Shown here: positions 1-39,423 of the stretch, in pieces | Numbering within the stretch: position 1 is the stretch's first letter | How the letters are laid out: each line of letters begins with the position of its first letter | Source: an uncultured Chitinophagales bacterium | GTDB taxonomy: Bacteria; Bacteroidota; Bacteroidia; Chitinophagales; UBA2359 | Direction of reading: 5' to 3' | DNA: 39,423 nt | NCBI GenBank assembly: GCA_937951415.1 | Contig: CALFBW010000055.1 | Coordinates: 1 to 39,423 of the forward strand | The notes under the pieces: generated by a model | The model's database searches: none | What the model saw: only the letters and a program-made list of their open reading frames with translations | What the model was told of the DNA's origin: nothing | Position numbers and translations under genes: made by a program

Positions 1-870
1 ACGAATAAAGACCAAAATTCTCATATCCTCCCCATCGTTCAAGATCGAAGAAAATATCAAATTCTCAGCGCCCCAAAAAAACACTTAAAAATTAACAAAA
101 AATAGCTAACATACTATAATACAGCAACTTAGGACAAAACAACTCCCGAATATTTTCACGTCTTTTGCTAATAAATTTTCACTAAAGGAAACACCAGGCA
201 ATTGACTCCTAAAACACTCATTATCAATTACTTAATCAGCTAAATACTCAAACCAGGGACATTTATTCTCGCTATAAAGTCTCAAAACACTTAAAAAAAG
301 CCGTAATAAAGCCCTCGATGCCAAACATCTGGCCAAAACCAGCTGTCCATAAAACCCCAATTGCAAATGACACTCACTACCCGAACCTCAAATACACAAG
401 CATGCGTTCAATGAACACAAAAACAAAAAACAACACAGAAAACGAAAGTAAAACAATTCATTGTGCGAAAAATCAAAACACGAAAGACAAAACCTCCCGA
501 TAAAACATACTTTGATAAAAGCATATAAATTCGGAATCTGCAATTACCAGCTCGGCCTCATAAAATATATGCCAATGAAAACCTCACTGATTATCACGAA
601 GCAGCCAATACCGATAAACTATACTTGAAAAGCCAAAAAATCACATCTTCAGTCCAGTCCCTCAAGTCCTACACCGATAACTAAGTCTCCGGGCCTTGAA
701 AAACGCTCATAAAATCATAAAAAATCAATATCTAGCTCATTATCAGGACCTTACACAACAGCCAGTAAAAAGTAAAAACTCCTTGACTAGCTCAAAATTT
801 GCTAACTGTCTAAAAAGAAGAAAATAGCACCCTAGGCTATTGTTAATCAATGTTTTAAAGAGAGATCGCA
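1..870. other. Gene-free A-rich stretch
   Basis: No convincing coding region is visible on either strand; the longest frames are about 60 codons and of low complexity. The + strand is strongly skewed: bases 421-480 contain 37 A, 10 C, 6 G and 7 T by hand count, and bases 301-360 contain 22 A, 21 C, 8 G and 9 T. The last 60 bases include the terminator of the minus-strand gene that ends at 876. It could be a decayed gene, an untranslated RNA or simple spacer; I cannot decide between these. Confidence 0.5.
811..841 (-). terminator. Probable terminator of the ybhN-like gene
   Basis: Read on the minus strand, a 6-bp stem (AATAGC pairing with GCTATT, 823-828 with 836-841) is followed by a T-rich run at 811-822. 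It lies 35 bases past the stop of the minus-strand membrane protein gene. The short stem makes it only moderately convincing. Confidence 0.45.
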
Positions 871-875
871 ACCAA

Positions 876-1934
876 TTATCCCTTCTTTTTCCCTACTCTA
901 GACCTCAACCATTGCGGTACTACAATGGCGCCTAGCACCAAATATGGGTAAAATGTTAACCAACGCCAGATCAAACCAATCGCAACTGCAATAGAACGCT
1001 TGGGAATGTAATCAGAATAAAAAGCAGGAAAAGCCCCTTCGGCTACACCTGCTCCTCCTGGTGTAGGAGACACCACCAAAATCAGATACAATACCAACTG
1101 CCGACTGTAAAGTATAAGATAATCAGAAACATCAATCACCGCCTTTATCAAACAAATGACGACTATAAAACGACATGACCAAGCTCCAGCCGTAGCAAGA
1201 AAACCACGAAACCAAAACTTCCAAAAAGATTTTTCCCTTAACCCTTTAGATGCAGCCACGAAATCACTACCTAATTGCTTCGCCCCTTTATTCCAACGCT
1301 TTAAGAAAGAAAACTGTGTAACCCTATCAAGAAAGGCGCTAATCGCGGTAGGTCGATAAAACAAGCCCAAACCCACCAAAACTGTGTAAGCTGCCATTAA
1401 ACAAAAAGCAATCAAAAAGATCACCCGCCAGCCAGTAATACCACTAGAAGCAGCACTCTCCGCAGGAGATAAAAGCAGCTCTCCGAAGTACAACCAGGAA
1501 AGCACTGTTGCCGTTAAAAAAAAGAGACTGTCCAGGAAAATAGTTGACATTATAATCGTAGAAGCCTCTCCCGATTTTATCTTCTCTTTTATTAAAACAA
1601 ACAAACCCACAGCAGTTCCCCCCACCATTGTTGGCGTTGCAGCAGAACTAAACTCCCAAATGCTAACTACTTGAAATGTCTTCCACCAAGTCAGCTTTTC
1701 TTCCGTCAAAATCCTTAAACGCCACATATATAATAAGTGTCGTGCACCCACAAAAGCCACAGCCAGTAGCACCAAAAGAACAGTGCTTGGTGCCCAGTCT
1801 ATAACCTCCAAATCTTTATAATTGAAATTGCTATAGAACAAAACAAACACTACCACTAATCCCAAAATCATGGGAAGGATAATCTTACTTGGATGCAGAC
1901 TGTGAATCTCTGCAGGCTGTGAATTATTCTCCAC
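876..1934 (-). CDS. YbhN/UPF0104-type integral membrane protein (flippase-like domain)
   Basis: 352 residues with about seven to eight hydrophobic segments spread over the whole length, as in the lysylphosphatidylglycerol synthetase transmembrane domain (UPF0104, YbhN, AglD) family. A Pro-Thr-Pro-Gly-Gly-Ala-Gly-Val-Ala-Glu-Gly segment near residues 290-300 is the family's conserved loop, and a Gly-Gly-Thr-Ala-Val-Gly segment lies around residues 105-110. The soluble transferase domain of MprF is absent, so this is the membrane part alone. Such proteins are thought to move lipids or lipid-linked intermediates across the inner membrane; the substrate cannot be read here. The start is GTG at 1934, overlapping the end of scpA by 11 bases, which implies co-transcription and translational coupling. 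A weak terminator follows the stop. Confidence 0.8.
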   Translation of the reverse strand: MENNSQPAEIHSLHPSKIILPMILGLVVVFVLFYSNFNYKDLEVIDWAPSTVLLVLLAVAFVGARHLLYMWRLRILTEEKLTWWKTFQVVSIWEFSSAATPTMVGGTAVGLFVLIKEKIKSGEASTIIMSTIFLDSLFFLTATVLSWLYFGELLLSPAESAASSGITGWRVIFLIAFCLMAAYTVLVGLGLFYRPTAISAFLDRVTQFSFLKRWNKGAKQLGSDFVAASKGLREKSFWKFWFRGFLATAGAWSCRFIVVICLIKAVIDVSDYLILYSRQLVLYLILVVSPTPGGAGVAEGAFPAFYSDYIPKRSIAVAIGLIWRWLTFYPYLVLGAIVVPQWLRSRVGKKKG

Positions 1935-2670
1935 TTCTCACTTTTGCGCGGATCCACAAATTGTTGGTTCCCATACCTACTTGTATATCTAATATCTTCT
2001 GTTGAATAAGCTCTAGCATCGCCAGAAACCTATATATTGCTTCAATCTTCGAGCGACAGGTTTCGTACAAATCCAAAAAGGGAATGTCAGTCCCCGAAGC
2101 CACCACATCCATCAGGTAGCTCCTCTGTTCGTCCATTGTATATGGGTAGCGAATTATACGGTGCATCACCCGATTACTACGCTGTTCCATCCGATCCAAA
2201 ACCTTATTGAACACCTTCATAATCTTGAAAAGATCAATCGATTCTAACTCCATTTCCGAACCGAAGCTGTCATAAATTTTCTGAACTTCCTTGCGAATAT
2301 CTCCTCGAGAGTGCATACTATTACGCTCCTCTGCCAAGCTTCGCATCTCCTCTACAACTCCCTTGAATCGCTTGTACTCAATCAAGCGACGAACCAACTC
2401 TTCTCGTGGATCTACCTCCTCCCCTTCTTCATTTACCTCCTTTCGCGGCAGCAAGGTCTTGGCCTTAATCCGCATCAAAGTAGCAGCAACCAGTATGAAT
2501 TCACTTGCCAAATCTACATTCATCTCCTGCATCTTTTTGATGTAATCCAGGAAATCGTTGGTCAGCTTTGCAATCGGAATATCATAGATATCTAGCTCAT
2601 CTCTTTCAATGAAAAAGAGAATCAAATCGAACGGACCTTCAAATTCCGCAATTTTTACTTCGTAGGTCAA
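1924..2670 (-). CDS. scpA: Segregation and condensation protein A (kleisin)
   Basis: 248 residues. ScpA is the kleisin that bridges the Smc dimer and recruits ScpB in the bacterial condensin used for chromosome compaction and segregation. The N-terminus carries the family signature around residues 10-36: Phe-Glu-Gly-Pro-Phe-Asp-Leu, then Ile-Glu-Arg-Asp-Glu-Leu-Asp-Ile-Tyr-Asp-Ile-Pro-Ile. A helical middle follows (Ala-Ala-Thr-Leu-Met-Arg-Ile-Lys-Ala-Lys-Thr-Leu-Leu-Pro near 62-75), then a winged-helix C-terminus. The start is TTG at 2670: an in-frame TAA lies 15 bases upstream, no ATG intervenes, and the conserved N-terminus begins right after it. No smc or scpB lies in the window. The gene overlaps the ybhN-like gene downstream. 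Its promoter must lie in the 216-base gap it shares with the divergent dxs. Confidence 0.93.
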   Translation of the reverse strand: MTYEVKIAEFEGPFDLILFFIERDELDIYDIPIAKLTNDFLDYIKKMQEMNVDLASEFILVAATLMRIKAKTLLPRKEVNEEGEEVDPREELVRRLIEYKRFKGVVEEMRSLAEERNSMHSRGDIRKEVQKIYDSFGSEMELESIDLFKIMKVFNKVLDRMEQRSNRVMHRIIRYPYTMDEQRSYLMDVVASGTDIPFLDLYETCRSKIEAIYRFLAMLELIQQKILDIQVGMGTNNLWIRAKVRSGE

Positions 2671-2886
2671 ATCAGAAGATGGTATTTATGGGAACAAACA
2701 GGCTTCCCATGCGTTTTTACTGTAAATTGGGCTGGCAAAAAAAGCAACAGAGAAATGCTATTACTTTTTCCCTTCAACGGTACAAAAATAGCACTATCAG
2801 AAGTCCCTCGCTGCTTTATGTCTAGATGATTTGTGCAATAAATTTCAGCCCAGAGCATTTTAGTAAGAAGCGTACCAAAACACGCA
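2671..2886. promoter_or_regulatory. Divergent promoter region between scpA and dxs
   Basis: A 216-base gap between two divergent genes must hold both promoters. On the minus strand a TATTTTTG at about 2780-2787 fits the Bacteroidota -7 consensus TAnnTTTG, but no clear -33 TTG lies at the right distance. No good match is seen for dxs. No riboswitch fold is recognised. A 63-codon minus-strand frame inside it has no family features and is not called. Confidence 0.3.
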
Positions 2887-4809
2887 ATGATGAAGATTGA
2901 GCCCGGCCCACTTTTAAAAGATATTCAGTACCCTACAGACCTACGAAAGCTTGGCAAAGATCAGCTATTCCAGGTTTGTAAAGAACTAAGAGAATACATC
3001 ATCGATACGGTCTCCATTTACGGTGGACATTTTGGTGCAAGTCTAGGCGTAGTAGAGATGACTGTCGCCCTTCACTATGTCTACAATACACCTGACGATC
3101 AACTTGTTTGGGATGTTGGCCATCAAGCGTATGGACACAAAATCCTCACAGGCCGTCGAGATCAATTTCATACCAACCGCGTATACAAAGGTCTAAGCGG
3201 TTTCCCAAAAAGATCAGAAAGTCCATATGACACCTTCGGTGTGGGCCATTCCTCCACATCCGTCTCAGCAGCACTGGGAATGGCAATGGCGAACGATTAC
3301 TTAGACAAGGATCGACAACACATCGCTGTTATCGGAGATGGAGCTCTTACGGGCGGAATAGCTTTCGAAGCACTCAATAATGCTGGTTGGTTCAAACCCA
3401 ATGTGCTAATCATCCTTAATGACAACTGCATGTCCATCGATCCAAACGTCGGTGGCTTGAAAGAATATCTCACAGACATCACCACCTCTCCCACTTACAA
3501 CAAAGTAAGAGATGAAGTTTGGAACCTCTTAGGAGGGCTCAGTAAATATGGAAAAAGTGCCCAAGAGGTCGCCTCGAAAGTCGAAGCTTCAATGAAAGGT
3601 GTACTCAATAAGCAAAGCAATTTCTTTGAATCCTTAGGATTGCGCTACTTTGGGCCCGTTGATGGTCACGACGTCAATAAAATGGTAGAAATCTTCAAAG
3701 ATTTGAAAAACATCCCTGGTCCCAAGTTGCTACATTGTGTAACAACTAAAGGAAAAGGGTACTTACAAGCTGAGAAAGATCAAACAAAATGGCACGCACC
3801 TGGCCTATTTGACAAGATCACTGGTGAAATAAAAAAGAAAACACCCACACAAGCACAGCCTCCTAAGTATCAAGATGTATTCGGTAAGAGCATTATAGAA
3901 CTAGCAGAAAAAAACGAAAAAATCGTTGGTATCACTCCAGCGATGCCTAGCGGCTGTTCCCTTAAGTACATGATTGCAGAAATGCCAACCCGTGCCTATG
4001 ATGTGGGAATTTGTGAACAACATGCTGTTACTTTCGCAGCAGGGCTAGCAACTCAAGGTCTGACGCCTTTCTGCAATATCTACAGCTCCTTTATGCAGCG
4101 TGCTTACGATCAAGTCATTCATGATGTAGCCCTACAAAATCTACACGTTATATTTTGTCTGGATCGTGCCGGATTTGCAGGAGCAGATGGGGCAACGCAC
4201 CACGGAGCCTACGACATAGCATATATGCGCTGTGTACCAAATCTAGTAGTAGCGGCCCCAATGAATGAATCCGAGCTACGGAACATGATGTACACCTTCC
4301 AAATGGATAAAAATCAATTTCCTTCTGTAATCCGCTACCCTCGCGGACAAGGAGTTATGACGGAGTGGCAAACCCCATTTGAAGAGATCCAAATCGGAAC
4401 TGGTCGCTGCCTTCGAGATGGCGACGATATCGCTATACTTAGCTTAGGCCATGCCGGCAACTTTGCAGCAGAAGCTTGTGCGCTTCTTTCAGCAGAGGGA
4501 ATAGAAGCTACGCACTACGATATGCGTTTCGCCAAACCATTAGACGAGCAAATTCTGCATGACGTTTTTATTAATCATAAATACGTCATTACGGTAGAAG
4601 ACGGTGCCATTGTAGGTGGGTTCGGAACTGGTGTTGGTGAATTCATGATGGACAATAACTACCTCAGCACCTCACTAAAGAGATTAGGAATCGAAGATCG
4701 TTTCTTCGACCATGGTACACAAAAACAACTATGGGCCGAAGCAGGATTCGATGCAAAAGGAATCTTTAACACTGCCCTAGAGCTGGTCAAAAAGAAAGTA
4801 GAAGCCTAA
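2887..4809 (+). CDS. dxs: 1-deoxy-D-xylulose-5-phosphate synthase
   Basis: 640 residues, the normal length. It condenses pyruvate with glyceraldehyde 3-phosphate using thiamine diphosphate, the first step of the MEP isoprenoid pathway, so this organism makes isopentenyl diphosphate by the non-mevalonate route. Visible motifs: Tyr-Gly-Gly-His near residue 48, the Gly-Asp-Gly...Asn-Asp-Asn thiamine-diphosphate/magnesium site at 150-180 (Asp-Gly at 151-152, Asn-Asp-Asn at 178-180), Pro-Val-Asp-Gly-His near 257, and the activating Glu in Gly-Ile-Cys-Glu-Gln-His near 376 at the start of the pyrimidine-binding domain. The C-terminal transketolase domain is complete. Two adjacent ATG codons at 2887 and 2890 are possible starts. 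It is divergent from scpA and ends five bases from the convergent methylase gene, with no obvious terminator between them. Confidence 0.97.
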   Translation: MMKIEPGPLLKDIQYPTDLRKLGKDQLFQVCKELREYIIDTVSIYGGHFGASLGVVEMTVALHYVYNTPDDQLVWDVGHQAYGHKILTGRRDQFHTNRVYKGLSGFPKRSESPYDTFGVGHSSTSVSAALGMAMANDYLDKDRQHIAVIGDGALTGGIAFEALNNAGWFKPNVLIILNDNCMSIDPNVGGLKEYLTDITTSPTYNKVRDEVWNLLGGLSKYGKSAQEVASKVEASMKGVLNKQSNFFESLGLRYFGPVDGHDVNKMVEIFKDLKNIPGPKLLHCVTTKGKGYLQAEKDQTKWHAPGLFDKITGEIKKKTPTQAQPPKYQDVFGKSIIELAEKNEKIVGITPAMPSGCSLKYMIAEMPTRAYDVGICEQHAVTFAAGLATQGLTPFCNIYSSFMQRAYDQVIHDVALQNLHVIFCLDRAGFAGADGATHHGAYDIAYMRCVPNLVVAAPMNESELRNMMYTFQMDKNQFPSVIRYPRGQGVMTEWQTPFEEIQIGTGRCLRDGDDIAILSLGHAGNFAAEACALLSAEGIEATHYDMRFAKPLDEQILHDVFINHKYVITVEDGAIVGGFGTGVGEFMMDNNYLSTSLKRLGIEDRFFDHGTQKQLWAEAGFDAKGIFNTALELVKKKVEA

Positions 4810-4814
4810 AAGCT

Positions 4815-5522
4815 CTACTGGCCTATCAAGAATATCGCGGGACGTTTGTTAATCTCAGCTTTCCACTTTTTCCAATCAGCTATGCGCATGGTAAAAACTT
4901 GCTGTGTTGGCAGAGTCATATCAACTGCTACACAAAGCCAAGTGTGTTTCCGGAGCGTCTTGATACAAGCCTCTAACAAACCCTCATTTCTATAAGGCGT
5001 TTCCATAAATATCTGGGTGCTTCTATTCCGCATTCCTATTTGCTCTAGAAACCTTAGGCGCTCCACACGTTCCGATCGATCAATAGGCAAGTATCCATGA
5101 AACTCAAAACGCTGGCCACCCAAACCACTCGCCATTAATGCCAACAAAATAGAAGAAGGGCCGACCAATGGATCAACAGGAATACCCATTATGTGAGCTT
5201 CCTTTACCACTAGAGCACCAGGGTCGGCGACTGCAGGACAACCCGCATCCGAAATCAAGCCAACATCATTCCCAGACAAACAAGGTAACAGCAATTCCTT
5301 GGCAGCTTCCTTCTCTTTCTTTTTAGGAATCAATAAAAACTCCAAATCATCAATCACCACGCTCTTATCTATTTTCTTCAAATAGCGTCGACTTTCTCGT
5401 TCTCGTTCTACAATAAAATACTTCAAAGCCAAGATTCTCGCCTTTGTATATTCAGGAATTATACCAACATCATCCCCACCCAGTAGGTTAGGAATCAAAA
5501 CTAATTTTCCAACATCACTCAT
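4815..5522 (-). CDS. RsmI-like SAM-dependent methyltransferase (tetrapyrrole methylase fold)
   Basis: 235 residues, similar in length to RsmI (16S rRNA C1402 2'-O-methyltransferase). The Leu-Ile-Ser-Asp-Ala-Gly-Cys-Pro-Ala-Val-Ala-Asp-Pro-Gly segment near residues 88-103 is the hallmark of that family. A Val-Gly-Pro-Ser-Ser-Ile-Leu-Leu-Ala-Leu-Met-Ala-Ser-Gly-Leu stretch follows near 118-133, and Phe-Met-Glu-Thr-Pro-Tyr-Arg near 170. The N-terminus (Val-Leu-Ile-Pro-Asn-Leu-Leu-Gly) departs from the RsmI Pro-Ile-Gly-Asn-Leu signature, so I read this as the RsmI paralogue seen in Bacteroidota rather than RsmI itself; its target is unknown. The start overlaps the end of the upstream EI24-like gene by eight bases, so the two are translationally coupled. 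Confidence 0.8.
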   Translation of the reverse strand: MSDVGKLVLIPNLLGGDDVGIIPEYTKARILALKYFIVERERESRRYLKKIDKSVVIDDLEFLLIPKKKEKEAAKELLLPCLSGNDVGLISDAGCPAVADPGALVVKEAHIMGIPVDPLVGPSSILLALMASGLGGQRFEFHGYLPIDRSERVERLRFLEQIGMRNRSTQIFMETPYRNEGLLEACIKTLRKHTWLCVAVDMTLPTQQVFTMRIADWKKWKAEINKRPAIFLIGQ

Positions 5523-6291
5523 TCTTCAAACCATTGTTTAAGCCTATCGAAGAAGCCACTACAGCCATCATAGGCGCAGTCAAAACTCCCAATATTGGTA
5601 CGAACATAATCAAATTAAAACCAGCACCTATCGCAAATGCAAAACCTTTTCTCTTCCAAATAGCATCGGCACTCTCTCCAACTAACATTTCTCGTCGCTC
5701 ATTGTAGTAATCCATCATATTGAAACCCACAAAATAGCTACTGATTACAAAAATCAAAAACGTAAAAGCAACTCCAACCACCGGTATAAAACTACAAAGC
5801 AAAAACAGCACTGTGAGCGGCATCTCTCGGATAAAATTGCGAGCATTCATATGTAAGCCACGAGGTATATCCCGGATCAATTTCGTTCGATCAAAAGGAT
5901 ATTCTTTGCCCGTTTCAATTTTTTCTATTTCCTCCGAAACATGTCCCAAGAATGGTCCTAGAATCGTTAAAAGAATGTACTTGAAGACAAAATAATAAGC
6001 TGCCAACATTCCCAAGCCAACGATCAATGTAAAGAGAACATCCAGCACCTTCCCAAAAAAGCCCGATCCTCGAAATTCATAAGAATCATAGCCGATGAAA
6101 TATTCGACAAGACTCGAAACCTCAGGAGAAACAACAAAAATTGAAGTAATTAACACCACCCATAACATTGCGCCTAGAATCGCTGGAAGTAAACTGTATT
6201 TAATCAATTTATTCTTCAAGATGTAAGGTATCGCAGAACGGTAACACCTAATTCCCGTTTTAAAATCCGTCCAAAATTGCCTGCTAAGCAT
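5515..6291 (-). CDS. EI24/CysZ-like membrane protein
   Basis: 258 residues with about five hydrophobic segments (roughly residues 30-55, 85-115, 160-190 and 215-245). The arrangement and the opening Phe-x-x-Gly-Ile-Arg-Cys-Tyr-Arg-Ser-Ala-Ile-Pro-Tyr-Ile fit the EI24/CysZ family, and the internal Gly-Pro-Phe-Leu near 113 plus the C-terminal Gly-Phe-Ala-Phe-Ala-Ile-Gly...Pro-Ile-Leu-Gly-Val-Leu-Thr-Ala-Pro segment support it. Escherichia CysZ imports sulfate, but Bacteroidota members have not been tied to that role here and no cysteine-biosynthesis gene is adjacent. It overlaps the glycosyltransferase gene upstream and the RsmI-like gene downstream by eight bases each, forming a tightly packed minus-strand operon. 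Confidence 0.72.
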   Translation of the reverse strand: MLSRQFWTDFKTGIRCYRSAIPYILKNKLIKYSLLPAILGAMLWVVLITSIFVVSPEVSSLVEYFIGYDSYEFRGSGFFGKVLDVLFTLIVGLGMLAAYYFVFKYILLTILGPFLGHVSEEIEKIETGKEYPFDRTKLIRDIPRGLHMNARNFIREMPLTVLFLLCSFIPVVGVAFTFLIFVISSYFVGFNMMDYYNERREMLVGESADAIWKRKGFAFAIGAGFNLIMFVPILGVLTAPMMAVVASSIGLNNGLKNE

Positions 6292-7096
6292 CTTCTACAA
6301 TTGCATTATGTCGATCCAAACCGAAGTAACATCTCCGTAATTTCCGTTCAATGGTTTTTATTAAGAGCGTTTCATTCTCCTCTAAAAAACCAGCTGTACT
6401 ATCTTGGTTATCTGTCCCATGAAATAAATGAAAGGCCACAGCACCAAACTTCAAATTACGTCGGAAAATACCATTATTGAATAGACGAACCACAAACTCA
6501 CTGTCTTCTCGACCCCAGCCAACAAACTCCTCATTAAAGCCATTTACTTTTTCAGCATCTTCTTTCCAAAAAGCCATATTACAGCCTCTAACTCCGATGT
6601 GTGACTTCTTTTTTCCTGATAATAAATATCTCCCAACAGCGCTTCGAACCGTATTTAAACGATTAGAAATCCCACCACTAAAAAAACCTAGCTTCCGCGG
6701 CTGTCTTATTATATCGGCCGTTTTATTTTCAGACAATAATACCCTTGAACCCTGCACGAAAAAACCAGCTTTCGAAAATTCAATATGATCATGAACAAAA
6801 TATTTATTGAGCAGCATATCCCCATCAACCATAATCAAATAATCTCCAGTAGATTTTGCTATAGCCAAATTCCTCACTCGTGCCAAACGAAAACCCTTAT
6901 CCTGCTGCCAACAATGAATCAAAGGAATTGGACAAATTCCTACTAAGCCTTTCACGACTAATCGTGTAGCTTCTCCACTACCATCATCAGCTACCAATAT
7001 CTCGTCCGGAAGAACCTTCTGTTCTAAAACCGACTTCAAGACCAACTCCAAAGCATCAGGACGCTTATAGGTAGTAATAATTAAGGACGTCTTCAT
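6284..7096 (-). CDS. Family 2 glycosyltransferase with galactosyltransferase-like C-terminal region
   Basis: 270 residues from the ATG at 7096. The N-terminal GT-A fold is clear: Ser-Leu-Ile-Ile-Thr-Thr-Tyr-Lys-Arg-Pro at the start, Ile-Leu-Val-Ala-Asp-Asp-Gly-Ser near residue 38, and a metal-binding Asp-Gly-Asp near 92. The C-terminal Gly-Trp-Gly-Arg-Glu-Asp-Ser-Glu-Phe near 193 is the galactosyltransferase-type acceptor/catalytic motif. No membrane segment is present, so it is cytosolic or peripheral, and probably extends a surface glycan or lipid-linked sugar. A TTG ten codons further upstream would also open the frame, but the conserved domain begins directly at the ATG. It lies 20 bases after the acyl-CoA synthetase gene and overlaps the EI24-like gene. 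Confidence 0.87.
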   Translation of the reverse strand: MKTSLIITTYKRPDALELVLKSVLEQKVLPDEILVADDGSGEATRLVVKGLVGICPIPLIHCWQQDKGFRLARVRNLAIAKSTGDYLIMVDGDMLLNKYFVHDHIEFSKAGFFVQGSRVLLSENKTADIIRQPRKLGFFSGGISNRLNTVRSAVGRYLLSGKKKSHIGVRGCNMAFWKEDAEKVNGFNEEFVGWGREDSEFVVRLFNNGIFRRNLKFGAVAFHLFHGTDNQDSTAGFLEENETLLIKTIERKLRRCYFGLDRHNAIVEDA

Positions 7097-7116
7097 GAGA
7101 TTAACTAAATAGGCAT

Positions 7117-8769
7117 CTATTCCCAAACAACAACTTGGTCGCTATTGTACCAATCGCGGTAATGTTTTCCGTAATGGTCATCAATTTGCTGGCGCTTGAT
7201 CTTAAGTGTTGGCGTCAAAAATTCATTTTCTACCGTCCATTCACTTTGCACAACCACCACGTTCGTCAGTTTTTCGTGCTTATCCAAAGAAGCATTTAAT
7301 GCCAACATCTGATCACGTAATTCCTCCTCCACATCATCCCTATTCAATTCCGAGGCCTTTTCTCCTAAAACCACCAAAGCAATTGGCTGCGGAATCGAAA
7401 CTCCCACTACGCAAATTTGACTCACAAGAGGACTCGAACTAAATTTCAACTCAATGGGATTGGGAACAACATACTTTCCCTTATCCGTCTTAAAAATATC
7501 TTTTACTCTTCCCGTAATCGTCAAATAGCCATCAGCATCTACCACTCCTTTATCTCCCGTTCGTAAAAAGCCATTCTCCAAAACCTCCGCGGTCTTCTCT
7601 GGCATTTTAAAATAACCCAACATCACAGCAGGACTCTTCACCAAAACCTCACCTTGCTCACTAATCTTTACTTCATTTGCAGTCATTGAACGCCCAACTG
7701 TACCGTCTCTTCCCTCTCCTGGCAAAGTCAAATGTGAATATGCGCTGTTTTCCGTCATAGAATAAGCTTCTAATATCTCAATGCCCAATGTAGCAAACCA
7801 ATCTTTTACCGACTGGGGTAAAGGCGCAGCCCCAGAAAAGCAAAACTTAGCGCTTCCCAGCCCCAAGGACTTTCGTATTCGTTTCTTAAGCATCCCTCCA
7901 ACAAAAGGCACTTTCACCAAACCATTGATTTTAGATTGGGACAAATTTTCTAGAATCTTCTCTTGAAACTTCGTCCATATTCTCGGCACTCCCAAAAATA
8001 AGGTTGGCTTCGCCTCCTTAATATTGGCAGCAAAGGTTTCCAAAGACTCGGCAAAACAAATACTTCCGCCACTGTACAGAGAACCCATTTCCACCAGCAT
8101 TCGTTCCGCAACATGACACATAGGCAAGTACGAGAAGAAGCGCAACTCCACATCAGCCTCCAACAATCGCAGTGCTTCAGTTGATGCAAAAGCAAAAGCA
8201 CCAAATTTATGCATCACGCCCTTTGGCTGTCCTGTAGTTCCCGAAGTATAAATAATCGTGGCAAGATCATCTAAAGCTGGACCTTCTCCTACCTCTAGTT
8301 CTTGATGCGCGCCTACCAAGTCATCCCACTTTTGCATACTCTTTCCTCCATACAATGGGAAAGAAATTCTAATCAGGTCAGCAGGCACTCCTGGACGCAT
8401 CGATTCCCAATCATCCAACTTTCCAACAAAAATGGCCTTAGATTCTGAATGCTCCAGAATTCCATTTAATGTTTGAGCGGTGAGATTCGGATAAATAGGT
8501 ACCGACACATGTCCTGCCATCATAATGGCCAAGTCGGCCATCACCCAATAGGCACAATTTTTCGATAAAATTGCTATGTGCGATCCAGCTGGAATATCTA
8601 AGGCTTGTAGAGCCGAAGCCATTTTCCTAGCTTGTTCTCCGACTTGCCTCCAAGTAAATTCAATCATTTTGCCATCAAATGGCTGGCGCAAGTAAACTTC
8701 TTTACCCTTTTGTGATTCAAACTTGTGAAACGTCTGTACTGGACTTTGATATAATGCTCTTGGTTTCAT
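7117..8769 (-). CDS. Long-chain acyl-CoA synthetase (AMP-forming)
   Basis: 550 residues of the adenylate-forming superfamily. The phosphate-binding signature Tyr-Thr-Ser-Gly-Thr-Thr-Gly-Gln-Pro-Lys-Gly lies at 174-184. Ala-Tyr-Ser-Met-Thr-Glu-Asn near 335 is the adenine-binding motif. Arg-Thr-Gly-Asp-Lys-Gly...Gly-Tyr-Leu-Thr-Ile-Thr-Gly-Arg-Val-Lys-Asp marks the hinge near 415-440, followed by Lys-Thr-Asp-Lys-Gly-Lys-Tyr-Val-Val-Pro as in eukaryotic-type and FadD15-like long-chain enzymes. It activates fatty acids to acyl-CoA for phospholipid synthesis or beta-oxidation. It opens the minus-strand operon and has a plausible promoter 31 bases upstream. At about 550 residues it is shorter than the usual 600-residue FadD15 type. 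Confidence 0.93.
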   Translation of the reverse strand: MKPRALYQSPVQTFHKFESQKGKEVYLRQPFDGKMIEFTWRQVGEQARKMASALQALDIPAGSHIAILSKNCAYWVMADLAIMMAGHVSVPIYPNLTAQTLNGILEHSESKAIFVGKLDDWESMRPGVPADLIRISFPLYGGKSMQKWDDLVGAHQELEVGEGPALDDLATIIYTSGTTGQPKGVMHKFGAFAFASTEALRLLEADVELRFFSYLPMCHVAERMLVEMGSLYSGGSICFAESLETFAANIKEAKPTLFLGVPRIWTKFQEKILENLSQSKINGLVKVPFVGGMLKKRIRKSLGLGSAKFCFSGAAPLPQSVKDWFATLGIEILEAYSMTENSAYSHLTLPGEGRDGTVGRSMTANEVKISEQGEVLVKSPAVMLGYFKMPEKTAEVLENGFLRTGDKGVVDADGYLTITGRVKDIFKTDKGKYVVPNPIELKFSSSPLVSQICVVGVSIPQPIALVVLGEKASELNRDDVEEELRDQMLALNASLDKHEKLTNVVVVQSEWTVENEFLTPTLKIKRQQIDDHYGKHYRDWYNSDQVVVWE

Positions 8770-8800
8770 GTTTGCGGCTATCTAATTAGAACTACGTCAC

Positions 8801-8829
8801 CGAAGCTAAGTAAAAAAGACAGGCGACAA
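8801..8829 (-). promoter_or_regulatory. Probable promoter of the acyl-CoA synthetase gene
   Basis: On the minus strand TTG (8827-8829) is followed after 18 bases by TAGCTTCG (8801-8808), one mismatch from the Bacteroidota -7 box TAnnTTTG. The spacing fits the known -33/-7 arrangement and the leader to the ATG at 8769 would be about 25 bases. Confidence 0.42.
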
Positions 8830-8863
8830 TAATAAAATAACTCGCAAAACAGTACCTTACTAT

Positions 8864-9100
8864 ATGTTTGAGCAAAAAATAAAATTTTCTAGTTTCTACA
8901 TGACCACTCTTTTTTTAGCACTCTTCCTTTTTGCAGGGCTAAGTACCAGTTCTTGCAGAAGTAATAAAGGTTGTCCAACAATGGAACCAGCCGATCTTAA
9001 CAAGAGCAACCAAAAGAGTTCATCGGGCCTATTCCCGAAAGACATGGGCAAGAAAAAAAAGAAGAAGAAAACGAAGTCCAGCCCTCGCGTAGGCTACTAA
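8864..9100 (+). CDS. Small lysine-rich lipoprotein
   Basis: 78 residues of unknown function. Residues 1-12 hold two lysines, 13-26 are hydrophobic, and Leu-Ser-Thr-Ser-Ser-Cys ends at Cys31, a loose lipobox of the type common in Bacteroidota lipoproteins. The mature part is only about 48 residues and carries a run of seven lysines followed by Thr-Lys near residues 63-71, so the protein would be strongly basic. The ATG at 8864 is preferred over an ATG at 8900 because the latter would leave the signal peptide without a positive charge. It lies nine bases before the hydrolase gene and is probably co-transcribed with it. No family is recognised. Confidence 0.62.
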   Translation: MFEQKIKFSSFYMTTLFLALFLFAGLSTSSCRSNKGCPTMEPADLNKSNQKSSSGLFPKDMGKKKKKKKTKSSPRVGY

Positions 9101-9109
9101 ATAGAAAAA

Positions 9110-9943
9110 ATGGCAATAGCACAATTTCATTGGACCGCTAGTGACAATCTAGTCATCAAAGGTTTTGAGTGGCCAAAGGCTCGAGCAAAGGCAGTTCTTT
9201 GCCTGGTTCATGGTATGGGTGAACACGTTAATCGTTACGATGAGCTTGCTCAATATTTTAATAAAAAAGACATCGCAGTCATAGGATTCGATCACAGAGG
9301 GCATGGACAGTCTGATGGTCCCCGAGGACATGTGCGGGACTATGATGTATTGTTGGAATCAGTAGACACACTATTAGATGAAGCAGATAAGCGCTACCCA
9401 GATGTTCCCAAAATTGTTTACGGACACAGTATGGGCGGCAATGTAGCTTGCAATCATGCCCTAAGAAACAAAGGGCGCGTAAATGCATATGTCTTAAGCG
9501 CCCCTTGGCTCAAATTGGCCTTCGATCCTCCCGCAGTCAAACTTTTCGTAGGCAAGATTATGCGAAAGCTATACCCACGCTTTGTTGAGAAGACAAAACT
9601 TGATGCAACACTCCTTTCGCACATTCCCGAACGCGTAAAAAAATACCAAGACGATCCCTTGGTGCACGATTCTGCTTCCACGAGTTTCTTCTTTTCCTGC
9701 AAAGAAGCTGCCGAGTGGGCATTAGAGAATGCCAACAAGCTGAGAACACCAATGCTCATTATGCACGGCGCAGACGACAAGGTTACTTCTGTAGAAGGAA
9801 GCAAGGAATTTGCGCAAGCAGCAAAAGAATGGGTGACTTTCAAGCGCTGGGACGGTCTTTATCACGAAATTCACAATGAAGAAGAGCGATTCGAAGTTTT
9901 TGACTTCAGCTATGAATGGCTCCAACAATCTATACTTAAATGA
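9110..9943 (+). CDS. Alpha/beta hydrolase of the monoacylglycerol lipase type
   Basis: 277 residues, typical for the serine aminopeptidase S33 / monoacylglycerol lipase group. The oxyanion-hole motif His-Gly-Met-Gly-Glu-His is at 34-39, Phe-Asp-His-Arg-Gly-His-Gly-Gln-Ser-Asp-Gly at 60-70, and the nucleophile elbow Gly-His-Ser-Met-Gly-Gly puts the catalytic serine at 107. The acid is probably the Asp in His-Gly-Ala-Asp-Asp-Lys-Val near 224, and the histidine that in Leu-Tyr-His-Glu-Ile-His near 249. It likely splits monoacylglycerols or lysophospholipids in the cytosol; no signal peptide is seen. Its TGA stop overlaps the ATG of the following hypothetical gene (ATGA), so the pair is coupled. 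Confidence 0.9.
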   Translation: MAIAQFHWTASDNLVIKGFEWPKARAKAVLCLVHGMGEHVNRYDELAQYFNKKDIAVIGFDHRGHGQSDGPRGHVRDYDVLLESVDTLLDEADKRYPDVPKIVYGHSMGGNVACNHALRNKGRVNAYVLSAPWLKLAFDPPAVKLFVGKIMRKLYPRFVEKTKLDATLLSHIPERVKKYQDDPLVHDSASTSFFFSCKEAAEWALENANKLRTPMLIMHGADDKVTSVEGSKEFAQAAKEWVTFKRWDGLYHEIHNEEERFEVFDFSYEWLQQSILK

Positions 9944-10299
9944 GCCCAGAAGAAAAAACTGCTTTTCAAGAACTAGAGCTCGATTGGCAGCGTCTGCTTT
10001 ACAAGATCAAACCACAATTCAAACGCAAGCCCAACTTACAGAGCATGCTTTTTCTAATAGGCCTGCAGGAACTAGGGCAGTTTCACAGAGAGTTCTCCAA
10101 AGAAGAAAAACAAGACTTAATGCACATTGCCGTTTGCGTGCTCTTAACACCTATCGGTTACTTCGACTTTGTAGGTGTCGATGATGACGGCTGGCCACAT
10201 TACCGTTCCACTGGAAAAGAACAGCCGGAAGGACTACCCGCACAAGAACAACTTTTAAAATTGCGAATCCTAGCCTACTTTTCGGATCTGAATAAATAA
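9940..10299 (+). CDS. Conserved-looking hypothetical protein
   Basis: 119 residues, soluble, no signal peptide and no motif I recognise. The first half is mostly helical and charged, with an aliphatic stretch around residues 35-45 and another near 60-72 (Met-His-Ile-Ala-Val-Cys-Val-Leu-Leu-Thr-Pro-Ile-Gly). An acidic turn Val-Gly-Val-Asp-Asp-Asp-Gly-Trp-Pro-His-Tyr follows near 78-88. The start overlaps the hydrolase stop (ATGA), which, with codon use like the neighbours, supports a real gene. It sits between the hydrolase and a cyclophilin, eight bases before the latter. Confidence 0.75.
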   Translation: MSPEEKTAFQELELDWQRLLYKIKPQFKRKPNLQSMLFLIGLQELGQFHREFSKEEKQDLMHIAVCVLLTPIGYFDFVGVDDDGWPHYRSTGKEQPEGLPAQEQLLKLRILAYFSDLNK

Positions 10300-10306
10300 A
10301 ACATAC

Positions 10307-10981
10307 ATGAAATTATACAAAATATTAGCCTTTGCTTTTTTTGCAATGGCAGGCATCGCAGCCGCTTTACCTGAGAGCCCTCAGTACGATGATGAACCGA
10401 TTGTGCTCATTAGCACTCCTTACGGACACATGAAAGCCATTCTATACAACGATACCCCAAAACACCGCGACAATTTTCTCAAGCTCGCTAAAGAGGGATT
10501 CTACGACGGAACCACTTTTCACCGAGTAATTAAAGGCTTCATGATACAAGGTGGCGATCCAAATTCGAAGGAAGGCAGCGATGGCAAGCTAGGTCACGGT
10601 GGGCCGAAATACACCATTGAATCAGAAATCCGAGAAAAGCATTTCCACAAAAAAGGAGCTTTATCAGCTGCTCGTAAACCGGACCGTTCCAACCCAGAAA
10701 GAGTTTCATCTTCAAGTCAGTTCTTTATCGCACATGGAAGAACTTACAGAAGTGATGACCTTGATCGATACGAAGAAAAGTACGGAAAAACCTACAGCAC
10801 CATTCAAAGACGCCACTATCGTGTTGTTGGAGGAGCACCCAAGCTCGATGGAGAATACAGTGTATTTGGAGAAGTTATTGAGGGACTGGAGGTGCTAGAC
10901 ATGATAGCAGGTGTACCAACTGGCGAAAAAGACAAACCATTGGAAGATGTACCAATGACAGTTCGAATTCTCAGTAGATAA
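10307..10981 (+). CDS. Exported cyclophilin-type peptidylprolyl isomerase
   Basis: 224 residues with a cleavable signal peptide (hydrophobic 5-20, Ala-Ala-Ala-Leu-Pro). The cyclophilin core is clear: Asp-Thr-Pro-Lys-His-Arg-Asp-Asn-Phe near 46-54, Phe-His-Arg-Val-Ile-Lys-Gly-Phe-Met-Ile-Gln-Gly-Gly-Asp-Pro near 70-84 with the catalytic Arg, Ser-Ser-Gln-Phe-Phe-Ile near 137, and Tyr-Ser-Val-Phe-Gly-Glu-Val near 185. An insertion of about 35 residues between the last two motifs, also present in the next gene, is a feature of the Bacteroidota type. It acts on periplasmic proteins. It has no lipobox, unlike the following paralogue, from which it is separated by 44 bases. Confidence 0.93.
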   Translation: MKLYKILAFAFFAMAGIAAALPESPQYDDEPIVLISTPYGHMKAILYNDTPKHRDNFLKLAKEGFYDGTTFHRVIKGFMIQGGDPNSKEGSDGKLGHGGPKYTIESEIREKHFHKKGALSAARKPDRSNPERVSSSSQFFIAHGRTYRSDDLDRYEEKYGKTYSTIQRRHYRVVGGAPKLDGEYSVFGEVIEGLEVLDMIAGVPTGEKDKPLEDVPMTVRILSR

Positions 10982-11025
10982 GCTGCCATCCATTTTGTAA
11001 CTTCGATTGGAAATTAAATATAGAA

Positions 11026-11682
11026 ATGAAGAAATTATTATTACTTATAATATTAGTAGTCGCTGTTTCCTTTACAGCCTGCGGAGATAAAGAACAAAAA
11101 GTACGCATCTCGACCAGCCAAGGAGACATAGTAGTAAAACTTTACAATGAAACTCCACAGCACAGAGACAATTTCATCAAGCTTGTCAAAGAAGGTTATT
11201 ACGATGAGACACTCTTCCACCGTGTAATCAAAGATTTCATGATTCAAGGAGGTGATCCAGATTCAAAAACCGCAAAACCTGGACAACGTTTAGGCGGCGG
11301 TGGACCTGGCTACACGGTACCTGCTGAGTTTATGCCTCAATTCTTCCATAAAAAAGGAGCTTTAGCTGCTGCCCGAAAAGGAGATCAACAAAATCCTGAA
11401 AAAGCCTCTTCTGGCTGTCAATTCTACTTGGTTCACGGAAAAGTCTATCAAGATACTGAACTCGACAACTTGGAAAAAAGAATGAGCGCGAACATTGCAC
11501 CCGAAAGAAGAGAAGCATACACAAGCATTGGAGGAACTCCTTTCTTGGATGACAACTATACTGTTTTCGGAGAAATCGTTGAAGGTCTAGAAGTCTTAGA
11601 TGCTATCGCAGCCATGGAAACCGACCGATCAGATCGACCAGCTGAAGATATCAAGATGACCGTAAGCATGTTCAAAAAATAA
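11026..11682 (+). CDS. Cyclophilin-type peptidylprolyl isomerase lipoprotein
   Basis: 218 residues. A signal peptide ends in Ser-Phe-Thr-Ala-Cys-Gly with Cys19 as the predicted lipidated residue, so it should be membrane-anchored in the periplasm. The cyclophilin motifs match those of the preceding gene almost segment by segment (Glu-Thr-Pro-Gln-His-Arg-Asp-Asn-Phe, Phe-His-Arg-Val-Ile-Lys-Asp-Phe-Met-Ile-Gln-Gly-Gly-Asp-Pro, Tyr-Thr-Val-Phe-Gly-Glu-Ile), including the same insertion. The pair thus arose by tandem duplication and now differs in anchoring. A strong terminator follows 23 bases after the stop. Confidence 0.94.
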   Translation: MKKLLLLIILVVAVSFTACGDKEQKVRISTSQGDIVVKLYNETPQHRDNFIKLVKEGYYDETLFHRVIKDFMIQGGDPDSKTAKPGQRLGGGGPGYTVPAEFMPQFFHKKGALAAARKGDQQNPEKASSGCQFYLVHGKVYQDTELDNLEKRMSANIAPERREAYTSIGGTPFLDDNYTVFGEIVEGLEVLDAIAAMETDRSDRPAEDIKMTVSMFKK

Positions 11683-11704
11683 TCGCAAGATATTAACCAA
11701 TAGA

Positions 11705-11730
11705 AAGCCGGTCTTGAGACCGGCTTTTTT
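11705..11730 (+). terminator. Rho-independent terminator after the cyclophilin pair
   Basis: A perfect 9-bp stem (AAGCCGGTC with GACCGGCTT) around a four-base loop at 11705-11726 is followed by four further T. It ends only nine bases before the ATG of the next gene. Confidence 0.88.
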
Positions 11731-11738
11731 CTTACCCC

Positions 11739-12500
11739 ATGGAAAGCTACTTTGACTATACCATTGTTGTCCTAGCAGGTTTTGTCGCAGGCATGATCAA
11801 TACCGTGGCTGGCAGTGGATCGGTCATCACCTTGTACGCGCTTTCTCTCATGCAACTCCCTGCAAACATTGCCAATGCCACCAATCGTGTGGGTGTCTTC
11901 GTTCAAAGCCTGATAGGCTACAGCACCTATTCCAAGAGCACCTCGGTGCCCATCAAAGGAAACATAAGCATGCTCGCCACTGTAGTCGCGGGAGCCATCT
12001 TCGGGACCTACATCGCAGTAGAAATCGATGAAAAAACGCTAAAGACGACCATCGGGGTTCTCATGATTGGCATGTTTTTCTTGGTTCTCCTGAACCCCAA
12101 GCAATGGCTTCGTGACCAAAGCACTGAAGAAGCACTATGGCCCTACTGGGTACGCGCACCGCTTTACTTCTTTGTAGGAATCTATGGAGGATTCATCCAA
12201 GCTGGCGTTGGCATCCTTCTCCTCAGTACGATGATCTTAGGCGCAGGATTTCACATGGCTAGAGCCAATGGCTACAAACTGCTCATTGTGCTTCTCTACA
12301 CAATCCCAACACTTGCAATGTTCATTTACCACGATCAAGTCATCTGGAAATATGGCTTACTCATGGCAGTAGGACAAAGTGTTGGTGCATTCATTTCTGC
12401 AAAGTGGGCCAGTAACTATCCATCAGCTCCCATATGGATCCGAAGACTATTGCTTTTAATCATCGCCCTTTCAATTCCACACTTCTTGGGCTTATTTTAG
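11739..12500 (+). CDS. TSUP (TauE/SafE) family membrane permease
   Basis: 253 residues with about eight hydrophobic segments in two halves. Each half opens with the TSUP signature: Ala-Gly-Met-Ile-Asn-Thr-Val-Ala-Gly-Ser-Gly-Ser near residues 18-29, and Gly-Ile-Tyr-Gly-Gly-Phe-Ile-Gln-Ala-Gly-Val-Gly near 147-159. Members export or import sulfite, sulfoacetate or related anions; the substrate cannot be read here. The ATG lies nine bases after the T-run of the previous terminator, so any promoter has to overlap that terminator or transcription has to read through. The truncated haemoglobin follows after 19 bases, and coaX after that. Confidence 0.88.
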   Translation: MESYFDYTIVVLAGFVAGMINTVAGSGSVITLYALSLMQLPANIANATNRVGVFVQSLIGYSTYSKSTSVPIKGNISMLATVVAGAIFGTYIAVEIDEKTLKTTIGVLMIGMFFLVLLNPKQWLRDQSTEEALWPYWVRAPLYFFVGIYGGFIQAGVGILLLSTMILGAGFHMARANGYKLLIVLLYTIPTLAMFIYHDQVIWKYGLLMAVGQSVGAFISAKWASNYPSAPIWIRRLLLLIIALSIPHFLGLF

Positions 12501-12519
12501 TAATAAATAACTCAAACCA

Positions 12520-12891
12520 GTGAAAGACATCCGAAATCGGAAAGACCTCGAACTTTTGGTCGCTCGTTTTTATAGCCAAATTCGAAAAGATGCAAAAATC
12601 GGTTTCTTCTTCACTGAAGTGGTAGACCTGAATTTCGAAAAGCACTTAGCCATCATTTGCGACTTTTGGGAATCCCTTCTCTTCGATAAAATGACCTACC
12701 AGCGGAACACGATGCTCCCGCATTTAAAACTAAACAAACAACACAAACTAGAGGCAAGCCACTTCAAAACCTGGCTAGCACATTGGCAAACAAGCATAAA
12801 TGCAAACTTTCAGGGCGAAAAGGCTGAACTGGCTAAAACAAAAGCAGAACAAATAGCGAAACTGATGCAGTTCAAACTCAAAACATCCTAA
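12520..12891 (+). CDS. Group III truncated haemoglobin
   Basis: 123 residues, the usual length. Proteins of this family (Campylobacter Ctb type) bind haem and oxygen or nitric oxide in the cytosol. The segment Ala-Ser-His-Phe-Lys-Thr-Trp-Leu at 79-86 supplies His81 as proximal haem ligand, and Asp-Phe-Trp-Glu-Ser-Leu-Leu-Phe at 48-55 plus Tyr60...Met65-Leu-Pro-His68 match the family's B/E region. The start is GTG at 12520: an in-frame TAA lies nine bases upstream and no ATG is near. It sits between the TSUP permease and coaX (five bases before coaX). Confidence 0.88.
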   Translation: MKDIRNRKDLELLVARFYSQIRKDAKIGFFFTEVVDLNFEKHLAIICDFWESLLFDKMTYQRNTMLPHLKLNKQHKLEASHFKTWLAHWQTSINANFQGEKAELAKTKAEQIAKLMQFKLKTS

Positions 12892-12896
12892 CAAAC

Positions 12897-13631
12897 ATGA
12901 TCCACTGCTGCATAGACATAGGAAACACTCGAGCAAAAACAGCCATTTTCGAAGACGGCGTAATTATTCTTTACGATGAGCGCAAAAACATGGGTGTCCG
13001 TTTTCTAGGGCAATTATTCAATAAATACGCCATCGAGAAAGCCATAATTTCCTCCACGCGGCACGAAGACCCCAAAGTGAGTGAATGGCTTCGCTCTCGT
13101 ATACCCTACGAGTTTTTGAACCATGAAACAGCCGTACCTATTACCAATCTCTATCACACCCCTAAGACCTTAGGAAAGGACAGGCTAGCCGGAGTAATAG
13201 GTGTTTGGAATGAATTTCCTAATCAAAACAGCCTCTTAATAGATGCCGGAACTTGTATAACGGTAGATTTTATTGATGAAAAAGGACAGTATCACGGGGG
13301 CACCATTTCTCCTGGACTGCATCTTCGATCACGGGCGCTCCATAATTTCACAAAGAAACTGCCGTTAATAGAACCGATAGAAGGAACGCCTGTTGAAGGA
13401 AAAACCACCACCGATGCCATATTAAGTGGCATTATGCATGGTACTTTTTTCGAAATGCAGGGATTTATTAGGCACTACAAGAGTACCTTTGGCAGCCTAA
13501 ACGTTATTGTTACCGGCGGCGACACTCCTTTCTTTGAAAAGAACCTCAAAACTGCGATATTCGCACGTCCCAAAATTGTACTTTTTGGTCTCAACAAAAT
13601 ATTGGAATACAAGTCAGAGCTTACTGCTTAG
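12897..13631 (+). CDS. coaX: Type III pantothenate kinase
   Basis: 244 residues. CoaX phosphorylates pantothenate in the first step of coenzyme A synthesis. The ATP-phosphate motif Asp-Ile-Gly-Asn-Thr-Arg is at 7-12. Gly-Lys-Asp-Arg near 95-98, Asp-Ala-Gly-Thr-Cys-Ile-Thr-Val-Asp near 117-125 and Gly-Gly-Thr-Ile-Ser-Pro-Gly near 135-141 are the remaining ASKHA-fold and substrate motifs, and Val-Thr-Gly-Gly-Asp near 205 closes the site. It follows the truncated haemoglobin after five bases. Its last 47 bases are overlapped in another frame by the signal peptide of the outer-membrane protein gene. Confidence 0.96.
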   Translation: MIHCCIDIGNTRAKTAIFEDGVIILYDERKNMGVRFLGQLFNKYAIEKAIISSTRHEDPKVSEWLRSRIPYEFLNHETAVPITNLYHTPKTLGKDRLAGVIGVWNEFPNQNSLLIDAGTCITVDFIDEKGQYHGGTISPGLHLRSRALHNFTKKLPLIEPIEGTPVEGKTTTDAILSGIMHGTFFEMQGFIRHYKSTFGSLNVIVTGGDTPFFEKNLKTAIFARPKIVLFGLNKILEYKSELTA

Positions 13632-14940
13632 CTTCAGCATTCTTTTGCTGTCGTTCACGACTTCCTACGCACAGGTTGGTCATTACAATTCGCCCTACTC
13701 CTTTTTTGGAATAGGCGATTTGCAAAATGGCATGTTTTCAGAAAACATGTCTAGAGGCTATGCAGGTCTCGCGCAACGATCGGTCACGAATGTCAATCCT
13801 AAGAACCCTGCTAGTTACACGGGTTTATACTTTACAACATTCGACCTCGGTTTGCACGCGATCAGCTCGTCTCTCAATGATGAGAATGCCTCACAAACTG
13901 TTTCTGGAGCAGGTGTATCTTACCTGAACCTTGCCTTTCCCGCTACTCCTTATTTGGCCTTTAGCGGTGGTATCATGCCCTATAGTCAAGTAGACTATAC
14001 GGTTAACGAGAGTAGGCAAAACGGCGAACTAGGTACCGAAAACCTACAATACAATGGATACGGAAGTATCTATAAGTTCTATGGAGGCGCTTCTGTGAAG
14101 TACAAAAGTCTATCGGTAGGCTTTAACATGGGTTATTACTTTGGTAATCAAAACCACAGCCTACTTACCGAGTATCCAGACAAATCAGAGGATATTGCCA
14201 ACTTCTTACAAACCCTAAGATCCGAGAAAAACCAGTTTGGGGGCTTACAATTTGACTTTGGTGCTTTGTACGATTTCAAAATAAATGAGACCACAAATAT
14301 CTCGGTAGGTGCTGTTTACAAACCAAAACAGAACCTAAACCTTAGTTCTGATTCGAATTGGCAACGCGTACTGCCATCGAGCTCAACCGATCAAGTCTTT
14401 AATACGGATTCAACGATCATTTTCGACCTTAACAGCACTGAAAGTGTCATTAGCTTAGCCCAGGAGTGGGGAATTGGTATTGACTTGTACAGTGAAAAAG
14501 GCTGGACTTTCTCGGCGGACATTAGAAATGAGCACTGGTCTGATGCATTGCTTAACCGCATTCAACAAGAGCAACTTCAAAACAGAAGCATCTTCTCATT
14601 GGGTACTTCTATCATTCCAAACGCAAATAAAGAGGGTGGAAACACCTTTTGGAAACGGGTTCAATATCGCTTTGGCTTTTACTACGATTCCTATAATTTG
14701 AAAATAAATGATACCAGTGTTCCTTCGTATGGCGTCACCCTTGGTTTTGGTTTTCCACTTCGAGGGAAGCCAGAAGCGGGACTGCTAGATTCAGGAGTTC
14801 CGTACTCTCGCTTAAACCTTTCCTTTGATTTGGGTCAAAAAGGAACAACCGACAATCAACTCGTACAAGAAACTTACTTTAAAATGACGCTAGGTTTCAG
14901 TATGAACAGCAAATGGTTCGTTAAGAGACGGTACGATTAA
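13585..14940 (+). CDS. Outer-membrane beta-barrel-like protein
   Basis: About 451 residues. A signal peptide ending Thr-Ser-Tyr-Ala-Gln is followed by alternating aromatic and glycine-rich strands (for example Gly-Gly-Ala-Ser-Val-Lys-Tyr-Lys-Ser-Leu-Ser-Val-Gly-Phe-Asn-Met-Gly-Tyr-Tyr-Phe), and the chain ends with further strand-like repeats (Lys-Met-Thr-Leu-Gly-Phe-Ser), which points to an outer-membrane barrel. In Bacteroidota this position after coaX is commonly held by such a protein of unknown function. No ATG precedes the signal peptide: the frame can open at TTG 13585 or TTG 13576, both inside coaX, and I chose 13585. An upstream TTG at 13507 would add 26 residues without signal character. 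The TPR gene follows after 29 bases. Confidence 0.82.
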   Translation: MVSTKYWNTSQSLLLSFSILLLSFTTSYAQVGHYNSPYSFFGIGDLQNGMFSENMSRGYAGLAQRSVTNVNPKNPASYTGLYFTTFDLGLHAISSSLNDENASQTVSGAGVSYLNLAFPATPYLAFSGGIMPYSQVDYTVNESRQNGELGTENLQYNGYGSIYKFYGGASVKYKSLSVGFNMGYYFGNQNHSLLTEYPDKSEDIANFLQTLRSEKNQFGGLQFDFGALYDFKINETTNISVGAVYKPKQNLNLSSDSNWQRVLPSSSTDQVFNTDSTIIFDLNSTESVISLAQEWGIGIDLYSEKGWTFSADIRNEHWSDALLNRIQQEQLQNRSIFSLGTSIIPNANKEGGNTFWKRVQYRFGFYYDSYNLKINDTSVPSYGVTLGFGFPLRGKPEAGLLDSGVPYSRLNLSFDLGQKGTTDNQLVQETYFKMTLGFSMNSKWFVKRRYD

Positions 14941-14969
14941 ATTTATTAGACAAACAAAAACTATACATT

Positions 14970-16436
14970 ATGAGCTATTCCAAAAAACTAGGCTACTGGA
15001 GTCTGCTTTTGATTGTAATGCTTGCATTTACCGACACTGCTTGTGTTGCTCAAAAGCGTAACAAGAAGACCAAAAAGAAGAAGAAAGAGGAAACCGAACA
15101 AGTCGCAGAAGCCGTGGTGGATGATACACCAACAGAAAAAACTACCAATGACAACGGTTGCGAAATGTACGGACCGAACGGCGTTGCCGATAAGCAGAAA
15201 ACGTTGATGCAGTACTCTTTGTACCGTGAAAACTTCAAGCAAGAAGCTTTCGAAGAAGCATTACCGCACTGGCAGCATGTTTACGACAATGGTCCTGGCT
15301 TGCGCAAGCAAACCTACATTGACGGTGAAAAAATCTACAAAAAAGAGCTAGCTGCGGCTACTACTCCGGAAGCCAAAAAAGAAGTCTTCGACAAATTGAT
15401 GGCATTGTATGATGCGCGCGCCATATGCTGGGGAGAGAGTGCTTTTTTGACTGGTAAGAAAGGATTGGCTTACAAAGAATTCTACCCAGAAGAAAAAGAG
15501 GTCATTTACGATTTCTTGCAGAAGGCTGTAGAAAACGGTGGAAATGAAACGAGCTATGTATACCTCGTACACTACTTCGCCCAGTCTATGGACAAGTATA
15601 ATGCGAAAGAAATAAATGGAGAAGACCTAGGAAGTATTTGGGGAACCGTTACTGAAATTTGTGAATACAATGTTGCCAACAATGAAAAGAAAGGTCCAAA
15701 ATTTCAAGAAGTTTTGGACGATTTCGGTCCTACCTATGAAAAAGTAACTGACTTGGAGATTCGTAAAGATGTACAGTCATGTGCCGATGTAATTCGTGTC
15801 TACGGACCAGAGTACGATGCTAATCCCAACGATCCAGCCGCTATTAAAGCGTATTACCTTAAGCTGTTGAAGTTTAAGTGTACAGCTGAGCCAGTATTCT
15901 TAACGGTAGCTGAAAAGTACAATGGACTAGAGCCATCTGCTGGAAAGTACCGTTTCATTGGAAAAGCTTACTTCAGCCAGTCTAACTGGGCGAAAGCAGA
16001 GGAGAATTTCCGTGCAGGTATGGCTTTGGAAACGGACTCGAACAAGAAAGCAGCAATCATGATGGACATTGCCAAGATGTACAAGGATAGAATGGGTAAG
16101 CCTTCAGATGCAATCAAGTTAGCACGTGAAGCGGCTTCTATGCGTCCAGGTTGGGGAGATCCTTACATCCTCATTGGATTGATCTACGCAGGTTCTGGAA
16201 AGCGTTGTGGCGGAGGAACTGGCTTTGACAGTCAAGTAGTGGTGTGGGCTGCCATTGATATGTGGAACAAAGCAAAACGCGAAGATCCATCATCGGCAGA
16301 TAAGGCACAGAAATACATCAACAAGTATTACCAATATATGCCTACAAAGGCTGACATTTTCCAACGTGGATTGTCTTCTGGAGCTTCCTATACAATCAGT
16401 TGTTTAGGAGTTACTACTACTATTCGACATAAGTAA
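14970..16436 (+). CDS. Exported TPR-repeat protein
   Basis: 488 residues. Residues 10-27 form a signal sequence ending either at Thr-Ala-Cys25 (lipoprotein) or Val-Ala-Gln; a basic run rich in lysine follows at about 29-40. The rest is helical, with tetratricopeptide-like units most visible at about 310-400 (Tyr-Arg-Phe-Ile-Gly-Lys-Ala-Tyr-Phe-Ser-Gln...Ala-Glu-Glu-Asn-Phe-Arg, then Ala-Ala-Ile-Met-Met-Asp-Ile-Ala...Asp-Ala-Ile-Lys-Leu-Ala-Arg-Glu-Ala). Such proteins act as assembly scaffolds; its partner is unknown. Location between the outer-membrane protein and lptC suggests an envelope-assembly role (inference). A terminator follows 25 bases after the stop. Confidence 0.85.
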   Translation: MSYSKKLGYWSLLLIVMLAFTDTACVAQKRNKKTKKKKKEETEQVAEAVVDDTPTEKTTNDNGCEMYGPNGVADKQKTLMQYSLYRENFKQEAFEEALPHWQHVYDNGPGLRKQTYIDGEKIYKKELAAATTPEAKKEVFDKLMALYDARAICWGESAFLTGKKGLAYKEFYPEEKEVIYDFLQKAVENGGNETSYVYLVHYFAQSMDKYNAKEINGEDLGSIWGTVTEICEYNVANNEKKGPKFQEVLDDFGPTYEKVTDLEIRKDVQSCADVIRVYGPEYDANPNDPAAIKAYYLKLLKFKCTAEPVFLTVAEKYNGLEPSAGKYRFIGKAYFSQSNWAKAEENFRAGMALETDSNKKAAIMMDIAKMYKDRMGKPSDAIKLAREAASMRPGWGDPYILIGLIYAGSGKRCGGGTGFDSQVVVWAAIDMWNKAKREDPSSADKAQKYINKYYQYMPTKADIFQRGLSSGASYTISCLGVTTTIRHK

Positions 16437-16460
16437 GAAGTTTTTAAATTGAAAATAAAA

Positions 16461-16492
16461 GGCACCAGTCGAATACGGCTGGTGTCTTTTTT
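16461..16492 (+). terminator. Rho-independent terminator after the TPR gene
   Basis: GGCACCAGTC pairs with GGCTGGTGTC (with G-U pairs) around the loop GAATAC and is followed by six T. It separates the TPR gene from lptC. Confidence 0.82.
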
Positions 16493-16530
16493 GCTTTTAA
16501 TAAAAGAAGAGAGAGAGCCTCCTATTTATA

Positions 16531-17154
16531 ATGTCCCAAAACTCCCTACATAAAATCAGTTCACCAACAGGAATCATTCTGCGGAATAGAACCTACTGGC
16601 TTGTCCTTTCTCTTTTACTAATTCTCCTACTCCATTCCTGTGGAAAAGACGCGCACATACAGGAAACCACAGAAACCCGGAAACAAGACTTACGTGTAGA
16701 AACTGCAAGAGAAGTAGAAACTACCTACAGCGATGAAGGCAAAGTAAAAGTCCGAGTAAATGCTCCTCTTTTATTGCGCCACAAACAAAAACAAGATCCC
16801 TACATGGAATTTCCAGATGGATTGGAAATCCAATTTTACAATGATGTCTTGAAACCCACCAGCCATTTAGTTGCTGATTATGCCATTAAATATGAAAACA
16901 AACAGAACGTAATTATTCGGGACAACATCGTAGTACGCACTGCCAAAGGCGAACGTTTGTATACTGATGAACTTATTTGGAATGAGTCAAAAAAGAGAGT
17001 AACTAGCGATAAGAAAGTTACAATCTATACGGAAAGTCACAAAATTCAAGGCATTGGCTTCACAGCCAATCAGGAATTTACCGAATATGAAATATTGGAT
17101 GTTACCGGTACCTACCGACTTTCCAAAAAAGAGCTCGGTATTGATAATCCCTAA
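16531..17154 (+). CDS. lptC: LPS export ABC transporter periplasmic protein LptC
   Basis: 207 residues. LptC links the inner-membrane LptBFG transporter to the periplasmic LptA bridge that carries lipopolysaccharide to the outer membrane. A hydrophobic segment at 22-36 ends Leu-Leu-His-Ser-Cys37, a lipobox typical of Bacteroidota LptC. The beta-jellyroll is recognisable: Glu-Thr-Thr-Tyr-Ser-Asp-Glu-Gly-Lys-Val-Lys-Val-Arg-Val near 62-75, Tyr-Met-Glu-Phe-Pro-Asp-Gly-Leu near 90, Ala-Asp-Tyr-Ala-Ile-Lys-Tyr near 113, and Gly-Glu-Arg-Leu-Tyr-Thr-Asp-Glu-Leu-Ile-Trp near 141-151. It follows the TPR gene's terminator and precedes the CorC-like gene by 70 bases; the order TPR, lptC, CorC-like, ppiD is a familiar Bacteroidota arrangement. 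Confidence 0.9.
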   Translation: MSQNSLHKISSPTGIILRNRTYWLVLSLLLILLLHSCGKDAHIQETTETRKQDLRVETAREVETTYSDEGKVKVRVNAPLLLRHKQKQDPYMEFPDGLEIQFYNDVLKPTSHLVADYAIKYENKQNVIIRDNIVVRTAKGERLYTDELIWNESKKRVTSDKKVTIYTESHKIQGIGFTANQEFTEYEILDVTGTYRLSKKELGIDNP

Positions 17155-17224
17155 TCTCTATTACTGCAAACACGGCTAGTAGTGTCTATCTTTACTCAAA
17201 AGCCATCGCTTCTCACAACACAAA

Positions 17225-18478
17225 ATGCTATTTACCCTTTTTCTTTTATTTCTGACTTTGTTTTTTTCCGCCATATTCTCTGGGATGGAAATTGCCTTCG
17301 TGAGTCTAAATAAAATTGAAATCGAGCTTAGTAAAAAAAGCTCAGACCCCTCTACTTACTTAAGCTACTTCCAAAAACATCCCAACTTTTTCTTAGGAAC
17401 TATTTTAGTAGGCAATAACTTGATGTTGGTTCTATTTGGTGCTCTGATTACTTCGCTCTTAGATCCCCTATTTATTCAAGTGCTACCAAGCGCGTTAGCC
17501 GGTCCGTTTCCACTTTTATTACTAAGAACCATTCTCGTAACCCTCGTGGTTTTGCTCTTCGCTGAATTTATTCCCAAAAATATTTTTCGCATAAATCCTT
17601 CCGGGAAGCTGCGTTTCTTAATGGCTCCCTTTGCATTTATTGCGGTACCAATTTTAGCGCCAGCAACACTTTTAGTGATGTTTATTTCCAAACTTTTTCT
17701 TGGCAATAAATTAAAAGACCACAGTGACAAAGATCCAAATGTAGGCTTTACACACATGGAGCTTCAAGATTACATAGAACGCGCTGCAGACTTTTCGGAA
17801 GAGTCAGATGAGATTGACAAAGTGATGGTCGAAAAAGCCATCGAGTTGAAGGAAACCCTTGCGCGGGAATGCATGGTTCCGCGAAACGAAATTGTCGCCA
17901 TCGATGAATCAGAGCCCTTCAATGTTCGAAAGCAGACTTTCATAGATCACAAGCATTCAAAAATCATTCTGTACAATAACGACATCGATCATGCCACTGG
18001 TTATGCTTTCCATCAAGATATTTTGAAGAAAAGCATGAACCGTTACGAACTTCTGTTTTTCCCAGAAACTGAATTGGTGACAGAGATTCTAAAAGCATTT
18101 ATTGACAATAAAAAAAGCATAGCGCTGATCATCGACGAGTATGGAGGTACGGCGGGTATGATTACCATGGAAGATATAGTGGAAGAGATCTTTGGGGAAA
18201 TCGAAGATGAATACGACGCCGACGATGGTTTGATCTGCGAGCAAATGACGACTGGAAAATACTTGCTTTCTGGAAGAGTTGAGATTGACACGATCAACGA
18301 GCGCTTTGAACTTGATTTACCAGAAGGTGAATACGAAACCATTAGTGGTTTCATCCTCGAACACCATCAAGATATCCCAAAAGAGGGTAAGACGATTAGA
18401 ATAGAGGGTTACAAATTTTACATTAAGGAAGCCAGTATGACTAAGATTGCCTTGATCGAAATGACCGTTCCTCACTAG
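17225..18478 (+). CDS. CNNM/CorC-type transporter (DUF21, CBS pair, CorC_HlyC)
   Basis: 417 residues. Residues 1-150 form the DUF21 membrane domain, with Ser-Gly-Met-Glu-Ile-Ala-Phe-Val-Ser near 19-27 and Phe-Ala-Glu-Phe-Ile-Pro-Lys-Asn near 113-120. A tandem CBS pair follows at about 205-330, containing Met-Val-Pro-Arg-Asn-Glu-Ile near 216 and Ile-Ile-Asp-Glu-Tyr-Gly-Gly-Thr-Ala-Gly near 300-309, and a C-terminal CorC_HlyC domain ends with Asp-Leu-Pro-Glu-Gly-Glu-Tyr near 362. Such proteins are often called hemolysins but are implicated in magnesium or cobalt efflux. GldE further along the window is a paralogue of the same domain layout. Confidence 0.88.
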   Translation: MLFTLFLLFLTLFFSAIFSGMEIAFVSLNKIEIELSKKSSDPSTYLSYFQKHPNFFLGTILVGNNLMLVLFGALITSLLDPLFIQVLPSALAGPFPLLLLRTILVTLVVLLFAEFIPKNIFRINPSGKLRFLMAPFAFIAVPILAPATLLVMFISKLFLGNKLKDHSDKDPNVGFTHMELQDYIERAADFSEESDEIDKVMVEKAIELKETLARECMVPRNEIVAIDESEPFNVRKQTFIDHKHSKIILYNNDIDHATGYAFHQDILKKSMNRYELLFFPETELVTEILKAFIDNKKSIALIIDEYGGTAGMITMEDIVEEIFGEIEDEYDADDGLICEQMTTGKYLLSGRVEIDTINERFELDLPEGEYETISGFILEHHQDIPKEGKTIRIEGYKFYIKEASMTKIALIEMTVPH

Positions 18479-18568
18479 TATTTTCTGCTATCATTTACAT
18501 TTATAACTGACTCATAACGAACAAAGAGCTCATAAGAATGTCAAGAAGGCCATAGGCTTGGCTCATTC

Positions 18569-18599
18569 TTTGATTTTAGTAGGAAAAGCAATACTTTTG
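18569..18599 (+). promoter_or_regulatory. Promoter of ppiD
   Basis: TTTG at 18569-18572 and TACTTTTG at 18592-18599, separated by 19 bases, fit the Bacteroidota TTTG...TAnnTTTG promoter exactly. It lies 36 bases upstream of the ppiD ATG, so ppiD can be transcribed independently of the CorC-like gene. Confidence 0.65.
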
Positions 18600-18634
18600 C
18601 GAGTCTTTTCGAAGGCCTAAAAACAATATAAGAT

Positions 18635-20746
18635 ATGGCTGTTATCGGCAAACTTAGAGGGATGATCTGGTTATTGGTACCTGTGATCATCATAGCGATT
18701 CTATCGTTCTTACTCATGGATATATTCGGGAGCGGTAATTTTAGCTCTAGCAACAAGCAACCTACCAGTGGTATGGTGAATGGCCAGGAAGTTAATTACA
18801 GAGAATACACCGAGCGCATCAACAATGCGGTAAACCAACAACGTCAAGCGAACCCTTCTATGTCTGATGCCCAGCGCATGCAAGTGGAAGAGAGTGCTTG
18901 GCAACAATACCTGACGGAATTGGTTACGAAAGCGGAATTCGACAAATTGGGCTTAGGCGTCAATAAAGATGAGATGCGTGATTTATTAGTAGGAACTAAT
19001 CCGCACCGTTACGTCTCAAGCTCTGCGCAATTTAAAGATGAGGCTGGGAACTTTGATCCTTCCAAAGTGCAAGCTTTCAACGATCAAGTACTGGAGGCAG
19101 ACGAGGAAACGAATCCTCAGTTTGCAGCTTACAAAGAGAGCTGGGCAAATTTCCAAAAGAGTGTTCGAGAAGATCAACACTTCGTGAAGTACGGAAATTT
19201 GGTGAAGAAGAGTGTGTATATGCCTTCTTGGCAGGCAGAGATGAGCAGTCAAGAAGATGGCAAAGCGGTCAATTTCAATTACGTGAAGATTCCTTACACC
19301 GCTATTGAATACGATGCAGCGAACATCACCGATGCAGACTTGAATGCTTACATAAACAACAATGCTGCTACTTACAAAAAGAAAGCGAACGTTTCCATGG
19401 ATTACATCGTCATTGATGTGAAGCCTTCTGCGGCCGATATTGAGGCTACTCGCCAAGCTTTAGACGATGAGCGCAGTTTATTGCAAACTACTACAAATGA
19501 CTCTATATACATTGTGAACAACTCTGAAAGCACCTATAGTGGAGCTTATCAAACAGCCACTGAGTTGAGCTCAATTATTCAAGGGCAAGTATCTAATTTA
19601 GGAAAAGGTCAAATCTCTTCTGTTTTCCAAGATGGACAGACATTCAAAATGATTAAAGTAACAGATGTAGCATCTGTACCAGATTCAGTGAAATGCTCAC
19701 ACATTCTAGTAGCAGAAGATCCTGCTGATCCAAGTGCTGCCAAAACTAAAATTGACAGTATACTCACAGCCATTCGTGGCGGAGCGGATTGGGATAGTAT
19801 GGCCGCTTTGTTCTCTACCGATAAATCAAACTCAGAAAATGGTGGTGATTTGAAATGGGCTAAGAAGAATGCAATGGTTCCACCGTTCAATGCTAAGTTG
19901 TTCTACGATGGTTCCGTTCCAGGACAATTGAAGACTGTGAAAACGCGCTTCGGTTGGCACATTATCCGTATTGATGATATTGCGACTACTTCGCAAGGAC
20001 GCAAATTGGCCATTCTCAGTAAAACCATTGAGCCCAGTCAAGAAACTTCTCGATTGGCATATCAACAAGCTTCAGACTTCTCTAGCAGCGTAAATGCTAG
20101 CAACTTTACAAGCGAAGCAGAAGCTGCTGGTCATACCGTTCAGCAGGTTTTCACAAAGACCTTAAGTGACAACACTTTGCCAGGCATTGGATCTAACAAT
20201 CAAGCTTTGACTTGGGCATTTCAAAACACAGTGGGTAATGTTTCGCCAGTGATCGATACCGGGGAAAAATTCGTAGTGGCGCATTTGACTGAAAAGAATG
20301 CAGCGGGAGTACCTCCTTTGAATAGTATTCGCGCGCTCGTTACTAGTGCCGTAACAAACATGAAAAAAGCTGAAATGGTTAAAGGCGAAAACTTCGCTAG
20401 CTTACAAGATGCTGCGAGTAAATACAATGTAACCAGCAAAACAGCTTCGAATGTAAAATTTGCCTCTACAGCAGGATTACCTTCCGACTTGAGTGGTGAA
20501 GGAAATGTGCAAGCAGCGGCTTATGCTTTGGGAGCAAATCAGATGAGTAATGCAATTGAAGGTCGTTCAGGTGTTTACTTCGTAGAAGTTACCTCTGTAG
20601 TTGATGCACCAGCAAGTGCTGATTACAGCAGCATTGCAAAGACAAAAATTACTACGCTTCGATCTAATGCTGACGGTCGTGCCGTTTCAGCTTTAAAGAA
20701 CGCTGCAAATATTGAAGACACACGCCACACTATACGTAGTTACTAG
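18635..20746 (+). CDS. PpiD/SurA-like membrane-anchored peptidylprolyl isomerase
   Basis: 703 residues, close to Bacteroidota PpiD-like proteins. A short cytoplasmic leader (Met-Ala-Val-Ile-Gly-Lys-Leu-Arg-Gly) precedes a transmembrane anchor at about 11-28. A SurA_N-like chaperone domain covers roughly 45-230 (Gly-Met-Val-Asn-Gly-Gln-Glu-Val-Asn at its start). A parvulin domain spans about 348-446, with Lys-Cys-Ser-His-Ile-Leu-Val at its start, Gly-Gly-Asp-Leu-Lys-Trp in the middle and Thr-Arg-Phe-Gly-Trp-His-Ile-Ile-Arg-Ile at its end. The rest is a second chaperone-like part. It assists folding of proteins leaving the Sec channel on the periplasmic side. It has its own promoter and a strong terminator. 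Confidence 0.92.
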   Translation: MAVIGKLRGMIWLLVPVIIIAILSFLLMDIFGSGNFSSSNKQPTSGMVNGQEVNYREYTERINNAVNQQRQANPSMSDAQRMQVEESAWQQYLTELVTKAEFDKLGLGVNKDEMRDLLVGTNPHRYVSSSAQFKDEAGNFDPSKVQAFNDQVLEADEETNPQFAAYKESWANFQKSVREDQHFVKYGNLVKKSVYMPSWQAEMSSQEDGKAVNFNYVKIPYTAIEYDAANITDADLNAYINNNAATYKKKANVSMDYIVIDVKPSAADIEATRQALDDERSLLQTTTNDSIYIVNNSESTYSGAYQTATELSSIIQGQVSNLGKGQISSVFQDGQTFKMIKVTDVASVPDSVKCSHILVAEDPADPSAAKTKIDSILTAIRGGADWDSMAALFSTDKSNSENGGDLKWAKKNAMVPPFNAKLFYDGSVPGQLKTVKTRFGWHIIRIDDIATTSQGRKLAILSKTIEPSQETSRLAYQQASDFSSSVNASNFTSEAEAAGHTVQQVFTKTLSDNTLPGIGSNNQALTWAFQNTVGNVSPVIDTGEKFVVAHLTEKNAAGVPPLNSIRALVTSAVTNMKKAEMVKGENFASLQDAASKYNVTSKTASNVKFASTAGLPSDLSGEGNVQAAAYALGANQMSNAIEGRSGVYFVEVTSVVDAPASADYSSIAKTKITTLRSNADGRAVSALKNAANIEDTRHTIRSY

Positions 20747-20769
20747 AAACTAGTAAATAAAAACAATTT

Positions 20770-20803
20770 AAAGCTCTGCCCTTTGGGTAGAGCTTTTCTT
20801 TTT
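20770..20803 (+). terminator. Rho-independent terminator of ppiD
   Basis: AAGCTCTGCC pairs with GGTAGAGCTT (one G-U pair) around a short loop at 20771-20795, followed by a T-rich run. Confidence 0.85.
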
Positions 20804-20828
20804 ATACGCTAATTAATAAAGAATCTCC

Positions 20829-21314
20829 ATGGCTACAAAATTTCCAATTACCAATGGTGTTCGCTTTTTACGTAAAGAGAAAGTTGAATTCACTCCCCAT
20901 GAATTTGTGTATGTAGAAAAAGGAGGTACCTCGCATTCCAGTACCGTTCTTGGGGTTCCTGAACATCATGTTATAAAGACTCTCATCATGCAAGATGAGG
21001 CGAAAAATCCGCTCATTATATTGATGCATGGAAATTTGAAAGTTTCTACAAAGGAGCTTGCTAGACAAGCAGGAAAAAAAACAATTAAATCTTGCGATCC
21101 AAAAACAGCTGAAAAACACAGTGGCTATCAAGTGGGTGGAACCAGTCCTTTCGGCACTCGAAAAAATATGCCGATTTATATAGAAAAGACCATTGCTGAC
21201 CTTGAGAACATTTTGATCAATGGAGGAAAGCGAGGCTTTCTAGTGGAAATAAAAAGTGCCGAACTGCTGCGAGTTCTAGATGGACAACTTGTCTCTGTAG
21301 GAATTGAGCAATAG
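20829..21314 (+). CDS. ybaK: Cys-tRNA(Pro)/Cys-tRNA(Cys) deacylase YbaK
   Basis: 161 residues, the usual length. YbaK hydrolyses Cys wrongly charged on tRNA(Pro). Motifs: Leu-Gly-Val-Pro-Glu-His-His-Val-Ile-Lys-Thr-Leu-Ile near 40-52, Leu-Lys-Val-Ser-Thr-Lys-Glu-Leu near 71, and the signature Gly-Tyr-Gln-Val-Gly-Gly-Thr-Ser-Pro-Phe-Gly-Thr near 98-109. It is a stand-alone trans-editing protein; no prolyl-tRNA synthetase is adjacent. It is followed by rlmG after 61 bases and may be co-transcribed with it. Confidence 0.93.
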   Translation: MATKFPITNGVRFLRKEKVEFTPHEFVYVEKGGTSHSSTVLGVPEHHVIKTLIMQDEAKNPLIILMHGNLKVSTKELARQAGKKTIKSCDPKTAEKHSGYQVGGTSPFGTRKNMPIYIEKTIADLENILINGGKRGFLVEIKSAELLRVLDGQLVSVGIEQ

Positions 21315-21375
21315 GCAGATTAACCAAAAAAGATTCAGAGATCTCTCGACTTTCAACACAACTCAATTAAAACCT

Positions 21376-22455
21376 ATGCAAGAGCCAAGCAAATTCCCTT
21401 TGAAACGTTACGATTTGTCAGAAGATAAATCTCTTCGCGCCTGGAGCACCGCCGATGAGTATCTTCTAAAAGCTTATTCTGAACTAAAGGAAAAACCGGA
21501 AAATCTTGCTTTATACAACGATCGATTTGGGTACTTAAGTTGCCACTTAAATACGCAGCAGCCTATAGTTGTTGTACATCAAAAAAGTCAAGAGCTAGCT
21601 ATTGAAAAAAATCTTGCTTCAAATAAAATAGCCGCCATAAAATTCCACTACCCACTCGATAGCCTAAAAAATAAAATTGACTTTGCACTTATTAAAGTTC
21701 CAAAATCCCTAGCGCTCTTTTATCTTTTTCTTCATCATATTGCAGAAAATTCTTCTAAGGAGCTAGAGCTTACCTGTGCCTTCATGACCAGACATTTCAG
21801 TCCAAAAATGCTGGAAGTTGCAGGTACTTTCTTCGAAGTAGTCGAACAAAGTAGAGCAGTAAAGAAATCTCGTCTACTTTTACTTAAAAACAAAAAGGAA
21901 AACCCTCCAAAAGAAATCTTACAGCAGCTTACTTACAGAGAAGAAAAATATCAACAATATCGTGGAGTATTTTCCAGTAAGCATATAGATTATGCTACAC
22001 AATATTTAATTGAGAATATTGAAATAAATAAAAGTGCAGAAAGTATTCTCGACTTAGGTTCTGGAAATGGCGTGATAGCGCATCAAATCAGAAAAGAAAA
22101 TAAGGCCGCAGAACTCCACTTATTGGATGATTCTTTCCTTGCGATAGCATCTGGAAAACTTAACCTTAATTCAGAAAAAGTATTTCATCACTACGGAAAC
22201 GATCTAGCCAAATTTGAAGATGGGCAATTCGATGTAATCGTTACAAATCCTCCCTTTCATTTTGAGTACGAGATAAATATTCAAGTGCCTCTTGAATTAT
22301 TTCGACAGTGCTTTCGTTGTTTGCAGAAAGGGGGAACCCTGCAATTAGTGGCGAATCAACACTTGAATTACAAAGTGCATTTATTACCTATTTTCGAATC
22401 AGTAGAAATTCTTGCGGAAAACAAGAAATTCGTTATTTACAAATGCACAAAGTGA
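21376..22455 (+). CDS. rlmG: RlmG/RsmC-type rRNA guanine-N2 methyltransferase
   Basis: 359 residues, two methyltransferase-fold halves as in RlmG (23S rRNA m2G1835) and RsmC. Leu-Arg-Ala-Trp-Ser-Thr-Ala-Asp-Glu-Tyr-Leu-Leu near 20-31 and Leu-Ile-Lys-Val-Pro-Lys-Ser-Leu-Ala-Leu near 104-113 match the RlmG N-terminal half closely. In the C-terminal half, Asp-Leu-Gly-Ser-Gly-Asn-Gly near 227-233 binds S-adenosylmethionine and Thr-Asn-Pro-Pro-Phe-His near 288-293 is the catalytic N-P-P-F motif. I chose the ATG at 21376; the frame is open upstream from a TTG at 21304, which would overlap ybaK, but the extra residues show no family similarity. It is convergent with the coiled-coil gene, 15 bases away. 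Confidence 0.85.
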   Translation: MQEPSKFPLKRYDLSEDKSLRAWSTADEYLLKAYSELKEKPENLALYNDRFGYLSCHLNTQQPIVVVHQKSQELAIEKNLASNKIAAIKFHYPLDSLKNKIDFALIKVPKSLALFYLFLHHIAENSSKELELTCAFMTRHFSPKMLEVAGTFFEVVEQSRAVKKSRLLLLKNKKENPPKEILQQLTYREEKYQQYRGVFSSKHIDYATQYLIENIEINKSAESILDLGSGNGVIAHQIRKENKAAELHLLDDSFLAIASGKLNLNSEKVFHHYGNDLAKFEDGQFDVIVTNPPFHFEYEINIQVPLELFRQCFRCLQKGGTLQLVANQHLNYKVHLLPIFESVEILAENKKFVIYKCTK

Positions 22456-22476
22456 AGTAATTAAGAATTACTAATC
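22456..22476. terminator. Weak bidirectional hairpin between rlmG and the coiled-coil gene
   Basis: AGTAATT and AATTACT form a 7-bp AT-rich stem around a three-base loop between the convergent stops, with a T-rich stretch on the + side. The stem is weak, so termination here is uncertain. Confidence 0.3.
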
Positions 22477-24342
22477 TTTGTCTTTCCTCTTTTTAACTGC
22501 CTTCAAAAAAGGTAATTCTTTTGACTGGATTTTAGAGCGCTTATTCTGATTTGACAGCGAATCTCCCTTAGCTCCCTGCATTAAGTTATCTAGTTTACCC
22601 ATTAAGCCCTTCAAGCTATCCAATTCAACTTGAAGGGCCTCTTTAGCCAGTTGAGCAGTATCTAATTCTGATTGTAGCAGTGAACGTGAACGTGACCACT
22701 CCATTTGCTTTCTACGAGATTCATCACGAAGATCAGCAGCCATGCTCCTATAAGTTTGTAAATCACTTTTCCAAGTTTCCTCTTTCAATTGAAGCTTCTC
22801 TAGGAGTAAAGTCTTGCTTTGCAATTCCCCACTTAAGCGTTTCACCATCAATTGACGCTTTTCAACTTCTTCCTTTAAGGACACCTCTAGCTGCAATAAA
22901 GACTCGCTGGTCTTGCGTAAAGTAATCTGCTTCTCCGATAGTTCCTCCATCAAGCTTTCAGCTTTGGATTTCCAGAGATACATTTCTCTCCCCAGTTCCT
23001 TATGACTTAGCTCTAAATCTTGCAGACTATCCGTGCGGTCAACTAGTTCCGAATTCAGTTCGTCTGCCTCGCGCTCCTTTTTAGAAAGACGTAGTTTCCA
23101 GTTGTTTAAATCAATAGCTAAAAGACCACGTTCTCGCACCTCACTCGATATTTTCTGTTCGAGTTCCCCTATTTCGTCCTGCAAACGTTCCCCTTCTTTC
23201 TTCTCCTTTCCAAGGGAAGCCTCAAGTGCCAAAACTCTTTGCAACTCTATATTTAGCAACTCAGATTTCTCTGCCCACTTGATCCTCCATTGTTCTAGCT
23301 GATCCAAAGCCACTTTACGTTCCTCACTCAAATTTTTCGTCACTGCTTCAGCAGCATCCAACTGAACAGCTCTTTCTTCTGCCAATCGTTTCGCCTCGAC
23401 AAGCTTCTGCCCTTGCAGTTGATGGCTTTCTTGTAGGGTCTTCCATTCGGACTGTAAAGCTGAAAACTGATCCTTTACGTCCCTCAGTTTAGTCTTTTCT
23501 AATAAGAGGGCCTCTCCCTTCCGTTCATTCTCACTATTCACTACATTGATCTGCCCTTGCAAGCTCTCTATATGGCTATCCAATAGCACACTCTCGGACC
23601 GCAAACCCAGCAACTCCCGATATTGCGCCTTCTGTTCCTGCTTTAGTAGCTTGTACTCCCGTACAAGACGAACACATTCATTGGCCTTTGATTGATACTT
23701 GACCTTCCAATCCGAAAGCTCTGCGGCGATAAGATTCCGGTCCCTCTTTATTACAATGTACTTCTCTTCCTTTTTGTCGATCAAGGTCTTCACTTCTGAC
23801 TTCCACTTCTCTGCTGATTGCGCTGAATTAGTTAGCTTTAATCTATAATCCTCTGACTGTCGCTCACTTTGAATTAGTCTCCTTTGCATTCCTTTCAGTT
23901 GCATTTCGTACTGCTCCCGCAGTTCATCTAATTCTCCATCATTCTCGCCCTGCATTTCTTGAATACTGGAAGTGGTTTCCTCTAATGCAGTATCTAAATC
24001 GATCAGCTTGGTAAGATAAATCTCCGACTGCCCCTCTAAATCTAGCTTTTCCTTTTTAACTTCTTGTAAATCGCGTTCCAATTGCGCATGCTTCTTCTTC
24101 CAATCCGTGACTGCAATACGATCGGACTCTTTCTCATCTTCCATTTTGGCAATCTTGAGTGCCTGCTTCTTCGTATCGGACACTTGGCCGCGAAACTCTA
24201 TCTGGAGACGATCATGTGCCTGTTCCAAATCATTAAAACGCGCTTTCCACTTCTTCATGATTGACCACGAAAAAAAGGCACCCACGATAAGTGCAGTAAG
24301 GCAAGCTAGAGCCCAGGGGATTGACCACATCATATCAAACAT
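22471..24342 (-). CDS. Membrane-anchored long coiled-coil protein
   Basis: 623 residues, no family recognised. Residues 6-29 form one transmembrane segment, followed by basic Lys-Lys-Trp-Lys, so the long C-terminal part should face the cytoplasm. From about 35 to 590 the chain is an almost unbroken heptad-rich coiled coil full of Glu, Lys, Leu and Gln. Trp followed by Lys or Arg recurs at 32, 81, 180, 212, 300, 352, 415, 457 and 524, an unusual feature for a coiled coil. The last 30 residues are basic. A rod of about 550 residues would be roughly 80 nm long if fully extended. Similarity to SMC-like or myosin-like proteins in searches would be compositional. It is flanked by rlmG and the dikinase-like gene and seems to stand alone. 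Function unknown. Confidence 0.8.
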   Translation of the reverse strand: MFDMMWSIPWALACLTALIVGAFFSWSIMKKWKARFNDLEQAHDRLQIEFRGQVSDTKKQALKIAKMEDEKESDRIAVTDWKKKHAQLERDLQEVKKEKLDLEGQSEIYLTKLIDLDTALEETTSSIQEMQGENDGELDELREQYEMQLKGMQRRLIQSERQSEDYRLKLTNSAQSAEKWKSEVKTLIDKKEEKYIVIKRDRNLIAAELSDWKVKYQSKANECVRLVREYKLLKQEQKAQYRELLGLRSESVLLDSHIESLQGQINVVNSENERKGEALLLEKTKLRDVKDQFSALQSEWKTLQESHQLQGQKLVEAKRLAEERAVQLDAAEAVTKNLSEERKVALDQLEQWRIKWAEKSELLNIELQRVLALEASLGKEKKEGERLQDEIGELEQKISSEVRERGLLAIDLNNWKLRLSKKEREADELNSELVDRTDSLQDLELSHKELGREMYLWKSKAESLMEELSEKQITLRKTSESLLQLEVSLKEEVEKRQLMVKRLSGELQSKTLLLEKLQLKEETWKSDLQTYRSMAADLRDESRRKQMEWSRSRSLLQSELDTAQLAKEALQVELDSLKGLMGKLDNLMQGAKGDSLSNQNKRSKIQSKELPFLKAVKKRKDKD

Positions 24343-24653
24343 TGGAAAACAGATTTATCAGACATACGTATTTATTCTAATTCAAAATCACACTAGAACT
24401 AGAGAACAAACGGACCTATAGCTATGCAACTGATAAACAGTCGAATGCGTTGCTAAAGGCTCCTACATGTATCGAGCTAGGCCTAATTCTCGCTAACTAG
24501 TAAACGCGTTAATCAGTGCCATAGATCACACATGGAGCCTTTAGAAAAATCTGGGGTTTTGCCTTGCCAAATGACCATTAAAGGTCTTAAGCTGCATGAA
24601 GATACAAAGGCTAGTATTGACAAGCAACCAAGCAAGCACTAATTGCCTCTTGA
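24343..24653. other. Intergenic region with a long-armed inverted repeat
   Basis: 311 bases without a gene, between the dikinase-like gene and the coiled-coil gene, both on the minus strand. It must hold the promoter of the coiled-coil gene, though no clean TAnnTTTG is visible. An 11-bp perfect inverted repeat (CTAAAGGCTCC at 24453-24463, GGAGCCTTTAG at 24534-24544) encloses 70 bases. Confidence 0.45.
24453..24544. repeat. Inverted repeat, 11-bp arms, 70-base spacer
   Basis: Arms CTAAAGGCTCC and GGAGCCTTTAG are exact reverse complements. The spacer holds minor complementary bits (CGAG/CTCG). No transposase or target duplication is seen, so it may be a structured RNA or chance. Confidence 0.55.
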
Positions 24654-26615
24654 TTAATCTGCACGTTCAAACAATCGGGCCTGTTTTATATAAAGCTTTC
24701 GAGAAGTCTCTTCCAACTTGAACTCAACATCTAAGGCAAAGTCTGAAAAGGATGCACCTTCGTCTTTCGCACCCTCATACAAATCAAAAAAATGCTTTTT
24801 CACTGCTAATAAATACCTCGTTGTAGACAAGATTTCCTCCGTAGTCATAATCGGTCTGCCTTCGTTAAGACTGGAAAGACTAATATATTCAACAATATCC
24901 TTGTCGGTATAAAACTCATAAGGTGAGTCAGAATAACAAATAAATTGATCGCAACTAACACCCGGCTCAGGTTTCACGATACTCTCTTCACCCAATTGTA
25001 CATTAAAGACAAAACCATTCACATTATCACGGTAAAGATTACTTGTGATACAGACACCGTTGGCCGCCTCATCTGGAAACGAGCGATGCACTAAAATACC
25101 CATCGCCACAGATCTTGAATCTATTTGGAAATAAGAGCGTTCCTGGAAAGCTCGATCGCCCCAAGTACTCGCCCAAACCTTCTTAATTGCCTTTTCAATC
25201 GTCTTTACTTCATCACCCAATATCCCGGTTTTCGAAGCATACAGACCTGCCCCGTTAAAGCCCTTCACATCTTCCGCGTTCGTAGAAGAACGAAATCGCA
25301 TTCGATTGCTGGGGCTAGTATTGCAAATCATCTCCTCCACTTCCCGTATCAAATTAGTGTCCACTTGGTGGCTATAGATCAAGGTTCTAATGGAATCTAG
25401 AAGCTCGCTAGCCTCTTGCGGGCTCAAGTCTTTCTCACTTACCTTTTCTACCAAGGGAATAGCTCCACACGCTTTTATATGTTGTAGATAATAGTAAAAA
25501 GGTATAGCAAAAGCCCCTTCAGGGATGGGAGCCTCCAGGAATTCTTCTGTCTCGACTTTTGACAACTCAGCAAAGTGCGCGGCTTTTCCTCCTACTAAGT
25601 CAATGTCTTTAAAACACAAGGATTCCATCTTCCACAAACCTTTACTTTCCGCATCCACCTTCAGTACGGTTTTCGATTTCTTCCTTCCTTTTCTCCAAAA
25701 CTTTTCCGCTTCAGTCTCATCTGCCTTTTCCATAGAAAAAGTGTCCTGCTTAACTTCAAAGCGGACCAATTCCCCTTCAAACTCATTGAAAAATTTACTT
25801 TCCCAAGCCCTTTTCCAAGCCATAATAGGTGTTCCTCTATTCTGACAAAGTACGTTGATGTGGCTCAAAGGCGTTTGAAAATCAGTCGTGATTAAGCCAG
25901 CAATAAGTGGAATATCATTTGGACTTCCATTGAAAAGCAAGAGATCCTTCACTCCCACTTGTTCCATTTTGAAGGTATCTACTGCAATCTTCTTCAAATA
26001 GCCATAAGCTACTTTCTTGTTCAGTGCTTGGTACTGCTGATCGCCATAAATCTCTTCAGCGGTAATGATAGGCACTTCCTTTTCTCCTCTAAAACTCTCC
26101 ACCAATCTTTGATTGTTAAGGAAAAGGTACAATTCCTTCTCTAATAAAAAGCCCTCCTTGACTTTTGAATAAAGCAGTACCACATCATCTCGTGACATTT
26201 CATCAGCGACAGAAATTTCCAAGATAAATTTGTCACTAGAAGCAAAATAATTCAATGTTCCCAACAAGAAGGCTCTGTCCGCTCTGCCTTCTTGGTAATT
26301 CTCTTTGTTAAAATCATGTAGGCTTCCGGAATAGTGTAAGAGGTACTTACAAAAGCTATAGTGATACGGATACCATAGGGAATTCATGAAGAACAAACGT
26401 TCCTTCTCTAATTGATAAATGAATTTCACCGACTTCACCTGTCCGTACTTCGAAGAAAGCGGTATTCCCGCCAGTTTATCAAATACCTCTTTCGATTCTA
26501 GGTCGTAACTGTATTTACCTCGTACATTGGGGTATTTGTTTTGAGCAGTAAGATTCTCAGAATAGGAAAAGAACAATAAAAATATCGTGACAATAAAAAA
26601 GAGCGACCTCGCCAT
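24654..26615 (-). CDS. Exported glucan-water-dikinase-like / PEP-utilising enzyme-like protein
   Basis: 653 residues from the ATG at 26615, which begins a signal peptide (hydrophobic 5-17, cleavage likely at Leu-Thr-Ala-Gln). Residues 26-220 are of unknown fold. A phosphohistidine-type segment Thr-Pro-Leu-Ser-His-Ile-Asn-Val-Leu lies at 248-256 with His252, followed by Arg-Gly-Thr-Pro-Ile. An ATP-grasp domain then runs from Val-Gly-Gly-Lys-Ala-Ala-His (341-347) through Arg-Phe-Arg-Ser-Ser-Thr-Asn-Ala-Glu-Asp (440-449) to Asp-Val-Glu (629-631) and Gln-Ala-Arg (645-647). His domain before ATP-grasp is the order of plant glucan water dikinases, the reverse of PEP synthase. Upstream in-frame ATGs (26660, 26693) would add a Ser-Cys-rich leader. 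A dikinase outside the cytoplasm would lack ATP, so either it stays cytosolic or its role differs. GNAT gene lies upstream by 130 bases. Confidence 0.78.
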   Translation of the reverse strand: MARSLFFIVTIFLLFFSYSENLTAQNKYPNVRGKYSYDLESKEVFDKLAGIPLSSKYGQVKSVKFIYQLEKERLFFMNSLWYPYHYSFCKYLLHYSGSLHDFNKENYQEGRADRAFLLGTLNYFASSDKFILEISVADEMSRDDVVLLYSKVKEGFLLEKELYLFLNNQRLVESFRGEKEVPIITAEEIYGDQQYQALNKKVAYGYLKKIAVDTFKMEQVGVKDLLLFNGSPNDIPLIAGLITTDFQTPLSHINVLCQNRGTPIMAWKRAWESKFFNEFEGELVRFEVKQDTFSMEKADETEAEKFWRKGRKKSKTVLKVDAESKGLWKMESLCFKDIDLVGGKAAHFAELSKVETEEFLEAPIPEGAFAIPFYYYLQHIKACGAIPLVEKVSEKDLSPQEASELLDSIRTLIYSHQVDTNLIREVEEMICNTSPSNRMRFRSSTNAEDVKGFNGAGLYASKTGILGDEVKTIEKAIKKVWASTWGDRAFQERSYFQIDSRSVAMGILVHRSFPDEAANGVCITSNLYRDNVNGFVFNVQLGEESIVKPEPGVSCDQFICYSDSPYEFYTDKDIVEYISLSSLNEGRPIMTTEEILSTTRYLLAVKKHFFDLYEGAKDEGASFSDFALDVEFKLEETSRKLYIKQARLFERAD

Positions 26616-26631
26616 CCCCCACACTTTACAA

Positions 26632-26655
26632 GAGAAAGAGCAAGAGCAAGAGCAA
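26632..26655. repeat. Hexanucleotide tandem repeat GAGMAA x4
   Basis: GAGAAA followed by three GAGCAA units. On the minus strand it reads (TTGCTC)3TTTCTC and lies between the alternative start codons at 26660 and 26615 of the dikinase-like gene, where it would code for alternating Ser and Cys if translated. Confidence 0.7.
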
Positions 26656-26745
26656 GACATTTTGTCGTCATAAAAGAAGACCACTATCCACATAAGGAAT
26701 AATGATAAAGCTTTTTAGGCACTTGCTTTATGGAAGCAAGCAAAC

Positions 26746-27357
26746 TCAACTAGCAACAGCAAGTTCAAAGCCTTTAATAAATTCTTGACAGGCAGGGCTT
26801 CCTTCCCAATCGCTTCTCAATAGACTATTGATGTTCAAATCATGAAACTTTCCATCAATGAGTAAGCCCTCTCTCTCCACTCCTTCTCGCAGAAATCCTA
26901 ATCGATTAGGTATCTGTTGGCTTTTAAAGTTTCCAGTAGCACACTTGATAACGATCCTATTCGCATCACTATTTTCAAAAGCAAAATGAATCATTGACTT
27001 ACAAACATTCGTCATGATTCCCTGTCCCGTGATGTCTTCTGATAACCAGTAGCCAATCTCCAAAGTCTTATTGGATGGGCTTCCTGTAAAATCGGCAATA
27101 CCTACCAACTTTCCTTTAGAGAATATCCCAAAAGCGAATGTTCTTTCGTATATCGAATCATAACCCGTAGTGCCAATGAAGGCCCTCGTATCTTCCACTG
27201 ATCGCGTATTTTTAACCCAAGGAAGCCACTTGCTCAAGTGGTCTCTATTTCGGTCGCTCAAGCGATATAAGTCTTCCGCTAAATCCATAGAAAGCGGACT
27301 CAAATGGACATCGCTATTGACAAGAATTTTCTCTCCAATAGATAACAGCTCTTTCAT
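26746..27357 (-). CDS. GNAT family N-acetyltransferase (RimJ/RimL type)
   Basis: 203 residues. The fold is that of the ribosomal-protein/spermidine acetyltransferase subgroup. An N-terminal Leu-Ser-Lys-Trp-Leu-Pro-Trp-Val near 39-46 and Phe-Gly-Ile-Phe...Leu-Val-Gly-Ile-Ala-Asp-Phe near 76-91 form the first strands. Glu-Ile-Gly-Tyr-Trp-Leu-Ser...Gly-Gln-Gly-Ile-Met-Thr near 101-117 is the acetyl-CoA loop, and Ile-Val-Ile-Lys-Cys...Asn-Phe-Lys-Ser-Gln-Gln-Ile-Pro-Asn-Arg-Leu-Gly-Phe near 135-154 is motif B. In family members this loop usually reads N-x-x-S-x-x-x-x-x-x-x-G-F, as here. The acceptor, a protein N-terminus or a small amine, is unknown. The ATG is clear. It may be co-transcribed with the dikinase-like gene 130 bases downstream. 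Confidence 0.87.
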   Translation of the reverse strand: MKELLSIGEKILVNSDVHLSPLSMDLAEDLYRLSDRNRDHLSKWLPWVKNTRSVEDTRAFIGTTGYDSIYERTFAFGIFSKGKLVGIADFTGSPSNKTLEIGYWLSEDITGQGIMTNVCKSMIHFAFENSDANRIVIKCATGNFKSQQIPNRLGFLREGVEREGLLIDGKFHDLNINSLLRSDWEGSPACQEFIKGFELAVAS

Positions 27358-27805
27358 AATCTTAATCCTTTGCTCATTAAAAAAGCCCCCGGCAATGCTT
27401 TACTTCTTCAATATACAATCGAAACCTACCTTTCTGCAAACGAACATCTCCTCTATTTTATTATAATATGTCCCATAATGAACATTACAAATGCGTATTG
27501 CAACTGACTAAACAGCTGTGCTCTGCGGCCAAAAAATGCAGAACAGCCTAAGATTGAACACTTAAAGAACTGATTATACATTAGCAGATTATGTTATTCT
27601 AGTGAATATCTTTCGCGACAATTTTTCGCAATTTTATTTTTCACTTCTTTGGTCAAAAACCAACTACTGGTCATTAAAACAGCTGAGACTAAGATTTAAC
27701 TTTCTCTCCACAATCGATCCTATCGACCAAGCCATCTTCAAAGGCAAAAGGTGTAAAAACAAAAAAGGAGGCAACCGTTCTTTCAAACAATTACCTCCAC
27801 CTGCA
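27358..27805. other. Gene-free stretch upstream of the GNAT gene
   Basis: 448 bases without a convincing gene. It holds the promoter and leader of the GNAT gene and, at 27761-27798, the terminator of the small gene that ends at 27806. A 74-codon plus-strand frame at 27602-27826 runs through that terminator and has no family features, so it is not called. Confidence 0.5.
27761..27798 (-). terminator. Terminator of the 80-residue protein gene
   Basis: On the minus strand GGAGGTAATTG pairs along all 11 positions with CGGTTGCCTCC (three G-U pairs) around a ten-base loop, followed by six T. It lies eight bases past the stop codon and supports the small gene being real. Confidence 0.85.
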
Positions 27806-28048
27806 TTAATTGCGGCGACTCATTAAGAAATCGTACATTTCATAGTGCCGTCTTTTTTCAGCTTCTATTTTATCCAAATTCATAATTTGTTGCTCCACAT
27901 AACTTGGGAACTCTTTCCGAATTTGAATGCGACTCGCAGGATCAGTAGGCATTTCTGGTACAAGATTATCTACTACCTTCTTTCCTGTAATACCAGCCAG
28001 TTTTTTTCGAAGCTCTTTTCCTAAATATTTGAAATTTAATTTTACCAT
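27806..28048 (-). CDS. Small basic hypothetical protein (80 aa)
   Basis: 80 residues, no family recognised, no signal peptide or membrane segment. The N-terminal 25 residues are rich in Lys and Leu (Met-Val-Lys-Leu-Asn-Phe-Lys-Tyr-Leu-Gly-Lys-Glu-Leu-Arg-Lys-Lys). A Pro-Thr-Asp-Pro-Ala-Ser-Arg-Ile linker lies at 34-41, and residues 42-80 look helical and charged, ending Met-Ser-Arg-Arg-Asn. The frame starts at an ATG and is followed directly by a strong terminator on the same strand, which together suggest a short monocistronic gene. It is the last of three small minus-strand genes in this stretch. Confidence 0.65.
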   Translation of the reverse strand: MVKLNFKYLGKELRKKLAGITGKKVVDNLVPEMPTDPASRIQIRKEFPSYVEQQIMNLDKIEAEKRRHYEMYDFLMSRRN

Positions 28049-28286
28049 TATTGATGGTTTATTGGTTGATCAATTGGTTCTCTAGCGGACAAACCTTCCC
28101 TGTTACCACAAAAACCATTTTTTGCGGATTAAAAAAGCACGTCCTAAATCAATTACTCCAGAAAGTCTAATTGGAAAAACTTTCCTTGCATCCCTCCACC
28201 TGCCAAAGCAGGTTTTCAATAAATCAAAGAATCAAATTCTCCGAAAGCTTGTTGGTATATATTATTGTTAATAAATTCTTGCATAA

Positions 28287-28320
28287 AAAAAGCCCGGTCA
28301 TTCATTGATGGCCGGGCTTC
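28287..28320 (-). terminator. Terminator of the 61-residue protein gene
   Basis: Read on the minus strand, AAGCCCGGCC pairs with GACCGGGCTT around a ten-base loop and is followed by seven T (the A run at 28284-28291). It begins 24 bases after the small gene's stop. Confidence 0.82.
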
Positions 28321-28343
28321 GATAAAGTACAATTGTACTATTT

Positions 28344-28529
28344 TCATTTATCCCTTTCCGGCCAGTCTGTATCTACATCTTGCTCCTCAACACCATCTGT
28401 TGTCAAATCATTTATAGAAAAAATTTCACAATTAATACCCGCATCAATATTCAAAACAACAAAGGCGTACTTAGACTCCACGTTTTGCGGGGCGCCTGGA
28501 TACAGCTTTATGTTTTGAAATTTAATCAT
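28344..28529 (-). CDS. Small acidic hypothetical protein (61 aa)
   Basis: 61 residues, no family recognised. The N-terminus is Met-Ile-Lys-Phe-Gln-Asn-Ile-Lys; the middle (residues 20-45) alternates hydrophobic and polar like beta strands, with one Cys; the last 17 residues are strongly acidic and end Asp-Trp-Pro-Glu-Arg-Asp-Lys. An ATG start and a terminator 24 bases behind the stop support it. No good promoter is visible between it and the terminator upstream at 28595-28622, so it may depend on read-through from the preceding peptide gene. Confidence 0.55.
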   Translation of the reverse strand: MIKFQNIKLYPGAPQNVESKYAFVVLNIDAGINCEIFSINDLTTDGVEEQDVDTDWPERDK

Positions 28530-28594
28530 GGGTTCAATTGTTTCGTTTGTATTTATTTATTGACAGTTAAACTGAATTTCTTTTATTTATTCAT

Positions 28595-28622
28595 AAAAAA
28601 AAGCCCGAACTTTCGTACGGAC
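28595..28622 (-). terminator. Terminator of the 29-residue peptide gene
   Basis: On the minus strand AAGTCCGTAC and GTTCGGGCTT fold around a GAAA tetraloop (one G-U pair and one mismatch) and are followed by eight T. It starts about 31 bases past the short frame's stop. Confidence 0.75.
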
Positions 28623-28653
28623 TTCTAAGTAAAATAAAAACAAATTTCTTTGT

Positions 28654-28743
28654 TTACTCAAAAGTCCAAATAAAATCAAACGAATCCTCCTCAATACAGC
28701 TGTACGCTGTCCATTGGGTGATATTTATTTTGTTCAATTTCAT
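28654..28743 (-). CDS. Putative 29-residue peptide
   Basis: A short frame starting Met-Lys-Leu-Asn-Lys-Ile-Asn-Ile-Thr-Gln-Trp, with one Cys, two Trp and an acidic, aromatic C-terminal half ending Trp-Thr-Phe-Glu. It has no recognised family. It is called because a consensus promoter stands directly before it and a terminator directly after it, leaving no other content for that transcript than this peptide or an untranslated RNA. Its Met-x-Lys-Leu-Asn opening resembles those of the 61- and 80-residue proteins downstream. It could instead be a small RNA with a chance reading frame. Confidence 0.42.
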   Translation of the reverse strand: MKLNKINITQWTAYSCIEEDSFDFIWTFE

Positions 28744-28752
28744 ATTATGACC

Positions 28753-28784
28753 CAAATGTATAATTAGTTTCCCAAGAGTGCAAA
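28753..28784 (-). promoter_or_regulatory. Promoter of the 29-residue peptide gene
   Basis: On the minus strand TTTG (28781-28784) and TACATTTG (28753-28760) are 20 bases apart, a full match to the Bacteroidota promoter. The -7 box ends nine bases before the ATG, so the transcript would be nearly leaderless. Confidence 0.5.
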
Positions 28785-28922
28785 CAAAACTTGTTATTTT
28801 ATAAAATTTCATTTTTGCAATACTCTATTTCAATTAATCAGTTTCATAAAACTCCAAAGTCGACAGTCATAAATCAGGACTGCTGGAACTATTCGTTCTA
28901 CTCAGTCGTTATAGTTGTTCAT

Positions 28923-29378
28923 ATGTTCGAATTCATAAGTGCAGTCATCCTGTTGCAGATGAGCAACGATATTATCTATAGCTTTTTAGGTATTCTTCTT
29001 TTGGTTTGTTTATTTTTCATTGTATCGTATTTCTTCAATAGTATCGATAAGAAAAAGAAGATTCTTCATGAGCAATTCATTAATGGAAGATGGCGGCGAC
29101 AAGGACATACGGAAGAAGGCACTCCATGGGCTTTCGAAATAGCTTTTCATGGTCAATTTCTTGAAATGAAAGGTCAGCCAGAATACTGGGGGACTGCTCG
29201 TTACAAAGCTGTGAAGGAAGTAGAAAGTTTAATCATTCTTCAAATGTCAGAAATGGAAGGCGATTTGGAAGGTCAACATCCCATTCTACAAGTGGGCATT
29301 AATCGAAGAAGTGGGCTCATTTATATTGATAAACGCGTATATCAAAAAGTAGATTCCAGTATTATTGGAACCGATTGA
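28923..29378 (+). CDS. Single-pass membrane protein with a beta-rich soluble domain
   Basis: 151 residues from the ATG at 28923; an ATG at 28959 (139 residues) is equally possible and starts right before the membrane segment. The hydrophobic anchor covers about residues 18-40, followed by Asp-Lys-Lys-Lys-Lys. The remaining hundred residues begin Asn-Gly-Arg-Trp-Arg-Arg-Gln-Gly and alternate in short strands (Trp-Ala-Phe-Glu-Ile-Ala-Phe...Gly-Thr-Ala-Arg-Tyr-Lys-Ala-Val), which resembles lipocalin-like domains in rhythm only. No family is recognised. The frame continues upstream without an ATG to a TTG at 28791. Its last 17 bases overlap the end of the convergent gene. Confidence 0.65.
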   Translation: MFEFISAVILLQMSNDIIYSFLGILLLVCLFFIVSYFFNSIDKKKKILHEQFINGRWRRQGHTEEGTPWAFEIAFHGQFLEMKGQPEYWGTARYKAVKEVESLIILQMSEMEGDLEGQHPILQVGINRRSGLIYIDKRVYQKVDSSIIGTD

Positions 29379-29880
29379 TGACACTTTCTAAGCTCATCTT
29401 TAAACTTACTCGATACAGCGTCCACGCGAAAAGTAAAGACGGGATTCCGAAAGCTACAAAACGAAACTTTTGGGTACTTGAAAGTTGACCAAGGCCTTCA
29501 ACATACTCATGACGGTATATCAAAACAAAAAAGGACACGATCCCTACTAGTAAAAAGAAAATGGAACAAGCACTAAGGCTTATAAACAAGATTCTCCCCC
29601 AGTTGCGTCTTTCTAAAACAGCAACACCCGCTACTAAAAAGGCAGCGAAGTAGAGCGAAAGAAAGCCCATAAAGTTGGAGACAATCAGCAGACTTTCTGC
29701 CTTCTCAGCAGTAAACTCTTTCCAACTTGCTCCAAGTGAGGCACTGAGCCAAAAATTAAAATCGAGATACAGAGAAAAAACATTGACGATACAGCAATAA
29801 AAAGCAAGACTCGTTAGCGCAATGGTTACCCAGGCTACCGTTGATACAAACACTTCAGATCTCATGAGTTTGGCGCTCAT
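29362..29880 (-). CDS. Four-helix membrane protein of unknown function
   Basis: 172 residues from the ATG at 29880. Four hydrophobic segments lie at about 9-32, 60-82, 91-113 and 138-154. A conserved-looking Leu-Glu-Arg-Arg-Asn-Trp-Gly-Arg follows the second helix, a pattern shared with several small bacterial membrane protein families, but I cannot name one. The frame could open at a TTG three codons earlier or an ATG five codons later. It converges on and overlaps the preceding gene by 17 bases. Confidence 0.68.
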   Translation of the reverse strand: MSAKLMRSEVFVSTVAWVTIALTSLAFYCCIVNVFSLYLDFNFWLSASLGASWKEFTAEKAESLLIVSNFMGFLSLYFAAFLVAGVAVLERRNWGRILFISLSACSIFFLLVGIVSFFVLIYRHEYVEGLGQLSSTQKFRFVAFGIPSLLFAWTLYRVSLKMSLESVINRFQ

Positions 29881-30121
29881 AGAGCACAATATAGCCAGTT
29901 TAATTAGCCTTTAAAATATTCTCAGCACTAAAACACTCATAGTTAATGTTTTATGGATATTTTCAATATATATAGCACCTTATCTTTCTATGGTTTCCGA
30001 TGAAGAAAGAAGCTATATTTTTACAAAAGTATTTACCTTTTTGACCTTAGTACCTTTATCTACTAAGAGTGGCCTAAATGGTCATCGTTCTTTGTAGTAT
30101 TGGTGTAACAAAAGTAAAAAA
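29881..30121. other. Divergent gap before mutY
   Basis: 241 bases with no coding content, AT-rich, between the minus-strand membrane protein and mutY. It should hold both promoters. No clear TTG...TAnnTTTG pair is visible for mutY. Confidence 0.4.
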
Positions 30122-31213
30122 TTGCAGAAGTCAGCTAAAACCTACTTTACATCCACCTTACTGTCGTGGGCCGAGCAGCAAGAGCAACGCGACATGCCCT
30201 GGAAGGCGACGAAAGATCCGTATAAAATCTGGCTATCAGAAATCATTCTTCAGCAAACACGGGTGGAGCAAGGGCGTCCCTACTACCTAAAGTTCATTGC
30301 AGCTTTTCCTACTATTAAGGATCTGGCTGAAGCACCTGAAGAGCAGGTAATGAAACTGTGGCAAGGTTTGGGCTACTACTCAAGAGCTCGGAATTTACAT
30401 GCAGCAGCAAAACATGTCATGGAGGAGCATCTTGGCGTTTTTCCAAAAGAGCATAAAGACATTCTAGCTCTTAAGGGAGTGGGACCTTATACAGCGGCAG
30501 CTATTGCTTCATTCGCCTATGAGCTGTCATATGCTGTTGTGGATGGAAATGTTTACCGTGTTCTAGCTCGCTACTTTGGTATACACAGTGCAATTGATTC
30601 CAGCAAAGGACAGAAGGAGTTCAGAGTCTTAGCACAGGAGTTAATGGATGAAAACCAGGCGAGTAAATACAATCAGGCAATCATGGACTTTGGTGCCACG
30701 CAATGTAAGCCTGGATTGCCTCACTGTGAAATTTGCCCCTTAAGTTCTGCTTGTGTCTCCTATGATACCGATCTCGTTAAACTTCTTCCCATTAAAGAGA
30801 AGAAACTAAAGAAGAAGAATCGGTACTTCTACTACTTTGTAATAAGAGATGCAGAAGGGCTTTACTTAGCGAAAAGAGAAAAAAAAGATATTTGGCAGCA
30901 TTTGTATGACTTTCCCAGCATCGAATCAGCACAACTCAAAGAGCCATCAATAGTGATCAATGAAGCAAAGGAAAAGCTAAGAGAGTTGGAACTCGAATAT
31001 CTTGGGATATCAGATCCATACAAGCAGGTTCTATCTCACCAAAACATAACCGCCTACTACTTGGAATTTGAATCAAGTAAAAACATTCCAGATAACTGGA
31101 AAAGTGCCGAAAAGGCCACAAAAACAAAACTGAAAAAGTACGCGCTTCCTCGAATCGTGGAACGCTACTTATTGGATAAATCATTAATTTCAAAGGAAGG
31201 AGAATCTTCCTAA
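30122..31213 (+). CDS. mutY: A/G-specific adenine DNA glycosylase
   Basis: 363 residues. MutY removes adenine mispaired with 8-oxoguanine. Trp-Leu-Ser-Glu-Ile-Ile-Leu-Gln-Gln-Thr at 37-46 holds catalytic Glu40. Leu-Lys-Gly-Val-Gly-Pro-Tyr-Thr-Ala at 117-125 is the helix-hairpin-helix, and Val-Asp-Gly-Asn-Val at 140-144 carries catalytic Asp141. Cysteines 195, 202, 205 and 211 form the C-x6-C-x2-C-x5-C iron-sulfur cluster. A C-terminal NUDIX-like domain that reads 8-oxoguanine fills residues 225-360. The start is TTG at 30122: an in-frame TAG lies 24 bases upstream with no ATG between, and the family needs the residues before Met25. ssb follows after 14 bases. Confidence 0.95.
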   Translation: MQKSAKTYFTSTLLSWAEQQEQRDMPWKATKDPYKIWLSEIILQQTRVEQGRPYYLKFIAAFPTIKDLAEAPEEQVMKLWQGLGYYSRARNLHAAAKHVMEEHLGVFPKEHKDILALKGVGPYTAAAIASFAYELSYAVVDGNVYRVLARYFGIHSAIDSSKGQKEFRVLAQELMDENQASKYNQAIMDFGATQCKPGLPHCEICPLSSACVSYDTDLVKLLPIKEKKLKKKNRYFYYFVIRDAEGLYLAKREKKDIWQHLYDFPSIESAQLKEPSIVINEAKEKLRELELEYLGISDPYKQVLSHQNITAYYLEFESSKNIPDNWKSAEKATKTKLKKYALPRIVERYLLDKSLISKEGESS

Positions 31214-31227
31214 CATAAATACCGATT

Positions 31228-31743
31228 ATGAAAACTTTAAATAAGGTACAGCTGATTGGTCGCCTCGGTAAAGATCCCGATACACGCTATTTCGACAATG
31301 ATAGTGTGAAAACGAACTTTCCCTTAGCCACCAATGAAAGCTATAAAGATCGAAGTGGGCAAGTAATTGAGCGCACTGACTGGCACAATGTAGTTTGCTG
31401 GAATGGTTTGGCTAAAATTGTAGAGTCTTACGTCAAGAAGGGAGCTTCTGTCTACATTGAAGGTTCTATTCGCACTCGTTCTTACGAACAAGAAGGTGTT
31501 ACGAAGTATATCACTGAAATAGTAGCTTCGGAGATGATCATGCTCGACAGTAAAAACTCGAACAATGCAGAATCTGGTGCATATCCTAATGCTAGCACCA
31601 ACACAGCAACAAGTCTTGCTAACCCAAATAGCCCTGCGGCAATGGCTCAAGAAAGTACCGCAAAATTTGAATCTGCAAGCCCTGCAAAGAAACCTGTTGC
31701 GGATCTAGCAGCGGAAGAAGATGATGACGATCTTCCTTTCTAG
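31228..31743 (+). CDS. ssb: Single-stranded DNA-binding protein
   Basis: 171 residues. The OB-fold domain covers about 1-110 (Val-Gln-Leu-Ile-Gly-Arg-Leu-Gly-Lys-Asp-Pro near 7-17, Arg-Thr-Asp-Trp-His-Asn-Val-Val near 49-56, Lys-Lys-Gly-Ala-Ser-Val-Tyr-Ile-Glu-Gly near 70-79). A low-complexity linker follows, and the chain ends in the acidic tip Asp-Asp-Asp-Asp-Leu-Pro-Phe that docks repair and replication partners. It coats single-stranded DNA as a tetramer. It lies between mutY and gldE, the common Bacteroidota order, and is followed by a terminator. Confidence 0.96.
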   Translation: MKTLNKVQLIGRLGKDPDTRYFDNDSVKTNFPLATNESYKDRSGQVIERTDWHNVVCWNGLAKIVESYVKKGASVYIEGSIRTRSYEQEGVTKYITEIVASEMIMLDSKNSNNAESGAYPNASTNTATSLANPNSPAAMAQESTAKFESASPAKKPVADLAAEEDDDDLPF

Positions 31744-31812
31744 ACTCTTTTCTCTAAGAAAAAAGCTAATTTTCATAAGGAAAGAGGAATAAATGCAGTT
31801 TTATTCAAAAAT

Positions 31813-31846
31813 AGCCGGGTAAGTGATGCTTATCCGGCTCCTTTTC
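31813..31846 (+). terminator. Rho-independent terminator after ssb
   Basis: AGCCGGGTAAG pairs with CTTATCCGGCT (one G-U pair) around a five-base loop, followed by CCTTTTCC. The T-run is short and interrupted, so some read-through into gldE is likely. Confidence 0.7.
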
Positions 31847-31878
31847 CGTAGTTGAAGACAAAAGTTAAATAGCAAAAA

Positions 31879-33270
31879 GTGGAAAACAAGACTGACTCAG
31901 AACCTCCTCCTAATCCTGACCCCTTATCCTTTGAGTCCTTTGGACTGTTCACATACCTTTTTTCTACGGCAATTCACCCTAGCAGCATTGCTATCCTGCT
32001 GGCCCTAGTAATAGCACTTATTGTGTTGTCCGCATTAGTCTCAGCTTCCGAAGTCGCCTTTTTCTCCTTGTCGGCCGATCAACTCAAAGAACTAGAAGAA
32101 GATAAAACAAGCTCGAGCAAACGGGTGGTGAATTTAATGAAGCGGCGAGAATATTTACTAGCTACCATTCTGATTGCGAACAACCTCTTTAATGTTGGAA
32201 TCATTTTAAGTTCCTACATGCTAACGAGTAGCTTTTTAGACCCTCTCTTAACTAATGAATGGCTTAAAATACTAGTTGAAACCACACTCATAACGGGAAC
32301 ATTGGTCGTCTTCGGGGAAGTTCTCCCTAAGCTCTATGCAAAAAGCAACAATCTGCGGATAGCAAAAGCAAATGGGCTTCTCCTCACCTTCTTATCCCAA
32401 ATCTTCACTCCACTTGCAGGATGGTTAGTCAGTTCTACAAGTATGATTCAAACCTACCTTAGCAAAGGAAGTAAGGGAATTGACTACCAACGACTTGATC
32501 AAGCAATAGATCTAGTAGCCAAAAATAGTGGAAATGAAAATGAATTAGATCTACTAAAAGGCGTGCTCACTTTTGGAAACTTAACTGCTAAACAAATCAT
32601 GAAGGCTCGGGTAGATCTTGTTGCGATTGACATGGATAAGTCCTTTAATGAATTGTGTGAATTGGTTGTAGAATCAGGATTCTCTCGCATACCGGTTTAT
32701 AAGGACACCATAGATGATATCCAAGGTCTCATTTATGCAAAAGATCTCTTACCATTTACAGGAAAGTCTGCAAAATTCGACTGGAAAAAGCTCATCCGCA
32801 CAAATTTGTTGATTATTCCAGAATCAAAAAAAATAGATGACCTTTTACAAGACTTCCGAGAAAAGAAAATGCACTTAGCACTCGTTGTAGATGAGTTCGG
32901 TGGAACCATGGGAATCGTAACATTAGAAGATGTCCTAGAAGAGGTAGTAGGTGAAATCGAAGATGAATACGATAAATCATATGTGGAGCTTCTTCAAAAA
33001 AATCACGAAAACGAATACATCTGTGATGGTAAAACCTCCTTACTAGATCTATCTCGTTTCATGGATATTGAACATGAGGTTTTTGATGAAATAAAAGGAG
33101 ATTCAGATTCCATTGGCGGTTTACTACTGGAGCTTAATAATGGCTTTATGAAAAAAGGCGAGAAGATAATTTTTGATAAATTTCACTTTACCGTCTTGAG
33201 TCATTCTGCAAATCGCATCAAGGAAATAAAAATAAATATCCGTAAAGAAAGCAATGCACAAACTTCCTAA
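31879..33270 (+). CDS. gldE: Gliding motility-associated protein GldE
   Basis: 463 residues with the same layout as CorC-type transporters: a DUF21 membrane domain (about 45-200, with Ser-Ala-Ser-Glu-Val-Ala-Phe-Phe-Ser near 54-62 and Phe-Gly-Glu-Val-Leu-Pro-Lys near 145-151), a CBS pair (about 230-355, with Val-Val-Asp-Glu-Phe-Gly-Gly-Thr-Met-Gly near 336-345) and a C-terminal CorC_HlyC domain. Identification as GldE rests on its place between ssb and gldD; in Flavobacterium johnsoniae, GldD and GldE are required for gliding. The start is GTG at 31879: an in-frame TAG ends seven bases before it and no ATG follows within the membrane domain's N-terminus. It overlaps gldD by 17 bases. Confidence 0.9.
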   Translation: MENKTDSEPPPNPDPLSFESFGLFTYLFSTAIHPSSIAILLALVIALIVLSALVSASEVAFFSLSADQLKELEEDKTSSSKRVVNLMKRREYLLATILIANNLFNVGIILSSYMLTSSFLDPLLTNEWLKILVETTLITGTLVVFGEVLPKLYAKSNNLRIAKANGLLLTFLSQIFTPLAGWLVSSTSMIQTYLSKGSKGIDYQRLDQAIDLVAKNSGNENELDLLKGVLTFGNLTAKQIMKARVDLVAIDMDKSFNELCELVVESGFSRIPVYKDTIDDIQGLIYAKDLLPFTGKSAKFDWKKLIRTNLLIIPESKKIDDLLQDFREKKMHLALVVDEFGGTMGIVTLEDVLEEVVGEIEDEYDKSYVELLQKNHENEYICDGKTSLLDLSRFMDIEHEVFDEIKGDSDSIGGLLLELNNGFMKKGEKIIFDKFHFTVLSHSANRIKEIKINIRKESNAQTS

Positions 33271-33868
33271 TTTTCCATACTTATTTATTGCTGCATCAAT
33301 TTGCCTAATTGTACTGGTTTCTTGTAATGATGAGTACACTCCTAAGCCGCAGGCTTATCCTAAACTAGACTTACCCAATAAAGCGTACGAAAATTATCCC
33401 AATCCAGACTGTCCTTACAGCTTTGAAAAACCTACTTACGCCGTAATAGATTTGGAACCCTCCATTGCTTTCAAAAATTCTCAAGATAAGTGCTGGATGA
33501 ATTTGGACTTTCCTACAATTGGTGCAAAAATGCACATGAGTTACAAGCCAGTACAAAGTCGCGAAATGCTTATGAAACTCATAGAAGATGACTACAAATT
33601 AACCTCCAAGCACATAAAAAAGGCAGAATATATTGACAAAAGAGAAATTCGTACTGCCAACAAAGTATACGGTCTTTTCGCCGATGTTGGAGGCGATGCC
33701 GCTTCTCACATGCAATTTTTCGTCACTGATTCCAGCCGCCACTTTTTACGCGGTTCACTCTATTTTAATACCACACCAAATTTCGATTCGATCCGTCCAG
33801 CTATTCAATTTATTAAAGAAGATGTACTTCATCTGTTGGACAGTTTTAAATGGAAGGAATCGGAATAA
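33254..33868 (+). CDS. gldD: Gliding motility lipoprotein GldD
   Basis: 204 residues. A signal peptide ends Ile-Val-Leu-Val-Ser-Cys24, a lipobox. The mature part begins with the family pattern Asp-Glu-Tyr-Thr-Pro-Lys-Pro-Gln-Ala-Tyr-Pro-Lys-Leu-Asp-Leu-Pro, then Cys-Pro-Tyr-Ser-Phe-Glu-Lys-Pro-Thr-Tyr-Ala near 51-61, Cys-Trp-Met-Asn-Leu-Asp-Phe-Pro near 79-86, and Tyr-Gly-Leu-Phe-Ala-Asp-Val-Gly-Gly-Asp-Ala-Ala-Ser near 139-151, all characteristic of GldD. It is an envelope lipoprotein needed for gliding in Flavobacterium. Its ATG lies inside the end of gldE (17-base overlap), and adenine deaminase follows after 15 bases. Confidence 0.93.
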   Translation: MHKLPNFPYLFIAASICLIVLVSCNDEYTPKPQAYPKLDLPNKAYENYPNPDCPYSFEKPTYAVIDLEPSIAFKNSQDKCWMNLDFPTIGAKMHMSYKPVQSREMLMKLIEDDYKLTSKHIKKAEYIDKREIRTANKVYGLFADVGGDAASHMQFFVTDSSRHFLRGSLYFNTTPNFDSIRPAIQFIKEDVLHLLDSFKWKESE

Positions 33869-33883
33869 ATATTCTTACTGAAA

Positions 33884-35512
33884 ATGAATTCATACCAAGT
33901 AAGCGGCCAATTAATTGATATTCGTGGCCGCGAAATATATCCTGCCATTGTCTCTATTGCCAATGGAATTATTCAAGAAATAGAACGAACAGAAGCTACA
34001 AAAGTGGACGCTCAATATCTTCTTCCTGGTTTTGTAGATGCACATGTTCACATCGAAAGCTCATTACTAATTCCAAGCGAGTTCGCACGTATGGCGGTTG
34101 TTCATGGAACGGTTGCTACCATATCTGATCCACATGAAATAGGAAATGTATTAGGGGTAAAAGGTGTTGAATTTATGATTCAAAACGGTAATCAAGTTCC
34201 CTTTCACTTTTTCTTCGGGGCTCCATCTTGCGTTCCAGCTACAAGCTTCGAAACTGCAGGGGCAGAAATCACCGTGGAAGACGTAGACTATTTATTGCAA
34301 AAACCTGAGATTCTATATTTGGCGGAAATGATGAATTGGCCAGGCGTCCTTTTCGGTGATGCAGAAGTAAAAGCCAAAATTGCACTCGCTCAGAAATACA
34401 AAAAGCCTGTAGACGGACACGCTCCAGGTTTGAAAGGAGAACAAGCTTTCCGCTACATCCAAGCCGGAATGACCACAGATCACGAATGCTTTACTTCAGA
34501 AGAAGCACTAGACAAATTAAAGCACGGAATGAAAATTCTAATTCGTGAAGGAAGCGCCGCAAAGAATTTCGAAGCTCTCATTGGGTTATTACCGCAGCAC
34601 TACAAAGCTATGATGTTTTGCTCAGATGATAAACATCCTGACAGTTTAGAGATTGGTCATTTAGATCAATTGGTAAAACGGGCCTTGGCCAAAGGTCAAA
34701 ATCTTTACGATGTCCTGAATGTAGCTTGCCTAAATCCAGTTGATCATTACAAGCTGCCAATAGGAACCCTTCAAGTTGGGGATTCTGCAGATTTCATTTG
34801 CATTGATTCTCCCGCCAATTTTCGCGTAAAGGCTACTTACATTCAAGGTGAAAAAGTAGCAAATGAAGGAAAGACACTCATTGAATCTGTTCCCTGCGAA
34901 AGTCCCAATCAGTTTGACTGCAACTTAAAGGAAGCTAAAGATTTTATCATTGAAAGTCCCGCCAAAAAGGTTCCTGTCATTGAAGTTCTGGATGGAGAAC
35001 TGATTACAAATCGACTCGAATATGAGCTAAGCAGTAGTGATGGAGCACTCCAGACCGACGTATCTCTCGATATTCTTAAAATCGCTGTCATCAATCGCTA
35101 TAGCGATCAAAAGGTAGCCACAGCATTCATAAAGAATTTTGGAATAAAAGAAGGAGCAATCGCTTCTTCGGTAGCACACGACTCTCATAACATTATCGTG
35201 CTTGGTACGAGTGATGACTATATGGCCGCAGCCACCAATGCTATTATAGAAGCCAAAGGAGGTCTATGCGCCACTGATGCAAACGGGACGGAACTACTAG
35301 CATTGCCTGTGGCTGGCTTGATGAGTGCTGAGGATGGTTATTCTATTTCTAGCGCCTATACTTCGCTTGATCAGCGGGCGAAAGCTATGGGAAGTACGCT
35401 CCTATCTCCTTTCATGTCGCTCTCTTTTATGGCTCTACTCGTGATTCCAGCCCTCAAATTAAGCGACAAAGGCCTTTTTGATGGCAAGGAGTTTGCGTTT
35501 GTTGAGTGGTAG
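33884..35512 (+). CDS. ade: Adenine deaminase
   Basis: 542 residues, the usual length for the bacterial Ade/AdeC amidohydrolase that turns adenine into hypoxanthine and ammonia in purine salvage. Metal-binding Asp-Ala-His-Val-His-Ile-Glu-Ser-Ser near 52-60, Asp-Gly-His-Ala-Pro-Gly-Leu near 176-182, Asp-His-Glu-Cys-Phe-Thr-Ser near 198-204, Leu-Ile-Arg-Glu-Gly-Ser-Ala near 218-224 and Cys-Ser-Asp-Asp-Lys-His-Pro-Asp near 246-253 are all present, as is the C-terminal domain with Val-Ala-His-Asp-Ser-His-Asn near 428. It follows gldD after 15 bases, probably in one transcript. Nothing suggests a link to gliding. Confidence 0.95.
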   Translation: MNSYQVSGQLIDIRGREIYPAIVSIANGIIQEIERTEATKVDAQYLLPGFVDAHVHIESSLLIPSEFARMAVVHGTVATISDPHEIGNVLGVKGVEFMIQNGNQVPFHFFFGAPSCVPATSFETAGAEITVEDVDYLLQKPEILYLAEMMNWPGVLFGDAEVKAKIALAQKYKKPVDGHAPGLKGEQAFRYIQAGMTTDHECFTSEEALDKLKHGMKILIREGSAAKNFEALIGLLPQHYKAMMFCSDDKHPDSLEIGHLDQLVKRALAKGQNLYDVLNVACLNPVDHYKLPIGTLQVGDSADFICIDSPANFRVKATYIQGEKVANEGKTLIESVPCESPNQFDCNLKEAKDFIIESPAKKVPVIEVLDGELITNRLEYELSSSDGALQTDVSLDILKIAVINRYSDQKVATAFIKNFGIKEGAIASSVAHDSHNIIVLGTSDDYMAAATNAIIEAKGGLCATDANGTELLALPVAGLMSAEDGYSISSAYTSLDQRAKAMGSTLLSPFMSLSFMALLVIPALKLSDKGLFDGKEFAFVEW

Positions 35513-35524
35513 TTTCCGCAAAAA

Positions 35525-35566
35525 AAGGAAAACTGCTACCTTCGTCAAAAAAAAAATCGAACTATC
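35525..35566 (+). promoter_or_regulatory. Possible promoter of the 36-residue microprotein
   Basis: TACCTTCG at about 35537-35544 is one mismatch from the Bacteroidota -7 box TAnnTTTG. A T-rich but not consensus -33 lies about 21 bases upstream. The same bases take part in an imperfect hairpin (GTAG...CTAC) that may terminate the adenine deaminase transcript. Confidence 0.28.
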
Positions 35567-35677
35567 ATGGGAGTCATCAATAAACTACGAGGTAATAAAG
35601 TCCTATTATTGGGCGTCATTCTATGCGCTTTAGTCGCTTATATTTTGATGATGGGCTATTCCGCCTATGCTGGATAA
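35567..35677 (+). CDS. 36-residue membrane microprotein resembling the PpiD anchor
   Basis: A short frame between adenine deaminase and mscL. It begins Met-Gly-Val-Ile-Asn-Lys-Leu-Arg-Gly and continues with one hydrophobic segment (about residues 12-29), ending Tyr-Ser-Ala-Tyr-Ala-Gly. The first nine residues match the start of the PpiD-like protein of this window (Met-Ala-Val-Ile-Gly-Lys-Leu-Arg-Gly) at seven positions, and in both a transmembrane helix follows directly. It ends there, with no chaperone or parvulin part and no remnant of one downstream. A promoter-like TACCTTCG lies about 23 bases upstream. It could be a genuine small membrane protein or a truncated copy; the intact start, frame and stop favour the first. 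Confidence 0.6.
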   Translation: MGVINKLRGNKVLLLGVILCALVAYILMMGYSAYAG

Positions 35678-35787
35678 GGAGTTTAGCACTCGCAGCTTCT
35701 AATGGCTAAGTCATAACATTCGGTGACTTATCGAAATGCCAAACATCTACATAGAGAACAACTTTCATTTATATAATCTAATTAATC

Positions 35788-36183
35788 ATGTTTCAAGACT
35801 TTAAAGACTTTATCTCGCAGGGTAATGCTTTAGACATGGCAGTGGGTTTGATACTCGCAACGGCCTTTGGAAAAATCGTTACTACCTTAGTTTCTAAGGT
35901 ATTATTGCCTCCTATTGGAATGGCTATGGGCGGTGTTTCCTTCGATGACTTAAAGTATATTCTTCAAGACGGCGTTGCCGCTGTTGGAGACAAAGCAGCA
36001 ATTGCTGAAGTAGCTATCGGATGGGGTTCATTCGTTCAAGCAATCATCGACTTTATCATCATTGCATTCGTGGTATTCTTATTCGTAAGAGCTTACATGA
36101 AAGCAAATCCACCAGAAGAAGTGGTAGATGGACCAACTGAAGTTGATCTATTGACAGAAATTCGCGATTCTTTGAAGCGCTAA
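35788..36183 (+). CDS. mscL: Large-conductance mechanosensitive channel
   Basis: 131 residues, the usual length. MscL is the homopentameric inner-membrane valve that opens under osmotic downshock. The N-terminal Phe-Lys-Asp-Phe-Ile-Ser-Gln-Gly-Asn-Ala-Leu-Asp-Met-Ala-Val-Gly-Leu-Ile-Leu-Ala near 4-23 is the pore-lining helix. The second transmembrane segment lies at about 82-104 (Phe-Val-Gln-Ala-Ile-Ile-Asp-Phe-Ile-Ile-Ile-Ala-Phe), and the C-terminal helix ends Asp-Leu-Leu-Thr-Glu-Ile-Arg-Asp-Ser-Leu. It is monocistronic, with a strong terminator 24 bases past the stop. Confidence 0.96.
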   Translation: MFQDFKDFISQGNALDMAVGLILATAFGKIVTTLVSKVLLPPIGMAMGGVSFDDLKYILQDGVAAVGDKAAIAEVAIGWGSFVQAIIDFIIIAFVVFLFVRAYMKANPPEEVVDGPTEVDLLTEIRDSLKR

Positions 36184-36207
36184 TTCGAAATTAACAGAAC
36201 AGTACCG

Positions 36208-36242
36208 TCCCCTTCAATTTGAAATTGAAGGGGATTTTTTTT
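36208..36242 (+). terminator. Rho-independent terminator of mscL
   Basis: TCCCCTTCAATTT and AAATTGAAGGGGA are perfect complements around one base (a smaller loop opens in practice) and are followed by eight T. Confidence 0.9.
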
Positions 36243-36298
36243 GTATCCCATTGGCCATATTAGCCGAACATCGATGGAGATGCCAGAAAGAAAAAGCC

Positions 36299-36331
36299 CA
36301 AAGCGTAAAGTTCTTTTCGAACGTTACGCTT
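36299..36331. repeat. Palindromic hairpin AAAGCGTAA...TTACGCTTT
   Basis: Nine-base perfect arms enclose a second four-base pair (GTTC/GAAC) and a five-base loop, with a single mismatch between the two stems. On the minus strand it is followed by GGGCTTTTTCTTTC, so it may be a weak back-up terminator for transcripts coming from the recA side, or a structured RNA element. Confidence 0.6.
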
Positions 36332-36615
36332 TGGACTACCAAACAAAAAACTACTATTTAAAGATTACAGTGTTTGGCAGAACCACCTTACAACTTCCAC
36401 CATTACTATATCCTTGCTACGCTCAAAATATGACTTTGATCAATACAAAACAACAGTTTGCATAAACAATTTTGCAATAATATGTATCAATTGTCGGCTT
36501 GTTCATTCGAAGACGAGTATTGACACTGCTTTCTTCGACAAGACATAACAAAGCCTCACTGTCTCATCTAATACGGTCACTTGCCTCAGCCTTTAAAGAC
36601 CATCAAAACCAGAAT

Positions 36616-36653
36616 AAAGAGAACAAGAAAGGGCGACCCTCACGGACCGCCCT
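36616..36653 (-). terminator. Terminator of recA
   Basis: On the minus strand AGGGCGGTCC pairs with GGGTCGCCCT (two G-U pairs) around GTGA and is followed by TTCTTGTTCTCTTT. It lies about 125 bases past the recA stop. Confidence 0.65.
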
Positions 36654-36778
36654 CTATCATTATACTAAACAGGTAAATTCAAAATTGTTTTGCTTCACGA
36701 TTCCTTAAATCAATCAAACTTCAGAAGTTGACTTCCACAAATCACGCTTGAATCCCTATTTGTGTTTATTAGACAAAA

Positions 36779-37843
36779 TCAGCTCTTCGCCTTGACTTTA
36801 GCGTCAACCTCCGCCTCCGCAGCGGCTGGAGCCTCTTCCTCTACTGACTCTTCGCCTTCAAGCTTCGCTCTAATTTGGCGATCGATATCTTCCATCAAAT
36901 CCGGATTATCCAATAGGAAGGACTTTACGTTCTCGCGCCCTTGACCAATCTTGTTGGTTTGGTAACTGAACCAAGAGCCACTTTTATTGATGATCTCCAG
37001 CTCCACTCCGAAATCAATGATCTCCCCTAGTCTTGAAATTCCTTCACCATAGATGATGTCGAATTCTGCTAAACGGAAAGGAGGTGCCATCTTATTCTTC
37101 ACTACTTTCACTTTCGTACGGTTACCCAAAACCGCAACTCCGTCCTTAATTTGTGTAGAACGACGCACATCTAATCGGATTGACGAATAAAACTTAAGTG
37201 CGTTTCCACCAGTAGTGGTCTCAGGGTTACCGAACATTACACCAATCTTTTCTCTCAACTGGTTAATGAAAATACAGCAACATCCCGTTTTACTAATAGT
37301 ACCGGTTAGCTTTCTCAATGCCTGCGACATCAAACGAGCCTGTAAACCCATCTTTGAGTCACCCATGTTTCCTTCGAGCTCACCACGTGGTACAAGTGCA
37401 GCAACCGAGTCAATTACTACGATATCGAGGCTGCTAGAACGAATCATATGATCAGCAATTTCTAGTGCCTCCTCTCCACAACTAGGCTGTGCTACATACA
37501 AGTTCTCTACGTCAATGCCCAATGACTCGGCATATAATGGATCAAAAGCATGCTCTGCATCAATCATCAAGGCATTTCCACCCAATTTCTGACATTGTGC
37601 AATAGCATGTAAAGCCAAAGTAGTCTTACCCGAAGACTCTGGCCCATATATTTCAACGACTCTCCCTTTGGGAAAACCTTTTATTCCTAAAGCTTGATCA
37701 AGTGCAATAGATCCTGATGGAATCACTTCCACATCTACTACTTCCTTATCTCCCAACTTCATGATGGTACCCTTTCCATGCATTTTGTTGAGTTTGTCGA
37801 CTACCATTTTTAAGGCACGCGACTTTTCATCTTTTACTGTCAT
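36779..37843 (-). CDS. recA: Recombinase A
   Basis: 354 residues from the ATG at 37843. RecA forms ATP-dependent filaments on single-stranded DNA for homologous recombination and the DNA-damage response. Walker A Gly-Pro-Glu-Ser-Ser-Gly-Lys-Thr-Thr is at 67-75, Walker B Ile-Val-Val-Ile-Asp-Ser near 138-143, the L2 DNA-binding loop [12 protein letters not shown] near 203-214, and the C-terminus carries the usual acidic Ala/Glu-rich tail with a basic end. A GTG eight codons upstream would extend the frame, but that segment overlaps the promoter's -7 box. It is monocistronic; an upstream membrane protein gene lies 77 bases away on the same strand. Confidence 0.97.
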
Positions 37844-37866
37844 AGCTGTCTTTTTAAAGTCTAACA

Positions 37867-37874
37867 CAAATATA
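37867..37874 (-). promoter_or_regulatory. -7 box of the recA promoter
   Basis: TATATTTG on the minus strand matches TAnnTTTG exactly and lies 23 bases before the recA ATG. No TTG stands at the expected -33 distance, only a T-run, which may reflect a regulated promoter. No LexA-type palindrome is recognised. Confidence 0.45.
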
Positions 37875-37920
37875 TACTAATTTTTTTAGTAAAAGTTAAT
37901 CATACTAATATTTTTTGCAT

Positions 37921-38361
37921 TTATTTTTCTTTATTTCCTGTTTCGTCTACTCCCCAAGCCTTAAACAAAGACTTACCTGCAAAGGTCAAAAACGTACCAC
38001 ATACGTAAAAAACTGTCATGGCAAAAAACATCATTCGCTCCACATAAATGTCTTGAAGTGAAAGACCGCTCAAGAATTGGGTAAAGCCAATAATTGCAAG
38101 CAATATCAGTAGGAATACCAACATACTTGTGCCGATGTATCTAGCGAAACCGCTTTGTCGAACAAACAGGATGTTGGAATTCAAAAGAATGAACAAGCCA
38201 ATACCTGCCGTTGCAGCGCGCCACAAACTGATATCACTGGCGCCCAAAAATTTGCTAAGCAGTGTAATGATAAATGTGAGGACTATCACCAAGCCACCCT
38301 GGAAAACTGGACCTATTGAGATAATATGTTCGAGACTTAAAAGCGGCTTTTGCTCGCTCAT
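37921..38361 (-). CDS. Four-helix membrane protein of unknown function
   Basis: 146 residues. Four hydrophobic segments lie at about 18-38, 47-62, 73-93 and 110-128; the protein starts with a polar Met-Ser-Glu-Gln-Lys-Pro and ends with a charged Thr-Gly-Asn-Lys-Glu-Lys. No domain is recognised. It follows the permease gene by nine bases on the same strand, so the two are probably co-transcribed, and it may be an accessory to the transporter or simply a neighbour. Confidence 0.78.
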   Translation of the reverse strand: MSEQKPLLSLEHIISIGPVFQGGLVIVLTFIITLLSKFLGASDISLWRAATAGIGLFILLNSNILFVRQSGFARYIGTSMLVFLLILLAIIGFTQFLSGLSLQDIYVERMMFFAMTVFYVCGTFLTFAGKSLFKAWGVDETGNKEK

Positions 38362-38370
38362 TTTTTTGAT

Positions 38371-39423
38371 TTAGTTCGAAGTCCTAACGTCTAAGGCATC
38401 CCTAATACCATTACCAACGAGGTTAAAGCCCAGGGTTAAAATGAGAATACAAATACCCGGTAGAAAGGCCAGAAAAGACTTAGAAGTGCCGATGTACTTG
38501 TAATATTCATTCAAAATGCCTCCCCAGGAAGGTTTCGGTGGCTGCACGCCAATTCCCAAGAAGCTCAAACCTGCTTCAATGATAATAGCTGAAGCGAAGT
38601 TTGCTGCAGTTATAACAATGATGGGTCCGACCGTGTTCGGCAAAATGTGCTTAAAAATGGTTCTAAAGTTCGAAAAGCCTAAGCTCCTAGCAGCTTCAAC
38701 AAAATCTTTTTCTCGCAAACTAAAAAACTGTCCCCGAACAATTCTGGCCACTTCTACCCACATTACTAAACCAACTGCAACAAAAATGAGCCAATAGTTC
38801 CGTTGAAAAATGATCACCAAGGCAAACACCCAAAGTAATAGCGGCACCGACCAAAAGACATTTATTACATACATAATTAGATCGTCCACCCAGCCACGAT
38901 AATAGCCCGCTAACGCACCTAAAGTGATTCCTATAACTAGTGACACAAAAACGGCTACTAAGCCCACAGAAAGAGACACCCGCACTCCAAGGAGCAAACG
39001 ACTCAAGTTGTCTCTACCAAATTTGTCTGTGCCTAATAAAAAGGTTTGCGTTTTCAAGTGCTTATCTACAATGATCTTTTGTAAATCCTGTAATTCCAAA
39101 GAGAGCAAATCTCCAGCATAGTTCTTGAAATCAAACTTTCCTCCTTCAAAGTGCACTTCATTTTCCATCGTGTTTAGAGGATGGACTATCTCCGCCAAGC
39201 TGAAAGTATCTAAATCAATGTCTAAATCATCACCTGTGTATCGATCAACGACAATATTGCCACCGGAGAACTCATAACTCTTGATGGGAATTTTCTCGTA
39301 GATACTTTCTTGTCCGTTAAATAAACGCTCGCCCAACCAAGTTCCCTTCAGTTTTTGATCTTTACGTCGCTTCAACATCACTACCGAAAATCCCGGTTCT
39401 TCTGTTCGTATTTCGAGAATTTG
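38371..39423 (-). CDS. OppC/DppC-type ABC transporter permease (5' end outside the window)
   Basis: At least 350 residues of a peptide/nickel-type inner-membrane permease. The N-terminal part has a long soluble insertion typical of Bacteroidota members (Gly-Thr-Asp-Lys-Phe-Gly-Arg-Asp-Asn-Leu-Ser-Arg precedes the membrane part). The transmembrane region holds the binding-protein-dependent permease signature Glu-Ala-Ala-Arg-Ser-Leu-Gly-Phe-Ser...Ile-Phe-Lys-His-Ile-Leu-Pro-Asn, which docks the ATPase, followed by Glu-Ala-Gly-Leu-Ser-Phe-Leu-Gly-Ile-Gly. The frame stays open to the window edge past the first ATG (39378) and GTG (39381), reading Ile-Leu-Glu-Ile-Arg-Thr-Glu-Glu-Pro-Gly-Phe-Ser, and the usual first membrane helix is missing, so the true start lies beyond 39423. 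Confidence 0.9.
   Translation of the reverse strand, partial: QILEIRTEEPGFSVVMLKRRKDQKLKGTWLGERLFNGQESIYEKIPIKSYEFSGGNIVVDRYTGDDLDIDLDTFSLAEIVHPLNTMENEVHFEGGKFDFKNYAGDLLSLELQDLQKIIVDKHLKTQTFLLGTDKFGRDNLSRLLLGVRVSLSVGLVAVFVSLVIGITLGALAGYYRGWVDDLIMYVINVFWSVPLLLWVFALVIIFQRNYWLIFVAVGLVMWVEVARIVRGQFFSLREKDFVEAARSLGFSNFRTIFKHILPNTVGPIIVITAANFASAIIIEAGLSFLGIGVQPPKPSWGGILNEYYKYIGTSKSFLAFLPGICILILTLGFNLVGNGIRDALDVRTSN

Follow-up and report, generated by a model that had tools for sequence, protein, structure and literature searches.

The window, that is the whole stretch of 39,423 nucleotides analysed here, carries a micro-ORF of 36 codons which, judged from its sequence, is probably a lineage-restricted, stand-alone anchor of the PpiD type, known as a singleton from one draft genome of a Bacteroidota. 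The explanation that we prefer, while giving it slightly less than an even chance, is that the product is a small inner-membrane protein consisting solely of a PpiD-type signal anchor.

Genomic context and predicted product

The micro-ORF starts with the ATG at 35567 and ends with a TAA codon whose last base is 35677, in agreement with the coordinates and the length of 36 residues given in a preliminary description of this DNA. It lies in an intergenic stretch of 275 bases, 54 bases behind the adenine deaminase gene and 110 bases in front of mscL, with all three on the same strand. Table 1 gives an overview of these and related features. Neither neighbour is a PpiD or Sec gene, and none of the relatives fetched keeps the pairing of ade with mscL; the nearest named relative of the adenine deaminase, from a Chitinophagales MAG, is 67% identical.

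Table 1 Coordinates of the micro-ORF, its parts, its neighbours and its full-length relative in the window
Feature	Position	Strand	Basis
PpiD-like peptidyl-prolyl isomerase, full-length relative of the micro-ORF	18635..20746	+	SurA_N_2 (E 5e-28) and rotamase models
Adenine deaminase, upstream neighbour	33884..35512	+	Family search
Hairpin at the end of the adenine deaminase gene, no T run after it	35506..35539	+	-14.4 kcal/mol, z -2.4
A-rich translation-initiation context, A at -3, -6, -12 and -13	35547..35566	+	Positions according to PMC6847099
Micro-ORF, putative stand-alone PpiD-type anchor	35567..35677	+	36 aa; matches PpiD-anchor profiles built without itself
N-terminal segment, residues 1-11 of the micro-ORF	35567..35599	+	K6, R8, K11
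Hydrophobic helix, residues 12-29 of the micro-ORF	35600..35653	+	Kyte-Doolittle maximum 2.92 over 18 residues
mscL, downstream neighbour	35788..36183	+	Family search
Intrinsic-terminator-like site 3' of mscL	36207..36235	+	Terminator and folding search

No terminator was seen on this strand between the micro-ORF and mscL. A promoter for the micro-ORF was not found; the search gave only a -7 element at 35537 with one mismatch, a kind of site that occurs ten times within 1 kb on both strands. According to Baez 2019 (PMC6847099), adenines at -3, -6, -12 and -13 favour initiation in Flavobacterium johnsoniae. All four favourable adenines occur at 13 of 1,304 ATGs and at only 1 of the 22 window genes, and for the latter reason the start context is weak evidence. 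By a weighted start-context score the micro-ORF falls within the range of the genes, with 14% of all ATGs scoring equally high.

Because the N-terminal segment contains K6, R8 and K11, an N-in topology is predicted by the positive-inside rule; M1, I4, K6 and R8 of PpiD anchors are kept within the same eleven residues. A single-sequence AlphaFold2 model consisted of one helix (residues 3-35, mean pLDDT 84). Searches of Pfam and NCBIfam with the 36-residue product gave no family, Rfam gave no match anywhere in the window, and the best PHROGs match (E 0.056) was not significant. The C-terminal A-Y-A-G looks by eye like a signal peptidase site.

The frame closes without the periplasmic SurA_N_2 and PPIC-type rotamase domains that make up a full PpiD. 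As had been proposed, the protein ends after its helix. Around it, tblastn gave no convincing trace of the periplasmic domains of PpiD; the three pieces returned are weak, with E-values between 0.15 and 32, and none lies just downstream. A frame running on downstream, as for the signal peptide of a broken gene, was rejected: all three frames past 35650 hit stops before mscL, and no PpiD body was found.

Two further observations concern other parts of the window. Positions 27358-28790 comprise 1.4 kb without an ORF of at least 120 residues, the ORF within them that looks most protein-like having 80 residues (27806-28048, minus strand). The hexanucleotide repeat CAAGAG, present in 4.8 copies at 26629-26657, encodes Cys-Ser repeats close to the beginning of the minus-strand ORF 24654-26693, and given this repeat the true start of that ORF may lie further in.

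The micro-ORF resembles the N-terminal anchor of PpiD

The PpiD-like protein of the window is the sole SurA_N_2 protein found in its genome, and each of 20 family genomes, the source genome included, has exactly one. Two tandem cyclophilin-like peptidyl-prolyl isomerase genes at 10307-11682 (plus strand), named by eye from the sequence, bring the isomerase genes of the window to three.

The preliminary description had pointed out that the start of the micro-ORF product, Met-Gly-Val-Ile-Asn-Lys-Leu-Arg-Gly, is identical at seven of nine positions to that of the PpiD-like protein encoded 17 kb away. Both the match and the distance hold. The match was understated: beyond the continuation of both proteins into a transmembrane helix, also noted there, the helices are alike at individual positions, and the whole pairing has 14 identities over 29 ungapped residues. 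As a control for the post-hoc choice of this pair, all 461 ATG frames of the window with 29 codons or more were compared with 31 gene starts (14,269 pairs). The micro-ORF and PpiD were the sole pair with 7/9 identities, one other pair reaching 6/9, and also the sole pair above 9/29, the value of the next best.

The window's PpiD starts with MAVIGKLRG, and 18 relatives have KIR at positions 6-8. L7 and G9 are common to the window's PpiD and the micro-ORF and might point to a lineage-specific link between the two. The Asp found directly after the helix in 10 of 10 PpiD rows of the alignment A1 is absent from the micro-ORF. Its loss fits a helix freed of its periplasmic domain, and fits decay equally well.

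The micro-ORF matches profiles of PpiD-type N-terminal anchors that were built without itself and without the window's own PpiD. A start-anchored matrix of 18 PpiD starts from other genomes gave it 34.7 bits, within the 25.6-85.1 bits of true PpiDs under leave-one-out, while the best non-PpiD among 14,865 ATG frames reached 6.9 bits. With HMMER and 17 PpiD starts it scored 26.4 bits (E 7.6e-6 over 26,484 frames), and the best non-PpiD frame below it 16.0 bits; these frames were drawn from fetched loci, not whole genomes. A stricter test, a whole-genome profile search (12 PpiD starts, 60 genomes), gave 21.8 bits (E 7.3e-4) and placed the micro-ORF second in its source genome, behind PpiD with 48.0 bits. 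The margin of this last test is modest: an unrelated helix inside a frame of 332 codons from genome G001 scored 21.7 bits. Because of this near-equal score we regard homology of the micro-ORF to PpiD anchors as quite likely, not as certain. Shuffles of the helix core reached the score of the micro-ORF with the start-anchored matrix in 12 of 100,000 trials.

The start motif was furthermore searched as a degenerate pattern, which occurred 90 times in 60 genomes compared to about 42 times (summed by hand) for the reversed control. The 89 occurrences other than the micro-ORF were read one by one. In twenty of them the motif is followed by a helix whose hydropathy exceeds 2.4, and every one of these reads as the PpiD-type start of a long frame; the remaining 69 stay below 2.4, two of them coming close (2.17 and 1.82). 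For this reason motif and strong helix together are specific in the 60-genome sample, and the suspicion that the motif might be common to unrelated membrane proteins was not borne out.

Divergence and codon usage

At the DNA level, codons 1-29 of the micro-ORF and of ppiD share 41 of 87 positions, and the upstream sequences share 12 of 60. These low values rule out a recent duplication of ppiD and indicate an old split; the preliminary statement that the micro-ORF "copies" the PpiD anchor is therefore misleading, and "old relative" fits better. In a simulation of neutral decay, 18 sampled anchors, one of which is assumed to be the ancestor, were taken through 15 amino-acid changes while start and frame were held constant by design. 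The observed score was retained in 8 of 7,200 runs and score together with hydrophobicity in none of the 7,200, which makes it unlikely that the micro-ORF arose from one of the known PpiD anchors by neutral decay. As far as its sequence tells, the micro-ORF appears to have diverged like a constrained anchor and unlike a neutrally decaying one, an observation in favour of selection at the protein level, be it on a microprotein or, earlier, on a longer PpiD that still contained the anchor.

The codon score of the micro-ORF lies above 94% of 158 non-gene frames and at about the 40th percentile of 282 gene pieces. The synonymous part of the score is uninformative, being no better than in non-gene frames.

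Occurrence in related genomes

With the micro-ORF as query, the start-anchored matches in the family genomes were PpiD starts, and profile searches detected a short-frame homologue in none of the 19 other family genomes. Profile A1, used for the family-wide and order-wide searches, included the micro-ORF, whose own E-value with A1 is for this reason circular and was not used. In the order-wide A1 search (396 genomes) the micro-ORF was the sole short frame among the matches listed. With the micro-ORF alone as query (E<=0.3), no convincing short homologue was found in 395 other genomes of the order or in 394 other genomes of the phylum. The short-frame matches G422 and G250 are unrelated, since they lack a start where the match lies or contain stops. 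In G104 the match falls within a frame of 107 codons, and the short-frame matches G391 and G628 are weak (E 0.16 and 0.23). No similar short ORF was found in 147 of 149 fetched loci; the remaining two cover the region of the window itself. A plasmid collection gave no match to the micro-ORF, and the nine-residue start as a degenerate pattern gave none in viral contigs.

The preliminary description had named the lack of a homologue keeping frame and start in relatives as a point against its reading, and no convincing one was found among these 19 family, 395 order and 394 phylum genomes. A conserved small-protein family, with frame and start shared between species, was accordingly not detected in a sample without a congener, in which a genus-restricted gene would give the same picture.

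Discussion

Three other explanations were weighed against a retained stand-alone anchor. The micro-ORF could be what remains of a second PpiD that has been lost: a full-length divergent paralogue or an acquired copy would have been truncated recently, leaving a functionless anchor. The missing homologues in relatives and the lost Asp agree with such a remnant, and the simulation of neutral decay does not speak against it, since constraint would still be visible in a gene truncated only recently. On the other side, no convincing trace of the PpiD periplasmic domains surrounds the micro-ORF, and because all 20 family genomes have a single SurA_N_2 protein, no paralogue is known as a source for truncation. 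We consider a remnant unlikely.

Slightly less probable still is convergence, in which an unrelated small single-helix membrane protein, of a stress type such as YohP or linked to mscL, would have acquired a PpiD-like N-in anchor by accident. Small single-helix proteins are common in bacteria (PMC12719787, PMC7549839), and hydrophobic composition raises profile scores, as the internal helix of G001 illustrates. Nevertheless, the resemblance is anchored at residue 1 and spans both head and helix, the helix core outscores its own shuffles, and the start motif followed by a strong helix was otherwise confined to PpiD. YohP-type small membrane proteins of Escherichia coli are similar in having fewer than 50 residues and one transmembrane helix, a comparison made by description only (PMC12719787). 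A chance, untranslated ORF in the intergenic stretch would account for the small number of codons, the uninformative synonymous codon score and the unsuccessful promoter search; the similarity to PpiD, the start context and the gene-like total codon score speak against it, and we rate it as improbable, the least favoured of the three. That the micro-ORF is translated and retained as a protein appears, from its sequence features, somewhat more probable than the opposite.

The retained stand-alone anchor would descend from the N-terminal anchor of PpiD, or share an ancestor with it, the two having diverged long ago. The micro-ORF has M1, I4, K6, R8, L13, I18, A21, L27 and M28 in common with PpiD anchors and lacks the periplasmic domains, and its product is predicted to be oriented N-in, C-out. 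For E. coli, PMC9643414 and PMC8082313 place the PpiD helix beside the SecY lateral gate and YfgM close to SecG. A free helix would sit in the site of the PpiD helix beside this gate, and by occupying it would lower or tune the occupancy by PpiD in the manner of a microProtein. A compact YfgM-like protein was not found in the family genomes. The TPR_21 matches there are only fragments that belong to other TPR proteins, most of them larger, which makes YfgM improbable as a partner and leaves SecY as the likelier one. The preliminary description had also suggested control of PpiD turnover, which would be a further possible role. Competition at the SecY lateral gate would be the most plausible mechanism; that the product indeed acts through competition at the PpiD/SecY site is possible and rather doubtful.

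Compared with PpiD, the SurA_N_2/PPIC rotamase membrane chaperone, the micro-ORF product has the same basic head and helix anchor; it differs in its length of 36 instead of 703 residues and lacks both the periplasmic SurA-like and rotamase domains and the Asp behind the helix. MicroProteins are described in PMC5381583 as small single-domain proteins that engage their targets in other complexes, and the micro-ORF product is likewise short and related to one part of a larger protein encoded in the same genome. Examples given there are inhibitors of transcription factors from plants and animals; the words bacteria, prokaryot and transmembrane are absent from the main text of PMC5381583. A stand-alone PpiD anchor was not found in the literature searched, which was covered in part. 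The most far-reaching version, a dedicated regulatory microprotein that is a bare PpiD anchor, competes for the SecY lateral gate and tunes export as a bacterial membrane-helix counterpart of the eukaryotic competitive microProteins, is in our view unlikely.

If the protein is made, the anchor of a translocon chaperone can exist alone as a small protein, and it would offer a simple way to probe the action of the PpiD helix on its own at SecY. Anchors of other single-helix envelope proteins might likewise be looked for as stand-alone proteins in a general scan.
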